Source: Geobacillus vulcani PSS1 (GTDB lineage: Bacteria; Bacillota; Bacilli; Bacillales; Anoxybacillaceae). Taken from it: a stretch of 64,000 bases of DNA. The position numbers and the translations under genes were made by a program. Location: positions 310,001-374,000 of the forward strand of contig NZ_JPOI01000001.1 of assembly GCF_000733845.1 (NCBI RefSeq), in the 5' to 3' direction. The notes under the pieces were generated by a model. That model did not search any database. It saw nothing but the letters and a program-made list of their open reading frames with translations, and had not been told where the DNA came from. Shown piece by piece: positions 1-64,000 of this stretch; positions within the stretch are counted from its first letter, which is position 1, and each line of letters opens with the position of its first letter.

Positions 1-941
1 ACGGTATCATGGTTGTCCAAAAACGTCCCGAGCCAATACGGGCGGTCGTAAAACGTTTTGTTGTATTCCCAGACATCATACAGCGGGCGGAGCGAGGCAT
101 CGCGCCTCGCAAGCGACTGCTTCACCGCGCCATACAGCGGGTAATCGACAAACCCGTCGATGCCATACTTCCCGTAATCGGCGATATAGCGCGGATCGTC
201 GCTCCACACTTCACCGAGAAGGAAAACGTCTTTTTTCACCGCCTTCACTTCTTTAGAAAATTCCTGCCAAAACGATTTCGGCACATGACGCACCGTATCG
301 AGCCGGTAGCCGTCAATGTCGGTCTCTTTGATCCACCATTTGGCGGCGTCAATGAGGTATTTTTTCACTTCCGGGTTTTCCTGCGCCAAATCGGGAAGCC
401 CATACACCCAGCCGTTTTCTACTTGCTTTTGATTGTTCCAGTCAAAAATCTCTTTCTTCGGGTGGAACCAGTCTTTTTTCGCCGGATCCTGGAGCCACGG
501 ATGGTCGTAGCCGACATGGTTGGCAACAAAGTCCAAAATGACTTTCATGTCGCGCCGGTGCGCCTCTTTGACCAGCGTTTTCAAGTCATCGAGCGTGCCG
601 AAATGCGGGTCGACGCGATAAAAATCTTTGATCCAATACCCATGATAGCCGCCCGGCATGTTTTCAAAAATCGGCGTCAGCCAAATGGCGGTAAACCCCA
701 TTTCCTTGATGTAATCGAGCTTCGCTGTCACCCCTTTTAAATCCCCGCCAAAATATCCTTTTGGGTCGTTGACATTGACGTCTTGGTCGTTCGTCGGATC
801 CATATTGTTGAAACGGTCGACCATGATGAAATAAATCGCTTCGTCTTGCCACGTCCGTTCTTCTTTTTCCGCCGCCGCAGCCGGCATGGCATAAAAAAGA
901 AGGAACGGAAGGATGAACAGCACCATCAGCCGGTTCCCCAT
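1..941 (-). CDS. Secreted alpha-amylase (GH13), 3' end beyond window
   Basis: Extracellular starch-hydrolysing enzyme of glycoside hydrolase family 13. The start ATG (939-941) follows a GGAGGG ribosome binding site and encodes a signal peptide with a hydrophobic core ending in AMPAAAA. All four GH13 signature regions are visible: DFVANH, GYRLDTVRH (catalytic Asp), LGEVW (catalytic Glu) and LDNHDT right at the edge. About 313 residues are present, so the domain C and the stop lie outside the window. It is the last gene of a leftward group with the maltodextrin ABC transporter, 72 bp after the second permease, so its products are probably imported by that transporter. Exact product specificity cannot be read from sequence. 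Family assignment is secure. Confidence 0.93.
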   Translation of the reverse strand, partial: MGNRLMVLFILPFLLFYAMPAAAAEKEERTWQDEAIYFIMVDRFNNMDPTNDQDVNVNDPKGYFGGDLKGVTAKLDYIKEMGFTAIWLTPIFENMPGGYHGYWIKDFYRVDPHFGTLDDLKTLVKEAHRRDMKVILDFVANHVGYDHPWLQDPAKKDWFHPKKEIFDWNNQKQVENGWVYGLPDLAQENPEVKKYLIDAAKWWIKETDIDGYRLDTVRHVPKSFWQEFSKEVKAVKKDVFLLGEVWSDDPRYIADYGKYGIDGFVDYPLYGAVKQSLARRDASLRPLYDVWEYNKTFYDRPYWLGTFLDNHDT

Positions 942-1013
942 TTCCGTTTCCCTCCTTTACTGTCCGTTTGTCTGTGTGGAAACGGGTAAGCCCACTATTT
1001 ATGATAGCGGTTC

Positions 1014-1856
1014 TTACCCTTTTGTGCCACCCGCTGTTAAACCGGAAATCAAATATCGCTGCAAGAACAAAAAGACGATGGCAATCGGAGCGGCAATCAA
1101 AATGGAGCCGGCGGCAAAGCGAGTGAAATTGTTGGCAAACCGGTCGCTGATGAAATTGAACAACCCGACCGCCAGCGTAAATTTGTCCGGATCGCGCAAG
1201 ACGATCGACGGCAGCAAAAAGTCGGTAAACGGCGCCATGAAGTTAAACAAGGCGACAACGGCCAAAATCGGCTTGGCTAAGGGCAGCATGATGCGGAAAA
1301 AGACGCCGAAATGACCGGCGCCATCGATGCGCGCCGCCTCGTCCAACTCGCGCGGAATCGTGTCAAAATAGCCTTTCACAAGCCAGGCGTTAAACGGGAT
1401 TTGCCCGCCGACATAAATGAGAATGAGCCCCCAGAGCGAATCGAGCAAATGGAGCATGTCGAGCAAAATATACAGCGCCACCATCGCCATGAGCGAGGGG
1501 AACATTTGCAAGACTAAAAACAAGTACAGCCCCGTTTTCCGCCCGACGAATTTGTAGCGCGAAAACGCATAAGCGATGAGCGCCGTGAAGAAAACAGACA
1601 GCGCCGCGTTCACCGCCGCGACAAACAGGCTGTTTTTATACCAAAGCAAATAATCGCTTTGCGGGCTGGTAAACAGCCATTTGTAATGCTCGAGCGTCCA
1701 TTTTTCCGGAATGAGCGATGCCGAGTACAAACTTGTTCCCGGATTGAGCGACATGCTGATGGTCCAAAGAAGTGGATAAGCGATCACGACAAACATGAAC
1801 GCGATAAACAAGTAAATGAGCGTGACTTCGATGCGCGATTTCCATTTGCGGTTCAT
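1014..1856 (-). CDS. malG: Maltodextrin ABC transporter permease, MalG type
   Basis: Inner-membrane permease of a carbohydrate ABC importer (CUT1 family), 280 residues with six predicted membrane segments. The cytoplasmic EAA loop that contacts the ATPase is visible as EAARIDGAGHFGVFFRIMLP near residue 180. It begins at an ATG overlapping the stop of the MalF-type gene (TAATG), which implies translational coupling. It works with the upstream MalF-type permease and binding lipoprotein to import maltodextrins. No dedicated ATPase gene lies in the window; in Bacillaceae such systems commonly share an MsmX-type ATPase encoded elsewhere. Substrate assignment rests on the neighbouring amylase and neopullulanase. 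Confidence 0.9.
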   Translation of the reverse strand: MNRKWKSRIEVTLIYLFIAFMFVVIAYPLLWTISMSLNPGTSLYSASLIPEKWTLEHYKWLFTSPQSDYLLWYKNSLFVAAVNAALSVFFTALIAYAFSRYKFVGRKTGLYLFLVLQMFPSLMAMVALYILLDMLHLLDSLWGLILIYVGGQIPFNAWLVKGYFDTIPRELDEAARIDGAGHFGVFFRIMLPLAKPILAVVALFNFMAPFTDFLLPSIVLRDPDKFTLAVGLFNFISDRFANNFTRFAAGSILIAAPIAIVFLFLQRYLISGLTAGGTKG

Positions 1857-3136
1857 TAAATGTTCCCCTCCTCTTTAAAGGAACGGGTGCGTCGGAATTG
1901 ATAAACAGCAAACCCGCACACAATCAAGCCGATGATCAGCGAAATCGCAGCCGCCATATTGTAGTTGTTCGTCGTAAACGTCAAATCGTACACCCACGAA
2001 ATGAGAATGTCCGTTCCGCCGGCGTTTTGCCCGCGCACCGCCGGACCGCCATCGTTGAACAAATAGATGATGTTGAAGTTATTGAAGTTCCCCGCGTATT
2101 GCATGATCAACAGCGGAGCCGTGGCGTACAGCACATGCGGCAAGGTGATCGATTTGAACTTTTGCCATCGCGTCGCCCCGTCGATATCGGCCGCTTCGTA
2201 CCAATCACGGGAAATGCTTTGCAAAACGCCGGTAAATAACGCAAACACAAACGGGAAACCAAGCCATGTCTGAATCAAGATGAGCGCCACTTTCGTCCAA
2301 AACGGGTCGGTCATCCACGGAACCGACAACCCAAACAAACTCAGCACCTCACGGTTGATCGCCCCGAATTTATCGTTAAACATCGCGGCAAACACCAAAA
2401 TCGTGACAAACGCCGGCACGGCCCACGGCAAAATGAGCACCGTGCGGATGAATCGTTTAAACTTAATGCGCGGATCGTTGACGAGCAGCGCCAAAAACAG
2501 CCCAAGCGCGATTTGCATCGTCGTCGCTACGACCGTCCAGACGATCGTCCACGCGAGGACGCTGAAAAACGTGCCTTTCCAAATCGGGATGGAGACTAAG
2601 TTTTTGAAGTTGTCAAATCCGACCCAATTCAACAAATGCCGCGGCGGTGAATGATACAAGTTGTAGTCCGTAAAGGCGAGCGACACCATGAACAACAGCG
2701 GCAGCACAACGATAAACAAAAGCATGACAAGCCCAGGCGTGACAAAAATGTACGGAAACCCTCGGTCCCATGCGTTCCGGCACGATTCAACAAGCGAGGG
2801 AAACGGCTCGCCGCGCTGCCGCCGGCGGGCGTCGTTGCGGGCGTCAATGACGTTGGCAACGTGCAATGCAACGGCAAAAGCGATGATGATCACGGAAACA
2901 AGCCCTTGAATCAACAAGAAAATCGAATGATCGAGCATCGGGATTTCGCCGAGGGTCACCAGTCCCCACAGCCCGATATTCAAAAAGTTATAAAAGGTGA
3001 TAAGGAATGCCGCTTCGATGATGAGGAACAAGATTCCTTTGATATAGCGGCGGTTGTACAATTGTCCAAGGCCGGCAAACAGCAATGACAGCGCCATCGC
3101 CACCGCCGGCCGATGACGGACGTTCGCCTCCGGCAT
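1856..3136 (-). CDS. malF: Maltodextrin ABC transporter permease, MalF type
   Basis: Permease partner of the MalG-type protein, 426 residues. It is longer than most Gram-positive MalF proteins because of an N-terminal extension of about 110 residues with extra hydrophobic segments and a charged linker (RNDARRRQRGE), followed by the standard six-helix core. The EAA loop reads EAADIDGATRWQKFKSITLP near residue 325. An ATG start follows GGAGGG at a good distance. The gene is 69 bp downstream of the binding-protein gene and overlaps the next permease by one base, so all belong to one leftward operon. Role is inferred from family and context. Confidence 0.9.
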   Translation of the reverse strand: MPEANVRHRPAVAMALSLLFAGLGQLYNRRYIKGILFLIIEAAFLITFYNFLNIGLWGLVTLGEIPMLDHSIFLLIQGLVSVIIIAFAVALHVANVIDARNDARRRQRGEPFPSLVESCRNAWDRGFPYIFVTPGLVMLLFIVVLPLLFMVSLAFTDYNLYHSPPRHLLNWVGFDNFKNLVSIPIWKGTFFSVLAWTIVWTVVATTMQIALGLFLALLVNDPRIKFKRFIRTVLILPWAVPAFVTILVFAAMFNDKFGAINREVLSLFGLSVPWMTDPFWTKVALILIQTWLGFPFVFALFTGVLQSISRDWYEAADIDGATRWQKFKSITLPHVLYATAPLLIMQYAGNFNNFNIIYLFNDGGPAVRGQNAGGTDILISWVYDLTFTTNNYNMAAAISLIIGLIVCGFAVYQFRRTRSFKEEGNI

Positions 3137-3205
3137 CGGAACTCCCTCCTATCGATGGATAAGAACGGTGGATAGGGATGATCCTATCCACCGCCATATG
3201 ACGTG

Positions 3206-4480
3206 TTATTTTCCAGCACCGCTGGCCGCGATTTTGTCTTGAATCGTTTTGACCGCTTCGCTGAGCACCGCTTTCGGGTTATCGCCTTTCGCGATGAATT
3301 GCAGCGCGTTGCCCATCGGCTCCCATACTTGCGACATTTCCGGCACGTTCGGCATCGGTTCGCCGTATTGGATTTGCTCAGCAAAGCCGGCGATCAGCGG
3401 GTCGTTCGTGATTTTTTCGTTCGTCAACGCTTTTTGGTTTGCTGGCATTTCGCCAGCCACTTCATAGTAGTGGAGCGAGTTTTCTTCGTTCGTCACAAAT
3501 TTCATGAAATCGACTGCCCACGCTTTGTTTTTCGAATAGGCGGACAACATCCATGTTTTGACACCCACAAACGATTTCGGATGCTCGCCGTTGTCCAGCA
3601 CCGGCAGCGGTGCTGTCGCCAGCTTGTCGCCTAACGCTTCCTTGTACGAAGCAATGTTCCACGGACCGGTGATGGCGACCGCTACGTTCCCTTTCGTAAA
3701 CAGCCCGTTCATAATATCGCCGGTGATTTCTTTCGGAATGTAGCCGTTTTTAAACCACGATTGGACGAGCTCTGCTCCCTTGACGGCTCCGTCGTTGGCC
3801 AAACCGATGTCGCTCGTATCGTATTTGCCGTTTTCATTTTTGAACACATAGCCGCCGTAGCCGGCGAAGAACGGATAAACGAAATAGAAGTTCGCGGCTT
3901 CCATTAAAAAGCCGTATTGGTCTTTGGCCGCATTCGTTTTTTCTTTGGCGATCTTCATCAACTCATCCATCGTTTTCGGCGCTTCCGGCACTAAATTTTT
4001 GTTATAGAACACGCCGTATGTTTCCACGACCGCCGGCACACCGTACGTTTGGCCGTCATACGTCACCGCATTGACAGCGGTCTCGCTGTACTCGCCTTTC
4101 GCATCGCCAAGGTCAACCGGATCGGCCAGCCCCTGCAACACAATGTCGCCGATGCGGTCATGCGGTTGATAGAACACGTCCGGCCCTTTGCCAGCTGGGC
4201 CGTCAAGCGCCAATTTTTTCGTTTGGTCAAGCATGCTGACGGCTACCATTTCAATTTTGATTCCGGTTTTTTCCGTGTACTTTTGGAAAATATCCTTCAA
4301 TGCTTGTTTTTGTTTTTCATCATCGTTCACCCACACGACGAGTTTCTCTGGCTTTTTGTCCTGTTCTGCCGTCTTTTGGTCGTTTCCTTTCGGCTGCTGG
4401 ACATCGCGCTTGGGACCGCAGGCACCCAGCACGCCAATCAACAACACGGCCATGAGAAATAAAGATAACGCTTTTCTCAT
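3206..4480 (-). CDS. malE: Maltodextrin-binding lipoprotein, MalE type
   Basis: Extracellular solute-binding protein (family 1) that captures maltodextrins and delivers them to the MalF/MalG permeases. The protein is 424 residues. The chosen ATG at 4480 follows CAGGAGGGGG and gives a proper lipoprotein signal: MRKALS, a hydrophobic stretch, and the lipobox LGAC, whose Cys should be lipidated. A longer reading with a start at 4522 would put 14 charged residues before the signal and is rejected. It is the first gene of the leftward maltodextrin operon. Two operator boxes lie between its promoter and its start. Family call is secure; ligand inferred from neighbours. Confidence 0.92.
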   Translation of the reverse strand: MRKALSLFLMAVLLIGVLGACGPKRDVQQPKGNDQKTAEQDKKPEKLVVWVNDDEKQKQALKDIFQKYTEKTGIKIEMVAVSMLDQTKKLALDGPAGKGPDVFYQPHDRIGDIVLQGLADPVDLGDAKGEYSETAVNAVTYDGQTYGVPAVVETYGVFYNKNLVPEAPKTMDELMKIAKEKTNAAKDQYGFLMEAANFYFVYPFFAGYGGYVFKNENGKYDTSDIGLANDGAVKGAELVQSWFKNGYIPKEITGDIMNGLFTKGNVAVAITGPWNIASYKEALGDKLATAPLPVLDNGEHPKSFVGVKTWMLSAYSKNKAWAVDFMKFVTNEENSLHYYEVAGEMPANQKALTNEKITNDPLIAGFAEQIQYGEPMPNVPEMSQVWEPMGNALQFIAKGDNPKAVLSEAVKTIQDKIAASGAGK

Positions 4481-4588
4481 AATCCCCCTCCTGTCATCTT
4501 TCCGTTTTCGCAGCACAACCAAAAGGAAATCGTTTGCACAAACAAAACAATGAGCCCTTCTATGAAAACGATTGCACCGCTTAACTCT

Positions 4589-4616
4589 ATTATATCTTCT
4601 ATTTCATATTTTACAA
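4589..4616 (-). promoter_or_regulatory. Predicted sigma-A promoter of the malE operon
   Basis: On the reverse strand a TTGTAA -35 (4611-4616) and a perfect TATAAT -10 (4589-4594) are separated by 16 bp. Transcription would start near 4582, just upstream of two operator boxes and about 100 bp before the malE start. Confidence 0.6.
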
Positions 4617-4633
4617 GTTTTTTTCTATAAAAT

Positions 4634-4662
4634 TTGACTTTTCTCTCTGTTTTGCGTACTCT
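4634..4662 (+). promoter_or_regulatory. Predicted promoter of the neopullulanase gene
   Basis: TTGACT (4634-4639) and TACTCT (4657-4662) are separated by 17 bp. The -35 is good and the -10 weak, consistent with an activator-dependent or tightly repressed promoter. The operator box at 4685-4696 lies just downstream of the expected start. Confidence 0.45.
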
Positions 4663-4704
4663 TTAATCGAAGGAATCCATTGGTGCAAACGATTGCCTTT
4701 ATAA

Positions 4705-6495
<1,791 letters not shown>

Positions 6496-6525
6496 GCGGG
6501 CGGTTACGGATCAGCATATCGGCTG

Positions 6526-6551
6526 CCGGTGCAGCGGATAAGCTGCACCGG
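6526..6551 (+). terminator. Hairpin terminator after the neopullulanase gene
   Basis: A 10-bp perfect stem (CCGGTGCAGC / GCTGCACCGG) with a 6-base loop lies 30 bases past the stop. The following T-run is short (ATCTTTT), so termination may be partial. Confidence 0.6.
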
Positions 6552-6580
6552 TGTGATCTTTTGCCGGCCGTCTCCGAAGA

Positions 6581-6683
6581 CGGAAAACGTTCGGCGAACA
6601 TGTCGCTTTCCGGCTGAAAACACACTTTCCGCCCCTTTGATGAACACCGGCAGCGGCGGCATGGAAAATGCGACCGTATCCAT
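6581..6683 (-). pseudogene. Remnant of an AraC-family regulator N-terminus (tentative)
   Basis: An ATG at 6683, preceded by GAGGGGAG, opens a short frame reading MDTVAFSMPPLPVFIKGAES and then SAGKRHVRRTFSVF. This resembles the start of the sugar-sensing cupin domain of Bacillaceae AraC-type regulators (pattern PPLPxFI...G...RRxFxVFD). Similarity stops abruptly after about 34 residues, near the neopullulanase terminator, so the rest of the gene seems deleted. The remaining gap up to the MATE gene (6684-6808) holds no other gene. The match is from memory of family patterns only. Confidence 0.4.
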
Positions 6684-6808
6684 CGGCCTCTCCCCTCTTT
6701 TGTCGGAAATGTGCAAGCAAAATCGCTTCTTTCTCTTTCCATTATGCAACAAACTAGCTAAACTGAATATATCGTTCAAGTCGGAATAAGAAAAGGAGTT
6801 GTCTCAAC

Positions 6809-8161
6809 ATGCGCCGTGAGGCCAAAACGCGATCATTGTTTTCCTTGACGTGGCCAATTTTTATTGAAACGTTGCTCTATATGGTGATGGGCAACGCCGA
6901 TACACTGATGCTCAGCCAGTATTCAGATCACGCGGTTGCCGCCGTCGGGGTGGCGAACCAAATCATCGCTTTAACCATCGTGCTGTTCAACTTCGTCGCT
7001 TTAGCGACGACGGTGCTTGTCGCCCAATATTTAGGCGCCCGCCGAGAGCAAGAAGCTGTTGACGTATCGCTTGTATCCCTCGCGGCCAATTTGTTGTTCG
7101 GATTGTTGTTAAGCACCATTCTTGCCGCATTCAGCGAGCCGATTTTGCGAATGATGGATTTGCCCGCCGAGCTGCTTGATGAAGGAACCCGTTATTTGAC
7201 AATTGTCGGGGGATTTTTGTTCATCCAAGCGCTGATGATGACGATCGGCGCCATTTTGAAAAGCTATGGCTTCACCCGTGACACGATGTATGTGGCGGTT
7301 GGCATGAACGTTTTGCACGTCATCAGCAACGCGGCCCTCATTTTTGGTTTGTTCGGCCTGCCCGCCCTCGGCATCCAAGGGGCTGCTATATCGACCGCCG
7401 CCAGCCGCGGTATGGCCTTTCTCGCGCTTCTTGCTTTGTTGTGTAAACGAACAAATATTCCGCTCGCACCAAGGGCGTTTCGCTGTCTTCCGTTTCACTA
7501 TTTGCGCTCACTGCTGAAAATCGGTATTCCGGCAGCCGGGGAGCATCTTTCGTACAATACAGCGCAAATGGCCATTACATATTTCATTACATGGCTTGGC
7601 GCTGAGGCATTGACCGTCCGTGTATACACGCAAAACATTATGATGTTTGTGTTTTTATTCGGCATCGCTGTCAGCCAAGGAACGCAAATTCTCGTCGGCC
7701 ACTTCGTCGGCGCCGGGCGATACGAGGAAGCCTACGCCCGCTGCTTGAAAAGTTTGTACAGCGCCATCGTCATTTCAGTGCTGCTGGCCGCAGCCGCCTA
7801 TTGGTTTGCTGAACCGTTGCTGTCGCTCTTTACCGATGACCGCTCGATGATTGTTCTTGGCCGCAAACTGTTGCTGTTAACAATCATCCTTGAACCAGGG
7901 CGCTCCTTTAACTTAGTGATTATCAGTTCGCTTCGTGCCGCTGGTGATGTGCAATTCCCTGTCTATATGGGCATTTTGTCGATGTGGGGCATCGGCGTGA
8001 CCATTGCTTACGTATTTGGCATCGCCCTCGGATTTGGCCTCGTCGGCATTTGGCTGTCGTTCATCGCTGACGAATGGCTGCGCGGACTGTTGATGCTTTG
8101 GCGCTGGCGGTCGCGCGTCTGGATGAAAAAAACGATGGTGACGCACGCCAAAATGGCGTAG
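6809..8161 (+). CDS. MATE-family multidrug/cation efflux protein
   Basis: Integral membrane exporter of 450 residues with about 12 hydrophobic segments arranged as two similar halves, typical of the MATE (MatE) family. The N-terminal half begins RSLFSLTWPIFIETLLYMVM and includes DTLMLSQYSDHAVAAVGVANQ. The ATG follows AAAAGGAG. These proteins use a proton or sodium gradient to extrude organic cations or other small molecules; the substrate here is not inferable. It stands alone between an upstream control region and a bidirectional terminator shared with the convergent asparagine synthetase gene. Confidence 0.9.
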   Translation: MRREAKTRSLFSLTWPIFIETLLYMVMGNADTLMLSQYSDHAVAAVGVANQIIALTIVLFNFVALATTVLVAQYLGARREQEAVDVSLVSLAANLLFGLLLSTILAAFSEPILRMMDLPAELLDEGTRYLTIVGGFLFIQALMMTIGAILKSYGFTRDTMYVAVGMNVLHVISNAALIFGLFGLPALGIQGAAISTAASRGMAFLALLALLCKRTNIPLAPRAFRCLPFHYLRSLLKIGIPAAGEHLSYNTAQMAITYFITWLGAEALTVRVYTQNIMMFVFLFGIAVSQGTQILVGHFVGAGRYEEAYARCLKSLYSAIVISVLLAAAAYWFAEPLLSLFTDDRSMIVLGRKLLLLTIILEPGRSFNLVIISSLRAAGDVQFPVYMGILSMWGIGVTIAYVFGIALGFGLVGIWLSFIADEWLRGLLMLWRWRSRVWMKKTMVTHAKMA

Positions 8162-8176
8162 CGCCACCAATCGACA

Positions 8177-8202
8177 AAGAGCTGCGCGTAGGCGCAGCTC
8201 TT
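8177..8202. terminator. Bidirectional terminator between MATE and asparagine synthetase genes
   Basis: An 11-bp perfect stem, AAGAGCTGCGC / GCGCAGCTCTT, with a GTAG loop, flanked by T-rich DNA on the right and A-rich DNA on the left. It overlaps the last bases of the convergent gene's stop codon. Confidence 0.8.
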
Positions 8203-10048
8203 ATTCTTTAATGCGAATGCCGTAATAATCGAACCAAACGTGTACTTGGCCAAGGTAAGCGAGCAGCTGCGGACCGGTCATAAGCTGCCCGAACCACGGC
8301 ACTTGGAACGACCTTCCTTCCGTTTCAACAAGCGATGACAATTTTTCTCTATCGAAAAACTCATGCAAAATCGAAGAGCGGTCATGGAGCAGCTGCTCAA
8401 GCCATTGCTTGACAAGTTTCGTATATAACGGATGGTGCGTTTTCGGATATGGGCTTTTTTTCCGGTAGAGCACCTCTTCGGGAAGCAATCCCTCGAGCGC
8501 TTTTCGCAAAAGACCTTTTTCTCGACCGCCGTACATTTTCATATCCCATGGAATATTCCAAACGTATTCGACAATGCGATGGTCAGCGAACGGCACGCGC
8601 ACTTCCAAACTCGCCCCCATGCTCATCCGGTCTTTCCGATCAAGCAGTGTTGTCATAAACCAAATCATATTTAAGTAAAACAGTTCACGCCGCTTTGCCT
8701 CCTCGGCGCTTTCCCCTTCCAGGCGCGGCACTTCGGCGATCGTTTGTTCATAACGCATTTGCACATAGTCGTCAAGGCGAAGCTTTTGCCGCCACTCGTC
8801 CTTTAATAGGCCCATACGCGCATCGATCGAACGCATCCAAGGAAACCCTTTCCGCGACAAATCGTCCGGCCGATGGAACCATGGATAGCCGCCGAAAATT
8901 TCATCGGCGCACTCCCCGGATAAGCTGACGACAAACTGTTCGCGAATTTGTTTGCAAAACCAAAGAAGCGAAGAATCGACATCCGCCATGCCTGGAACAT
9001 CGCGGACGATGACGGCTTCATGCAAATGGCGGAACAGTTCTTCTTGCGTGATCACGCAGCGGTGATGAATCGTTTGAAATTGATTGGACACCTGTTCGAT
9101 AAATGGTGCATCCGTGTTTGGTTGAAAATCGTTGGCTTTGAAATACTGGTCGTTTCCTTCATAATCGATCGAGTAGGTGTGCAGCGGCCCTTTTCCATCT
9201 GCCGTGAAGGCATTGGCGGCAATCGCCGTAATGGCGCTCGAATCAACCCCGCCAGATAGAAATGTGCAGACCGGCACATCGGAAACGAGCTGACGCGTCA
9301 CGGCATCCGTCAACAGAAAGCGCAGTTTCTCGACCGTTTCCTCAAACGAATCGCGATGGATGTCGCTTTCGACATTCCAATACCGCCAAATGCGAAGTCC
9401 TTGGCGGGAAAAAGTGAGCGCGTGTGCGGGGCGCAGTTCCCGAATGCCGTCAAACACGCCGTGCCCCGGCGTGCGCGACGGTCCGAGCCCAAACACTTCG
9501 GCGAGTCCTTCATAATTGACTTCTGCCTTTACATCAGGATGGGCCAAAATGGCTTTCACTTCCGAACCGAACAGCAACCCCCCGCCATCTTCTCGATAAA
9601 ACAAAGGTTTTACTCCGAGCCGGTCGCGCGCCATAAATAATAGCTCGCGCTCCTCATCCCAAACGGCAAAAGCAAAAATGCCGTTCAGCCAATCAACGCA
9701 TTGTTCCCTCCACTCCATGTACGAGGCAAGCAGCACTTCTGTATCGGAGTGGCCGTCAAATCGATAACCTTTGCGCAATAGTTCCTTGCGAATCTCTTCT
9801 GTATTATACAGTTCGCCGTTGTAGACGATCGTATAACGGCATCCATTTTTTTGCCGGAGCATCGGTTGTTTGCCGCCGGCCGGATCCACAACGACGAGCC
9901 GCTTATGACCGAAAGCGACGTGTGTATCCAGCCATGTATTGGTATCATCCGGTCCACGTTTGGCGAGCGTCTCTGTCATGCTGTCAATGATCGTTCGCTC
10001 GCGGCGCAAATCGCGCCCGAAATGGACCCAGCCAGTAATGCCACACAT
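8201..10048 (-). CDS. asnO: Glutamine-dependent asparagine synthetase
   Basis: Makes asparagine from aspartate, ATP and glutamine. The protein has 615 residues: an N-terminal Ntn glutaminase domain (about 1-210) and a C-terminal ATP-pyrophosphatase domain carrying SGGVDSS. The ATG at 10048 is chosen so that Met is followed directly by the catalytic Cys2 (MCGITGW); a TTG nine bases upstream would bury the nucleophile. Yis-region synteny (near yisK and yisL) supports the asnO (yisO) paralogue, which in B. subtilis is linked to sporulation, rather than asnB or asnH. Family is certain, paralogue likely. Confidence 0.88.
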   Translation of the reverse strand: MCGITGWVHFGRDLRRERTIIDSMTETLAKRGPDDTNTWLDTHVAFGHKRLVVVDPAGGKQPMLRQKNGCRYTIVYNGELYNTEEIRKELLRKGYRFDGHSDTEVLLASYMEWREQCVDWLNGIFAFAVWDEERELLFMARDRLGVKPLFYREDGGGLLFGSEVKAILAHPDVKAEVNYEGLAEVFGLGPSRTPGHGVFDGIRELRPAHALTFSRQGLRIWRYWNVESDIHRDSFEETVEKLRFLLTDAVTRQLVSDVPVCTFLSGGVDSSAITAIAANAFTADGKGPLHTYSIDYEGNDQYFKANDFQPNTDAPFIEQVSNQFQTIHHRCVITQEELFRHLHEAVIVRDVPGMADVDSSLLWFCKQIREQFVVSLSGECADEIFGGYPWFHRPDDLSRKGFPWMRSIDARMGLLKDEWRQKLRLDDYVQMRYEQTIAEVPRLEGESAEEAKRRELFYLNMIWFMTTLLDRKDRMSMGASLEVRVPFADHRIVEYVWNIPWDMKMYGGREKGLLRKALEGLLPEEVLYRKKSPYPKTHHPLYTKLVKQWLEQLLHDRSSILHEFFDREKLSSLVETEGRSFQVPWFGQLMTGPQLLAYLGQVHVWFDYYGIRIKE

Positions 10049-10291
10049 ACAAACCAATCCTTTCTTTTCATCAAAGATGGCAAGTTTTCATCCGTTTCCA
10101 TCATTTCACCCGTTCTTTTTTCACAACCGCTTCTAGCGATCGCTTCTTTGATTCACGATGGTTCTCCATATCGGCATGATTCCATTTTATGCACCCCCCG
10201 TCATTTCGATGAATTGTCCGACGCCGGTCGCCGCACGAATAAATCAGCAAAAAAATGGAAAAACAGAGGAGTACAAGGAGGATGAGGGACA

Positions 10292-10840
10292 TTGAACATC
10301 GAAGAACGACTGCGATGCATTGCGGAACAGCCACGGGCGTATATACAAGGAACAGTGGAGTTTGTCAACAACGAATGGATCTTTTTTGATGAGGAAGAAG
10401 AGGAAGCATCCTTGATGGAAGAGATGGCGGAGCAAGACATCGAATGGTTTCATTGCGGGCATTGGCTGTCCGGGCAATGGCAGGATCAGGGCGCGGTCGC
10501 CACGGATCTTGGCGTCTTTCCCCTCGAAAACGGAGATCGCATCCGTTTCCGCAAGCGGTTGACTTATGCCTACCAACAATGGCTCGCCGCGCTTCCTGAT
10601 TCAACCTTTTTCCAGTTTGTTCAATGGCTGAACAGCCTCGGATTTTCGCTGTATGACTGCTTATATTGCTACAATGGCTTATTGTTTGCCAAATCGTCTG
10701 GCGTGAATTTCATCATTTACGACAACACTGAACAAATCGGCAGCATCCACCACTATTACGAGCGCGGACGGGCATCAAGCGATCGCTTTGAAATCACATT
10801 GAACAGCGGTGAGCGAGCCATTTGCGCCCAAATCGGCTGA
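10292..10840 (+). CDS. Conserved hypothetical protein, possibly DUF2777
   Basis: Unrecognised 182-residue soluble protein. A TTG start at 10292 is chosen because AAGGAGG lies 10 bases upstream; no in-frame ATG with a site is seen. The sequence is acidic near residues 30-50 (DEEEEEASLMEEMAEQD) and rich in aromatics, with a Cys pair in LYDCLYCYNG. I recall similar proteins in Bacillaceae under a DUF2777-type heading but cannot confirm it. It is divergent from asnO and followed by a noncoding mobile element, so context says little about function. Confidence 0.6.
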   Translation: MNIEERLRCIAEQPRAYIQGTVEFVNNEWIFFDEEEEEASLMEEMAEQDIEWFHCGHWLSGQWQDQGAVATDLGVFPLENGDRIRFRKRLTYAYQQWLAALPDSTFFQFVQWLNSLGFSLYDCLYCYNGLLFAKSSGVNFIIYDNTEQIGSIHHYYERGRASSDRFEITLNSGERAICAQIG

Positions 10841-10868
10841 ACCACCTGTTGATCCTCACGTCGTTTAA

Positions 10869-11110
10869 CGTAATTTCCAACAGAAGTCTCCCACCTCAAG
10901 GAATGTGCAGGGCAAAGCCCAATGAGTAGGGTGGGAGATGAATGTCGGTTGGCGATCGCCGACGGATGTGGTAATCTATTGTTAGAACGGACGCCTTCGG
11001 AGCGAAGGAAAGCGTAAAGGGTTCTTGTGTATGGCTTACCGTTCGGCGAACACGCACAAGTCGCTTGAAGCCTCCACCTCTAAGCGAAGCGTAGGTGGCG
11101 GGTAGTTCAC
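10869..11110 (+). mobile_element. Nonautonomous IS200/IS605-like element, copy 1 (candidate omega-RNA/PATE)
   Basis: A 242-bp noncoding unit preceded by TTTAA (10864-10868) and ending GGTAGTTCAC. A second copy at 14167-14407 differs by nine substitutions and one indel (about 96% identity), while the flanks differ completely. The left end folds as CTCCCACC...GGTGGGAG around a GGGCAAAGCCC hairpin. The interior has GGCGATCGCC and CCTTCGGAGCGAAGG hairpins. The right end has CCACCT...AGGTGG. This layout (target motif at the left, subterminal hairpins, no terminal inverted repeats, no target duplication) fits IS200/IS605 single-strand transposition and the guide-RNA region of TnpB elements. No tnpA or tnpB is present. 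This is inference from layout. Confidence 0.7.
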
Positions 11111-11234
11111 GTCCAACGGCGAGCGGTCAATATTTTTTTCCCATCCATCCTTCCGCCCGAATCGATGATCGCAGCTGTTTTGCTTTAGGCGGAGTGCCGA
11201 CAGGCGACGGCTGTCAACCGACGCGGGCGGGGGA

Positions 11235-14078
11235 TCACTTTTGCTTTTCCGTCACATACCGCATCACTTCTTCAGCAAGAAGCGGCGGACAAATCACATA
11301 CCCTTGCGCATACGTGCATTGCAAATCACGAAGCCGGTTGAGCTGTTCCGGCGTTTCCACCCCTTCGGCGATCGTCTCAAGCCCCAACCCTTGTCCCATC
11401 GTAATCATCGCCTTGACGATAGCCTCATCGGAGGCGTTGGCATGTAATTGTTCAATAAAAGCACGGTCAATTTTCAATATTGTCGCTGGCAACCGTTTTA
11501 AATAATGGAACGAGGAATATCCGCTGCCGAAATCATCGACGGCGATGCCGACGCCAATCTTTCTTAACTCGTCCATCGCCCGCAGCGTGCTGGACAGATG
11601 GCGGAGCATCGAATGTTCGGTCAGTTCGAGATGCAGGCACGACGGCGACAGACGCGACTGCCGAAGCGCTTGTTTGACATCATCCACAAACCGCTCATGC
11701 TGAAACTGGACAGGGGATACATTGACAAAAATCGCAAGCTGATCATCCCCCGTCATCTCCTGCCACCGCTTTGTCTGTTTGCAGGCCGTTTTCAGCACCC
11801 AGCGCCCAATCTCATGAATCAATCCGGTCTCTTCCGCCAAAGGGATGAATTCATCCGGCCGCACAAGCCCAAGCGTAGGGTGACGCCAGCGGATTAGCGC
11901 TTCCATTGCTCTTACCGCACGAGTATGTACATCCACAATCGGCTGATAGCAAAGAAACAGTTCATTCTCTTCAATCGCTTTGCGCAAATGGCCGCCCATT
12001 TCCAATCGATGCATTGCTTCTTCGTTCATTCGCGCGCAATAGCGCTCCACGCGGTTGCCGCCGCCTTTTTTTGCCATGTTGACAGCCATATCGGCGTGCC
12101 TAAGGAGCGCGTGTTCGTCCTCTCCGTCATCTGGAAACATTGCTAGACCAACGCTTGCTGTAACGAAAAATTCCTTTCCGTCGTACACAATCGGCCGCGC
12201 CACTTCGCGCACGATGCGGAGCGCCGCTTCCGTTGCCGCCTCGACCTCTGTTTTGAGCGGGAAAAGCAGGCAAAACTTGTCGCCATGAAATCGGCCAAGC
12301 TCCGCACCAAGCGGCAAGACGCGGCGAATACGCTCGACAAGTTGGCGCAAAATGTCATCTCCCGCGTAATGGCCGACACTGTCGTTAATCCATTTAAACC
12401 GGTCCAAATCGATCAAGGCAACCGCCGTCTTCCGCCGCTTCCGCTTCGCTTTTTCCAGATGTTCAGAAAGCAACTCCATCCATTTTGTCCGATTCGGCAA
12501 ATTCGTATCGGGATCGTAGTAGGCTAAATACGCAATTCTTTTTTCGGCCTTCTTCTGCTCGGTAATGTTATGGCCAATGCCGTAAATGCCAACCTTTTTC
12601 CCATCGACAATGATCGGGATGTTTTTCATTTGGAAAAGAAGTCGTTCGCCCGATTTCGTCGGCAGTTCCAAATGATATGTCTGCACATTTCCACGCAGCG
12701 CCCGGTAAAAATAGCGGGTGACGCGGGGAATATCATTCGGATGAATATACTTGAGCGAATTCGTATACAGAATTTCTTCTTTCTTGTAACCGAGCACTTG
12801 TTCAAAGGCAGGATTGACGCTTGTCAAACGGCCGTGCAAGTCCATCGAATAGACAATATCGGTGTTATGTTCAAACAACGACTTATATCGTTGCTCGGAC
12901 ATCTGCAGGCGAACATGCAGCCGCTCCATATCGCGTGAGGACGTGGACATGAGCCGGGCCAGCGTCATGATTCCTTCCGGTGGCGCCGGCAATGGCAATG
13001 ACAAACCGTTCTCCGCTGATGCCGCTGTTTCCGTCAGCGAAACAGCGGCAAACGCAGCCGGCCGCACAGCCGTATACGCATCTTTCATCAACACCTCGAC
13101 GGCTGGAAACAGCGCTGCCTGTCCAAGCGCGGCAGCCACGCCGTCCAACAGCGGGCGCGTATACCCGCTGAGCGCCGCGCTGTAGTAAAGCAACATTCCC
13201 CGAGCTGGTTGCTTGACCGTTTGCATCGCTGCATCACGCACGCTCCAGTAAAAGGACGGAGCATGAACATAGGCAAACCGAACCTTTTCTCCATTATGGA
13301 CATGGCCCCTTACGACAACCGAGCCATCCCGGTTGACAGCGACAATTGGCAGGCAGACATCGCGTCCGCTCCGTTCGACAAGAAACGGGAATTCCACTCC
13401 GGAAAGCGGCAGACGTTCGATAAATTCTTTGCCTAAATATCGTTCTAAATAAAGCGACGCTTTTTGCCCGTTGAGCTCGTCAATCTGCTGATCACGGCTT
13501 TTCGTGATGGAAAACGCCAAACCAATCGGCTCCCATAAGAATGGTGCGACACAGTGGCTGCGAAGCGCTGTTCCACTGAAAGAGACGGCGATCCCTCCGC
13601 GCTTAAGCCGACCGTCGGACGAAAATAACACGCTGCCTTCGGGAAGTGCGCAACCGACGATAGCCATTCGTTTGTTTGCAAGGGGCAAGTGGCGAAGCAG
13701 GGAAGGCAAAGCCGAGCGGTGATTCGTAAACAACAAAAGCAACGTCGTATCGTGATGGATGACCGCTTCCGCAATCAACGCCGCCATGCCATCCGGGCAG
13801 TCAAACTCATCGGCTGGCAGCACCAACGACGAAACGGTTGAAGACATCATCGACGTGATGCCAACAGCGAGATTCGTCTCCCCAGCCATTGGCAACGGTC
13901 CTGCCATCCCCATCATATGGGCACGCGGCCAACGACGGGCTACCGCGGCCATCGCATGGCGCACCGCTTCCTCATCGTTGCCTGCGACTTGGACAAACAA
14001 CGTCTCATCCAAGGAAGAACTATGCTCCCTGATCCAACGATCCAGCTCCTCGGCGCGGCGGCAGCAGAACCAACGCAT
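11235..14078 (-). CDS. FIST-PAS-GGDEF-EAL signalling protein, predicted c-di-GMP phosphodiesterase
   Basis: Cytoplasmic sensor of 947 residues with no clear membrane segment. The N-terminus (about 1-380) has FIST-type ligand-binding features (SGTALRSHCVAP, GMLLYYSAAL). A PAS domain follows (about 395-515, YKSLFEHNTDIVYSMDLHG), then a GGDEF domain (about 525-685) and an EAL domain (about 700-945). The cyclase motif is degenerate: HGDKF near 598-602 replaces GGDEF, so cyclase activity is unlikely. EAL residues look intact: EAL at 726, NVSP, ELTE, DDFGSGYSS, KIDR and AEGVE. Degrading c-di-GMP is therefore the predicted output. The ATG at 14078 lies 11 bases after GGAGGGGG. The gene is bracketed by the two mobile-element copies. 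Confidence 0.88.
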   Translation of the reverse strand: MRWFCCRRAEELDRWIREHSSSLDETLFVQVAGNDEEAVRHAMAAVARRWPRAHMMGMAGPLPMAGETNLAVGITSMMSSTVSSLVLPADEFDCPDGMAALIAEAVIHHDTTLLLLFTNHRSALPSLLRHLPLANKRMAIVGCALPEGSVLFSSDGRLKRGGIAVSFSGTALRSHCVAPFLWEPIGLAFSITKSRDQQIDELNGQKASLYLERYLGKEFIERLPLSGVEFPFLVERSGRDVCLPIVAVNRDGSVVVRGHVHNGEKVRFAYVHAPSFYWSVRDAAMQTVKQPARGMLLYYSAALSGYTRPLLDGVAAALGQAALFPAVEVLMKDAYTAVRPAAFAAVSLTETAASAENGLSLPLPAPPEGIMTLARLMSTSSRDMERLHVRLQMSEQRYKSLFEHNTDIVYSMDLHGRLTSVNPAFEQVLGYKKEEILYTNSLKYIHPNDIPRVTRYFYRALRGNVQTYHLELPTKSGERLLFQMKNIPIIVDGKKVGIYGIGHNITEQKKAEKRIAYLAYYDPDTNLPNRTKWMELLSEHLEKAKRKRRKTAVALIDLDRFKWINDSVGHYAGDDILRQLVERIRRVLPLGAELGRFHGDKFCLLFPLKTEVEAATEAALRIVREVARPIVYDGKEFFVTASVGLAMFPDDGEDEHALLRHADMAVNMAKKGGGNRVERYCARMNEEAMHRLEMGGHLRKAIEENELFLCYQPIVDVHTRAVRAMEALIRWRHPTLGLVRPDEFIPLAEETGLIHEIGRWVLKTACKQTKRWQEMTGDDQLAIFVNVSPVQFQHERFVDDVKQALRQSRLSPSCLHLELTEHSMLRHLSSTLRAMDELRKIGVGIAVDDFGSGYSSFHYLKRLPATILKIDRAFIEQLHANASDEAIVKAMITMGQGLGLETIAEGVETPEQLNRLRDLQCTYAQGYVICPPLLAEEVMRYVTEKQK

Positions 14079-14166
14079 AAACGATCATGCCCCCTCCGCT
14101 GACCAATCAGGCCAGAAAATTCAAAAAATGATTATTTCTTTTACCATACCATATTTTCGTCTTTAA

Positions 14167-14407
14167 CGTAATTTCCGACAGAAGTCTCCCCCCTCAAGGA
14201 ATGTGCAGGGCAAAGCCCAATGAGTAGGTGGGAGATGAATGTCGGTTGGCGATCGCCGACGGATGTGGTAATTTATTGTTCGAATGGACGCCTTCGGAGC
14301 GAAGGAAAGCGTAAAGGGTTCTTGTGTGTGGCTTACCGTTCGGCGAACACGCATAAGTCGCTTGAAGCCTCCACCTCGAAGCGAAGCGCAGGTGGCGGGT
14401 AGTTCAC
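14167..14407 (+). mobile_element. Nonautonomous IS200/IS605-like element, copy 2 (candidate omega-RNA/PATE)
   Basis: Second copy of the 242-bp unit, in the same orientation, one base shorter. It again follows TTTAA (14162-14166) and ends in TTCAC (14403-14407). It sits 88 bp upstream of the FIST-PAS-GGDEF-EAL start and abuts the yisL terminator on its right. If the right part is transcribed as a TnpB guide RNA, the bases after 14407 (inside the yisL terminator) would be its guide. Confidence 0.7.
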
Positions 14408-14410
14408 CAA

Positions 14411-14439
14411 AAGCGGCAACCAATAGAAGGCTGCCGCTT
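14411..14439 (-). terminator. yisL terminator
   Basis: Stem AAGCGGCA (14411-14418) / TGCCGCTT (14432-14439) just past the yisL stop. Read leftward it is followed by TTGG, so the T-run appears interrupted by the element insertion point at 14407. Confidence 0.55.
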
Positions 14440-14443
14440 CGCT

Positions 14444-14797
14444 TTAGAATAAGTCAAAACCAAGCGGCAGCAACAAACCAAGAAACAGCGTCACCGCAAG
14501 GGCAATGACCCATTGCGTCCATCCTGCCGCCGCGCTTTTCCCTTTTTTTTCAGCTGCTAAAACCATTTCCATCGCTCCGATTACCCACAGCCCGGCAAGC
14601 GCCTTTAGCCAATAAAGTGCAGATATCGAAGCAATGCTATGCAGCAAAAGCCCCCCCGTCACGATCGTGAGGATGTAAAACAGCCGCAACACCATTTGTA
14701 CGATCTTGGCTTTGTCCGCCCTTTGCCGCTCCATTGACACCGCAAGGAAAAACAAAACAATCGTGATGAGCCAGCTCGTAATGTGGGCATGCGTCAA
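14444..14797 (-). CDS. yisL: YisL-family membrane protein (DUF1516/UPF0344)
   Basis: Small integral membrane protein of 117 residues with four hydrophobic segments, starting MTHAHITSWLITIVLFFLAV, which matches B. subtilis YisL. The start is a TTG at 14797 with GGAGG eight bases upstream. Function is unknown. It lies next to yisK, as in B. subtilis. Confidence 0.85.
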   Translation of the reverse strand: MTHAHITSWLITIVLFFLAVSMERQRADKAKIVQMVLRLFYILTIVTGGLLLHSIASISALYWLKALAGLWVIGAMEMVLAAEKKGKSAAAGWTQWVIALAVTLFLGLLLPLGFDLF

Positions 14798-14941
14798 CGT
14801 TCATCCCTCCAACCATTCCTTGTTCCTCCCCATCATAGCACGGCGGGCGGACGGTTGACAAACTTCGTGAAAACGAAAGAAGCCCTTTCTTTCAAGAGAG
14901 CGCCTTTCGAACACCAGTGGAAGCTTTTTCGCTTTCGCCGT

Positions 14942-15844
14942 TTACTCTCCCACTTTGTTGCGCAGCGTGCCGATGCCTTCCACCGTCACCTCAATGACAT
15001 CACCCGTTTGCAAAAAACGCGGCGGGTTCATCCCTTTACCAACCCCGGCCGGCGTTCCTGTAGCAATGATGTCGCCCGGCTCAAGCGTAATGCCTTTGGA
15101 GATCGTCTCGATGATCGATTCGATGGAAAAAATCAATTGTTTCGTGTTCGCTTGCTGGCGCACTTCGCCGTTGACCTGCGTCTCGATGTGCAAGGCGTTT
15201 GGATTCTTCATAAATTTACTCGGCACGATCCATGGCCCCATCGGACAAAATGTATCCAAGCTTTTGCCGAGAAAATATTGTTGATGCCGCTCCTGCAAAT
15301 CTCTTGCTGTCACATCGTTGATGATCGTATAGCCAAATACGTAATCTAGCGCATCCTCACGGCGGATTCCTCGCCCTTGTTTGCCGATGACCACCGCCAG
15401 CTCCCCTTCATAGTCCAGCTCATTGGTGACACCGGCATGGCGCAAAATCGTTTCCTCATGACCAATGACTGTTGTCGGCGCTTTCGTGAAGACAATCAAA
15501 TGCTCCGGCACATCGGCGCCGCCGAGCTCCAGCGCGTGATCCACATAGTTTTTGCCGATGCAAAAAATATTTTTGGCCGGCCGCGGAATGGGAGCCAAAA
15601 GGCGGACATCGTTGAGGCGGCAAACGTATTGCGGCGTCGGATGGGCTAGCGCCCAGTCAACCACTTCTTGCGCCCGGGCGAGAAACTCCTCTCCTTGAGC
15701 AATTGCCGCGAGCATCGTCGTCGGCATCATCTCCGTTCCAGCCATCGCTCGTTCGGCGCGGCGCAAATGGACAACGCGGTCATCTCCTTGCGGCACGGCT
15801 CCGACAAACGTTTCTCCATCGAAAAGTGCGGTGATCAGTTTCAT
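14942..15844 (-). CDS. yisK: YisK, fumarylacetoacetate-hydrolase superfamily enzyme
   Basis: Cytoplasmic metal-dependent enzyme of 300 residues. The FAH-fold core (about 100-300) shows IFCIGKNYVDHALELGG, ELDYEGELAVVIGK (metal-ligand Glu residues), and GDIIATGTPAGVGKG near the C-terminus. The B. subtilis homologue has been linked to oxaloacetate decarboxylation and to the Mbl cell-shape protein; those roles are family knowledge, not visible here. The ATG follows AAAGGGAG. It is followed by yisL in the same direction, 144 bp apart. Confidence 0.87.
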   Translation of the reverse strand: MKLITALFDGETFVGAVPQGDDRVVHLRRAERAMAGTEMMPTTMLAAIAQGEEFLARAQEVVDWALAHPTPQYVCRLNDVRLLAPIPRPAKNIFCIGKNYVDHALELGGADVPEHLIVFTKAPTTVIGHEETILRHAGVTNELDYEGELAVVIGKQGRGIRREDALDYVFGYTIINDVTARDLQERHQQYFLGKSLDTFCPMGPWIVPSKFMKNPNALHIETQVNGEVRQQANTKQLIFSIESIIETISKGITLEPGDIIATGTPAGVGKGMNPPRFLQTGDVIEVTVEGIGTLRNKVGE

Positions 15845-16144
15845 CGTATCTCTCCCTTTCTTTGGTTGTGCAGCGGTCGCTTCTTGGACTCTTCTCTTCC
15901 GCGCGTCTTCGCCATTTTGGCGCGTTGAGGATGATATTCGCCATCAAGGCGAAAAAGTCCTGTTTTTGTAGAATTTTGTCTAAATTAGGAAATTTATCAC
16001 TTATTTTCCCGAATCGCTTCCTTTTTTCGTCATGATATGTATAATAATGTTTAGTTTCCGCTAGTGTGTCGATTGCGACTTTCGTCATACAACAAACGTC
16101 TTTTATCGACGCGTCATGCCTCAACCAACATTTCAAACGAATTG

Positions 16145-16327
16145 ATGGTGAAGGAAATGGTTCTGTTGCAAATTGAAGAAAAACGACAACAAATGATTGA
16201 ATTGGCGCTCACCTATGGATTCACGGCCAAAGAGACGATCGAGTGTAGCCAAGAGCTGGACCAATTGATCAATCAATATTTGCAGCAAACGAAGACTTTT
16301 GAATCACCATCTCCGTCCGTTCAGTAA
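16145..16327 (+). CDS. yisI: Spo0E-like sporulation phosphatase (YisI type)
   Basis: Small Spo0E-family protein, about 60 residues, expected to dephosphorylate Spo0A~P and so delay sporulation. The family signature SQELDQLI is clear near residues 38-45, after a helical stretch (LLQIEEKRQQMIELALTYGF). The start is ambiguous: the ATG at 16145 lacks a good site, while TTG at 16166 has AAGGA ten bases upstream and would give a 53-residue protein, which is nearer the usual size. In B. subtilis yisI lies beside gerP and yisK, matching this context. Confidence 0.8.
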   Translation: MVKEMVLLQIEEKRQQMIELALTYGFTAKETIECSQELDQLINQYLQQTKTFESPSPSVQ

Positions 16328-16338
16328 GCGGCGGATTT

Positions 16339-17505
16339 TTATTGCCCCGGCCGGCGGCGAAACGGCGGCCGCGCTCCGTATGTCCCCCACCTCCACAGCC
16401 ATTCGATCGGTCCGTAGCAAAACCGTGTAAGCCAGTGGCGGCTCACCCATACTTCAACCGCATACAAGGCAAACGCGAGCATCGTCTCCTGCCATGCGCT
16501 TGTGCGCCCGTACCACCCAAGCCCATAACCGTAAAACAGCGAGGTGCAAACAAGCGATTGCGCCAGGTAATGGGTGAGCGACATTTTCCCAACGTCTTGC
16601 CACCACCGCCAAACACGCCTCCAACTTGGTTTCCCACAGACGAACACGGCAGCAGACGCGTAGAACACCGCCAATGCGGCACCGCCGAAGCTGTCTTGGA
16701 TGTACACGGTCAAGTCGTTGGCCGCAGCCCAATACGGAATGGTTTTCAGTGCTAAACCAAAGCATAGCGCCCACCCCATCAGGCGGCGCAGCTTCGCAGG
16801 CGGGTGACGGTCGGCTTCAAGCCAACGTTCGTAAGCAGCATAGCCGCCAAGCAAACAAAACGGCAGCACGGTCAACACCGTAAGTAGCAGCCCACCATCG
16901 CCGTTGATATACATCCAGTCGCTCCACCGTTGCCAAAATACATCACAAAACGCTCCGTTTCGATAATGGCGAACCGCCGCGGCCGCCGCGGTCTCGTGGC
17001 CGCCAGCTGTCTCCATTCCTCCGGCCAACACATCGAGAGTTAACAACAGCACCATGAAGCCGTGAAAAAGAAAAAAGAACGCCGCGGCCGCCGTCCGCCA
17101 CCAACGAGGCGGGGCGGCAAAAAAGAAAAGCATAATCCCCCCTGTCATTGCGTAGGGAATCAAAATATCGCCAAACCAGAGGCCAAACGCATGAACGAGG
17201 CCAATCCCAAGCAAAAAAAGGAAGCGGCGCAAAAGAATCGGAATCGGCCGCTCCCCGCGGCTGCTGAGCCGGCGGAACATCATCACTGCGCTGAAGCCGA
17301 ATAAAAAGGCAAACAGCGGATACGCGCTTGCTTCAAACAACACGTCGACAACCGCCGCCACCCCCCGGTCAAAGGCGCTTCCCTTGGCGCCGTCGTCGTA
17401 TAACGCCGGCGAGGAAAAATAACGCATGTTGACAAGCAAAATGCCGAGCAAGGCGAATCCACGCAGCACATCCGCCGCGGCGATTCGCTCGGGCGATCTG
17501 ATCAT
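16339..17505 (-). CDS. DUF418 multispanning membrane protein
   Basis: Membrane protein of 388 residues with roughly ten hydrophobic segments. It begins with RIAAADVLRGFALLGILLVN, the typical N-terminus of DUF418/YeiB proteins, and ends with a DUF418 domain (GKMSLTHYLAQSLVCTSLFY). The ATG at 17505 has GAAGGGAG upstream and is preferred over a GTG at 17526. The molecular function is unknown; related proteins are thought to be acyltransferase-like or transport proteins. It converges with the Spo0E-like gene, with only 11 bp between the two stops. Confidence 0.85.
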   Translation of the reverse strand: MIRSPERIAAADVLRGFALLGILLVNMRYFSSPALYDDGAKGSAFDRGVAAVVDVLFEASAYPLFAFLFGFSAVMMFRRLSSRGERPIPILLRRFLFLLGIGLVHAFGLWFGDILIPYAMTGGIMLFFFAAPPRWWRTAAAAFFFLFHGFMVLLLTLDVLAGGMETAGGHETAAAAAVRHYRNGAFCDVFWQRWSDWMYINGDGGLLLTVLTVLPFCLLGGYAAYERWLEADRHPPAKLRRLMGWALCFGLALKTIPYWAAANDLTVYIQDSFGGAALAVFYASAAVFVCGKPSWRRVWRWWQDVGKMSLTHYLAQSLVCTSLFYGYGLGWYGRTSAWQETMLAFALYAVEVWVSRHWLTRFCYGPIEWLWRWGTYGARPPFRRRPGQ

Positions 17506-17621
17506 CGCTTTCTCCCTTCTTTCCACCGACTTGCCGCATACGAATCCGAAGATGCCCCACCACCTTGCCAGTGCACGCTTGATTCATTTCTCTGCTCGTC
17601 TGAAGGCGCATGCCTGTATCA

Positions 17622-17996
17622 TCAGTTGACATAGCGGCCTGATTTTCCAATTGCATCCCAATACTGGCGACGCAAATGTACTTTTTGAATTTTTCCGGAG
17701 GCTGTTTTCGGCAGCTCATCGACAAACGTGACGCCTTTAATGGCTTTGAAATGAGCCAGTTTTTCCCGAGAAAAGGCGATCAGCTCTTCTTCTGTCACGT
17801 TGTGCCCTGGACGAACGACGACAAAGGCATGCGGCGTTTCGCCCCATTTTTCGTGCGGTGCGGCAATGACAGCTGCCTCAAGCACAGCAGGGTGTTCATA
17901 AAGCGCACCTTCGACTTCAATTGACGAAATATTTTCCCCTCCGCTAATAATAATATCCTTTTTCCGGTCAATGATATCAATAATTCTCCCATCCCC
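17622..17996 (-). pseudogene. C-terminal remnant of an acyl-CoA synthetase (AMP-binding enzyme)
   Basis: Reading leftward from 17996 gives GDGRIIDIIDRKKDIIISGG and then ENISSIEVEGALYEHPAVLE, continuing to a normal end with ELPKTASGKIQKVHLRR. This is the C-terminal domain (about 125 residues) of an acyl-CoA synthetase, including the A8 hinge (DRKKD) and the catalytic A10 lysine (PKTASGKIQK). The N-terminal 400 or so residues are missing; upstream DNA at 18000-18050 becomes AT-rich and noncoding. No start with a ribosome binding site is in frame. It is a truncated gene left by a deletion. Confidence 0.85.
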
Positions 17997-18054
17997 CTGT
18001 TTTATGTTTTAGAAAATTCATAATTGTATTATATAACAAAGATGGCATAAAGAA

Positions 18055-18106
18055 AAAGAGGGCCGTCCCAAAAGTCGTAAAATGACTTTTGAAGCCAGCC
18101 CTCTTT
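18055..18106 (-). terminator. Terminator of the leftward GerPA/PF paralogue
   Basis: Outer stem AAAGAGGGC / GCCCTCTTT encloses an inner stem AAAAGTC / GACTTTT. Read leftward it is followed by TTCTTTA. It contains the GTCCCAAAA motif shared with other terminators in the window. Confidence 0.65.
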
Positions 18107-18196
18107 CTTGGCTAGTCCGCTCCATGGCGCCAAAAAAGAACCCGTTTTCTCCTTTTTTCCCAAAAACGAATGCTAGGCGAATCGGCTCGACAACAG

Positions 18197-18421
18197 CTAG
18201 TTATTTCCTTTCACCCCAGCGTCGGAGACATCGGGATCAACCGTATTCGTGACGTTGCAAAACGTATTCGTTTGCAAGAAATCGCCAGTATTTCCGCCTC
18301 CGGCACCTGAATTTGACTTCGTGGTGCTTTTCGGAGCGATTTGCAGCACATCCCCCATGTTGACAGTGCCATTGCCGCTTACGTTCGTCACTTTGATCCC
18401 ACCAATGACGATTGCTGGCAT
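18197..18421 (-). CDS. Spore germination protein, GerPA/GerPF family paralogue
   Basis: A 74-residue protein of the GerPA/PF family. The N-terminal half reads MPAIVIGGIKVTNVSGNGTV followed by NMGDVLQIAPKSTTKSNSG, and the end has NTGDFLQTNTF and DPDVSD, all typical of the family. The ATG at 18421 follows GGAAGGGG. It is divergent from a very similar 74-residue gene at 18572; the pair lies just upstream of the gerP operon. Expected in the spore coat, where GerP proteins help germinants reach their receptors. Confidence 0.85.
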   Translation of the reverse strand: MPAIVIGGIKVTNVSGNGTVNMGDVLQIAPKSTTKSNSGAGGGNTGDFLQTNTFCNVTNTVDPDVSDAGVKGNN

Positions 18422-18571
18422 CCTCTTTCCCCTTCCTTTCTGCCCGTTCCCTTTCTTTATCATACGCGGGAGCTGCTTTCCTCACTTGGACTCTCGCCCC
18501 GCATTGAACCGTTTTTTCTCTGTTTTCATACAATAACGATAGCGACACGACAAAAAAGGAGGGGGCTCTTC

Positions 18572-18796
18572 ATGCCTTCATTTATCAGCGGTCCAATTAA
18601 AATCACCCATGTCAGCGGCGACGGCACGGTAAATTTCGGCGACGTCTTGCAAATCACACCAAAGAGCACGTTGAAATCCAACACCGGCTCAGGCGGCGGC
18701 AACAACGGCGACTTCCTGCAGACGAATACGTTCGTCAGCTTTACGAACACCGGTGATCCAGATGTGTTCGACTCAAATAATGCTGCCAACAATTAA
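18572..18796 (+). CDS. Spore germination protein, GerPA/GerPF family paralogue
   Basis: A 74-residue protein beginning MPSFISGPIKITHVSGDGTV with NFGDVLQITPKSTLKSNTG, and ending NNAANN. It is closer to its divergent neighbour (18197-18421) than to GerPA or GerPF of the operon; both keep the GGGN-GDFLQTNTF block. The ATG is preceded by AAAAAAGGAGGGGG. It is separated from gerPA by 70 bp and could be co-transcribed with it. Coat localisation is inferred from the family. Confidence 0.85.
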   Translation: MPSFISGPIKITHVSGDGTVNFGDVLQITPKSTLKSNTGSGGGNNGDFLQTNTFVSFTNTGDPDVFDSNNAANN

Positions 18797-18866
18797 AGCG
18801 AACGTTTCGCAGCTTGCTCCCATACACTAGTATCATCGAAGAAAACAAGGAAGGGAGCATGCCCAC

Positions 18867-19088
18867 ATGCCGGCTTTTGTCGGAGTCGTCAAACTGAACA
18901 GCATCGGAAGCAGCGGCGTGTTCCATATTGGCGATGTGTTTGCGATTTCTCCGCAAAGCGTAACGAAAACGTTCGCTGGCGCCGGTTCGTTTAACACCGG
19001 CGACGGGCTTCATATTTATAACTATTACAGCAACACGAATACGAATGACGCCGATGTCGCCGATGAAAATGTCGTCGGAAACGTTTGA
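18867..19088 (+). CDS. gerPA: Spore germination protein GerPA
   Basis: First gene of the gerP operon, 73 residues, beginning MPAFVGVVKLNSIGSSGVFH and containing IGDVFAISPQSVTKTFAG and NTGDGLHIYN. The GerP set is made in the mother cell and is needed for permeability of the spore coat to germinants. The ATG follows AAGGGAG. Position before GerPB supports GerPA over GerPF. Confidence 0.88.
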   Translation: MPAFVGVVKLNSIGSSGVFHIGDVFAISPQSVTKTFAGAGSFNTGDGLHIYNYYSNTNTNDADVADENVVGNV

Positions 19089-19102
19089 AGGAGGAGAAGA
19101 GG

Positions 19103-19315
19103 GTGCACGTTTACATCAGCCAAAGCATCTGCATCCACCAATTGCGGATCGGCTCGGTCACCAATTCATCCGTTTTGCAAATCGGCAGCGCCGGAAGCAT
19201 TCAAGCGCTCTCGACGCTTGCCAACACCGGCGGATTCACCGGTCCGGCTCCACAGGCGACCGTGCCGCCCGGTGCATCCGCTCCTCTCGTTCCTCTCCAT
19301 TCAGCCACCCGCTAA
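19103..19315 (+). CDS. gerPB: Spore germination protein GerPB
   Basis: 70 residues. The GTG at 19103 is chosen because GAAGGAGG lies just upstream; a TTG 18 bases earlier lies inside that site. The sequence VYISQSICIHQLRIGSVTNS, then SVLQIGSAGSIQALS, is the GerPB pattern. It follows gerPA by 14 bp. Confidence 0.88.
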   Translation: MHVYISQSICIHQLRIGSVTNSSVLQIGSAGSIQALSTLANTGGFTGPAPQATVPPGASAPLVPLHSATR

Positions 19316-19397
19316 ATTTAGCGAAAAAAGTGATGAGAGCGAAAGGCCGTCCATATATTGAAGTAAGAGGGCTCTTTGGAGAGGATGATGGTGCACG

Positions 19398-20000
19398 ATG
19401 AGTGTTTACCAGTATTTCGTCCAACTGCACCGCTATTTGTCATGGCAAACAAAAAAAATACGGGGGTTGGAACGCCGCCTCCACGCACTTGAAGCCCGGC
19501 TTCGGGAAATGGAGGCTCAACCGCGTACATCGATCGAACGAATTGAATATAAATTTGACCAGCTCAAAGTAGAAACGCTCGAAGGAACGCTAAACATCGG
19601 GATCGCTCCGCCTGGAGCCGGCGGCACGATTGAAGACTTTGCCGTCGAACCGGTCAAAACGGTGATTCCAAAGCCGGAACCGGTGCTCATGCGCCCGATT
19701 CAAGAAAAAGTGGCCGCCTATCTCAACGGGGAAGCGCCGGAAACGTTAAAACGCCTTGAGCAGCAATACGGCCGCCGCCTCGACGATACGTATCGACAGT
19801 TCATTTTGCAAGACATCGCCCGGCAAACGGACGAGCGCATCCGCTTCTACTTGCAAGAGAAAGCCAACCATGGCTACGTTCCATCCGGTGACCGTGATGA
19901 GGCGGTCGAAAATGAAATTTTTCAAAAAGTGAAAGCCGATATCGAACAATCACTCGATGCGTTTTTAAAACATTTGCCTTCAGGGGAGGGAGAGACGTGA
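19398..20000 (+). CDS. gerPC: Spore germination protein GerPC
   Basis: The only large GerP protein, 200 residues. It starts MSVYQYFVQLHRYLSWQTKK and then has a short coiled coil (GLERRLHALEARLREME), followed by a middle segment with NIGIAPPGAGGTIEDF and a helical C-terminal half. The ATG follows GGAGAGGATG. Its stop overlaps the GTG of gerPD. Confidence 0.88.
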   Translation: MSVYQYFVQLHRYLSWQTKKIRGLERRLHALEARLREMEAQPRTSIERIEYKFDQLKVETLEGTLNIGIAPPGAGGTIEDFAVEPVKTVIPKPEPVLMRPIQEKVAAYLNGEAPETLKRLEQQYGRRLDDTYRQFILQDIARQTDERIRFYLQEKANHGYVPSGDRDEAVENEIFQKVKADIEQSLDAFLKHLPSGEGET

Positions 20001-20188
20001 ATTATACAGTGATCAATCGCCATCTGCATGTTGGCGACATCCGCCTCGTGGCCGTCGCCAGCGCCTCACTGTTTTTAATCGGCGACGCCGATGCGATCCA
20101 TTTATCATCAGCGTTTGACACGCCACCCGAATCGCTCATCATCGGTCCGTTTGTCCCACTTGTGCCGACCCGAGGGGAAGCACCGTGA
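19997..20188 (+). CDS. gerPD: Spore germination protein GerPD
   Basis: 63 residues, GTG start overlapping the gerPC stop (GTGA), with GGGAGGGAG upstream. It reads NYTVINRHLHVGDIRLVAVA and ends with the GerPD block FDTPPESLIIGPFVPLVP. It overlaps gerPE by four bases, implying translational coupling. Confidence 0.88.
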   Translation: MNYTVINRHLHVGDIRLVAVASASLFLIGDADAIHLSSAFDTPPESLIIGPFVPLVPTRGEAP

Positions 20189-20583
20189 AACGAACGTCAG
20201 TTGTGCAAACGTTCCATGCTGAAACGCTTATCATTAGCTCTGTCCTGCAAATCGGCGACTCAGAGCGAATTTCCGCCCGCACGCGCGCCTTTGCCGTTCA
20301 GCGGCAATATGAACTGTTTTTTGGTCCAGAAGGAGAACAAATATTCCCTGTTTTTACGAAGCCGATTCCGCGCTGGACTTCTCCATCGCCGGTAGCTGCA
20401 CGCCAAACGCTCCATGAGTCCCCGATCATTTCCGTTCAGTCTGTGCGCGTGCTCGCCGTTTCTTCGTCCGCTATCATCCATATCGGCTCGACTTCGACAG
20501 CGGAGGCAGAGGCAAGAATTAAACATATCCGTCAGCTGGCCGGTTCTGAGTCAAGCGCGTCAACGAGAGGGAGGGATTCATAA
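20185..20583 (+). CDS. gerPE: Spore germination protein GerPE
   Basis: 132 residues, GTG start overlapping the gerPD stop. It opens KRTSVVQTFHAETLIISSVL followed by QIGDSERISARTRAFAVQRQ, matching GerPE. A second QSVRVLAVSSSAIIHIGS block near residue 90 repeats the family's beta motif. Its stop overlaps the gerPF start (TAATG). Confidence 0.88.
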   Translation: MKRTSVVQTFHAETLIISSVLQIGDSERISARTRAFAVQRQYELFFGPEGEQIFPVFTKPIPRWTSPSPVAARQTLHESPIISVQSVRVLAVSSSAIIHIGSTSTAEAEARIKHIRQLAGSESSASTRGRDS

Positions 20584-20804
20584 TGCCTTCGTTTGTCGGC
20601 CCGATTAAAATCAATAACGTTAGCAGCGGAGCTGTCGTTCAAATGGGCGACTGTCTGTACATCGCGCCGAAAGTCGCCACAAAAACGCAAGCCGGATCCG
20701 GTGGATTCAACACCGGCGATTTTGTGATGACGAACAACGCCATCAGTTTTACAAACTCATTTGATCCGGATGTGTTTGACCAAAATGTGGCCGCCAACAA
20801 CTAA
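20583..20804 (+). CDS. gerPF: Spore germination protein GerPF
   Basis: Last gene of the operon, 73 residues, MPSFVGPIKINNVSSGAVVQ with MGDCLYIAPKVATKTQAG and NTGDFVMTNN, ending FDPDVFDQNVAANN. It is paralogous to GerPA and to the two upstream copies. A hairpin terminator follows six bases after the stop. Confidence 0.88.
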   Translation: MPSFVGPIKINNVSSGAVVQMGDCLYIAPKVATKTQAGSGGFNTGDFVMTNNAISFTNSFDPDVFDQNVAANN

Positions 20805-20809
20805 CTGCA

Positions 20810-20834
20810 AAGGATGAAACCCTTTCATCACCTT
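20810..20834 (+). terminator. gerP operon terminator
   Basis: AAGGATGAAA / TTTCATCaCCTT with a 3-base loop, followed by TTTCTT, six bases past gerPF. Confidence 0.7.
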
Positions 20835-20941
20835 TCTTCAACACGGCAAAGAGACCGCCGCATTAACGACCAAATGGGAGAAATAGGAGATCAGCCTTAT
20901 CAGAGAAGGCCACCGAAACAAAAAAGAGCAAGGGAGCTGAC

Positions 20942-20963
20942 CCAAAACGCGAATGCGTTTTGG
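20942..20963 (-). terminator. Hairpin downstream of sbcC, repeated family
   Basis: Perfect 9-bp stem CCAAAACGC / GCGTTTTGG with a GAAT loop, about 120 bp beyond the sbcC stop. An almost identical hairpin with matching flanks (GATCA on one side) occurs at 36872-36893 beyond azlD. The rest of the 20835-21086 gap shows no gene. Confidence 0.5.
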
Positions 20964-21086
20964 ATCAACCCTCCTTTCCTTATACATATACGCGCAAAAC
21001 GCTGTTAGAACGGATCGAAAGAACCCCGCCCTCTTGAAACAGCTTTCCTTTGCCTAAAGCCCTTCCTGTTCGACGGGCACGTCAAT

Positions 21087-24000
21087 TTACATCATTTCCA
21101 GTCGGACGCGCGTGCCGCGGCCGGACGGTTCAGCCGGTTCGACGATAAGCCGTCGCGGCAGACGGTTGCGAATTTCTTGAACATGGCTGATGACGCCGAC
21201 CGCCAGCCGCTCGGTATGCAGTTTTTCCAAGGCAGAAATGACCGTCTCAAGCAGCTCAGCATCGAGGGTGCCAAACCCTTCATCCAAGAAGAAAAAGCGG
21301 AGCGGATATTCGCCGCGCAGCTGAATTTGCGCCGATAACGCCAGCGCCAACGACAGCGACGTCAAAAACGTTTCGCCGCCCGAGAGCGTCGATACGGGGC
21401 GTCTGACGCCGCCGTTGGCATCATCACGGATCAGAAACCCCCCCTGCGAATCCAATTCGAGCGAATACCGATGCCGTGTCAGCCGTTGCAGCCGTTCCGA
21501 AGCCATGGCGGTTACGTGCTCGAGCTGCTCTTCAGCCATAAATTCGACAAAGCTGTTGCCGCGAAGCAGCGCCTGCAGCTGTTTATACCGTTCGATGCGC
21601 CGGCTGAGTTCCGCCTGCTTCTCCTCAAGTTCAACAAAGCGGCTATGTTTTTTTCTCATCTCTTCCACCTTCGCTTGAGCCGCCCCGAGCTGCTGCGTCA
21701 TCGCCTCCACTTGCTCCTTCAACTCGGCATATACACGTTGCATCGTCTCCCATTGTTCGGCGCTCACCGTCTCCCCCCCGATGGCGGCGGCCAGTTGGGC
21801 GAGGCGATGTTCAGCTTGCTCGATTTGGCGCCAATAGCGGCGGATCGCCTCATCCCATTCATCCCGTTGCACTTTTTTTGCCTTCGCTTGCTTGACTTGT
21901 TCGGCATCGGCAAACATGGTGTCCGAAAGCGCGCCGCGCCAGCGAGCGAGCGCCTCTTCTTCGCGGCGGGCGCTTTCTTCCCACGCCTGCTTGGCCGCTT
22001 TGGTTTCGCTTTCAAGCATTTGATATTCCCGCTGGACCCGCTGCCAGGCCTCATACGCCTGTTGCTCGCCGTTTTGCAATCGACGCCATTCGGCCTCCAC
22101 CTTCTGAAGCTGCACGGCCGCTGGGTCTGAGCCCGCCTTCTCGCCCCGCTGCCGCTCATATTCATTCCATTGTTGCTGTTTGGCGCCGATCAGCGAGTCA
22201 AGACGCACCTGCTCTGTCTCAAGCTGACGCCGCTCTTCAGCCGCTTCCTCTTTCGCCCGCTGTTTTTCCTCTAAAAACGGCACGCTGTCCTCCAGCCGCT
22301 TTTGCACGTCACGCCGCATTTTTTCCCGTTCGCGCAGCTGTTCATACACTGCATCAATCGTCTCAAGCGAAAGCGAAGGATACGTCTGCCGCCATTGCTG
22401 TTCAAGTTGCCGCCGCTCTTCCTCCAGCCGCTGTTTTTCAACTTGCAACGCTTCAATGTCCGCCGCTGCCCACCGGCACGCTTTCTCTGCTTCGCGCCGC
22501 GCTGACTCAGCTTCGTTCCATTGGGCAAGCGCCCGGTAGACCGCTTCTTTCAATTCGATGACATCTTGGGCAAGCGCCCGCACTTCCACAGTGAGATCGA
22601 TCGCCTCCTCCGCCGAGCGGTTTTCGGCAAACACAGGCGGCGCTTCATGTCCTACTGCCAGCTCGGCGAGTTGCTCGAGCTGCGCCTTGAACGAAATGAT
22701 CGTTTGCCAATCTTGTTCATACCGCTGTCGCTCTGCCTCAAGCTCGGACAGACGCTCAAATTGGACATCGCGCGGCGCAGCGGCTGGATGCGGATGCTCG
22801 CACGATCCACACACTGGACACGGCTCACCGGGACGGAGCCGCTCAGCCAAGGCGGAAGCGAGGTGCGCCGTCCGCGCTTCTTCAGTTCGCTGTCGCTCCG
22901 CCTCTATGGCTTTCTGCAAAGTATACAATTGTTTTTCAGCGTCCTGCTGCCGCCAGCAGACGAAACGATACGCCCGCTCCACACGCCGGAACAGCTCTTG
23001 GAGTCGGGAGCTCGCAGCCGCTGATCGGCGTTCCCGCTCCAACTTTTCCTCTTTCGCCCGTCGCCAAACGCTTTCTTTTTGCCGAAGCTGAGCATCAATG
23101 CGAGCAATGGCTGATGCCGTTTGCTCAATATGCTGCTTCTGCCTGTATGCCTGCTCTACCTCATCTTTTCCAGCCAGCGCCTCCTCATGCCGTTTCAGTT
23201 CCTCTTTCAACTCCCGCTGCCGCTTTACGCCGCGCTCATACCAGACCGACGCCTCTTCAAACCGGCGGGCGGCTGCCTTCTCCCGGGCAATGAGCCGCTC
23301 CCTTTCTTCACGAAGAGCAGCGAGTTCCTGTCCAAGCACTTCCATTTGTTGCTCAAGCTGCGCCGCCTGCCGCAGCCGTTCCATCTGAACAAGCAATTCC
23401 GGTTCCCGCTGCGCCTTTTCTTGGCGCGCCCGTTCATAACGTTGCGCTGCTTCTTTATAGCTCGATTGGGCTTCCTCTAACCGACGAGCGAGTCCTTCAT
23501 ACCGACGAAACGCCTCTGCCCGCAAACGGCTCGCCTGCTCGCACTGCTCCCAATACGGCCAAATGCGCTCCGCTTGCTCGGCGCGCTCCTTTTTTTCCTC
23601 AAGCTCGCGAATGCTGAATTCGCGCCGCCGCAGCACGGCAAGCTCTTGTTCGACCTCTTCTTTTTCTTGCTGCCGCACCCATCGTTGTTTTGTTCGTTCC
23701 ACATCTGCTTCGACTTCTTCTAGTTCTTTTTTTCGCTTGGCCAACAGCCCCGCGAGCTCCCGCACGTCCATCTCTGCCTGCTCGAGCGCTGCTTTTGAAG
23801 CGTCACCGAGCCCCGCTTTTTCCGCTTCGATTTTTTCCCATTCTTGCTCAGCGGCGGCAAGCCGGTCTTTCAACTTTTTGTTCAACTGATCGCCATACCG
23901 CTCAAGATGAAAGAGGCGCTGCAGCATTTGCCGCCGCTCCGCCCCTTTAAGCGACAGAAATTCGGCAAATTTTCCTTGCGGCAAGACGACCGCCCGGGTG

Positions 24001-24431
24001 AAATCCTCCATCGTCAAGCCGAGCAATTGCTCGATTGCCTTGTCCACATCCGATAGTTTATCGGCGAGCACGACCGGCTCGGGCCGGTGCTCGATCAGGC
24101 GGCAAACAGCGCTGCGCGTCCGCCACTCATCCACTTTTTTTAAGCTTCGTTCGACTGTATACCGTTTCGCTCCTGCCGCATTTTCCAGTTCAAACGTAAA
24201 CGAAACGAACAACCCTTGCTCCGCGTGGTTGATGATCGCCTGCGTACGGTTAGCCGCCCGCTCGACGCAGCCGAACAAGGCAAGCGTCATGGCGTCTAAA
24301 ATCGTTGATTTGCCGCTTCCAGTCGGCCCGAAAATGCCAAACACCCCACCCTCGCACAGCGCGGTGAAATCGATCGTCTGCTTTTCACGAAAGCTATGAA
24401 GCCCGGCGATCGTCAGCGAGATCGGCTTCAT
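21087..24431 (-). CDS. sbcC: Nuclease SbcCD subunit C (Rad50-like ATPase)
   Basis: SMC/Rad50-type ATPase of 1114 residues that pairs with SbcD to open DNA hairpins and process blocked DNA ends. The Walker A motif is GPTGSGKST near residue 35. Two long, charged coiled coils flank a zinc hook, CPVC, at residues 538-541, near the middle as expected. The ABC signature LSGGETFLTSLSLAL and Walker B FFFLDEGFGTLD lie near the C-terminus. The ATG overlaps the sbcD stop (ATGA). It is the last gene of the addB-addA-sbcD-sbcC cluster. Confidence 0.95.
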   Translation of the reverse strand: MKPISLTIAGLHSFREKQTIDFTALCEGGVFGIFGPTGSGKSTILDAMTLALFGCVERAANRTQAIINHAEQGLFVSFTFELENAAGAKRYTVERSLKKVDEWRTRSAVCRLIEHRPEPVVLADKLSDVDKAIEQLLGLTMEDFTRAVVLPQGKFAEFLSLKGAERRQMLQRLFHLERYGDQLNKKLKDRLAAAEQEWEKIEAEKAGLGDASKAALEQAEMDVRELAGLLAKRKKELEEVEADVERTKQRWVRQQEKEEVEQELAVLRRREFSIRELEEKKERAEQAERIWPYWEQCEQASRLRAEAFRRYEGLARRLEEAQSSYKEAAQRYERARQEKAQREPELLVQMERLRQAAQLEQQMEVLGQELAALREERERLIAREKAAARRFEEASVWYERGVKRQRELKEELKRHEEALAGKDEVEQAYRQKQHIEQTASAIARIDAQLRQKESVWRRAKEEKLERERRSAAASSRLQELFRRVERAYRFVCWRQQDAEKQLYTLQKAIEAERQRTEEARTAHLASALAERLRPGEPCPVCGSCEHPHPAAAPRDVQFERLSELEAERQRYEQDWQTIISFKAQLEQLAELAVGHEAPPVFAENRSAEEAIDLTVEVRALAQDVIELKEAVYRALAQWNEAESARREAEKACRWAAADIEALQVEKQRLEEERRQLEQQWRQTYPSLSLETIDAVYEQLREREKMRRDVQKRLEDSVPFLEEKQRAKEEAAEERRQLETEQVRLDSLIGAKQQQWNEYERQRGEKAGSDPAAVQLQKVEAEWRRLQNGEQQAYEAWQRVQREYQMLESETKAAKQAWEESARREEEALARWRGALSDTMFADAEQVKQAKAKKVQRDEWDEAIRRYWRQIEQAEHRLAQLAAAIGGETVSAEQWETMQRVYAELKEQVEAMTQQLGAAQAKVEEMRKKHSRFVELEEKQAELSRRIERYKQLQALLRGNSFVEFMAEEQLEHVTAMASERLQRLTRHRYSLELDSQGGFLIRDDANGGVRRPVSTLSGGETFLTSLSLALALSAQIQLRGEYPLRFFFLDEGFGTLDAELLETVISALEKLHTERLAVGVISHVQEIRNRLPRRLIVEPAEPSGRGTRVRLEMM

Positions 24432-25606
24432 TCTTCCTCTCCTTCCTTCTCTTCTTCCGCCGCCAGCTCCAAAAAGAGGCGGACGAGCTCTTCATCCGGC
24501 GTTTGTCCCCCGGTCTGCCGTTCGTAAAATCGGTGAAACATTTCTTCGAGTGAAAGCGGCTCGCGGCTCATTTCCATCATCTCTTCCGCCCGATCGGGAA
24601 ACACCGGGCGAATGTTGACAAATCCGGGATGAAGCTTACGCAGCCGATCAATTTCTTCCATTGTCAACGGCTCGGTCACATGAATCTCCAAATCGATCCA
24701 GCCGGATCGGTCTCTTCCCTCCTCGCACCAACGATGCACTTGGGCGAGCCCCTCCGTCGCCTTCCAGCGGATAAGCGGCTTGCCCGCGGAAAGCGGGATT
24801 TCCTCCACCTTAGCCGCTTCCCTCGGATGCACGTCGACGACCGTGACCGATTTGGCATGGCCGGCTTCGGAAAAGCTGTACGCCAAAGGCGAGCCGGAAT
24901 AGCGAGCCGCCGTCTTTGCCCGCTTGACGTCCTGCGGCCGGTGCAAGTGGCCAAGCGCCACATATTGCGCGGCTTTCGGCAAGCTCTCCGCCGCCACCGT
25001 ATAAGCGCCGCCGACTTCAATCGGCCGCTCGGAATCGGACGTATGTCCGCCGGCGACATAAAGATGGCTCATCGCGATATTGACGGTCTCCATCGTGAAC
25101 GAGGCAGCCATCGCCGCTAATAGGGCGCGGATGCGTTCATCGTACCGATCGCGCATCGTTGTTTCCTCGCAGTCGGACGACAACAGCTCGGCAAGACGCG
25201 ATTCGGACGGATAGGCCAACGGAGCGAGCATCATCGTTTCGCCGCACGATGGGACATCAATCCGGCAAACAACCGCTTGCGGGCGACCGAAAAGAAAAAT
25301 ATTGTGCTCAGACAGCAACGGCCGGGCGGCGCTGATCCGGTCGGGATGGTCGTGATTGCCGCTGATGATCGCCACGGGACGGCGTCCTTTGTCGGACAGG
25401 CGGGCGAGGCTTTCATAAAACAGCTGTTCCGCAGCCGCCGGCGGGTTGACGGAGTCGAACACATCGCCGGCCACAAGGATGACGTCGATTTGTTCTTTCT
25501 TGACAATCTCCACAAGCTCATCAACAAACGCCTCTTGCTCGGCCATCCGACTTCGTCCCTCAAGCGTTCGCCCAAAATGCCAGTCCGCGGTATGCAAAAT
25601 GCGCAT
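24428..25606 (-). CDS. sbcD: Nuclease SbcCD subunit D (Mre11-like)
   Basis: Mre11-type metallophosphoesterase nuclease of 392 residues, the catalytic partner of SbcC. Conserved metal-binding motifs are HTADWHFG, AGDVFD, SGNHDHPDR and, near the middle, GHLHRPQ. The C-terminal part is acidic. The gene lies 18 bp after addA and overlaps sbcC by four bases, consistent with one operon for double-strand-end repair. Confidence 0.95.
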   Translation of the reverse strand: MRILHTADWHFGRTLEGRSRMAEQEAFVDELVEIVKKEQIDVILVAGDVFDSVNPPAAAEQLFYESLARLSDKGRRPVAIISGNHDHPDRISAARPLLSEHNIFLFGRPQAVVCRIDVPSCGETMMLAPLAYPSESRLAELLSSDCEETTMRDRYDERIRALLAAMAASFTMETVNIAMSHLYVAGGHTSDSERPIEVGGAYTVAAESLPKAAQYVALGHLHRPQDVKRAKTAARYSGSPLAYSFSEAGHAKSVTVVDVHPREAAKVEEIPLSAGKPLIRWKATEGLAQVHRWCEEGRDRSGWIDLEIHVTEPLTMEEIDRLRKLHPGFVNIRPVFPDRAEEMMEMSREPLSLEEMFHRFYERQTGGQTPDEELVRLFLELAAEEEKEGEEE

Positions 25607-25624
25607 TCCTTCTCCTCCCTTGCA

Positions 25625-28600
25625 TCACTCAACAGCCACAACAAATCTTCCATCAAACGAATACAAATAGCATTCCGCCACCGGCGCGCGCCAAATTTGT
25701 TCGATGGCCCGCCGGTACAAGCGCATTTGCGTCCCGTAGCGGCCGAGCAGAAAACGAGCCGCTTCATCCTGTTGTCCGGCAAAACGGCGGGCGACTTCAT
25801 CCGTTTTATAGTCGATCATCACATAGCCGCATTCGTCGACAAAGACGCAGTCGATCACCCCTTGCACGAGGACGCACCGGCCGTTTTCCGTCCCTTCGCG
25901 GCCGTACAGTTCAGCCGCCGGAAGCCCCAAGCTGAACGGCACTTCACGGTGTACTTCGCGGGCAGCGCAAAGGCGGCGGCCAAGATCTGTAGCGAAAAAG
26001 GCAGCGATGGCTGCTGGATCGACCGCCTCAGCCTGTTCTGTCGACAGCAGCTCTTTGTCAACAAGGCGGACGATTTGACTGCGGATCGACGATTCATCAA
26101 GCGGCGCCTGCAAATCGAGATGGCGCATGACGATATGGAGGGCCGTTCCTTTTTCGGCCGGCGTCAACGTTTTCCCCTGCATGAAACGCGGCCGTGAAAA
26201 CACCGGAGCTGTCCCTTGGCGCGGCCGCCATTCGTCCGCTTGCTCGCCAAAAAGTGCGCGATGTTCTTTGAGTTCTGACACCGATTGCTTGGCGCGCACG
26301 GCCGTTTCTTTCTCATACGAATACCGCCACAACAAGCGGCGTTTTGCCTCCTTCTGCCACCCTCCTTCCACGGGAACGGGTCGGCCTTGTTCGAGGGCAA
26401 GAAGCACGGCGCTATTCATCTCCTCTCTTGCCGCCTCTTCGCCGCGCAAATCGGCAGCCGGCACGATGGCGATGCGCCACACAGACGGATGGGAAGCGAC
26501 CTCTTCAGACGCTTTCGTTCCCGCAAGCGCTTCTCCATCGCGATGACGAATGAGCGCCCGGCCGATCCAATCCAAGTAGGAGCGAGCCGAAGCCCGCACA
26601 TCGTCAGGGAGAAGCCATCCGCGTTCTGAAACAACGCTTTTCCATTTTTCAATCTCCTTGGCCGCATCGTTGACCGACGCCAGCAAATACAGCTTCTCTT
26701 TTGCCCTTGTAAGCGCGACATACAAAATGCGCATCTCCTCAGCGAGCAACTCAAGCCGCTTTTTCGCTTGAATCGCCAACAACGGCAGCGTCGGATAGCT
26801 GATGCGCAGCCGTGGGTGGACAAAGCGAGCAGCGAAGCCCAGCTCTTTATCAAGCAAATATGGGTGATGCAAATCACGTGTATGAAACGAACGCGCAAGC
26901 CCGGCAAGAAACACGATCGGAAATTCCAATCCTTTGCTGCTGTGAATCGTCATGACGCGCACAACGTCTTCCTGCTCGCCGAGCGGACGAGCTGCTCCTA
27001 AATCGTCGCCGCGCTCTTGCAGCCGCTCGATGAAGCGAAGGAAGCGGAACAGCCCACGAAACGACGTCGACTCATACTGTCGTGCGCGGTCGTACAAAGC
27101 GCGCAAGTTCGCCTGTCGTTGCCTGCCGGCCGGCAGTGCGCCGACAAAATCATAAAATTGCGTATCGCGGTACAGCTGCCAAATGAGATCTGCTAATGAA
27201 CGGCGGCGCGCCATCGTGCGCCAGCCGTCAAGACGGTCCAAAAAAGCCGACGCCTTTCGTTGAGCTTTGGCCTCTTCTTCCGTTTCCGCCCGTTTTTGCC
27301 GAAACGAACAGAGCGCTTCATAAAACGTGCCTTTTGGATCGGCGAGACGAATCATGGCGAGCTCATTCTCGTCAAAACGAAAGAGCGGCGACCGGAGCAC
27401 CGCGGCGAGCGGAATGTCTTGGTGCGGGTTATCGATCACTTTTAACAGTGAGAGCATGACGGAAATTTCTGTCGCCTGAAAGTAACCGGATGATAAATCC
27501 GCAGCCGCCGGGATGCCTTGCGCCTGCAGCTGCTCGATCATCTGCGGCGCATGCGTCATCGAACGGACAAGGATGACGATGTCACGGTACATGGCGCGCC
27601 GCGGCTGCCCGCTTGAACGATCGTATACATAAAACGGCGCAGAAACGATCTCTTTGATTTTTTTCGCCATCAGCCGCGCCTCGAGCTCCGCCGCTTCCTC
27701 TTCGTCCTCTTCCGACGCACGCTGCCGGTTGATGATCATGACTTCCGGCGCCGCATCCTCCCCTTCCGGGTAATCGGCTCCGTATTTCAACTGCGCCGCT
27801 TCATCGTAAACCATTTCGCCGACGGTTTCCCCCATGAGCTGCGCGAACAGAAAGTTCGTTCCGTCCAACACCTCGCGGCGGCTGCGGAAGTTGCTCGCGA
27901 GGTCGATTTTCATTCCCCCTGCTTCTCCGTCGGCGGTGAATCGTTTGTATTTGCCCAAAAACAACATCGGCTCGGCGAGGCGGAACCGGTAAATGGACTG
28001 TTTGACGTCCCCGACCATAAACAAATTGCCGGTCCGTTCACTCCCCTTTTTCACCAGTTGCAAAATCGCTTCTTGAACGAGGTTCGTATCTTGGTACTCG
28101 TCAACGAGCACTTCATCAAACTGCGCTTGGTATTCCAAGGCGACAGGAGAAGGCTGCCATGCGCCCGTTTTCGGGTCGCGCCGCCGCAAAACATGCAAAC
28201 AGTAATGCTCCAAGTCGGAAAAATCGACGATGCCTTTTTCCCGTTTCGCTGCTTGGAACATGGCGGCAAAACGCCGGACAAGGTTGGCAATCGTTTCAAT
28301 GATCGGCTTCATCTCCCGCATATGGCGGAGCCAGACGGATGGATCAAGCGAAAATACATTGTCGCGCAGCCCCTCTATTTTCTTTTTCGCCTGATCGCGC
28401 AATGATTTGGCCTCATCGATCAGCCGCTCGTCATAATCCTTGCCGCGGCAAGCCGGAAGCCGCCCAAACGACAGCGTCTTGAGCGCGTGATGCAGCTCGA
28501 CCCACGGTCCAGAAAGACGCGCTTCCAAATCAGCGATCAGATCTTGATCTTCGCGCAACCGCTCCGCATACGGCCGCGGTCCGCCCGGTTCTTCTGCAAG

Positions 28601-29338
28601 CTCAAGCGCCCTTTCGATCAGCCGTTTGGCCGCCGCCATCTCCATCGCGGCATGTTGCGCGATATAGCGGGCTGCTGGCAGCGTCTTGATATCTGTTCGT
28701 TCGTCGACATCATACATCGCAGTCAAGCCGTCCAGCCATTCGTCCGGCTCGGGATGGGAGCGGGAAAATTCATAAAGGGCGATAATCATCTCCTGCAACT
28801 CTGCATCGCTCCGGTCGCCCGTATAGGCATCCACCACAGCGAAAAACCGCTCGTTGTCCGGCTTTCCGTATTCCTCCTCAAGCAGCTCTTCAAGGACATC
28901 CTCTTTCAACAGCTCGATTTCCGTTTCATCCGCGATGCGAAACGATGGATCCAAATCGAGCAAATAGTAATGCTTGCGGACAACATCCAAACAAAAGGAA
29001 TGAAGCGTCGAGATCGCCGCTCGGGGGAGCAGGCTGAGTTGACGCCGCAGATGGAGCGAATGCGGCCGCTTGGCGAGTTCGCGTTCAAGCGCCTCGCCGA
29101 TTCTTGCTTTCATCTCCGCGGCCGCCGCATTGGTAAAGGTAACGACGAGCAATCGGTCGATATCGACTGCTCCTTCTTCCGCTGTCACTTTTTGAATGAT
29201 CCGCTCAACAAGAACGGCCGTTTTCCCGGATCCGGCCGCCGCAGCGACAAGAATATCGCGGCCGCCTGCGGCGATCGCCTTCCATTGTTCATCCGTCCAT
29301 CGGCTCCCAGCCGGCTTCGGACGAATCGTGACGTTCAT
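25625..29338 (-). CDS. addA: ATP-dependent helicase/nuclease subunit A
   Basis: Large subunit of the AddAB end-resection enzyme (RecBCD counterpart), 1237 residues. UvrD-type helicase motifs include AAGSGKTAVLVERII (Walker A, near residue 35), VDEYQDTN (motif II) and TIHSSKGLEFPIVFLAGL. The C-terminal RecB-type nuclease domain shows MIDYKTDEV near residue 1190. The ATG immediately follows the addB stop (TAAATG), so translation is coupled. AddA degrades the 3'-ended strand until Chi regulates it. Confidence 0.95.
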   Translation of the reverse strand: MNVTIRPKPAGSRWTDEQWKAIAAGGRDILVAAAAGSGKTAVLVERIIQKVTAEEGAVDIDRLLVVTFTNAAAAEMKARIGEALERELAKRPHSLHLRRQLSLLPRAAISTLHSFCLDVVRKHYYLLDLDPSFRIADETEIELLKEDVLEELLEEEYGKPDNERFFAVVDAYTGDRSDAELQEMIIALYEFSRSHPEPDEWLDGLTAMYDVDERTDIKTLPAARYIAQHAAMEMAAAKRLIERALELAEEPGGPRPYAERLREDQDLIADLEARLSGPWVELHHALKTLSFGRLPACRGKDYDERLIDEAKSLRDQAKKKIEGLRDNVFSLDPSVWLRHMREMKPIIETIANLVRRFAAMFQAAKREKGIVDFSDLEHYCLHVLRRRDPKTGAWQPSPVALEYQAQFDEVLVDEYQDTNLVQEAILQLVKKGSERTGNLFMVGDVKQSIYRFRLAEPMLFLGKYKRFTADGEAGGMKIDLASNFRSRREVLDGTNFLFAQLMGETVGEMVYDEAAQLKYGADYPEGEDAAPEVMIINRQRASEEDEEEAAELEARLMAKKIKEIVSAPFYVYDRSSGQPRRAMYRDIVILVRSMTHAPQMIEQLQAQGIPAAADLSSGYFQATEISVMLSLLKVIDNPHQDIPLAAVLRSPLFRFDENELAMIRLADPKGTFYEALCSFRQKRAETEEEAKAQRKASAFLDRLDGWRTMARRRSLADLIWQLYRDTQFYDFVGALPAGRQRQANLRALYDRARQYESTSFRGLFRFLRFIERLQERGDDLGAARPLGEQEDVVRVMTIHSSKGLEFPIVFLAGLARSFHTRDLHHPYLLDKELGFAARFVHPRLRISYPTLPLLAIQAKKRLELLAEEMRILYVALTRAKEKLYLLASVNDAAKEIEKWKSVVSERGWLLPDDVRASARSYLDWIGRALIRHRDGEALAGTKASEEVASHPSVWRIAIVPAADLRGEEAAREEMNSAVLLALEQGRPVPVEGGWQKEAKRRLLWRYSYEKETAVRAKQSVSELKEHRALFGEQADEWRPRQGTAPVFSRPRFMQGKTLTPAEKGTALHIVMRHLDLQAPLDESSIRSQIVRLVDKELLSTEQAEAVDPAAIAAFFATDLGRRLCAAREVHREVPFSLGLPAAELYGREGTENGRCVLVQGVIDCVFVDECGYVMIDYKTDEVARRFAGQQDEAARFLLGRYGTQMRLYRRAIEQIWRAPVAECYLYSFDGRFVVAVE

Positions 29339-32300
29339 TTATTCTTCCTTCCCTTCCGCTAGTTTTTCCATCACCGCTTCCTTCGTTTGCGGAGCAAGCT
29401 TCCGGTATTCGTTGCCGGAGAGGGCCTCATCAAATTGGCAGACCGGTTTAAATGAGCAAAAATCGCATGCCGTTTTATCTTTCAACTTGTACGGGGCGAT
29501 CGACACGACGCCGTCGACGATTTGTCCGCCGATGTCGATAAACAAACGGCGGACATGCTGGCGAAGCGTGGCAAAATCGGATGGACTCGCCACCGACGAA
29601 CGCGAATGGATCGACCCGCTTTTCGTAAGCTGAGCAGGCACAATCAGCGACCATTGTCCGTCTTCCGTTCGGCTGTCCATCAGTCGGATCGCCTCGACAT
29701 CAGCAAGCAGCAGCCCGCGCATCCGAAACGGTTCAAGCAACTTTTTCGCCATTTCGATTTCGTCATCCACCCATTGCTTCGCTTGAACGATCGGATTGTG
29801 GATATGAAAATAAAGCACCCCGGCCGGCAAGGCTGGCTGTCCGACAAGCTGTTCGGCATACGTCAGCACGATGTCCAAGTAGGTGAGCATTTGCAGCGCC
29901 AAGCCGTAATATACTTCCGTTAAATCGAGCGTTTTCGCGCTCGATTTGTAATCAATAATGCGAAGAAGCACTCCTTGGCTGCTTTCCGCCTTATCGACGC
30001 GGTCGATCCGCCCGATGAGTTCCATCACAGTGCCATCGCGAAGACGAAACCGAAGCGGCGGCAGGTCGCCGTTCGGGCCAAACGAAAGCTCAAGTCCGAT
30101 CGGAACGAATCCGCTCGCCCGCGCATGCTCACTTAACACATGGGTTGTACGAGCAACAACATGTTTTAATTTTCGTTTCATATATTCATAGCGATGAGAG
30201 CTTGAGAGCACTTGCTGCTGGATGAGCGGGGCGATTCGCTCGACCGCTTCGGCCGACAGCCGTTCGCAGTCTGGTCTTGACAGTTCGCGCCAATCAAGAT
30301 GCTGTTCACGCAACCGATCGGCGATTTGCTTGATGGCGGCATGGAACAATTGCCCAACATCCGGTGCCTCAAGCCGGAAAACGTTTCGCTCTTTCAACCG
30401 CAGTCCGTGCGATGCGAAATGGGCATACGGGCATTTTTGAAACTGCTCCATGCGCGAGACGCTCGCCTGAATTTTTTCGCCGTACAGCCGCTGGCTCCAC
30501 TTTTTTTTGAGCGGCTTTGCTCCGTTTGTATAAAAGAGCGCGGAAACAGCATGCCGCACCTGCTCCTTCCAGTCCCGGTGGCCGATGAACGTGTTATATA
30601 CATCCCACCAAAGCGGATCGATGCCGTAGTTGCGCTTCCATGCTTGGAGTTGGCTGATTAAATACGTTTGCGTCGCCCGCGGCGCGGTCACGAACGCCTC
30701 TGCTTTTTCTGCCGGGGCGTCGAACGGGTCGTTGCCGCACAGATGCACCGGAGCATGCGGAAACAGTTCAGCCAGCTGCCTGATGAGCGGTGAAGGCATC
30801 AGCGCCTTCCCTTCGCCATCAGCAAGCGGATACGTGACGTACAGCCGGCGGCTTGGGCAAACGAGCGCCAAGTAAACAAAAAACGGATCGTAAAACAGCT
30901 GCTCCCGTCCCCCCGGAGCAAGCGCTGCCCCCATTTCGCGCAGCTGCTCGCGCTCCATTTCGGCCATCAGCCCGTCGTCCTTCACTTTCGCTGGAATAAC
31001 GCCCTCATTGGCGCCGATTACAAACGCATAGTGCACCCCAATTAAACGCGAGCGATCAAGCTGTGCGACGATCACCTGGTCCATCGCCGGCGGCACGAGG
31101 GAGAATTCGAGCCGATCGAGCCCAGCCTCAATAATCTTGGCAAACTCGTTGAGCGACAGCGATTCTGTCCCAAGCATTTCGACATATTGATCAAGCAGAT
31201 CGATGACAGCGTTCCATGCCTGTTCATGCTGGCGCGCTTCAACGAGGCGGCCGTCTGCTTCTGCTTGCGCGCTCATTTTCTCTAGTTTTTTTGGAATCTG
31301 CAATTCTTCCAAAAACAGATATAATGCCATGCAAAACCCTTGTCCGTCCTCTGCCCGGCGCAGACGGCGCTCCAACCGGCGGAGCGGGGCGGCCAGCGCC
31401 TCGCGCCATTCATTGAGCTTGTCCTCAAACTGGCGCTCCTCGTCTGTCTGCGGCACGTTCAAACCGTCAAGCGCCTGATAGCGCCGATACGTCCAACGCT
31501 CATTGTTTGTCCACTTATCCCCTTTGATTCCGTAAGCAAGCACATAATTTTCAAGCTTGTCGGCCGCCTCGCGCCACATATGCAGATCACCGTCCGCTGG
31601 AAAAAGCAAATCCGTTTTCACCGCCCGAAACACCGCTTCATATCGCCAACGCGTCACGACCGTCTCTAAGGCAGCGCGCACGAGTTCAATGAGCGGATGG
31701 TGGTGCATCGGCTCTTTTTCATCCATAAAATACGGGATCCCAAAATCAAAAAACACCGTTTTCACCAGATCACGGTACGCCTCCGTCTGGCGGATGATCA
31801 GCGCAATGTCGCGATAGCGGGCCCCTTCATCACGGACAAGGCGAATAATTTCGCGTGCGACCGCTTCGATTTCCGCTCGGCGATTGGACGCCTCATAAAG
31901 ATGGATGGCATCGGTCTCTGCACGATATGGAAGCAACGGGCGGCGATGAAATTGCGCCTCAAGATGTACGAGAGCCCTGTCCTCATGGCGGCGGTTGGCC
32001 GAAAGCACGATCGGCTCTTCGATCGCAATATCATTGCTTAGCGCCAGCTCGCACAACTGACGGTATGTTTGCGCCGGCAAATAAAAGAGATGAAGTTCGT
32101 CCGGCATTCCGTCGTCATACGGCCGGTCGATCGTCAAACACACGGTGACGCGCCGGCAATGGCGAAGAAGCTGTTCGATGATCATATATTCTTGCGGCGC
32201 GAAATGATGAAAGCCATCGATATAAATGTCAGCATCCCGCAAATAACTTGAGCGCGGAATATGTTCAGCCAGCAGACGCAAATAATCTTCCGAATCAAGA

Positions 32301-32857
32301 TAGTGGCCGGCAAGGCCTTTCTCAAGCTCCTCATAAACGAGCGCCACATCGCTCAACTTATCAGCCAGCAAACGGCGCCCCGGCTGGCTTGACCCGTTCT
32401 CGAGCGCTTCGGCATGACGGCGGAGTTCATCGGGCGTCAAGCAATATCGCTTACATTCAGCGATCATTTCGTTCAGCTGCTCAATAAAGCCATGTTTGTC
32501 CGCCGCGCGCCCAAACAGTTTCAGCTCTTGTCTGCGTTGCTCAATAATTTTGCGGATCATCATCTGCACGCCAACATCATGAATGTGATACCGGGTTATA
32601 CCGCCTGTTTCCTGCAGCACGCGCCAAGCGAGGCGAGTGAAACTGAACACTTGAGCCCGAATCATCCCGCCCACTCCATCGGTATGTATCAACGCGTATT
32701 CACATTGAAACGTCATTTGCTCTGGAACGAGATAGACGATCACCCTTCCTTTTGGATCCTCTTGCAGCTGACGGCGAATTTCTTCGAGGCAGACAGCCGT
32801 TTTCCCACTTCCTGACCGCCCGAGCAAAAACCGCAGCGACATTGTATCCACCACCAT
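29339..32857 (-). CDS. addB: ATP-dependent helicase/nuclease subunit B
   Basis: Second AddAB subunit, 1172 residues. It has a Walker A (GRSGSGKTAV, near residue 15), an inactivated-helicase body expected to recognise Chi, and a C-terminal nuclease with DYKSS. Four Cys of the iron-sulfur staple are present: one in FQKCPYAHFA and three in CDFCSFKPVCQF. The ATG at 32857 follows AGAGGAAACGA. It is the first gene of the repair operon. Confidence 0.95.
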   Translation of the reverse strand: MVVDTMSLRFLLGRSGSGKTAVCLEEIRRQLQEDPKGRVIVYLVPEQMTFQCEYALIHTDGVGGMIRAQVFSFTRLAWRVLQETGGITRYHIHDVGVQMMIRKIIEQRRQELKLFGRAADKHGFIEQLNEMIAECKRYCLTPDELRRHAEALENGSSQPGRRLLADKLSDVALVYEELEKGLAGHYLDSEDYLRLLAEHIPRSSYLRDADIYIDGFHHFAPQEYMIIEQLLRHCRRVTVCLTIDRPYDDGMPDELHLFYLPAQTYRQLCELALSNDIAIEEPIVLSANRRHEDRALVHLEAQFHRRPLLPYRAETDAIHLYEASNRRAEIEAVAREIIRLVRDEGARYRDIALIIRQTEAYRDLVKTVFFDFGIPYFMDEKEPMHHHPLIELVRAALETVVTRWRYEAVFRAVKTDLLFPADGDLHMWREAADKLENYVLAYGIKGDKWTNNERWTYRRYQALDGLNVPQTDEERQFEDKLNEWREALAAPLRRLERRLRRAEDGQGFCMALYLFLEELQIPKKLEKMSAQAEADGRLVEARQHEQAWNAVIDLLDQYVEMLGTESLSLNEFAKIIEAGLDRLEFSLVPPAMDQVIVAQLDRSRLIGVHYAFVIGANEGVIPAKVKDDGLMAEMEREQLREMGAALAPGGREQLFYDPFFVYLALVCPSRRLYVTYPLADGEGKALMPSPLIRQLAELFPHAPVHLCGNDPFDAPAEKAEAFVTAPRATQTYLISQLQAWKRNYGIDPLWWDVYNTFIGHRDWKEQVRHAVSALFYTNGAKPLKKKWSQRLYGEKIQASVSRMEQFQKCPYAHFASHGLRLKERNVFRLEAPDVGQLFHAAIKQIADRLREQHLDWRELSRPDCERLSAEAVERIAPLIQQQVLSSSHRYEYMKRKLKHVVARTTHVLSEHARASGFVPIGLELSFGPNGDLPPLRFRLRDGTVMELIGRIDRVDKAESSQGVLLRIIDYKSSAKTLDLTEVYYGLALQMLTYLDIVLTYAEQLVGQPALPAGVLYFHIHNPIVQAKQWVDDEIEMAKKLLEPFRMRGLLLADVEAIRLMDSRTEDGQWSLIVPAQLTKSGSIHSRSSVASPSDFATLRQHVRRLFIDIGGQIVDGVVSIAPYKLKDKTACDFCSFKPVCQFDEALSGNEYRKLAPQTKEAVMEKLAEGKEE

Positions 32858-33097
32858 TCGTTTCCTCTATTTGTTTTATTTTAGCACGTATGTTCGTTTT
32901 TAGGAAGAAAAAAACGCCTTCCGGCTGTGGGTTATATGGAGGCAATCTGAAACGTTAACGTTTATTTCTTTTTGTGGAGCGAGCCGACATGTCAGCGACT
33001 GTCGGACGGCTGAACAACCTCGCTTCGAAGGATCCCATTTATTGGTCTGCGAAGCTTCACTTCGTTATAGAAGCGGAAGACTTCTTTCGGACAGAGG

Positions 33098-33652
33098 TTA
33101 AAACTGAAAGGCGAACTGTTTAAACGGCCAGTAGCGAAAGTCCACCTTGCCGACAATTTGGTTGATTTTGACAAACCCAAAATGGCGGCTGTCCCAGCTG
33201 CTAAGCCGGTTATCGCCAAGAACGAAAATGCAGCCGGGAGGCACCCGTGTTTTCCCAGTCACCTCCTCAAGCGTAAAATCCCCGGTCAGCCTGCCATCAA
33301 GCAACTTTTGCTTATACGGGCGCAAATACGGTTCGTCAACTCTTTTTCCGTTGACATACAAGACGTCGTTTTTGTACTCGATCCGATCGCCAGGCAGACC
33401 GATGACTCGCTTAACGTAATCTTCCTTTTTGTTGGCGTGAAAAACGACAATGTCAAACCGGCGAATAGGCCCTATGTCGTAGGAAAGTTTATTGACGATC
33501 AACAAATTGCCGCTCTCTAGCGTCGGCATCATCGATTTTCCTTCCACCACGTAATTGCTGAACACGAACAACCGGAGCGCGGCGACAATGCAAGCAGCAA
33601 CAAACCAAAGCCATCGGCGGCCTCGTTTTTCTTTTTCCTTTTGCTTTGTCAC
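33098..33652 (-). CDS. sipV: Type I signal peptidase, SipV type
   Basis: Membrane-bound signal peptidase I, 184 residues with one N-terminal membrane anchor (about 14-33), cleaving signal peptides of exported proteins. The catalytic dyad is Ser40 (VVEGKSMMPTL) and Lys81 (DYVKRVIGLPGDRI); the C-terminal FVLGDNRLSSWDSRHFG box is also clear. The GTG at 33652 overlaps the stop of the upstream yhjE-like gene (GTGA); a longer reading to 33724 would lack a start with a ribosome site. Adjacent yhjE supports the SipV (YhjF) assignment. Confidence 0.9.
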   Translation of the reverse strand: MTKQKEKEKRGRRWLWFVAACIVAALRLFVFSNYVVEGKSMMPTLESGNLLIVNKLSYDIGPIRRFDIVVFHANKKEDYVKRVIGLPGDRIEYKNDVLYVNGKRVDEPYLRPYKQKLLDGRLTGDFTLEEVTGKTRVPPGCIFVLGDNRLSSWDSRHFGFVKINQIVGKVDFRYWPFKQFAFQF

Positions 33653-34272
33653 TCCCCGCCCTCCTCGCCGCCTTGTTTTTCCGTCAATGAAAATCGCGCT
33701 TCCACCCGTTTTCCGGCATACCAAAGCAACAGAACGACTACGGCGATCATCGCCGTGCGCAACGGCTGACGGATGAGCGCCTCTAAGTCATAGCCGATAA
33801 AACTGATGGTAAACACCATGATCATCTTTCCTAGCAGCACCGCCAATACAAACTGCTGGCGGCTGATGCGCGACAGCCCAGCAACAATATTGACGAGCGC
33901 CGATGGGGTGAACGGAAAGCAATACAACAAAAACAGCGGACCAAATCCGTGTCGCTCAATCCAATGCATAAATTGCCGCACTTTCGGGTGGCGACGGACA
34001 AAGTGAAAAAAACGCTTCTGCCCCACTTTCCGCGTCAGCCAAAACACAATGAGCGAGCCAAGTGAAGCGCCTAGCCAAGAGATCAGAAACCCTTTCCATA
34101 GTCCGAACGCCGCTGCGTTCGCCATCACGAAGACGAACATGGGCAAAATGGGAAAAAACGACTCAAGCAGCGTCGCTGCGATGCCGGGAAGCACGCCGAA
34201 AGAGCGGTATTGTTCGAGCAGGGAAAGGATGCTGTCGAGCGTGAACCATTGTCTGATTGTTTCCATATCCAT
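33649..34272 (-). CDS. yhjE: TVP38/TMEM64 (DedA-like) membrane protein YhjE
   Basis: Membrane protein of 207 residues with the VTT/SNARE-associated domain of the TVP38/TMEM64 family (FLISWLGASLGSLIVFWLTRK and GLSRISRQQFVLAV). Such proteins are considered lipid scramblases or transporters, though the function here is unproven. The adjacent signal peptidase gene overlaps by four bases, as in B. subtilis yhjE-sipV. Confidence 0.85.
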   Translation of the reverse strand: MDMETIRQWFTLDSILSLLEQYRSFGVLPGIAATLLESFFPILPMFVFVMANAAAFGLWKGFLISWLGASLGSLIVFWLTRKVGQKRFFHFVRRHPKVRQFMHWIERHGFGPLFLLYCFPFTPSALVNIVAGLSRISRQQFVLAVLLGKMIMVFTISFIGYDLEALIRQPLRTAMIAVVVLLLWYAGKRVEARFSLTEKQGGEEGGE

Positions 34273-34374
34273 GTCTATTCCCCATTCAAATGCCGTTTAT
34301 ATCTTTATTTTACACGTCCAGGCGCCTAATTTGAACTCATCTTTAGGAAAATCCATTTTTATCAATTTGTTCAG

Positions 34375-34908
34375 CTAGCTCTGTTTTTCTTGCTGCATGC
34401 GAAATATGTATTGGAGTTTGCGCTCCCTCGCTTCCATCCGCTCGGATAATTTTGTCCGAAGTTGAGCCGTTCGGTATAGCTGGTTGATGAACGATTTGCA
34501 GGAAACATCGAGGGATATGCTTTTTCCGTTGCGGAAATAAACGATGGTCCGCTCATATTTGGCAGGCTCATACCGATAGACGTGCATGTGCGAGAGCCAA
34601 ACGCAGCGGGAGTCACGCGGAGAGGCGGTTGGAAATACGTAAATTTCATTGGCTGGTTCAATGGCGATCGGCGCTTTATGAGTAATGCCAATGACAGCTT
34701 TTGTTCCTTCTTTTCTTCCTTGAAAGCTGCTTCCGTAATAATCACAACTATGTTTAATAATGTCAATCGGCGTTTGTTTGATGATATATTCGCCGTCCTC
34801 TTCAATGACTTTCGCATACACATCGCTGTTTAAAAAGTAGGGGAGAATCGCCATCGTATAACGGCTTACGATGAATTGCTCCAATACAATGAATTCATTG
34901 ACTTTCAT
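34375..34908 (-). CDS. comK: Competence transcription factor ComK
   Basis: DNA-binding master activator of genetic competence, 177 residues. Matches to ComK run the full length: KHSCDYYGSSFQGRKEGTKA, HKAPIAIEPANEIYVFPT, WLSHMHVYRYEP, and FINQLYRTAQLRTKLSER. The ATG at 34908 follows GAGAGGAG; an upstream start at 34953 has no site. The frame is intact and the C-terminal tail (RKLQYIFRMQQEKQS), which in B. subtilis ComK is needed for MecA-ClpCP proteolysis, is short. The AT-rich DNA at 34960-35000 (AAAATATAGAAAAATATAAC on the reverse strand) may hold ComK boxes, but spacing is not clean. Confidence 0.88.
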   Translation of the reverse strand: MKVNEFIVLEQFIVSRYTMAILPYFLNSDVYAKVIEEDGEYIIKQTPIDIIKHSCDYYGSSFQGRKEGTKAVIGITHKAPIAIEPANEIYVFPTASPRDSRCVWLSHMHVYRYEPAKYERTIVYFRNGKSISLDVSCKSFINQLYRTAQLRTKLSERMEARERKLQYIFRMQQEKQS

Positions 34909-34998
34909 CCGTTCATCTCCTCTCTTAATCAACTCGCTCACTACTCCTATCATACCATCAGCAGTTATATTTTTCTATATTTTGCAAAAAATCTAATG

Positions 34999-35024
34999 AA
35001 AAAACCCATGACAATCGTCATGGG
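34999..35024 (-). terminator. Terminator of the yhzC-like gene
   Basis: Perfect 8-bp stem CCCATGAC / GTCATGGG with an AATC loop, followed leftward by TTTTTT. It separates the small gene from comK. Confidence 0.85.
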
Positions 35025-35028
35025 CGTT

Positions 35029-35223
35029 CTAGGAGTTTTCGAACGTTTGGCCGATTTCTTTGGATGCTAAATATTCATTCGCTTGTTCCAACGCGGTATG
35101 CTCGCCGACCGAGTCGCCAGCATACGTCTCTTCATTCATCGACCATTGCTCAAAATGAAGATCCGTGCTGACACGAAACTCGGCGGGCATCAGCTCCGGC
35201 AGGTTGCTTTTGTTTTTTTCCAT
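35029..35223 (-). CDS. yhzC: Small conserved protein, YhzC-like
   Basis: Acidic 64-residue cytoplasmic protein of unknown function. It contains LPELMPAEFRVSTDLHFEQW and a helical C-terminal half. The ATG follows GGGAGG. Location immediately upstream of comK matches yhzC in B. subtilis; the name rests on synteny and weak recollection of sequence. Confidence 0.6.
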   Translation of the reverse strand: MEKNKSNLPELMPAEFRVSTDLHFEQWSMNEETYAGDSVGEHTALEQANEYLASKEIGQTFENS

Positions 35224-35273
35224 CCCATCGCCTCCCTACGCCTATAGGATGCTCCATCTTTTTCCTTTTATAC

Positions 35274-35301
35274 ACAAAAAAAGCCCGGTCAAGCCGGGCT
35301 T
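35274..35301 (-). terminator. aceA terminator
   Basis: Perfect stem AAGCCCGG / CCGGGCTT with a TCAAG loop at 35281-35301, followed leftward by seven T. Confidence 0.9.
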
Positions 35302-35327
35302 TCGTCTTCGTTTGCGATCGGTTTGCA

Positions 35328-36614
35328 TTACGCTGTCGTAAACTGTTCCTCTTCGGTCGATCCTTTCAAAGCGACGGTTGACGATTGGCCGCCAGAGATC
35401 ACTTGGGCGACTTCGTCGAAATAGCCCGTGCCGACTTCGCGCTGATGGCGCGTCGCCGTATAGCCATACTTCTCGGCGGCAAACTCCGCTTGCTGCAGCT
35501 CGGCGTACGCCGCCATGCCGCGCTCTTTGTAGCCGCGCGCCAGTTCGAACATGCTGTAGTTGAGCGCATGGAAACCGGCCAATGTCACGAATTGGAATTT
35601 GTATCCCATTTTGCCGAGCTCTTGCTGGAATTTGGCGATCGTTTCGTCGTCCAATTTTTTCTTCCAGTTGAACGACGGCGAGCAGTTGTACGCCAGCAGC
35701 TTGCCGGGGAATTTCTCATGGATGGCTTCGGCAAATCGGCGCGCCTCATCCAAATTCGGCTCGCTCGTCTCGCACCAAATGAGGTCGGCATATGGCGCAT
35801 AGGCAAGCCCGCGGGCGATCGCTTGATCTAAACCAGCTCTTGTGCGATAAAACCCTTCTGGAGTCCGTTCCCCAGTGATAAACGCTTGATCGCGCGGATC
35901 GATGTCGCTTGTGATCAAATCAGCAGCGTTCGCGTCAGTTCGTGCGATGAGCACCGTCGGAACCCCCATGACATCGGCGGCCAACCGCGCCGCGATCAAG
36001 TTGCGAATCGCCGTTTGCGTCGGCAAAAGCACTTTGCCGCCTAAATGGCCGCATTTTTTCTCCGACGACAGCTGGTCTTCAAAATGGACGCCGGCTGCTC
36101 CGGCCTCAATCATCGCCTTCATGAGCTCAAAAACGTTCAGTTGGCCGCCGAATCCCGCCTCGGCATCGGCCACGATTGGTACAAAGTAGTCCACGTCCCC
36201 GCTTCCTTCTAAGTATTGAATTTGATCCGCGCGCTGCAACGCTTGATTGATTCGCTTGACGACATGCGGGACACTGTTGGACGGATACAGGCTTTGGTCC
36301 GGATACATCTGTCCGGCGAGGTTGGCGTCGGCCGCCACTTGCCAACCGCTTAGATAAATCGCCTTCAAGCCTGCTTTCACTTGTTGCACCGCCTGATTTC
36401 CAGTCAGCGCGCCAAGAGCCGCGACGTAATCTTCTGTATGAAGCAGCTTCCATAATTTTTCCGCCCCACGTCGAGCGAGCGTATACTCGATGTCAAGCGA
36501 GCCGCGCAGTTTAATGACATCCTCCGCGCTGTACGGACGGACGATTCCTTTCCAGCGCTCCTCGTTTTTCCAGGTTTCTTCTAATTGTCGGACACGTTCA
36601 GCAAATGACGCCAT
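35328..36614 (-). CDS. aceA: Isocitrate lyase
   Basis: Splits isocitrate to glyoxylate and succinate in the glyoxylate shunt, allowing growth on acetate or fatty acids. The protein has 428 residues. The active-site loop KKCGHLGGK has its catalytic Cys at 188, and the metal/substrate motif [14 protein letters not shown] is clear. The ATG at 36614 follows GGGGGAAGG. A sigma-A promoter lies just upstream and a terminator just downstream, so it is monocistronic. No malate synthase gene is in the window, although many Bacillaceae pair the two. Confidence 0.95.
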
Positions 36615-36668
36615 TTTTCCTTCCCCCATCTCTCTATTGTTATATTACATTATTTTATTTACGATTTT

Positions 36669-36696
36669 ATTATATAACAGAGAAACAAAAGTGCAA
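36669..36696 (-). promoter_or_regulatory. Predicted sigma-A promoter of aceA
   Basis: On the reverse strand TTGCAC (36691-36696) and a perfect TATAAT (36669-36674) are separated by 16 bp, about 50 bp upstream of the aceA start. The 36700-36860 stretch upstream is AT-rich and shows no gene. Confidence 0.65.
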
Positions 36697-36871
36697 GCAT
36701 TTTTTTGAAACTTTTTTCAATTAGGAAAATGGTCTTATATTGTTCATCAATACCGCGATTTTTTCCTCATCTCGATTTCATGTCGATGAGGTATACGAGG
36801 CGATTATGGAGGAATTGTCATAACCAAGCAGCAGGTTTGCATACCTGTCGCAAAAGGAAAAGGGGGCTAAC

Positions 36872-36893
36872 CCAAAACGCACTCGCGTTTTGG
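36872..36893 (-). terminator. Hairpin downstream of azlD, repeated family
   Basis: 9-bp stem CCAAAACGC / GCGTTTTGG with an ACTC loop, followed leftward by GGTTAGCCCCCTTTT. It closely resembles the hairpin at 20942-20963. Confidence 0.65.
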
Positions 36894-36906
36894 ATCAGCC
36901 TCAGGT

Positions 36907-37212
36907 TCATGCAAAGAAAGAATACAGGCTGAGCGCCGCAACCGCCGCGAGCACGACGATCATGACGTTGGCCCCCAACCAGGCCGTGATGACGGCCGCC
37001 GCAAAGCCGACAACGCCGAACAACAAATCCTCTTGGATGAAAAATACATCCGGAATAATGAGCGCCCCAAGCACCGCATACGGCACGTTTTTCAGCACTC
37101 CTTGCCAAAACGGCGGCAGACCGACGCGGCCGAGCAACACAAACGGCAACAAGCGCGGCAAATACGTCACGATTCCCATGCCGATGATCATCCATACGAT
37201 CGTGCTATTCAC
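36907..37212 (-). CDS. azlD: Branched-chain amino acid exporter small subunit, AzlD family
   Basis: 101-residue protein with four hydrophobic segments (IGMGIVTYLPRLLPFVLLGR is typical of the AzlD N-terminus). Together with AzlC it forms a small exporter family associated with branched-chain amino acids and azaleucine resistance. Its start overlaps the azlC end by eight bases, giving coupled translation. Confidence 0.85.
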   Translation of the reverse strand: MNSTIVWMIIGMGIVTYLPRLLPFVLLGRVGLPPFWQGVLKNVPYAVLGALIIPDVFFIQEDLLFGVVGFAAAVITAWLGANVMIVVLAAVAALSLYSFFA

Positions 37213-37921
37213 CGCCGTTTCCCCCTTCCTTCGTCAGCCATTGAACGATGACCGACGACAACAAGGTAGCCAACACGATCGACCAGCCTTTCGACAAGTG
37301 AAGAGCAAACGTGCCGATCGAATTGAATAAAGCCGACAGCCCCGCCAGCCAGACGATTTTCCGCTGTTTTTTCAACGCTGGAACAAGCAGGCCGATAAAC
37401 ATGGCATACAAGGCAATGGACATGCTTTCTTGCAAACTTTCCGGCAAACCGGACCCAGCGGCATAACCGATGCCCGAGTTGACGATCCAACTGCCATACG
37501 CCATGGCAATGAGCCCGAACATATACGAGGCGTCGATCGTTCCTTCTTTCATCGCCGCCACCGAAAACGTCTCATCGGTAATGCCAAAGGCGTACAACGC
37601 TTTTTTCCAAAGCGCGTCCGGCTCAGCCTTTTCATTAAGGGACGCCGACATTAAAAAATGACGAATGTTTAAGATGAATGTCGTCAGCACGATTTCAAAC
37701 ACCCCGGTGCCAGCGGCAAGCAGACTTAACGCGATATATTGCGAGGCGCCAGCGAAGACGACGATGCTCATGAGCACGGTCTCGGCGAACGTCAGTCCGG
37801 TTGTTTTGGCGAGCAGCCCAAACGCCAGCGCGATCGGCATATAGCCGATGGCGATCGCTACTCCTGCTTGCACCCCTTGGCGAAACGGCGCCATTTTGCC
37901 GGCTGCCCATGTCGTTTCCAT
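37205..37921 (-). CDS. azlC: Branched-chain amino acid exporter large subunit, AzlC family
   Basis: Integral membrane protein of 238 residues with the AzlC signature: VAIAIGYMPIALAFGLLAKT near the start, FAGASQYIAL, and LNIRHFLMSASL. It is transcribed leftward with azlD. The divergent D-amino-acid aminotransferase gene begins 263 bp away, hinting at an amino-acid role but no proven link. Confidence 0.88.
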   Translation of the reverse strand: METTWAAGKMAPFRQGVQAGVAIAIGYMPIALAFGLLAKTTGLTFAETVLMSIVVFAGASQYIALSLLAAGTGVFEIVLTTFILNIRHFLMSASLNEKAEPDALWKKALYAFGITDETFSVAAMKEGTIDASYMFGLIAMAYGSWIVNSGIGYAAGSGLPESLQESMSIALYAMFIGLLVPALKKQRKIVWLAGLSALFNSIGTFALHLSKGWSIVLATLLSSVIVQWLTKEGGNGGE

Positions 37922-38183
37922 CCATTCATCCCCTCCATTTGACTAGATTGATAACTTTATTGTCTAAAAATTCGTCTCATTTCGCAACCCGAACGTCCAT
38001 CCATTGTTTCCGCTCACGCCAAACACGAGATCAACGCCGAAAGAGACGAATCTATGATATAATCAAACTGATTCATGATTGATGGCAACAGAAAAGATTC
38101 ATGGGAAACGTGTTGCCCTCCACTCGGACATGAAAATCACGGCTTACCGATGCGGGATTTTTGCAAAAAAGGAGTGCACGTCC

Positions 38184-39035
38184 ATGTCAGTGAAACGGTA
38201 TGTATTGACCGATCGCGGCATTCTCCGTTATGAACAAGTAACGTACCCGATGGAAGAGCGCGGCTTGCAATTCGGCGATGGCGTCTACGAAGTCGTCCGT
38301 TTATATAACGGGATATACGTTTGGCTTCGCGAGCATCTTGATCGGCTGTACCGTTCAGCGGCCGCCATTCGCCTATCCGTTCCGTTTGGCTGCGAAGAGC
38401 TCATCGAACAGCTTGAGGAGCTTCGCCGCCTCAACGATGTGCAGGAAGATGCGATTTTGTATTTGCAGGTGACGCGCGGCAGTTTCCCACGCCATCATGC
38501 GTTCCCAGCCGAAAACCGGCCGAATTTGTACGCCTACATCCAGCCGATGGCGCGGAAAACCGAGGAAATGACACATGGGGTGCGCGCGATTTTGACGAAA
38601 GATGTCCGCTGGGAATACTGTTACATTAAAAGCTTGAACTTATTGCCCAACGTATTGGCCAAACAAGAAGCGGTTGAGCGCGGGGCATTTGAAGCGATTT
38701 TCCATCGCGACGGCATCGTGACCGAAGGCAGCTCATCAAACATTTTCCTTGTCAAAAATGAAACAGTGTACACCCATCCAGCCACTGAGCGAATTTTAAA
38801 CGGCATTGTCCGCACGAAAGTGAAGCAGTTTTGCGCTGAGCTCGGCATCCCATTTGTCGAAGAGGCGTTTTCCACCACCGACCTTGCCAAGGCGGACGAA
38901 CTGTTTTTAACGAGCACGACGTCAGCCATCACCCCGATCATCCAAGTCGACGAAACGGTAATCGGGAACGGAATTTCAGGAACGGTGACAAAGGCGTTGC
39001 AAGCCGCCTATCGGCAAGCAACGAAAACGACTTGA
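38184..39035 (+). CDS. dat: D-amino-acid aminotransferase (PLP fold type IV)
   Basis: Interconverts D-alanine/2-oxoglutarate and D-glutamate/pyruvate, supplying D-amino acids for the cell wall. The protein has 283 residues. The PLP lysine is Lys149 in CYIKSLNLLPNV, the phosphate-binding stretch is EGSSSNIF, and the C-terminal LTSTTSAITPI is conserved. The ATG at 38184 follows AAAAGGAG. A longer reading from 38079 is rejected for lack of a ribosome site. A TATAAT (around 38057) upstream is a likely -10 box. Some class IV members act on branched-chain or L-amino acids, but the Dat-like GVYEVVRLYNG and ITEGSSSN-type context favours Dat. Confidence 0.85.
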   Translation: MSVKRYVLTDRGILRYEQVTYPMEERGLQFGDGVYEVVRLYNGIYVWLREHLDRLYRSAAAIRLSVPFGCEELIEQLEELRRLNDVQEDAILYLQVTRGSFPRHHAFPAENRPNLYAYIQPMARKTEEMTHGVRAILTKDVRWEYCYIKSLNLLPNVLAKQEAVERGAFEAIFHRDGIVTEGSSSNIFLVKNETVYTHPATERILNGIVRTKVKQFCAELGIPFVEEAFSTTDLAKADELFLTSTTSAITPIIQVDETVIGNGISGTVTKALQAAYRQATKTT

Positions 39036-39055
39036 TCAGTTTTTCCAACAAACAG

Positions 39056-39090
39056 AGGGAGTCCCAAAAGGATCGGGACACCCTCTTTCA
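39056..39090. terminator. Terminator after dat
   Basis: GAGGG-AGTCCC paired with GGGACA-CCCTC, then TTTCAT. It carries the recurring GTCCCAAAA loop sequence. The remaining gap to 39182 holds no gene. Confidence 0.7.
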
Positions 39091-39182
39091 TCACTGTATA
39101 TACGCATCGGCTTCTTGTTTCACACTGTATGTTGTGTCTGTCTTGAAGATAGACAACCGTTTGGGTCAGCCCCTCGCCTCGT

Positions 39183-39980
39183 TTACGAGCTGAGCACGGC
39201 GCGATCGCTCGCGAATTGGCTGCCGCGGATGCGTTGGAATGCCTCAAGCAACCGCTCGACCGTCAGCTCCTCTTTCTCCTTTCCTTCTGCAGCAAAAATG
39301 ATTTGCCCGCCATCCATCATGATCAACCGATTGCCAAGGCGAATCGCCTGCTCCATGTTATGTGTGACCATGAGCGTCGTCAGGCGGTGCTCCTCCACAA
39401 TTTGCTTCGTCAGCTCGGTCACAAGCTCCGCCCGCGCCGGATCAAGGGCGGCGGTATGTTCATCGAGCAACAGCACATCCGGTTTTGTAAACGTCGCCAT
39501 CAACAAGGAAAGCGCCTGCCGCTCCCCGCCGGAAAGAAGGCCGACTTTGGCTGTGAGCCGGTCCTCCAATCCTAAATGGAGCGTGCTTAGCGTTTCCCGA
39601 AACCATTCGCGCTTTTGCTTTGTAACACCGAAGCGCAGTGTGCGCCGCTTCGTCCGATTGTAGGCGAGCGCCAAATTTTCCTCAATCGTCATATGCGGAG
39701 CCGTGCCGGCCATCGGGTCTTGAAAGACGCGGCCGATGTATCGGGCGCGCGCGTGTTCCTTGAGCGCCGTGACATTGCGGCCGTTGATCCACACTTCGCC
39801 GACATCTGGGGACAATCGTCCGGAAATGATGTTCATCAGCGTCGACTTTCCCGCGCCGTTGCTGCCGATGACGGTGACGAAATCGCCGGGAGCCAACGTC
39901 AGATCAATGCCGCGCAAGGCGATTTTCTCGTCAGCCGTTCCTTCGTTAAACACTTTTGTAATTCGTTTCAACTCCAGCAA
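39183..39980 (-). CDS. ABC transporter ATP-binding protein (COG1101 type)
   Basis: Cytoplasmic ATPase of about 265 residues energising the ABC importer encoded upstream. Walker A GSNGAGKST, signature LSGGERQALSLLM and Walker B VLLLDEHTAALDP are present. The TTG at 39980 is preferred because GGGGGGAG sits just before it; a start at 39998 would lie within that site. It overlaps the permease gene by 35 bp. In streptococci, orthologous systems (TrpXYZ) have been linked to tryptophan uptake, but the substrate here is unknown. Confidence 0.85.
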   Translation of the reverse strand: MLELKRITKVFNEGTADEKIALRGIDLTLAPGDFVTVIGSNGAGKSTLMNIISGRLSPDVGEVWINGRNVTALKEHARARYIGRVFQDPMAGTAPHMTIEENLALAYNRTKRRTLRFGVTKQKREWFRETLSTLHLGLEDRLTAKVGLLSGGERQALSLLMATFTKPDVLLLDEHTAALDPARAELVTELTKQIVEEHRLTTLMVTHNMEQAIRLGNRLIMMDGGQIIFAAEGKEKEELTVERLLEAFQRIRGSQFASDRAVLSS

Positions 39981-40950
39981 CGGTCTCCCCCCTCTCAAGC
40001 TCCTTGGTCCTCCGCTTTCTCCGCTGCCGTTCTTTTTGCGCCGCCAACAGATTGGGCACGATGAGCGCCATCATCACAATGAGCGCGGTAATCAATTTCA
40101 CATCGCCCGTCTCCAAAAACTCGACGCGCAACGCAAGCGCCAAAATGAGGCGATAGACGATGGCGCCGCCGATGACCGCCCATGTTGCGCGTGTGACCGA
40201 ACGGGCCCCAAACAGCGCCTCGCCGATGATGACGGAAGCGAGCCCAATGACGATCATCCCGATTCCCATCCCGACGTCGCTGAATCCGCCATACTGGGCG
40301 ACGAGCGCTCCGGAAAGCGCCACGAGTGCGTTCGACAGTCCAAGGCCGAACACGATCAACCAATCGGTGTTGGCGGAAAAGCTCGCCACCATCGGCTTGT
40401 TGTCTCCGGTCGCCCGCAAAGCGATCCCCACCTCCGTTTTCAACAGCCAATCCACCAGCCATTTGACCGCCAGCGCCACGACCGTCATGGATACAAGCAC
40501 CGCCCATGTCCGCGGCGCAAAGCCAGTGAAGGAAATGAGCTGATTGAGCGCCGCATCCAACCCAGCTTGCTTCCAGATGGCAGTGATTTTGGTGATGACC
40601 GTTTCCTGCTGCAAGAGCGGCACGTTTGATTTGCCCATAATGCGCAAATTGATCGAATACAAAGCGATCATCATTAAAATGCCGGATAACAGTGGATTGA
40701 TTTTCCCTTTCGTATGCAAAAGCCCAGTCAACACCCCAGCGGCAAATCCGGCCAACAGCGCCGCGGCTGAGGCGGCAAACGGGTTGGCCCCATTGACAAT
40801 GAGCACAGCGGCGACGGACGCGCCAGTGACAAAGCTGCCGTCAACAGTCAAATCGGGAAAATCTAAAATGCGAAACGATAAATAGACGCCGAGCGCCATG
40901 ACCGCGTAAATCAATCCTGCTTCAACAGCGCTAAACATGGCTGTCCACAC
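39946..40950 (-). CDS. ABC transporter permease (COG4120 type)
   Basis: Membrane permease of about 334 residues with eight to ten hydrophobic segments, branched-chain-amino-acid-permease-like (BPD_transp_2): GLIYAVMALGVYLSFRILDF and DLTVDGSFVTGASVAAVL. The GTG at 40950 has AGGTGG eight bases upstream; ATG at 40938 is the alternative. It follows the binding-protein gene after a hairpin-containing gap. Confidence 0.85.
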   Translation of the reverse strand: MWTAMFSAVEAGLIYAVMALGVYLSFRILDFPDLTVDGSFVTGASVAAVLIVNGANPFAASAAALLAGFAAGVLTGLLHTKGKINPLLSGILMMIALYSINLRIMGKSNVPLLQQETVITKITAIWKQAGLDAALNQLISFTGFAPRTWAVLVSMTVVALAVKWLVDWLLKTEVGIALRATGDNKPMVASFSANTDWLIVFGLGLSNALVALSGALVAQYGGFSDVGMGIGMIVIGLASVIIGEALFGARSVTRATWAVIGGAIVYRLILALALRVEFLETGDVKLITALIVMMALIVPNLLAAQKERQRRKRRTKELERGETVAGVETNYKSV

Positions 40951-40978
40951 GAACTTCACCCACCTTTTGAAGACGAGA

Positions 40979-41009
40979 GGGGTGTCCCAAAGCAACGGAA
41001 CACCCTTTT
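40979..41009. terminator. Hairpin between ABC binding-protein and permease genes
   Basis: GGGTGT (40980-40985) / ACACCC (41000-41005) plus inner CC/GG pairs. Read leftward (the direction of the operon) it lacks a T-run, so it probably stabilises the upstream message or terminates only part of the transcripts; read rightward it has TTTT. Confidence 0.5.
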
Positions 41010-41097
41010 AGATCATCGTTATATGTGCGCAAGACATATTCGCAAAACAATACATCGCATCATCCTTGAGAAAAACGATCTTCTCGATCAACCCTGT

Positions 41098-42105
41098 TTA
41101 TTCAATGTATTCCGCTAGGGAATCCCATTCGGGATTGAGCTCGATGCCCATTTCTTTGGCGGCCTTTTTGTTGATGACAAGCTTCAATTTTTGTGGATAT
41201 TGCACTGGCAAATCGGCTGGCTTTTTGCCGTCTTGCAAAATTTGCGCCGCCATTTCCCCAGCTTCGTAGCCGATGTCATAGTAGTCAAACCCGTACGCCG
41301 CAAAACCGCCTCGCTTGACGGAATCGAGTTCGCCGACAAAAAGCGGAATGTCGTGCTCATTCGCCACTTGAATGACGGACTCAAGCGCCGAGACGACGGT
41401 GTTGTCGGTGATGATGTACAGGCAATCGACTTTGCCGACGAGCGATTCGGTCGCCTGTTTCACTTCTGCCGACGTCGACACGGACACCGGGACAATTTGC
41501 AAATCTGTTCCTTGCATCGCCTTTTTCACCTGCTCGATTTGAGCGACGGAGTTTTGTTCGCCGGCGTTGTAGACCATGCCGACGCGGTTGCCTTTGATAT
41601 ATTTGTCAATAAACTGCACCGTTTTCGGAATGGCCTCCGGATGCGTATCGGTCGTTCCCGTCACATTGCCGCCCGGCTTTTCCATCGATTGGACAAGCTG
41701 CGCGCCGACTGGGTCGGTCACCGACGTGAACACGATCGGAATGTCTTTTGTCGCATTGAGCGCCGCCTGCGCGCTTGGCGTTGAATTGGCAAAAATCAAG
41801 TCGACGCCATCTGAAACAAAATTGTTGGCGATCGTTTGGTTGTTGCTTTGGTCGCCTTGGGCGATTTGCACGTCATACTCAACGGACAGCCCTTTGTCTT
41901 TTAACGCTTGCTGGAATCCTTTGCGCGCCGCATCGAGCGATGGATGCTCAACAATTTGCGTCACGCCGATTTTGTACGTCTTTTCTTTCTCACTCTTCCC
42001 ATTGCTTCCTTGGCTGCTTCCCGTCTCTTTCGCGCCGCTGCAACCGCTAAGCAGCAAAAAGCTGGCCGCACACACTGCGGCGAACCGCCGAATCGATTGA
42101 CCCAC
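41098..42105 (-). CDS. ABC transporter substrate-binding lipoprotein (COG2984 type)
   Basis: Lipid-anchored extracellular binding protein, 335 residues. The signal peptide ends in the lipobox LLSGC (Cys22), followed by a Ser/Gly/Lys-rich linker. The mature domain belongs to the ABC_sub_bind family (TYKIGVTQIVEHPSLDAARK; NFVSDGVDLIFANSTPSAQA). It is the first gene of the leftward three-gene ABC operon. The ligand may be an aromatic amino acid by analogy to TrpX, but this is uncertain. Confidence 0.87.
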   Translation of the reverse strand: MGQSIRRFAAVCAASFLLLSGCSGAKETGSSQGSNGKSEKEKTYKIGVTQIVEHPSLDAARKGFQQALKDKGLSVEYDVQIAQGDQSNNQTIANNFVSDGVDLIFANSTPSAQAALNATKDIPIVFTSVTDPVGAQLVQSMEKPGGNVTGTTDTHPEAIPKTVQFIDKYIKGNRVGMVYNAGEQNSVAQIEQVKKAMQGTDLQIVPVSVSTSAEVKQATESLVGKVDCLYIITDNTVVSALESVIQVANEHDIPLFVGELDSVKRGGFAAYGFDYYDIGYEAGEMAAQILQDGKKPADLPVQYPQKLKLVINKKAAKEMGIELNPEWDSLAEYIE

Positions 42106-42204
42106 GATCCCATCCCCCTATGTAGTGAAATTTAGTCCTTTTAAACTTTTATGCATTAAATTATATAAATTTCTCTTCTTATTTTCAATATACTATTCAA
42201 AAAA

Positions 42205-42231
42205 AGAAAAAAGTGCTGAAAATTCAGCACT
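42205..42231 (-). terminator. lcfB terminator
   Basis: Stem AGTGCTGAA / TTCAGCACT with a 2-base spacer, followed leftward by TTTTTTC. It lies directly at the lcfB stop. Confidence 0.85.
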
Positions 42232-42232
42232 A

Positions 42233-43777
42233 TCAAGCATACGAAGAAGCGAACCGTTCTTTTAACGCTCTCCGCAAAATTTTTCCTGTGGCGTTTTTCG
42301 GCAGTTCGTCCAAAAAGTCAATCGCGCTCGGCACTTTATATTTCGCCAATCGCCCACGGCAGTAAGCGATCAGCTCTGCTTCCGTCAACTCTGGATTTTT
42401 CGAGACAACATACGCCCGCACCGCTTCGCCGTAGTCCGGGTCCGGCACGCCGATCACGGCGGCTTCCACGACATCTGGATGGCTGTACAGCACTTCTTCG
42501 ACTTCGCGCGGATACACGTTGTAGCCGCCGACGATAATCATCTCTTTCTTTCGGTCGACGATATAGAAATAGCCGTCCTCGTCCATGCGCGCCAAATCAC
42601 CGGTGTGCAGCCAGCCGTCGCGCAAGGCAGCCGCCGTTTCTTCCGGCATTTTGTAATACCCTTTCATAACGTTTGGCCCGCGGACAACGAGCTCTCCGAC
42701 TTCGCCGACGGGCACTTCCTCGCCGTACTCGTTGACGACCTTATTTTCAACATTTTTAATGTTCGTTCCGATCGAACCAGGCTTGCGCGGCCGATCAAGA
42801 GGATTGAAACAGGTGACAGGGGACGCCTCCGAAAGCCCATATCCTTCTGAAATGATGACGTTGAACTTTTTCTCAAAGTTTTCAAGCAAAGCGACCGGCA
42901 TTGAAGCGCCTCCTGAGATGCAAAGGCGAAGCGTCCGCAAATCGTCCGCGCTTCCACCTTCATACTGATAAAGGAAATTGTACATCGTCGGCACGCCGGC
43001 AAAAATCGTCGCCTTTTCCTCTCGGGCTAGCTGAAACAACTTTGCTGGGCTGAACTTTGGCATAATGAGCACCGTTCCGCCGTTCATTAGCGGGGCGTTG
43101 AGCGCCACAGTCAAGCAAAACACATGAAACATCGGCAACGCAGCGATGACGCGGTCATTTTCATTGATGCCTAAATAATCGGCCGTATCTTGGGCATTGC
43201 TGTATATGTTTTTATGAGTGAGCATCGCTCCTTTTGGCTTGCCGGTCGTCCCCGATGTGTACAAAATGACGGCAACATCATCATCATCCAGTTCAGGGCC
43301 GGTAAAATCCGGGCTGCCGTCCGCTAACACTTCTGCAAACGATTTCATTCCTTCCGACAGGGAAATGGCTTTTTCCTTCCCTTCCGGTGTTTCACAAACG
43401 ATCACGTGCTCAAGCAGCGGAAGCCGCTTCTTCGTCTTCGCAAACAACGGGGCGAGCAGGTCGAGGCCGATCACCGCTTTGACATCGCCGTTATGCAAAA
43501 TATAAAAAATTTCTTCAGGCGTGTAAATGGGATTGATGGGAATGACGGTCGCCCCAAGCCGCAGCGCCCCGTACAAACCGATGACGAACTGCGGCGAGTT
43601 GCCAAGCAGCAAGGCGACATGGTCGCCCCGGCGAATGCCAAGTTGCGCCAGCCCGTCGGCAAAACGGGAAGCCGCTTCGTTCAATTGTTCGTACGTGCAC
43701 CGCTCCTTCATGAAGACATACGCTTCCTTCTCCGGCAACTGTGTGGCGATTTGCGCCAATCGCGTCGTGACGTTCAT
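42233..43777 (-). CDS. lcfB: Long-chain fatty acid-CoA ligase LcfB
   Basis: Activates fatty acids to acyl-CoA for beta-oxidation. The protein has 514 residues, with AMP-binding motifs [16 protein letters not shown] (near 170), [29 protein letters not shown] and the C-terminal catalytic lysine in [13 protein letters not shown]. The ATG follows GGGGGAGGAG. A FadR-type palindrome lies 22 bp upstream of the start, matching the known FadR control of B. subtilis lcfB (yhfL). Confidence 0.92.
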
Positions 43778-43798
43778 ATGTGCTCCTCCCCCAAAATG

Positions 43799-43816
43799 AA
43801 TGAATGACCATTCATT
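43799..43816. promoter_or_regulatory. FadR (TetR-type) operator upstream of lcfB
   Basis: Palindrome AATGAAT-GACC-ATTCATT resembles the FadR box consensus of Bacillus beta-oxidation genes (TGAATGAnTAnTCATTCA). It would block lcfB transcription until long-chain acyl-CoA is present. Confidence 0.75.
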
Positions 43817-43850
43817 TTATAAGTAAAAAAATTCGAACTATATCCATTAT

Positions 43851-43898
43851 AAAAAAAAGAACAGCAAAGGACAAGAGAAAGCGTTTCCTTTGCTGTTC
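43851..43898 (-). terminator. yhfI terminator
   Basis: Perfect 13-bp stem GAACAGCAAAGGA / TCCTTTGCTGTTC with a 14-base loop (43859-43898), followed leftward by TTTTTTTT. Confidence 0.9.
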
Positions 43899-43915
43899 CT
43901 TTCCTGAATGCTGCT

Positions 43916-44650
43916 CTATTGCGCCCACGTCAATCCGGTGCGGGCGAGGCGGATGACGCCGCGGAACGTCCGGCCAGCCTCCTCAACCAGCTGCTCGTGC
44001 CGGCCAACGTGCGGCAAATGCGTCAACCATAATTCTCCGACACGTGCTCCCACCGCAATGGCCGCCGCCTCCTCGCTCGTCATATGCCCGGCCGGCGCTG
44101 CGTTTTGTCCGGCGTAAAAGTTGCACTCGCAAATGAGCAAGTCGGCTCCTTTAGCAAACGGAAGAAACTCCGGTATATAGCTTGAATCGGCCGTATACAC
44201 AACCGTCTTGCCGCCGGCAGTAATGCGCATGGCGTAGCATGGCACGGGATGGACCGTTTTCATAAAGGTGAGCGAAAACGGCCCGACAGCCAGCTCTTTG
44301 TCCGGATCATAGGCGATCCCCTCGGTGATGCCGCTATGCGTCAAGCGGGCAAACGCCGTCTCGTCTTCCGCATGGCCGTAAATCGGCAAAACCGGCAAGT
44401 CGGCTCCTAAATTTTTTTGAATGAGACGCGCGTATTGGAGCGGGCCGATATCAGCGATATGATCGTAATGGTAATGGGAAATGATGACGGCATCCAAATT
44501 TTCAACAGCCGTGTAATTTTGCAGCTTGGCTAGTGCTCCGCTCCCACAGTCAACGAGCAGACGAAACCCGTCATGCTCTAACAAATAGGCAGAAGTCGCT
44601 TCATTCGCCGCAGGGAATCCTCCCCAATAGCCGATGACCGTCAATTTCAT
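43916..44650 (-). CDS. yhfI: MBL-fold metallohydrolase YhfI
   Basis: Predicted zinc-dependent hydrolase of the beta-lactamase/RNase Z-like fold, 244 residues. It has the metal motif SHYHYDHIADIGP near residue 60, then HPVPCYAMRI and ADSSYIPE. Substrate unknown. The ATG at 44650 follows GAAGGAGAG; the reading extends upstream without stops but lacks other starts with sites. It is divergent from yhfH, as in B. subtilis. Confidence 0.87.
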   Translation of the reverse strand: MKLTVIGYWGGFPAANEATSAYLLEHDGFRLLVDCGSGALAKLQNYTAVENLDAVIISHYHYDHIADIGPLQYARLIQKNLGADLPVLPIYGHAEDETAFARLTHSGITEGIAYDPDKELAVGPFSLTFMKTVHPVPCYAMRITAGGKTVVYTADSSYIPEFLPFAKGADLLICECNFYAGQNAAPAGHMTSEEAAAIAVGARVGELWLTHLPHVGRHEQLVEEAGRTFRGVIRLARTGLTWAQ

Positions 44651-44741
44651 GTTCCGTTCTCTCCTTCCATTCGTTTTGTCTTCATCATACACGACCACAC
44701 CCATTTTTTCATCTTTGTTGATTTTTGTTTTAAAACACATA

Positions 44742-44771
44742 TTGACATTTTTCTTTGTGTTATAATACAAT
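44742..44771 (+). promoter_or_regulatory. Predicted promoter of yhfH
   Basis: A perfect TTGACA (44742-44747) and TACAAT (44766-44771) with 18-bp spacing; a TATAAT at 44761 is an alternative -10 but too close. It lies about 30 bp before the yhfH start. Confidence 0.55.
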
Positions 44772-44801
44772 AAACTTACCAAGACAACGGAGGGGATTGG
44801 A

Positions 44802-44939
44802 ATGTTGATCAAAGTGTTAGAATTTTTCAGAAACTTACCGCCTAAAAAATGCACGCACTGCGGCAAAGAGATCGATGAGCAACATGAATGCTACGGCAAC
44901 ACATGCTCTGACTGCCTTGGCACCGCTTACCGCCAATAG
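44802..44939 (+). CDS. yhfH: Small zinc-ribbon-like protein YhfH
   Basis: 45-residue protein too short for most gene finders. After a short helix (MLIKVLEFFRNLPP) come two Cys pairs: CTHCGK and CSDC, with another Cys in HECYGN, forming a likely zinc ribbon. The ATG follows ACGGAGGGG at ideal spacing. It matches the YhfH family and its position beside yhfI. Function unknown. Confidence 0.8.
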   Translation: MLIKVLEFFRNLPPKKCTHCGKEIDEQHECYGNTCSDCLGTAYRQ

Positions 44940-44942
44940 GTA

Positions 44943-44982
44943 AGCGGGGCATCTCTTGCGTCACGACGTCAGCTGCCCCGCT
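44943..44982 (+). terminator. Hairpin after yhfH
   Basis: Stem AGCGGGGCA / TGCCCCGCT with a 22-base loop, four bases past the yhfH stop. The T-run is weak. The remaining gap to 45190 has no gene. Confidence 0.6.
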
Positions 44983-45189
44983 GGCGTGAAGGCTGTTCCC
45001 AATGCAACCTGCCTTTTTTCTTAGCTGTCTCCAACAAGGAGGCATTTTTTTTGCCCCGTCTTATGGCTGTCCTTTCTTTTTTAAACCTAATCCAAGCCAA
45101 ACAGTCCAGATGCTTCTCCTCTCATCCGATGCAGTGAGAATTTCTTTTAAACGAAACGCTTCGCGTTGTTCCTTAATACGTCTTTCCAA

Positions 45190-45223
45190 ATAAAAAGGTG
45201 TCCCATCGTTTTAGGAACACCTT
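45190..45223 (-). terminator. yhgE terminator
   Basis: Stem AAGGTGTcCC / GGaACACCTT, followed leftward by TTTTTATT, just past the yhgE stop. It belongs to the recurring GTGTCCC terminator family. Confidence 0.8.
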
Positions 45224-45232
45224 CTTCAAACT

Positions 45233-47620
45233 TTATTGCGCTTGTGCGGTCTGTTCCATTTGGGCCGATGCTGTATAACGGCGGCGATACAACAGGCGGA
45301 AATACAAGAGAGTCGCAAAAGCAAAAGCTGCCGCTGTAACTATTAAGATCGCCGCTTCCTTCCACATGACCGAGAAATCTCCGCTTGAAATGACCGCTCG
45401 CAGCCCACGGATGGCATGTGTCATCGGCAACCACGGATGGATTGACTGCAATGCACTCGGAACGAGCTCGATCGGGTACGTGCCGGCGCTTCCAATTAGC
45501 TGGGCAATCAATAGCAAAATGGCAAGAAATCGCCCCGGGTTGTCAAACACGGTGACAAGGAATTGAACGATCATCATAAACGTCATGCTGATGATCCAAG
45601 TGAACAGCAGAAAACGTCCGACGCTTTCTACATGCAAATCAAGCCCATACAACAGCCATGCGTCGGCCAAGAGCGTTTGCGCCGCTGCAGCCAAAACGAG
45701 CACGCCCCATTTGCCGAAAAACCAGGCAGCGCCCGACGACGGACGTTCAGCCGGCTCGCGCAGCGGAAAGACGATCGTCAGCAGCAAGGCGCCGACAAAT
45801 AATCCAAGGGATAAGAAATACGGAGCAAATCCGGTTCCATAATTGGGCACGTGATGAAGCGGCTCTTTTTCTTTTTTCACAGGGTCGGCAATCATCTGAT
45901 AGACATGTTCATTTGCGTGAACATTTGCCGCGTCTTTGGCGCCTTGATCCAAACGATGTGAGAGCTCGCCTGACCCTTTCTCGAGTTTCGCCAACCCCGA
46001 TGATAATGACTGGCTTCCGTCAAGGAGACGGCCCAATCCTTGGTGAAGGGATGACGCGCCTGTTGATAATTGTTCGGCGCCATCGGTCAGCTTGCTTGCC
46101 CCTCCCGCCAATTGATGAGTCCCAGAGACGAGCCGTTCAGAGCCTTTTGCCAGCTTATTCATCCCCTCTGACAATTGCCCACTTCCTTGAGCAAGAGTCT
46201 GAGCCCCTTGGTAAGCGCGATCAAGCTGGCTGGTTAATTGGCTTGTTCCATCCGCTAAACGTTGTTGAGCATGTATCAGTTGATCAGCTCCTGCCGCGAG
46301 CTGTTGTTGCCCATCGGTAAGCTTATCGAACGCCGTCTGAACAGCTTGTTGACCACTCGCGAGGACTGATGCCCCATTGGCGAGCTGAGACGCACCGTCT
46401 CGCAGCTGTCCGGCAGATTCGGATAACTTTCCGATGCCGGCCGCCACCGTTTGGCTTCCTTCCAAAATGGGTTGCAACTGTTCTTCTAATGACTTCAGCA
46501 CCGCTTTTTGCATCGGATCATTTGATTTTTCTTCAAGAGCCTGCAAGGCAGCATCATATCTCTGCAGACCTTCGCTCACCTTCGTTGCCCCCGTTGCCGC
46601 TTCTCCTGCTTTTTGCTGCCAAACTTCCATTCCTTGAGACAATTGTTTGGCCCCGTCTCGAAGTTGGCTTGCTCCCTCCCTTAACTGTGGAAGGCGCGAT
46701 TGCAATGTTTTCATGCCATTTAACGACTCATGAAGTCCTGCAGCGAGGCGTTCTGCGCCAGCCTGCGCCTGTTGTTGCCCGTCGGTCAAACGTCGGCCTC
46801 CGTCGGCAAGTTTTCCTAGGCCATCCCGCAATGTTGTTATGCCGTCTTGAACTCGCCCGGCTCCATCAGCAGCTGATTTTAAGCCATTTTCAAACACAAT
46901 GGACTGCTCGGAGAGTTCTGTTACATATTTGGCTAGTTGGGCAGAACCGTCTTTTACCTGATTGGCTCCCGCCTCAAGGCGGGCGCTTCCTTGATTGGCC
47001 GCACTCACTCCATTTTTTAATTTTTTACTCCCTGTTTCCGCCGATGCAATTCCATCGTGCAGCCGTGTTGCTCCATCACTCGCTTCCTGCAATCCCTTCC
47101 CAGCCTCTTTCATTTTCGACAATAAGGCTTCCGCATACGCTTTTGTTACATGTTTGGCAATCTCTTCTTTAATAGCAGCAATAGCCGAATCGCCAATTTT
47201 TCCGACGAGATAGTTTGCCCCTTCGTTTGGAATATACATGAGGCGAAGCGGCTTCGGCGCTTCATGTTGCACCGTCGTCGCATTGGCGGAAAAATCGCTG
47301 GGAATGATGATGGCCATGTAATACTCTCCATTTTTCAAACCTTGAAGAGCTTGTTTTCGGCCGACGAAATGCCATGCAAATGAATGTTTTTCCTTCAGCC
47401 GCTTGACGACATCATCGCCAAGATGCATCGGTTCGCCGTCAAGCTTAGCTCCTTGGTCTTCATTGACGACAGCGACCGGCAGGCGGTCCAAATGACCGTA
47501 CGGATCCCAAAACGCCCATAAAAATGACCCGCTGTACAGAAGAGGAATGAGCAGAACAGCAAGGATCGGGATCAACACTTTCGGCCGGAGCACGATGGCC
47601 CGCAACTCTTTTCGCAGCAT
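45233..47620 (-). CDS. yhgE: YhgE/Pip-family membrane protein
   Basis: Large membrane protein of 795 residues related to the lactococcal phage infection protein and ABC-2 permeases. An N-terminal membrane segment (about 20-38) and an extracellular domain are followed by roughly 400 residues of degenerate 7- and 11-residue repeats of the type LxDGAxQLxxG, then six membrane segments from about residue 620 (TGFAPYFLSLGLFVGALLLT). The ATG at 47620 follows AAAGGAGGG. It follows yhgD, whose product probably represses it; an operator palindrome lies upstream. Proposed export role unproven. Confidence 0.87.
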   Translation of the reverse strand: MLRKELRAIVLRPKVLIPILAVLLIPLLYSGSFLWAFWDPYGHLDRLPVAVVNEDQGAKLDGEPMHLGDDVVKRLKEKHSFAWHFVGRKQALQGLKNGEYYMAIIIPSDFSANATTVQHEAPKPLRLMYIPNEGANYLVGKIGDSAIAAIKEEIAKHVTKAYAEALLSKMKEAGKGLQEASDGATRLHDGIASAETGSKKLKNGVSAANQGSARLEAGANQVKDGSAQLAKYVTELSEQSIVFENGLKSAADGAGRVQDGITTLRDGLGKLADGGRRLTDGQQQAQAGAERLAAGLHESLNGMKTLQSRLPQLREGASQLRDGAKQLSQGMEVWQQKAGEAATGATKVSEGLQRYDAALQALEEKSNDPMQKAVLKSLEEQLQPILEGSQTVAAGIGKLSESAGQLRDGASQLANGASVLASGQQAVQTAFDKLTDGQQQLAAGADQLIHAQQRLADGTSQLTSQLDRAYQGAQTLAQGSGQLSEGMNKLAKGSERLVSGTHQLAGGASKLTDGAEQLSTGASSLHQGLGRLLDGSQSLSSGLAKLEKGSGELSHRLDQGAKDAANVHANEHVYQMIADPVKKEKEPLHHVPNYGTGFAPYFLSLGLFVGALLLTIVFPLREPAERPSSGAAWFFGKWGVLVLAAAAQTLLADAWLLYGLDLHVESVGRFLLFTWIISMTFMMIVQFLVTVFDNPGRFLAILLLIAQLIGSAGTYPIELVPSALQSIHPWLPMTHAIRGLRAVISSGDFSVMWKEAAILIVTAAAFAFATLLYFRLLYRRRYTASAQMEQTAQAQ

Positions 47621-47644
47621 ATGGCGCTCCCTCCTTTGAACATA

Positions 47645-47667
47645 TGACCAAATTGTCCATATGGTCA
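47645..47667. promoter_or_regulatory. YhgD operator upstream of yhgE
   Basis: Palindrome TGACCA-N11-TGGTCA. The same 6-11-6 arrangement occurs upstream of yhgD (48283-48305), pointing to a shared TetR-type operator. Confidence 0.7.
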
Positions 47668-47691
47668 ATTTCCAACAAAAAAGAGGATCAT

Positions 47692-48264
47692 CTACCTCGA
47701 CAACCCTTGCAAAAAATAAAGCGTAAACAATTCCGCAATTTGTTCTTTTGTCAACGGTTCATGATCTTTTTCCCAATCGACGATCAAGGCGATGTACGTC
47801 TTGAGCATCAAAAACGCCATAATTTCCGAATTGCACGGACGAATCTCCCCTTTTTCCACCGCCGCATCAATTTTTTGCCGAATGAACTCGACCATCGCCC
47901 GATCCAGTTTAGCAAGCACGTCTTGCACCGCCGCCGTACCGATATTGCGCACTTCTTGAAGCAACTTCGCCGTCAGCTGATGGCGTTGACGGACTTCTAA
48001 AATGCGGTACAAAGCGCGATGGACGTTTTCGGAAAACGGCAGCGATGAATCCATCGCCATCTCTGCCTCGGCCTTGATTTCCGCAATCAGTCCAGAGACG
48101 ATTTCATCGAGCAGTTCCTCTTTGCTTTTAAAAAACGTGTAGATCGTCCCTTTGCCGACATTGGCGAGCTTGGCGATCTGTTCCATCGTCGTCGCCTTGT
48201 AGCCAAACTCAGCAAACGATTGGGCCGCCGCTTCAATGATTTGCCGTTTGCGGTCACTTGCCAT
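47692..48264 (-). CDS. yhgD: TetR-family regulator YhgD
   Basis: Transcription factor of 190 residues. The N-terminal helix-turn-helix reads ASDRKRQIIEAAAQSFAEFG, then TTMEQIAKLANVGKGTIYTF; the C-terminal domain would bind an unknown ligand. The ATG at 48264 is preferred over 48273 because AAGG is properly spaced only for the former. It is encoded upstream of yhgE, and both have the same palindrome in their leader, so autoregulation and yhgE repression are predicted. Confidence 0.88.
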   Translation of the reverse strand: MASDRKRQIIEAAAQSFAEFGYKATTMEQIAKLANVGKGTIYTFFKSKEELLDEIVSGLIAEIKAEAEMAMDSSLPFSENVHRALYRILEVRQRHQLTAKLLQEVRNIGTAAVQDVLAKLDRAMVEFIRQKIDAAVEKGEIRPCNSEIMAFLMLKTYIALIVDWEKDHEPLTKEQIAELFTLYFLQGLSR

Positions 48265-48282
48265 ACTCCTCATCCTTCAAAC

Positions 48283-48305
48283 TGACTAAATGAACAATTT
48301 GGTCA
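48283..48305. promoter_or_regulatory. YhgD operator upstream of yhgD
   Basis: TGACTA-N11-TGGTCA, one mismatch from a perfect palindrome and with the same spacing as the yhgE site. It lies 18 bp before the yhgD start. Confidence 0.65.
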
Positions 48306-48583
48306 ATCCGTATTCATTATACTATCAAACAACATAGATGTAAAGGGCCGTCGCATTAGGGGAGGGAATTTTTTCCTGACCCCCGTCCTTTCCAAGCAAA
48401 TGGGTAGAAGCGCCGTTCAAGCCTCTCCCTCATTCTTTTCACATCCCTTTTGCGGCGGAAACCACTTCCACGAACCAAAAGAGACAAACAAGCCATCCGC
48501 TGCTTTTCACTTCAAACGGCGGGCGGCCGCACCGACGTCCAAATGTGAGCGGCAAACGGACCAGGGCGTTGAAAAACCGTCGA
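48306..48583. other. Intergenic stretch between hemY and yhgD, no gene seen
   Basis: About 280 bp with no convincing coding frame. Near hemY's end a short stem (CCGT / ACGG around 48574-48587) followed leftward by TTTTT may act as a weak terminator. Otherwise nothing recognisable. Confidence 0.4.
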
Positions 48584-50023
48584 TTAACGGACGCTGCTGT
48601 ACAGATCGGACGTCTGTTGCACTGGTGCTTGCTGCAAATACAGAAGCACGTCACGCACCGCTTTTTCGCCTTGGTCAATGCAATCCGGCAAGCCAAGCCC
48701 TTCGTACGAGCTGCCAGCTAGAAACACTCCAGGCAGCTCAGAAGCCATCTGCCGCTTAATGTGCGCCAGCCGCTCGCGGTGCCCGACCGTGTATTGCGGC
48801 ATCGCTCGCTTCCAGCGCGAGATGACAGCGAACTCGGGGGGGCCGGCAATGTTCATCACTTTATTTAAATCATCCAATACGATGCGGACGATCTCATCAT
48901 CAGGTTGGTCGACAATCTCCTCATCGCCCGGGCGCCCGACGTAGCCGCGCAAGAGCGCCTTCCCAGGCGGCGCGGTGTGCGGCCATTTTTTATGCGTCCA
49001 TGTGCACGCCGTCATCGTGTAATCGCTGCGGCGCGAAACGACAAACCCGGTGCCGTCCATGTCCTGGCGGATCGCCTCTGCCGGGAATGCGAGCGCCACC
49101 GTCGCCACCGACGTCAACGGCACTGAACGGAACGGGGCAAAAAACGGATAATCGGCAAACAGATCTGGGACAATATGGTGCGGTGTTGTGACGATGACGC
49201 TGTCCGCTTCCCACGTTTCCCCTGTGCTTAGCCGCAGTCGATACATCGAATTCACGCGGACGATGCGCTCAACGCGCACTCCTTTGATGACGCTGCCCGG
49301 CTCCAGTCGTCTTTCCATTTCATCAACGAGCGACTGCAAGCCCGTTTTTAACGTCTGGAATGCCCCTTTTCGCTCTTTTTGCTCTTTCGGCATCGTTCGT
49401 CTCGCTCCACGGACAAGGCTTCCGTATTTCTGCTCGAGCTGAAAAAACTGCGGGAATGTCGCCATTAAACTCATCTCATCGATGTCGCCAGCATAAATGC
49501 CGGAAAGAAGCGGCTCGATGAGATTGTCCACCACTTCATCACCGAGACGGCGGCGGAAGAAGCGGCCGAGAGGCATATCACCATCGACTTTCACCGGCGG
49601 CAGCACGAAGTCAAGCGCCGCCCGCAGCTTTCCGATCGGGGAAAACAGTCCGGTCGTTAAAAACGGGGCGAGGCGCGTCGGAATGCCCATCACCGCTCCA
49701 CCTGGAATTGGATAGAGTTTGCCGTTGACCAAAATGTACGATGTTCCGATCGCGTTATGAACAATCGCATGTTCAAGGCCGACTTCCTTCACAAGGCGAA
49801 ATGCGCTCGTTTTCCGCGCCAAAAACGAGTCGGGGCCGCGTTCAATGACAAAGCCGTCGCGGACGACCGTCTGCACTTTTCCACCGAGCCGGTGCGTCGC
49901 CTCAACAAGTTTGCATGTAAGTGGGAGGCGTTGCTCTCGAACCGCTTTTTGCAAGTAGTAAGCGGCCGTCAAGCCAGTCATGCCGCCGCCGATGATGACG
50001 ACCGTCCGTTGCCCTTCATTCAT
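48584..50023 (-). CDS. hemY: Coproporphyrinogen III oxidase / protoporphyrinogen oxidase HemY
   Basis: FAD-dependent oxidase of 479 residues that oxidises coproporphyrinogen III to coproporphyrin III in the Gram-positive coproporphyrin-dependent haem route (older name protoporphyrinogen oxidase; also CgoX). The N-terminal dinucleotide fold is [27 protein letters not shown] and the C-terminal [17 protein letters not shown] are typical. It overlaps the upstream hemH gene by eight bases, in the operon hemE-hemH-hemY. Confidence 0.93.
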
Positions 50024-50966
50024 GTCGATCGCCTTCTTCCGCCCACCGCTTTAACACAACCGACGCCAATGCATCAATAAATAATGGATTCGTGTTGGGC
50101 ATCTCCAGTCGGTAATAACGGGCGCCGATCTCTTCGGTCACTTGCTTGCATTCAATGTCGTTATCGTACAGCACTTCCAAATGATCGGCGACAAAACCGA
50201 CGGGTGCATAAACGAACGACGTATAGCCGCGCTCTTGATGAAGCTGGCGCGTCAAGTCTTGTACATCCGGCCCAAGCCATGGCTCCGGCGTCTGACCGGC
50301 GCTTTGCCAGCCGACGGCATAGTGAGCGACGCCGGCTTGCTCAGCGATTCGTTTCGCTGTATCTTCGAGCTGTGTTGGGTACGGGTCACCGGCTTGAATA
50401 ATTTTTTCCGGCAAACTATGTGCGGATACGATCAGAACCGCTCGCTCCCGCTCATGTTCCGGCATGGCGGCAAAAGTCGCTCGCACTTGTTCCCCCCAAT
50501 ATTGCAAAAACTTCGGCTCATCATACCATTGATCAATCGTGTAAATGACCGGCCCACCGAGCTTTTCCGCTGCCGCTTTCGCCCGCTCATTGTACGAGCG
50601 AATGCTGAATGTGGAATAATGAGGGGCTAGGACGATCCCGACGGCTTCATGGATGCCGTCATCATGCATGCGCTCAACCGCCTCTTCAATGAACGGCTCA
50701 ATATGTTTCAACCCTAAATACGCACGAAACTCCACTTCGTCCTGCATTTCGTTTAGCCGCTCCTCGAGCCTTTTCGCCTGCTCTTCCGTAATTTTCGCAA
50801 GCGGCGACAATCCACCGATCGCCCGGTAGCGCGCTTTTAAATCCTCGATTTGTTCTTGCGGCGGCTTGCGCCCATGGCGAATGTGTGTATAATACCGTTC
50901 AATATCATCTTCCCGGTACGGCGTTCCGTATGCCATCACGAGCAATCCCACCGTTTTTTTCACCAT
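50016..50966 (-). CDS. hemH: Coproporphyrin/protoporphyrin ferrochelatase HemH
   Basis: Inserts ferrous iron into coproporphyrin III (or protoporphyrin). The protein has 316 residues, the soluble Bacillus type without an iron-sulfur tail. Motifs are [20 protein letters not shown] at the start and [20 protein letters not shown] and [16 protein letters not shown] later, holding the metal-site His and Glu residues. Middle gene of the haem operon. Confidence 0.94.
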
Positions 50967-50982
50967 TGTGCCACCCCCTCAT

Positions 50983-52020
50983 TTAGTTCATTGACGTATA
51001 TTCATGGATAAAAGCGGTCAGACGCTTCAGCGTCGCCGGCTGAACATCCGGAAAAATGCCGTGGCCTAAGTTGAAGATGTAGCCCGGCCGTTCCATCCCT
51101 TCATCCAAAATGCGCTTCACCCGTTCTTCGATCACGTCCCACGGCGCAAGAAGCACCGCCGGATCCAAGTTGCCTTGAATCGCTTTCGCAATGCCTTGAC
51201 GGCGCGCTTCGCGAATCGACAGCCGCCAGTCAAGGCCGATGACATCAAGCGGCAAATCGTTCCACTCATGCACCAAGTGACCGGCGCCGACGCCAAACAT
51301 AATGAGCGGAGCCCCTTCTTCCCGCAAAGCGGCAAAAATGCGCACCATCGCCGGCTTGATAAACGTCCGATAATCGTCAGCATTGACGGCGCCAACCCAA
51401 GAATCAAAAATTTGCACGGCGCTTGCCCCTGCCCGAATTTGCGCCCGCACATAACGGATGGTCATCTCAGCGAGCTTGTCCATTAAAGCGAACCACGCTT
51501 TCGGTTCAGCATACATGAACGCTTTCGTCTTATGATAATTTTTCGATGGACCGCCTTCAATCATGTAGCTCGCCAACGTAAACGGCGCCCCGGCAAACCC
51601 GATGAGCGGCACATCCAACTGTTCATTGACAAGGAGACGAATCGTTTCAAACACATACGGCACATCATGTTCTGGATCAATCTCCCCAAGCCGCTCGACA
51701 TCTTGAAGCGAGCGAATTGGATTCGCGATCACCGGCCCGACGCCGCCCTGAATCTCAACGTCCACGCCAATGGCCGGCAGCGGCGTCATAATGTCTTTAT
51801 ATAAAATGGCGGCATCGACGCCATATTGCTCAACTGGAAGTCTCGTGACGTACGCGCAAAGCTCCGGTTGATGCGTAATGTCAAACAGCGAATATTTTTC
51901 TTTCAGCGCCCGATACTCCGGCTGCGACCGTCCGGCTTGCCGCATATACCAAACCGGCACGTACGGCGTTTGTTCGCCGCGGCAGGCGCGCAAAAATGTA
52001 TCGTTGATCTGTCTTGCCAT
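50983..52020 (-). CDS. hemE: Uroporphyrinogen decarboxylase
   Basis: Converts uroporphyrinogen III to coproporphyrinogen III. The protein has 345 residues and contains the substrate-binding block [17 protein letters not shown] (invariant Arg) and the second signature [17 protein letters not shown]. The ATG at 52020 is chosen because AAAGG is nine bases upstream; a start at 52080 has no site. First gene of the haem operon, 16 bp before hemH. Confidence 0.94.
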
Positions 52021-52184
52021 CTCCATCCGCCTTTCTATCCTCACAATCCCGTCAACGATTTCGCCTTTTCTTGCCTTCAAACATTGCCTATCTCCTTTTC
52101 ACTATACAGCTTTCCGTCGCCAATGTATAGAGAAGAAGGCGAACTGTCAAAAAATCGACCGATTTTTCAGCTCATGCCCATTAT

Positions 52185-52220
52185 AGCAAAAAAGCTGCCC
52201 CGGCCGCACGGGACAGCTTT
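52185..52220 (-). terminator. yhfA terminator
   Basis: Stem AAAGCTG(CCCC) / (GGGA)CAGCTTT, followed leftward by TTTTGC, directly at the yhfA stop. Confidence 0.8.
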
Positions 52221-52224
52221 CTGT

Positions 52225-53625
52225 TCAGATGAGAAACATGGCGACAACGGTCGTAACCACCAAACCGACAGCAACAGGGATGAGGTTGCGGCGCGCCAGC
52301 TCAAACGGGTCAACCCCGCAGATCGCTGCCGCTGGAATAAGCGCCCACGGAACGAGTGTGCCGCCGCCAACCCAAATGGCAGCGATTTGGCCGAGCGCCG
52401 TCAACGTCGCCGCTCCGCCGCCAATCGCTACAGAAAACAAATGAGCAACCGAACCGGCGAGCGAGATGCCGGAAAATCCGGAACCGTCAAGACCAGTAAT
52501 GGCCCCGACGATCGTGAGTGTAACCGCCCCCACCTCATTGTTCAGCGGCACCGCATGAGCCAAGGCAACCCCTAAATCGTTGACGATGCCTTGCGATGCC
52601 TGCGGCAAATAGTCGCCGATGATTTTCACAAATCCCGCATCGCCAAGATAGAAAAACGCGGCGATCGGAATAACAGGTCCGAACACTTTAAACCCGAACT
52701 GAAACCCTTCAATAAAGTAATTGGTCACTTCCGCAAAACTTTCTTGCCGATGGGCGAGAACAGAGATGAGAATCAAAATGAAAATCGCCGTCCCACCGAC
52801 CAAGGCGGTCGCTTCCCCGCCTTGCAATCGCAAATAAAACATCGCGATGACATCAAAGGCGAACAAAATCGGAATCAACAGCGCGAGCCATTTTTTCGTT
52901 TGCCCCGTCAGTAAATGGCCTGTTTTCTCCAGCGTCGAATCGACCGTTGCAGCCATTTCCGCCTCTCCGCTTGCAAGTCGCCCTCGCTTCATGTCACGAC
53001 GCAGCAAGTAAAACGCGGTGACCGTTGTGACGGCCCCCATTACAAAAACAAGCGGCACGCTGGCAGCGATGACATCGCCGACCGGCAGCCCGGCGGCATC
53101 GGCCGTTAATTTCGGCGCCCCTTGGATGATAAAATCGCCGGAAAGCGCGATGCCATGCCCGAACAAGTTCATCGCCATCGCCGCTCCCAACGCCGGCAGA
53201 CCGACGCGGACCGTTGCCGGCAACAGAACTGCCCCCATGAGAGCAACAGCTGGGGACGGCCAGAAAAACCAAGAAATGATCATCATCAAAATTCCGATCG
53301 TCCAATACGCCCAAGCTGGCGTACGAATGAAACGGACAAACGGCGAAACCATGACATCATTGATGCCGGTGGCCGACAACACTTTGCTCATCGCCACAAT
53401 AATGGAGATGACTAAAATCGTCGGCAATAGCTCCGTAATGGCGTAAATAAAGCTGTTAAACACTCCGCTCACCGCTGCGCTCAACGAATGGGTAGCAACC
53501 GCCGCCAACAAAAAGATGCCGACAATGCAAATGAGTGATGTATCTTTGCGGGCGACCATAAACCCAATAATGAGCACAATGAACAGCAAGTAAATCCAGT
53601 GCAGCGCTACAAGCTCTACACCCAT
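52225..53625 (-). CDS. yhfA: YhfA-family membrane transporter
   Basis: Integral membrane protein of 466 residues with about 11-12 hydrophobic segments, starting MGVELVALHWIYLLFIVLII, similar to B. subtilis YhfA. The pattern (FFWPSPAVALMGAVLLPATV; NEVGAVTLTIVGAITGLDGSGF) recalls ion/organic-anion transporters. The substrate is unknown. The ATG at 53625 follows AAAGGGGAA; a longer frame to 53739 has no site. It lies between the haem operon and ecsAB, which fits yhfA near hemE in B. subtilis. Confidence 0.82.
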   Translation of the reverse strand: MGVELVALHWIYLLFIVLIIGFMVARKDTSLICIVGIFLLAAVATHSLSAAVSGVFNSFIYAITELLPTILVISIIVAMSKVLSATGINDVMVSPFVRFIRTPAWAYWTIGILMMIISWFFWPSPAVALMGAVLLPATVRVGLPALGAAMAMNLFGHGIALSGDFIIQGAPKLTADAAGLPVGDVIAASVPLVFVMGAVTTVTAFYLLRRDMKRGRLASGEAEMAATVDSTLEKTGHLLTGQTKKWLALLIPILFAFDVIAMFYLRLQGGEATALVGGTAIFILILISVLAHRQESFAEVTNYFIEGFQFGFKVFGPVIPIAAFFYLGDAGFVKIIGDYLPQASQGIVNDLGVALAHAVPLNNEVGAVTLTIVGAITGLDGSGFSGISLAGSVAHLFSVAIGGGAATLTALGQIAAIWVGGGTLVPWALIPAAAICGVDPFELARRNLIPVAVGLVVTTVVAMFLI

Positions 53626-53769
53626 GAACCATTCCCCTTTCTTCCCAACTTCGAGTCCGACCCTACGGACATGCGCCCAGGCCGGCGTACTACAGCATAT
53701 GAAGCGGGAAAAAAGGTGTGAAAGCTCGCATCGTCTCACGCCAAAAGAAAAAAGCAGGCGAAATCGTCG

Positions 53770-54984
53770 CTAGCGTCCGGCCTTCTGCCCATGCCGCAAG
53801 CGCACGTACCGCCCTGCCGACCAAAGCCCCCATATGTTTCCGCCAAACCAAGTGGCGAGCCAAAGAAGACCTGGGGAAACAGCCAACAGCACGAGATGGA
53901 ATACCGTGTTCTGCCCAATCAGCAGAATGGAGAGCAACCGAACGGCCGCAGCATCGGATTGCTCCTGCGGCAACGGGTACAGCTGCGGCCATAGCGAATA
54001 GCGATGATGGGAAGGCAGCGCGGCCAGTTGAACAGCGGTCGCATAAAGAAACAGAAAGGCGATCGCCGCCCGCCCGTATTCGTGATCAACTACAGTGAGC
54101 AGAACGCTTCCGAGCGCGGTGAGGCGGACATACAGGCCAATATACCCACCCACGCGCAAAAACGTGCGGGCATACAAATGAAAAAACACATGCCGCTTGT
54201 CGTACGGAATCAAAGCGAGCAGCGGATCGAGCCAGCGCCGACGCTTCGCCGCCTCCCGCCATTCCGAAACGTCGGTAAACAAGTTGGCCAGCCGATAAAA
54301 CGCCGTTGCCGCTCGCTGTTCTTCGGCGATGATCCGTTCCCATTTCCACGTTTTCCCTCTCACCAGCCGTGACAAATAGATGGAAAGAGCCGCCATGAGC
54401 CCGACGACAACGACAAACAACGGCCATGGCGCCGCTGCCAGCGCCAAATAAACGAACACCGCCGCTAAGCTGAAGCGCGCGAATGCGCTAAAGCGATGAA
54501 AAGACGGATCAGCAATATAGCTCCCTTTCCAAGCGACCCATAAGCTCCATCCTTTGAAGCAGAATAGACCAAGCAAAAAAAGCGGCCATGACACCGGGGA
54601 AAAGCGAGCATGCAGTGGACCAGCCAACAACAAAAGCAAAGAAAGGCCGTACGCCTGCCATAACCATGAGACGAAAAACGCCCGCTGAATATACGGCCCC
54701 AGCCGTTCTTCCATCGGCAATAAAAACACCGTATCCGCCTCGCGGAACAACGTGCGCACCGACCCAGCGGCCTCCGCCCAACCGAACACAACAGCGGCAA
54801 TAGCCGGATACGGAAACGAGTGGGGAAGCCCGGCCGCCCAGCGCTCGTACATGACCGCTAGACCACCAAGCACGACGAGCGAGCCGACGAGCAAATGGTC
54901 ATTGAACATATAGCGCAAGTAGCGAATCCGTTTTCGCCATTCCGCTTGGAAACGCTGTTGCCAAAGGCGGCGTGCGTCAATCAT
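53770..54984 (-). CDS. ecsB: ABC transporter permease EcsB
   Basis: Membrane component of the EcsAB exporter, 404 residues with eight to ten hydrophobic segments; starts with IDARRLWQQRFQAEWRKRIR. Ecs is needed for normal protein secretion, competence and regulated intramembrane proteolysis in B. subtilis. It overlaps ecsA by four bases. No ecsC follows; the next gene is yhfA. Confidence 0.88.
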   Translation of the reverse strand: MIDARRLWQQRFQAEWRKRIRYLRYMFNDHLLVGSLVVLGGLAVMYERWAAGLPHSFPYPAIAAVVFGWAEAAGSVRTLFREADTVFLLPMEERLGPYIQRAFFVSWLWQAYGLSLLLLLAGPLHARFSPVSWPLFLLGLFCFKGWSLWVAWKGSYIADPSFHRFSAFARFSLAAVFVYLALAAAPWPLFVVVVGLMAALSIYLSRLVRGKTWKWERIIAEEQRAATAFYRLANLFTDVSEWREAAKRRRWLDPLLALIPYDKRHVFFHLYARTFLRVGGYIGLYVRLTALGSVLLTVVDHEYGRAAIAFLFLYATAVQLAALPSHHRYSLWPQLYPLPQEQSDAAAVRLLSILLIGQNTVFHLVLLAVSPGLLWLATWFGGNIWGLWSAGRYVRLRHGQKAGR

Positions 54985-55718
54985 GACGCATCATCCCTTG
55001 TCAAAGCAATATACAGTTCATCAAGCGACGCCCCCCGCAGCCCGAACTGGCGGCGAAGGTCATCGAGCGTTCCTTTTGCCCTGACACGGCCGTTGTGCAA
55101 AATCACAAACGAATCGCAATAGCGCTCTGCCGTCGCCAAAATGTGCGTCGACAACAAAATGCCCGCTCCCTTCGCTTTCTGTTCATTCATTCGCTCAAGC
55201 AGGGCGTGAATGGCAAGCGGATCGAGGCCGAGAAACGGCTCATCGATGATATAAAGCGGCGGTTCAAGCAAAAAGGCGCATACAATCATGACTTTTTGCT
55301 TCATTCCTTTCGAAAAATGAGCCGGAAACGAGGAAAGCCGCCGCTCCAAGCGAAACTCACGAAGCAACGGCGGAAGGCGGCGTTCATACTCCGCTTCGCT
55401 TAATCCGTACGCCATCGCCGCTAGACGCAAATGTTCCTCAAGCGTCAATTCTTCATACAACACCGGTGTTTCCGGGATATAAGCAAACTGCCTCCGATAC
55501 GTTTCCGGTCCGTCCGCAAGCCGATGGCCGTTGATGGAAATCGTGCCGCGGCGCGGTTCCATCAAACCGATAATATGTTTGATCGTCGTGCTTTTGCCTG
55601 CTCCATTTAGGCCGATCAAGGCGACCATTTCGCCGCGATCGACCGCAAACGTCACGTCTTCAAGCACGTTTTGCGCCGTGTAGCCTCCGGATAGATCCTT
55701 CACCTGCAAAAGCGTCAT
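54981..55718 (-). CDS. ecsA: ABC transporter ATP-binding protein EcsA
   Basis: ATPase of the Ecs exporter, 245 residues. Walker A GLNGAGKST, signature HFSKGMKQKVMIV (an SKG variant of LSGG) and Walker B LYIIDEPFLGLDP. The ATG at 55718 follows AAAGGGAG; an extension to 55754 has no site. It is divergent from hit, with a structured intergenic RNA candidate between. Confidence 0.92.
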   Translation of the reverse strand: MTLLQVKDLSGGYTAQNVLEDVTFAVDRGEMVALIGLNGAGKSTTIKHIIGLMEPRRGTISINGHRLADGPETYRRQFAYIPETPVLYEELTLEEHLRLAAMAYGLSEAEYERRLPPLLREFRLERRLSSFPAHFSKGMKQKVMIVCAFLLEPPLYIIDEPFLGLDPLAIHALLERMNEQKAKGAGILLSTHILATAERYCDSFVILHNGRVRAKGTLDDLRRQFGLRGASLDELYIALTRDDAS

Positions 55719-55839
55719 CGTCTGCTCCCTTTCCGTTTGGGCGTTTATCCCCATTGTACCAAACCATAGCCTCGCTTACCAAAAAAAGATCACGCCGTTC
55801 TTTTGCATAAACTCACTCAAGCCGGGCATGATAAATAGC

Positions 55840-56143
55840 GAAGAGGGGATGAGGGATCAAAAAGTCGATGGACGATCCATCTGAAATGGGGTGTTCGTCA
55901 AAGACACCGTTGTGAGCCGCAAAACGTTGTAAACGTTCCTAGGGAGCGACCATCACATTCGTTGCTGGGAAGCAACGAGCCTTTCCAAAGGGGATGGTCA
56001 CGTTGAACAAAGGAAGCGCTCACGCCGAAACGACTTTTGCTGCAAATGGGGTGTTCATCAAACGCACATTTGCTTGAGTCATCCTCTCCCCTTTTCACCA
56101 ACCGGGATGGATCCTGCGTTGCGGGATTACATCCCGGTTTTTT
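55840..56143 (+). ncRNA. Strongly structured RNA candidate between ecsA and hit
   Basis: No coding frame fits here. The DNA predicts nested helices on the + strand. A long closing stem pairs 55840-55859 (GAAGAGGGGATGAGG...) with 56079-56096. Inside are GATGGA-CGA-TCCATC (55867-55881), GGTGT/ACACC, GTGAGC (55912) with GCTCAC (56018), AACGTT hairpin, GACCATC (55948) with GATGGTC (55993) enclosing CGTTGCT-GGGA-AGCAACG and CCTTTCCAAAGG, and GCAAATG (56042) with CATTTGC (56067). A terminator follows at 56100-56143, 32 bases before hit. It may be an independent small RNA, a hit leader, or a mobile RNA element. I do not recognise the family. Confidence 0.55.
56100..56143 (+). terminator. Terminator after the structured RNA, before hit
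   Basis: Stem AACCGGGATG / CATCCCGGTT with a 20-base loop, followed by TTTTTTT. It would end the RNA at about 56143 or attenuate transcription into hit. Confidence 0.8.
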
Positions 56144-56175
56144 TATGGTAAAATGGAGAAAACGGGAAGGAAAGG

Positions 56176-56607
56176 GTGACCACAGTGAGCGATTGCATTT
56201 TTTGCAAAATCATTAACAGCGAATTGCCCGCGGCGAAAGTGTACGAAGACGACCATGTGCTCGCATTTTTGGACATCAGCCAAGTGACAAAAGGGCATAC
56301 GCTTGTCATCCCGAAAGTACATACGGAAAACATTTTCACCCTCACACCGGAAGCGGCCGGCCAACTGTTTCGCGTAGTGCCGATGATCGCCAATGCGCTC
56401 AAGCGAGCATTTTCTCCGGTCGGGCTCAACTTATTGAACAACAACGGCGAGCAAGCGGGGCAGACGGTGTTCCATTGCCATCTTCACCTCATTCCTCGCT
56501 ACGGCAAAGGGGATGGGTTTGGCGCAGTCTGGAAGTCGCATGCGAGCGACTATACGACCGCTGACCTGCAGGCGATCGCTGCCACAATCCGCGAACGGCT
56601 CGGGTGA
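56176..56607 (+). CDS. hit: HIT-family nucleotide-binding hydrolase
   Basis: Histidine-triad (HinT-like) protein of 143 residues that hydrolyses adenosine phosphoramidates or related nucleotides. The catalytic triad motif is HCHLHLIPR near residue 100; the N-terminus CIFCKIINSELPAAKVYEDD is typical. Two GTG starts (56176, 56185) are possible downstream of GGAAGG; the second would drop three residues. It is divergent from ecsA, as in B. subtilis. Confidence 0.92.
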   Translation: MTTVSDCIFCKIINSELPAAKVYEDDHVLAFLDISQVTKGHTLVIPKVHTENIFTLTPEAAGQLFRVVPMIANALKRAFSPVGLNLLNNNGEQAGQTVFHCHLHLIPRYGKGDGFGAVWKSHASDYTTADLQAIAATIRERLG

Positions 56608-56640
56608 TCTCCAACAGCAGGAAGGACAAACCCACAAATA

Positions 56641-56675
56641 AAAAACGGAAGCAGGGATGTCCCGCTTCCGTTTTT
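56641..56675. terminator. Bidirectional terminator between hit and prsA
   Basis: AAAAACGGAAGC / GCTTCCGTTTTT with an inner GGGA-TG-TCCC hairpin. A- and T-runs on both sides allow termination of both convergent genes; it overlaps the prsA stop. Confidence 0.88.
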
Positions 56676-57528
56676 ACTGTTTTCCTTGCTCCCCGATCAC
56701 ATCTTGCAAATCTTTGTCTTTGATCTCAACACCGGCGCCTTTCACCAGTTTGTCCACTTTTGACTGCATCGTCGCAGGATCAAGCTTGTTCCGTTTGACT
56801 TCAAATGCAATTTCGTCTTTCATTTCGTTGAACGATTTTTTCTTTTCTTTGTCCGTCACTTTAATAATATGGTAGCCGTAATCCGTTTTCACCGGATCGC
56901 TCACTTCGCCGACTTTCAGCTTATAGGCGGCTTCTTCAAACTCCTTGACCATTTTCCCAGGGCCAAACCAGCCTAAATCGCCGCCGTTGGACGCCGAGCC
57001 CGGATCTTGGGAATATTCTTTAGCCAACTTGGCGAAATCCTCGCCTTTATCAAGCTTCGCCTTTACTTCTTTTGCTGTTTTTTCATCTTTGACCAAAATA
57101 TGGCTGGCGCGAATTTTCGGCTTGTAGTTGTCATAATACTCCTTCAGTTCTTTCTCCGTCACTTTTATGTCTTCAACAGCCGCTTTCGTCCGCAGCAAAT
57201 CGAGCTTGACCATTTCGCGGATCATTTTTTCTCCGTTCTGCTGCACGGCCAAATCATATTGCGTTCCATACGCTTCCTTGATCCGTTCGATTTCGCGGTC
57301 GATCTCTTCATCGGTTACCTTGTATTTTTTGCTCAACACTTTTTCGTCGATCAAATCACGAAGGACGGACTTGCCGACGCGCTCTTTCATCTCATTGTAA
57401 AATTCGTCTTTCGTAATATTGCCGTTTTTCGTTTCCACAATCACTTCGGAACCGTCGTTATTGCAGGCCGACAAAACCATGAGCGAAACGACGGCAGCGG
57501 CCATCATCCATTTTTTCATTCGTTTCAC
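56674..57528 (-). CDS. prsA: PrsA peptidyl-prolyl isomerase foldase lipoprotein
   Basis: Membrane-anchored extracytoplasmic chaperone that folds secreted proteins such as alpha-amylase. The protein has 284 residues. The signal peptide ends in lipobox LSAC (Cys22). A parvulin-type PpiC domain (about 137-228) shows [20 protein letters not shown] and [20 protein letters not shown]. Flanking helical regions dimerise the protein. The ATG follows GTAGGAG. It likely assists the secreted amylase encoded at the left end. Confidence 0.94.
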
Positions 57529-57764
57529 AACTCCTACATCTTTTTTCGATTGAACATTCCCGCGCTTTCAAGCGGCGCAGATCGAATGGCGCCCACGGAA
57601 CAACATGTTCGCCTCTTCAACCACGACAATAACTATACCATATTTCCAGAGAAAAAAAAACCTCTTTCCGTTTTAGTCATCCGCCCATAACATGCACGCT
57701 TGCCATACATATGATGAGGATGAAGCGCTCGACAGGCTTCTTCTTGCCGAAAGGGGGTGTTACA

Positions 57765-57854
57765 ATGAGCGCACCTTACTCCGGAGGCTTTGCGTTGATT
57801 GTTGTGCTGTTCATTTTGTTGATCATCGTCGGCTGCGCCTGCGTCATTTACTAA
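57765..57854 (+). CDS. YjcZ-family sporulation peptide
   Basis: 29-residue peptide, MSAPYSGGFALIVVLFILLI followed by IVGCACVIY. It has a short polar start then one membrane helix ending in a Cys pair, typical of the YjcZ family found in Bacillaceae spores. The ATG follows GAAAGGGGG and a strong terminator follows nine bases after the stop. Role unknown. Confidence 0.85.
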   Translation: MSAPYSGGFALIVVLFILLIIVGCACVIY

Positions 57855-57862
57855 ACGAAAGC

Positions 57863-57895
57863 GGGTGCTCCCTCAAAAAGGGAGCACCCTTTTTG
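57863..57895 (+). terminator. Terminator of the YjcZ-type gene
   Basis: Perfect 11-bp stem GGGTGCTCCCT / AGGGAGCACCC with a CAAAA loop and TTTTT. Confidence 0.93.
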
Positions 57896-57961
57896 CCGCC
57901 TTCCTTAAAGAAAACGGCATTGGAGCTTTCTGCGCCAGCACCGCCGCACCCACCAAAAACA

Positions 57962-58141
57962 TCATGTAAACAACACTTCAAAGTAAGAAGAGATTAATAA
58001 AATCGTAATAAGGACATTGATCGTGCGAAAAACCGCCGGCTGCTGCTCTTCGGGGATGTCACGCTGCGCGCAAAGTGAGTGTGTGAGCTGGTTGATAAAA
58101 AATAAGACCGTAACCGCCAGGAGGATGAAATAAAACACCAA
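57962..58141 (-). CDS. Small two-helix membrane protein
   Basis: Unrecognised protein of about 59 residues with two hydrophobic segments (VFYFILLAVTVLFFINQLTH and INVLITILLISSYFEVLF) separated by a charged loop. The start is TTG at 58141 or GTG at 58138, since GAGGAGGGG lies seven bases upstream; an in-frame ATG at 58183 has no site and gives a very basic leader. It lies between the YjcZ-type gene and yhaI. Confidence 0.6.
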   Translation of the reverse strand: MVFYFILLAVTVLFFINQLTHSLCAQRDIPEEQQPAVFRTINVLITILLISSYFEVLFT

Positions 58142-58331
58142 AGCTGTTCCCCTCCTCTTCGATCTTCGCCAAACGCCGCCCATGGCTTTAACTTTACATC
58201 GTTCACGTCTGGAAATCAATCATTTTTCGTTTTCCGGACCCAAACCGATTTTTCTATTGGTGAATGCGCACAAATTCGGTAAAATATACGTAAAAACGGT
58301 CACATTTTCGTCACCAAAAGGAGAACGATAT

Positions 58332-58673
58332 ATGGAATCGTTGGAAAAGCGAGTGGCCAAACTGGAATTTCACCAGTCCCTGTTGATGGAAATGATCGAC
58401 GAAACGAAAAAACCATTTTATTCCCTTATCATCCGCGCTGATTTGACCAAAGAAGAAGTCGACGCCCTCCTGGCGTTTTGCCAAGAGCTTGCCGACCAAT
58501 ACGAACAGCAAAAAGCGGAAGGGTTGACGATTTTCACTCCCCTGCTCGTGCAGTTTGCTGGAATGCTTCATCCGAACCTTCCGCTGGAACAGACAATTGA
58601 CGCTCTTTTGGCCCAACAAATGTTTGTCCCGCTGATGACCGAGCTGAAAACGCTCATTCGCACCATCAGTTAG
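58332..58673 (+). CDS. yhaI: YhaI-family protein (DUF1878)
   Basis: Cytoplasmic helical protein of 113 residues, [20 protein letters not shown] then [15 protein letters not shown] DUF1878 pattern. The length equals that of B. subtilis YhaI. The ATG follows AAAAGGAG. It converges with scoC, overlapping it by eight bases at the 3' ends, so the two messages are mutually antisense at their ends. Confidence 0.8.
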
Positions 58674-59271
58674 CCTGGCTGGCCAATTCTTTCTCATGCT
58701 CTTCCGTTTTCGGCTTTCGCTTGACAAGTTTGCCGTCCTGCTCGATAAAATCTTCTTTAATGTTTTCAAACGCCCGCTCGAAAATTTCCATGAAATCATC
58801 GCCATAAATGTTGCGGACGATGCACATCATTTCTAAAATTTCTGGAAACTTCCCGTACAACTCGCGCAACGGCAACGCCCCATTGAAAACGGCATTTTTC
58901 GTCGGGTCATACGTCTCCATCAGCTTCATCAACACTTCTTCGCCTTTTTCCGTCAACTCAATGTACGTATTGCGCTTGTCATCCTGTTTTTTGGAAAACG
59001 AAAGCAATCCTTTTTCTTCTAATTTTTTTGAGAAGTTGAACGCCGTCGATACGTGCATCACGCCAAACTTGGCGATTTCCGAAATCGAGGCTCCCTTGAA
59101 ATGATAGGCGATCCATAAAATGTGATGTTCGTTAATGTTCAAGTCAAACGGCTTGATCCACCGTTGCCAATCTTTTTCAATCGATTTCCATAACGCTTTG
59201 CTCAACTGGGCAATTCGTTGGCTGAATAACATCGCCTCTTTGATGGAATAATGCTGTTCTGTCGCTTTCAT
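58666..59271 (-). CDS. scoC: Transition-state regulator ScoC (Hpr), MarR family
   Basis: Winged-helix repressor of extracellular protease, sporulation and peptide-transport genes, 201 residues. The DNA-binding part includes [40 protein letters not shown] and the wing [17 protein letters not shown]. The ATG at 59271 gives the family length (203 in B. subtilis); a reading to 59427 has no site. It is the natural counterpart of the secretion genes nearby. Confidence 0.93.
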
Positions 59272-59425
59272 TGTTCCACCCACTCTTCCCTCACCGTATT
59301 TTTTACTCTCCATTATATCAATAAAACAAAAAGGAATAAAGACAAAAGTATTTATTTTTATGATTTTTTTTGCATATTCATAGTAGTAAACATAAGGCGC
59401 TTGGCGCATACAGGAGGAGAATGCC

Positions 59426-59614
59426 ATGGTGTATATACAATGGCTGCTTATCGTCTTCGGATTCTTATTTTTCTGTCTTTTTATAAACGCATTTGTTACC
59501 TTATGGAAAGCGCGGGCGTACCCACCGAAAGCATTGCTGAAAGAACGGACTTTGCGCTATATTGGAATAGCGTCCATTTGCTTGCTCACCGCTTGGCTTC
59601 TCAGCTATGTCTAA
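59426..59614 (+). CDS. Small two-helix membrane protein
   Basis: Unrecognised 62-residue protein with two hydrophobic segments ([20 protein letters not shown] and [17 protein letters not shown]) and a basic loop between. The ATG follows CAGGAGGAG at ideal spacing, so it is very likely expressed. It is divergent from scoC and ends before a bidirectional terminator. Confidence 0.7.
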
Positions 59615-59672
59615 TATATCAGAAATGAATGGAATGCGAGGAATTTTTTTCTTATCCCCTCTCTTTGATAGC

Positions 59673-59703
59673 AAAAAACCCGACCAGCAATGATCGGGTT
59701 TTT
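59673..59703. terminator. Bidirectional terminator between the small membrane gene and trpP
   Basis: AAAACCCGA / TCGGGTTTT with a 10-base loop, flanked by A- and T-runs. It serves both convergent genes. Confidence 0.88.
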
Positions 59704-59709
59704 CGCCGT

Positions 59710-60240
59710 CTACACGTGCGCTGTAACGTTCATCCGTCGGAAAATCGATGATGCGATCGGATAGATGATGGCCATCGCCACTGCGTTCAACGCCGCTGTC
59801 GGCAGCACGATGGTGACAAACAGCGCCGAAAACGTCGCTCCGCCTGGCAACCCGACAAACAAGAGCGCTGCTGCCAAAAACACTGCGCCGGAAATCGCTG
59901 TGCCGACGGCTGCCAACACCGCGGCCCCGATGACCGTTTGGCTATATGTTTTCATCAAAGCCGCTAAGGCAAACACAACAAGGGCGGTGATGATTTTATC
60001 GATCATATTCGGCAGCTGCCCACCCGGAAACGTCGTCGTCATGGCTGAGATCAAACCGGTGACGACACCGACAAGGCCGACCGCTTTGACGTTTGGAAAA
60101 AGCAAAATCGCCAAAAACATCATCGCCAGCATCATATCCGGCTTCATTCCGAAAAACAATCCCGGAATAACCGCATGCAACACGGCTCCGATTCCGACTA
60201 ACAGCGCCATCGATACTAATGCTCTCACATTCATGCTCAT
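59710..60240 (-). CDS. trpP: Tryptophan transporter TrpP
   Basis: Membrane protein of 176 residues with five to six hydrophobic segments, belonging to the TrpP (YhaG) family of tryptophan importers: PGLFFGMKPDMMLAMMFLAI and FPGGQLPNMIDKIITALVVF. The ATG at 60240 (or 60234) is embedded in a run of GAG triplets that forms a TRAP-binding site covering the ribosome site, so tryptophan should repress translation. A TATAAT at 60286-60291 is a likely -10, giving trpP its own promoter downstream of serC. Confidence 0.9.
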   Translation of the reverse strand: MSMNVRALVSMALLVGIGAVLHAVIPGLFFGMKPDMMLAMMFLAILLFPNVKAVGLVGVVTGLISAMTTTFPGGQLPNMIDKIITALVVFALAALMKTYSQTVIGAAVLAAVGTAISGAVFLAAALLFVGLPGGATFSALFVTIVLPTAALNAVAMAIIYPIASSIFRRMNVTAHV

Positions 60241-60270
60241 CTCTCCTCTTCTCTCCTCATCTATATGCTC
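60224..60270 (-). promoter_or_regulatory. TRAP (MtrB)-binding site over the trpP ribosome binding site
   Basis: On the mRNA strand six triplets run in strict 5-base periodicity: TAG at 60263-60261, then GAG at 60258, 60253, 60248, 60243 and 60238 (first bases), each separated by two bases. A further GAG lies four bases upstream (60270-60268) and another inside the coding start (60226-60224). GAG/UAG triplets spaced by two to three bases are what the TRAP ring binds. The run overlaps the Shine-Dalgarno and ATG, which implies tryptophan-dependent translational repression as known for B. subtilis trpP. Confidence 0.88.
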
Positions 60271-60324
60271 AAGAATTTTTTTATCATTATATCACTTTGC
60301 AGTGTAAAAGTGAAGAAGAAATTT

Positions 60325-61407
60325 TCAGGCAAAACGGCGGCGGAACTCGTTCATAAATGACGCAAGCGCTTCGCACGCCTCAAGCGGCACCGCGTTGTAA
60401 ATCGACGCCCGGCAACCGCCGATCGATCGGTGCCCGCCAAGCCCGACAAACCCACGTTCTTTCGCCTCGGTGAGGAACGTTTTCGTCAGCTCCGCATTGG
60501 GAAGCGTAAAGGTGACGTTCATAAGCGAACGGCTTCCCTTTTCGGCGTGCGGTTTGTAAAAGCCGCCGCTTTCATCAATCGCCTCATACAGCACGGCCGC
60601 CTTTTGCCGGTTGCGCTCTTCCATCGCCGCCACACCGCCTTGCTCTTCGACCCATTCGAGCACGAGCGACAGCATGTAAATCGCAAACGTCGGCGGCGTG
60701 TTGTAAAGCGAATTGCTCTTCTGGTGCGTCCGGTAATCGAGCATCGTCGGCAGCCCGTCCGGGATGCGTTCAAGCAAGTCATTGCGGAGAATGACGACCG
60801 TGACTCCTGATGGGCCGAGGTTTTTTTGCGCCCCGGCGTAAATGAGGGCAAACTGGCTGACGTCAAACGGGCGGCTTAAAATATCGCTCGACATATCCGC
60901 GACCAAGTCAACCGGTGTGTTCGGGAACGCCTGCCATTGGGTGCCGAAGATCGTGTTGTTTGACGTGATATGGACGTAGGCGGCGTTTTTCGGCCATTGG
61001 ACGTCGTCAAGCGACGGAATGTATGTGTAGTTCGCTTCTTTGCTCGAAGCGACGACCGTTGTCAAACCGATTTTTTGCGCTTCCTTCAGCGCTTTTTCCG
61101 ACCACGCCCCCGTCAGCACATAACAGCCGATTTTCCCTTCCGTCAGGAGGTTCATCGGCACCATCGAAAACTGCAAGCTCGCCCCGCCTTGCAAAAATAA
61201 AATGTCATAGCCGTCCGGCACGTTGAGAAGCCGCTTGAGCCGCTCTTTCGCCGCATTGTGCACAGCCTCGTATTCTTTGCTCCGATGGCTTAATTCCATG
61301 ACCGACATGCCGGTGTTTTGAAAATTAAGCAGCTCTTTTTGCGCCCGCTCAAGCACCGGAAGCGGCAGCGCTGACGGGCCGGCGTTGAAGTTGTATGCGC
61401 GTTTCAT
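60325..61407 (-). CDS. serC: Phosphoserine aminotransferase
   Basis: PLP enzyme (fold type I) converting 3-phosphohydroxypyruvate to phosphoserine in serine biosynthesis. The protein has 360 residues starting MKRAYNFNAGPSALPLPVLE. PLP-lysine region: IYAGAQKNLGPSGVTVV; the C-terminal GLGGHRSIGGCRASIYNAV is diagnostic. The ATG at 61407 is preferred over 61413 because GAGGG is six bases upstream of it. A degenerate cre-like GAAAGCGCTTT lies near 61490-61503 upstream. trpP follows, as in B. subtilis. Confidence 0.94.
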   Translation of the reverse strand: MKRAYNFNAGPSALPLPVLERAQKELLNFQNTGMSVMELSHRSKEYEAVHNAAKERLKRLLNVPDGYDILFLQGGASLQFSMVPMNLLTEGKIGCYVLTGAWSEKALKEAQKIGLTTVVASSKEANYTYIPSLDDVQWPKNAAYVHITSNNTIFGTQWQAFPNTPVDLVADMSSDILSRPFDVSQFALIYAGAQKNLGPSGVTVVILRNDLLERIPDGLPTMLDYRTHQKSNSLYNTPPTFAIYMLSLVLEWVEEQGGVAAMEERNRQKAAVLYEAIDESGGFYKPHAEKGSRSLMNVTFTLPNAELTKTFLTEAKERGFVGLGGHRSIGGCRASIYNAVPLEACEALASFMNEFRRRFA

Positions 61408-61534
61408 CGTCATCCCTCACTTTGCCTCCTGGTAGTCCATGATATTATTATCCTAACACGATTCGAAAAAAAAGAAAGGGAATTTTTCGAAAAAAGCGCT
61501 TTCAAACGAAATCTTCCAAAAAAGAAAGCCCCTG

Positions 61535-61729
61535 CTATTGCAAGGACTTGGCCTGTTTCCGCCGTTCCCGTTCCTGGCGGATGCGTTCCATGTAAACTTC
61601 GCCTTCTTTTTCAATGAACGCCTCGTCAATTTCCCGCTCGCGCGCCGCCGTTTTTACGGTCATATAGCCGCTGAAAATAATGCCGGCAACGACCAAATAC
61701 ACCCACCAAGGCAAACTGAGCATCGCCAT
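61535..61729 (-). CDS. yhaL: Sporulation protein YhaL
   Basis: 64-residue membrane protein: one N-terminal helix (LPWWVYLVVAGIIFSGYMTV) then a highly charged helical tail (EAFIEKEGEVYMERIRQERE). The pattern matches YhaL, which in B. subtilis is made during sporulation. The ATG follows AAGGGGG. It lies between the yhaM-linked small gene and serC. Confidence 0.8.
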   Translation of the reverse strand: MAMLSLPWWVYLVVAGIIFSGYMTVKTAAREREIDEAFIEKEGEVYMERIRQERERRKQAKSLQ

Positions 61730-61790
61730 TCCCCCTTGTATGCTTGTCTTAGTACACTATACGCGCAAAAAGGGGGCAGTATGCATGGAG

Positions 61791-61815
61791 AAAGAGGCGG
61801 GAATGCCGCCTCTTT
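61791..61815 (-). terminator. Terminator of the 42-residue gene
   Basis: Perfect 10-bp stem AAAGAGGCGG / CCGCCTCTTT with a GAATG loop. Read leftward it is followed by only a short T-run (CTCCATG), so efficiency may be moderate. Confidence 0.7.
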
Positions 61816-61829
61816 CTCAGGGACAACGC

Positions 61830-61958
61830 TTATGCATCGTTTCGTTTTGGCTTCTTTTCCACCTTCGCCTTCTTCCATTGACGGCGCAACTCTCTCAACT
61901 CTTCTTTCGCCTGTTCGTATTGGGTCTTCGGGACGATTTCAATGACCGGTTCGATCAT
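61830..61958 (-). CDS. Small charged protein, 42 residues
   Basis: Very short gene: MIEPVIEIVPKTQYEQAKEE continues with LRELRRQWKKAKVEKKPKRN. A short beta-like N-terminus leads into a basic helix. GGAGG lies eight bases before the ATG and a terminator follows, so it is likely real. It may belong to the YhzD-like family, but I am not certain. Confidence 0.65.
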   Translation of the reverse strand: MIEPVIEIVPKTQYEQAKEELRELRRQWKKAKVEKKPKRNDA

Positions 61959-61981
61959 GATCCATCCCTCCTTTTCCGCCC

Positions 61982-62959
61982 CTACTCTTTACTACCCGCG
62001 TTTTTTGGCTTTGAAACAGACAAAAACGCTGGTTTGTAAAACGAGCGGTTGTCAAGGGCAAAAACGCGTTCCGTAAACTCGCCCGGCTTCACCTTCTCGA
62101 GCGCGCGGTCGATCATCGTAATTTTCGCATCCAAATTGTCAATGTAATGAAGCACCTCAGCTTCTTTGACGAGCGGCGGCTTCGGGCTGCCCCACTCCGC
62201 CTTGCCGTGATGCGCGAGCACAAGATGCTGCAAAATGACGACTTCTTCACCTTGGATGCCGAGCTGCTCCGCTGCCTTGCTGATCTCGCTCACCATGATC
62301 GAAATGTGTCCGAGCAAATTTCCTTCAAGCGTATACGCCGCCGATACCGGGCCGGACAACTCGATTACTTTGCCAAGGTCATGCAAAATGACGCCGGCAT
62401 AAAGCAAATCTTTATTGAGCGAAGGATACAGGCGAACGAGCGCCTTGGCGAGTTCAAGCATCGACACAACATGGTACGCTAGTCCGGAGATGAATTCATG
62501 ATGGTTTTTCGTCGCCGCTGGGTACTCAAAAAACTCCTTTTCATATTTTTTTAACAAATGACGGGTAATGCGCTGAATGTTTGGATTTTCCATGGCAAAT
62601 ATGTATTCCATCACTTTCGCCTTCATTTCCTCACGGCTAATCGGAGCCGTCTCCAAAAAGTCATCGACGCGCACAGCATCGCCTGAATGAGCGGGACGGA
62701 TCGAACGGATGCGCAGCTGCAGTTTTCCCCGGTAGTTATGAATATCCCCTGCCACTTTGACAATGCACTCCGGCACATAGCGCTGCTCATCGTCCGGAGA
62801 GACGTCCCATAACTTTGCTTCAATGTCGCCGCTTTTATCTTGCAAAATCAAAGTTAAAAACGGCTTGCCGTTGCTGGCAATGCCTTTCGTCGCCGATTTA
62901 ATGAGAAGAAACAAGTCAACTTGTTCCCCGACTTCATAGTGAATGATCCCTTTTGCCAC
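61982..62959 (-). CDS. yhaM: 3'-5' exoribonuclease YhaM
   Basis: RNA-degrading enzyme of 325 residues with an N-terminal OB-fold (about 10-100, [20 protein letters not shown]) and a C-terminal HD hydrolase domain with metal ligands in [15 protein letters not shown] and [14 protein letters not shown], then [18 protein letters not shown]. The GTG at 62959 is chosen for GGAGG nine bases upstream; the frame continues to 63052 without a good start. B. subtilis YhaM is 314 residues. Confidence 0.92.
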
Positions 62960-63027
62960 TTCGTTCTCCTCCGTTTCTCCGTACGTACCTTCTAGTATAT
63001 CATAACGGGTAGAGGGCAAAAAGAAAG

Positions 63028-63046
63028 CCTTGCCGAAACGGCAAGG
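63028..63046 (-). terminator. Terminator after the ABC-2 permease gene
   Basis: 8-bp stem CCTTGCCG / CGGCAAGG with an AAA loop, then (leftward) CTTTCTTTTT. It separates the permease gene from yhaM. Confidence 0.85.
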
Positions 63047-63077
63047 AAACATTGGTCCAAGCGTCCTGCCATGCTGT

Positions 63078-64000
63078 TCATTTTTTTGTTAACTGAACAG
63101 CCTGTCTCATATCCTTAAAAATGTTCATTCGTCCATACATCAGCACGCCGCCTCGATACACTTTGGCGCCAAAGTAGATCAGCAAGGCAATCGTCGCCGC
63201 TAAAAGCGCGAGGCTGAGCGCCACTTCCCATCCCGGCACGGAAACGAGGCCGATGCGCAAAAACATGAGCATCGGAGCGAAAAAGGGGACAAACGAGGCG
63301 CCGGTCACAAACGCCGACTCTGGCACATTCAAGCCAAACATCGCGATCATAAACGCAGCGACAACCAACATCATGACCGGCGTAATCGCCGGCTGCACAT
63401 CTTCAACCCGGCTGACGAGCGAACCGAGCACGGCAAATAACACCGCGTACAAGAGGTAACCGAGCAAGAAAAAAACGAGTGCGTACACAAATAGCGATGC
63501 CGGCACGTGGTCAAATCCGAGAAAACGCCACACTTCCCGCCCACTCGTTTTCAACGCGGCGAAAGCGACGGCAAAAAAAACGAAGAATTGCGTCAAGCTG
63601 ACCAAAGCAACGCCGATGATTTTGCCAAACAACTGTTGAACCGGGGAAACACTCGAAACTAAAATTTCCATCACACGCGACGATTTTTCCGTCGCCACCT
63701 CCGTCGCGATCATTCCTCCATACATCAAAACAAACATATACATCGCGAAAAGAAGGACATAAACAAGAGCGCGTGCTTGATTCAACTCCTCTTCCGTCTT
63801 CGCGTTTTTTTCCAATGCCACCTTCTGGAACGGAACTGGTTTGTAAAGCTCAGCCATTTGTTCATCCGTCAGGCCGAGCTTAGCGGCTGAAAGCGCCGTT
63901 TTCAACTGGCTCAGCGCTCGTTCCAGCTCCTCCGGTGTCTGATTGTCCACAATCGTATTGGCATAATACACCGCTTCCGGCAATCCTTCCGCATCCATGG
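63078..64000 (-). CDS. yhaP: ABC-2 type export permease YhaP (NatB-like), 5' end beyond window
   Basis: C-terminal three quarters (about 307 residues) of an ABC-2 permease, with six hydrophobic segments from [20 protein letters not shown] onward and the family motif [20 protein letters not shown] (near residue 135 of the visible part). The N-terminal membrane segment and start lie to the right. Related NatB proteins export sodium, but YhaP's substrate is not established. Context (next to yhaM) supports yhaP. Confidence 0.85.

Follow-up and report, generated by a model that had tools for sequence, protein, structure and literature searches.

The 242-bp element at positions 10869-11110 (+) of the window, by which we mean the whole 64,000-nucleotide stretch of DNA analyzed here, is best explained as a tnpB-free, promoter-driven guide-RNA PATE, a reading that we consider somewhat more probable than not. 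The element would consist of a left end, a relic tnpA promoter, a TnpB-type scaffold, and a right end, and it would be moved, and perhaps retained, in trans. The guide function is suggested by analogy with known TnpB RNAs, and transcription, TnpB binding, guide use, and retention are put forward as predictions. The relic tnpA promoter in front of the RNA, the finding that the RNA is better conserved than the ends, and the existence of solo RNA copies are additions to the first-pass annotation of this DNA. The features are located as follows:

10864-10868 (+), TTTAA target motif in the left flank, in the TAM position for the putative TnpB (46 of 55 aligned copies start with TTTAA)
10869-11110 (+), whole non-autonomous IS200/IS605-type element, 242 bp (from sequence, copies, and empty sites)
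10887-10938 (+), left-end subterminal hairpin, arms TCTCCCACC / GGTGGGAGA, by homology the putative TnpA recognition hairpin (from sequence and left-end comparison)
10949-10977 (+), predicted relic tnpA promoter, TTGGCG, 17 nt, TAATCT (by homology only)
10984-11110 (+), guide-RNA-like structured RNA (scaffold) with a predicted start at ~10984 (from covariation; start from the promoter position and the conserved AGAACG)
10985-10989 (+), GAACG, 5' strand of pseudoknot a, pairing with 11040-11044 (pairing in 94.7% of cells; A-U replaces G-C in two sequences)
10994-11008 (+), hairpin 1, CCTTCG-GAG-CGAAGG, of which GAGC at 11000-11003 can pair with the 3' GTTC (pseudoknot b, one G-U) (from covariation and pairing counts)
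11010-11066 (+), hairpin 2, outer stem AAGCG/CGCTT, 11010-11014 with 11062-11066 (from covariation)
11024-11029 with 11055-11060 (+), inner stem CTTGTG/CACAAG of hairpin 2, loop CGTTC at 11040-11044 (from covariation)
11067-11072 (+), GAAGCC linker, common to tnpB elements (from comparison with them)
11074-11098 (+), hairpin 3, the right-end subterminal hairpin (43/44 over the last 44 nt against L410, an element with tnpA and tnpB)
11105-11110 (+), GTTCAC, 3' end of scaffold and element, of which GTTC can pair with the hairpin 1 loop (from the pairing count in 39 copies)
11111-11126 (+), predicted 16-nt guide in the flanking DNA outside the element (by analogy with the ISDra2 reRNA as presented in the available part of PMC8612924)
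14162-14407 (+), copy 2 with its TTTAA (from alignment and empty sites in relatives)

The coordinates proposed in the first-pass annotation were confirmed from the sequence, with TTTAA at 10864-10868, 242 bp directly 3' of it up to 11110, and TTCAC as the last bases. The second copy, TTTAA at 14162-14166 plus 241 bp at 14167-14407, was 96% identical to copy 1 over 247 nt, as had been claimed. No ORF of 60 aa or more was found within the element; four ORFs of at least 20 aa (26-53 aa) lie wholly inside it, none showing any sign of being a gene, and the element is too short to encode a transposase. Subterminal palindromes were present at both ends, and inspection of the sequence revealed no terminal (inverted) repeats.

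In the own genome (one contig, 3,389,115 bp), blastn returned 25 matches ranging from 100% identity down to short end fragments: seven were full-length at 79-100% identity, one was full-length at 68%, and the remainder were partial. Two of the seven (L006 and L007) had left ends outside the blastn match, which were taken from the flank. Positions 10990-11110 matched 31 of the 41 family genomes, a count to be read with the fact that tnpB elements have right ends that match the last 44 nt as well; matches extending well past these 44 nt and the right hairpin were seen in at least 19 of the 41 among the matches listed, a lower bound with up to 21 candidates scored per genome. Sixty listed places, mostly in relatives, were fetched together with the own-genome matches, and 55 copies out of 68 loci were aligned after leaving out three exact duplicates and ten with unclear left ends. 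Among the aligned copies, 46 started with TTTAA, 38 ended with TTCAC, and 34 had both, whereas the others had diverged. A 16-base pattern scan of named genomes gave at least 118 stretches, mostly chance occurrences among the 80 listed; the RNA model gave strong matches in three of the 18 listed pattern loci that were tested with it (records of Priestia taiwanensis, Parageobacillus caldoxylosilyticus, and Geobacillus icigianus). The element is a widely copied, gene-less mobile element of thermophilic Geobacillus-type bacteria.

Comparison with relatives revealed empty sites for four insertions. For copy 1, three sister-species genomes (L074-L076) carried GTCGTCGAA or GTCGTCAAA joined directly to GTCCAACGG. 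For copy 2, the junction was visible in six of the 12 relative loci examined (L412, L413, and L415-L418; a thirteenth, L424, was left out of the count), with TTCAA or TTCGA running into CAAAAGCGG; L414 had a different left flank, and five loci had no seed match. A query with five own-genome copies yielded two further cases. At ~1895673, TTTAA was followed by ACAGTCGAC with an identical junction in seven genomes, and TTTAA or TTTAAA was joined to a diverged right flank in five more; at ~1787153, TTTAA was followed by a CCGGTT-like sequence in six genomes, and two further genomes had TTTAG with a diverged flank. With the third copy in this query, the junction contained a small gap in each of the two relatives seen, and the loci returned included no joined empty site for the remaining two. 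Target duplication, whose absence had been noted from the letters alone, was not found at the empty sites of the four insertions. Insertion is clean, 3' of a short fixed motif, and without duplication. This bears on the possibility of a chance repeat or of a standard MITE that depends on a DDE transposase, has terminal repeats, and duplicates its target: the element is short, multicopy, and gene-less as such a MITE would be, but inspection showed no terminal inverted repeats, the ends are IS200/IS605-like, and the empty sites refute this explanation, whose probability we regard as negligible.

The relatives at the empty sites of copies 1 and 2 lacked TTTAA (TCGAA, TCAAA, TTCAA, and TTCGA were seen), unlike those of the two other copies, and this was read as ordinary divergence. 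The idea that insertion converts the left flank to TTTAA was rejected because the two other copies have intact TTTAA at their empty sites.

Both ends of the element are common to elements that carry tnpA and tnpB. Among 20 loci fetched for whole elements, 19 encoded a TnpB of the TTTAA/TTCAC family, and a TTTAAC left end of the element's type was present in 11 of these 19 (L391-L396, L403-L405, L407, and L410); the other eight either had no tnpA, a partial one, or one outside the stretch or, in the case of L408, showed no left end of this kind in the 260 nt scanned. The full IS elements that the earlier annotation had proposed to look for were thereby found, with related copies giving the closest correspondence: the left end of L391 matched copy L096 at 64/66 and that of L404 matched copy L095 at 79/83, and over the last 44 nt L404 was identical to copy L096 (44/44) and L410 matched the window copy at 43/44. 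The left end of the window copy itself scored 51/85 against L391, 55/85 against L404, and 70/85, its best value, against a tnpA remnant in the own genome (at 2467328) that has the full left end. Matches of the last 44 nt to L404 and L410 were at 42-44/44, and right-end matches to the own-genome element L034 were at 32-33/52 (32/52 for the window copy).

Since both ends match those of tnpA+tnpB elements, the element can be classed on sequence grounds as a non-autonomous member of the TTTAA/TTCAC group of IS200/IS605 elements, of the PATE type. Its parentage and its description as a transposase-less, PATE-like element, both suggested in the first-pass annotation, agree with the shared ends, the absence of a transposase gene, the TTTAA target, and the clean insertion. 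The shared ends and the near-identical copies suggest mobilization in trans by TnpA. In the own genome, the locus L034 (~2717734-2719460) encodes TnpA (132 aa, Y1_Tnp) and TnpB (371 aa; OrfB_IS605, HTH, and TNB domains) in open frames, that of TnpB at 2717857-2718969 on the minus strand, and has the right end GGGTAGTTCAC, with hairpin 3 and hairpin 2 differing from those of the window element. Because the left tip has been lost and both reading frames have been kept, this pair could act only in trans. The tnpA+tnpB elements of Bacillales (TnpB of ~371-373 aa; L391-L396, L403-L405, and L410) have the same TTTAA target and ends matching those of related copies; unlike the gene-less element, they carry tnpA and tnpB and have another hairpin 2 and another 5' part of the guide RNA. 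Within the same genus as our element, a TnpB/IscB family of Geobacillus stearothermophilus, with several tnpB and iscB elements mobilized by one TnpA, has reportedly been described by Meers et al. in 2023.

Gene-less elements derived from IS605 are known as PATEs in Haloquadratum and Halanaerobium, and according to the available parts of the two reports (PMC3119063, PMC7290912) they resemble the present element in lacking a transposase gene, inverted terminal repeats, and target duplication and in having subterminal palindromes and IS605-type ends. These parts of the reports do not mention a guide RNA, and the Halanaerobium PATE described there keeps a tnpB tail and the whole right end, whereas the Geobacillus element has an interior that occurs in many species and combines a relic promoter with a conserved structured RNA. 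In the literature searched by title and abstract opening, no report could be recognized as dealing with this element or with a guide-RNA PATE driven by a promoter (the work of Meers et al. lay outside that search), and the available portions of PMC11043419, PMC11061315, and PMC11870625 contained nothing on it.

Between the left and right hairpins, the element consists of a promoter-like stretch and ~90 nt of RNA-like sequence. If only the ends mattered, TnpA would move the element and the inner RNA would be a functionless relic, an explanation that we consider rather unlikely. It is consistent with the known mechanism, by which ends alone are enough for TnpA mobility, and with the inner RNA being found in none of the tnpB elements obtained here. 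The folding energy of the right 127 nt, calculated for the single sequence, also equaled that of shuffled sequence (z 0.04), so stability is no argument for a structured RNA. The 'several stable hairpins' of the earlier annotation were thus upheld as structure by covariation but not as stability, and the evidence for structure is the covariation.

The structure counted comprised hairpins 1 and 2, the latter including its outer stem, together with the 5' GAACG paired to the hairpin 2 loop CGTTC. In a set of 34 more divergent sequences (A2, picked by the analyst, three from outside the family), 91.6% of cells paired and 12 of the 24 pairs had changed on both sides. None of 500 shuffles reached any of the five measures, a control that leaves relatedness in place as a confounder; slid versions of the structure, which keep relatedness, paired in 34-43% of cells. 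Among 39 closer copies (A1), in which a pairing of GGCTT in the hairpin 2 loop with AAGCC was scored, shuffles were as high in 91/500 cases for cells paired and in 78/500 for pairs changed on both sides, and clear covariation was confined to A2. The GGCTT-AAGCC pairing was dropped in favor of GAACG-CGTTC. The G-U changes in A2, together with the promoter, favor the + strand for the RNA.

The RNA stretch is better conserved than the transposon ends. Its identity in diverged pairs (<88% identity; 1,278-1,334 pairs depending on the region) was 0.846, compared to 0.738 for the left tip, 0.585 for the left hairpin loop, 0.703 for the promoter stretch, 0.819 for hairpin 3, and 0.756 for the right tip. 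The same RNA was also found behind different left ends, each close to that of a different tnpA-bearing element. This conservation above the ends, the compensatory changes across genera, and the varied left ends all argue against a functionless interior.

Judged by structure and conservation, the scaffold occupies the right end up to the boundary of the element. Its parts follow one another as hairpin 1, hairpin 2, GAAGCC, hairpin 3, GTTCAC, just as in tnpB elements of the TTTAA/TTCAC group. In ISDra2, as presented in the available text of PMC10097598, the scaffold runs to the boundary of the element, and U-5 to C-3 are base-paired to A-103 to G-105. Stem 1 with its pseudoknot strand, stems 2/3, and the right-end stem 4 of the ISDra2 reRNA (omega-RNA) have counterparts here, that of stem 4 by our own matching, and its 3' GUUCA likewise pairs back to the stem 1 region (PMC10097598, PMC8612924, as far as these texts were available). 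In our element, the 3' end reads G-6 U-5 U-4 C-3 A-2 C-1 and most copies have GGAAC as the loop of hairpin 1, which leaves room for an ISDra2-type 3' pseudoknot; the loop of the window copy is GGAGC, giving one G-U in pseudoknot b. Over 39 copies, pseudoknot b paired in 96.1% of cells compared to 3.5-50.0% for slid versions, with two pairs changed on both sides. Because 31-57 of 500 shuffles of the 3' letters reached values as high, these counts are compatible with pairing but fall short of proof. A cruder motif count found the pseudoknot in 42 of 50 copies, with some loops picked wrongly.

As a side observation, tnpB elements ending in TGTCAC instead of TTCAC (L190, L191, L197, and L391-L396) have GGGAC or GGGGC, not GGAAC, in hairpin 1, which fits the 3' pseudoknot. 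Elements ending in GTTCAA (such as L178 and L182) also have GGGAC, and the match between hairpin 1 and the 3' end is therefore not one to one.

The guide-RNA-like right end claimed in the first-pass annotation was thus borne out as to the possible ISDra2-type 3' pseudoknot and the covariation, but the inner RNA was unlike that of any tnpB element found, so the element does not appear to be a simple internal deletion of any tnpB element seen here. A model of the inner RNA, run against 61 loci, mostly with tnpB or iscB, gave a best E value of 0.73. In a whole-genome search with stricter filters, it matched 13 of 397 genomes of the order, in seven of 135 genera; in the family of Priestia taiwanensis, one of 19 genomes was matched. 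With five TnpA/TnpB queries, no tnpB was found next to the 60 fetched copies (one TnpB fragment lay 1.2 kb away) or in 30 loci from the order-wide inner-RNA search. Rfam 15 gave no match in the window at the gathering threshold and none for 10750-11230 at E values up to 10.

The interior may also be a separate structured RNA, of host or selfish origin, that was acquired as cargo with its own promoter and is not a TnpB guide RNA, which we judge fairly improbable. Pseudoknot a is not among the ISDra2 features described in the available part of PMC10097598, which would fit an unrelated RNA. In the other direction, the hairpin 1 loop GGAAC, GAAGCC, hairpin 3, and GTTCAC are ordered as in tnpB-element guide RNAs, and most copies are able to form pseudoknot b.

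Further evidence on this question comes from seven relatives of the RNA that lack a recognized left end and lie in the same direction directly upstream of genes (L145, L146, L125, L126, L387, L237, and L239). L145 and L146 come from two genera and precede the same downstream gene, with the RNA 13 nt before its start and the sequence upstream of the RNA not visibly alike. L125 and L126 lie upstream of a nucleotidyltransferase-like gene, L387 (genome G038) upstream of a membrane-protein-like gene, and L237 and L239 of Priestia taiwanensis upstream of an Spx-like gene and a 2-oxoacid oxidoreductase alpha subunit-like gene, all named by translation. L387 and the two Priestia copies retain hairpins 1-2 and pseudoknot a and lack the GTTCAC end; standing before unrelated genes, they favor the cargo explanation. 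Taken together, the solo copies are the strongest point against the guide-RNA reading and, as far as comparison of sequences can tell, point to a function in addition to, or in place of, the guiding of TnpB. The guide reading is also weakened by L034, the one tnpA+tnpB pair of the TTTAA/TTCAC family in the own genome, which is without its left tip and matches the right end at only 32/52.

The guide RNA could instead belong to IscB and lie on the other strand, its guide at the 5' end being taken from the same right flank. IscB elements of related genomes have a similar right-end hairpin, and a model including hairpin 3 matched iscB loci weakly (E 0.012 and above). However, when the 30 iscB loci fetched from nine of the 41 genomes were searched with the element by blastn, a single 19-nt match (E 0.22) was obtained, and the candidate was rejected. 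The iscB elements examined end in TTGAC, and the own genome had no IscB match. The G-U changes and the promoter, which favor the + strand, are likewise against it, leaving it very unlikely. The IscB (RRXRR) matches themselves (L147-L176) were distributed over nine of 41 family genomes, 19 of them in one genome (G004), and their right-end hairpin was similar to that of TnpB elements.

Returning to the TnpB guide-RNA reading, a source for the promoter is offered by the tnpA remnant at 2467328, in which the left end is followed by TTGGCG, 17 nt, TATAAT, and then tnpA. In the gene-less copies, a TTGGC-type sequence is still followed after 17 nt by a -10-like box, which ends a few bases ahead of the conserved AGAACG and reads TAGAAT in six printed copies besides the window copy. 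In the window copy, the promoter is weak (TAATCT), with 4/6 and 3/6 matches. In a crude scan of 55 copies, no -35-like site was picked up in 20, for some of them on account of a scanned stretch that began too late, and a few copies were mis-registered. From its sequence, the promoter that formerly served tnpA would now start the RNA at ~10984. Since TnpB can process the guide RNA out of its own mRNA, as stated in the available text of PMC10278001, a scaffold that has no tnpB and is driven by a promoter would set the element genuinely apart. The ISDra2 RNA overlaps the tnpB gene in the portions of the ISDra2 reports available, whereas the gene-less element has its own promoter-like stretch and an extra 5' pseudoknot instead.

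We propose that TnpA, provided in trans by tnpA+tnpB elements with the same ends, would cut at TTTAA and after TTCAC, and that the excised element would be pasted 3' of another TTTAA; these insertion steps are proposed on account of the element's anatomy and the empty sites. The promoter within the left end would drive an RNA of ~127 nt plus flank, and by reading through the right boundary, this RNA would gain a new guide at each insertion, identical to the right flank of that copy. Guided by the RNA, a TnpB from the matching family may cut the empty site once it has been re-sealed (TTTAA plus flank), after which repair would restore the copy. Cutting of the re-sealed site by TnpB in a way that favors the copy has been proposed for ISDra2 (PMC8612924, in the part available). 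The sequence of the predicted guide at 11111-11126 follows the empty site in three relatives, with small differences.

A bolder version of this proposal is possible, though we hold it only tentatively. The element would be a self-retargeting guide-RNA gene, made of promoter and scaffold, that keeps its ends only for a borrowed TnpA and acquires with each jump a new guide for another element's TnpB; some copies without ends would persist as solo RNAs before host genes, possibly as exapted regulators. If the guide-RNA reading is true, guide RNA and nuclease genes would be separate selfish units, and a minimal element could exploit its relatives for transposase and RNA-guided nuclease alike. Nature would then supply a two-component system in which to ask whether transposons are kept in genomes by TnpB cutting. 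The scaffold, uncoupled and with a promoter of its own, would be a natural counterpart to an engineered single guide RNA, and exaptation of guide RNAs could be tested on the solo copies.

Two minor observations concern the surroundings of the element. Seven own-genome places (L024, L027, L030, L037, L025, L028, and L032) have the common left end, such as TTTAACATAATTC or TTTAACGTAATTT, with a different continuation; some of the places that share only this left end look, by sequence, like additional gene-less families. Within the window, copies 1 and 2, both on the + strand, flank a single GGDEF/EAL-type gene (11235-14078, minus strand; named by translation).
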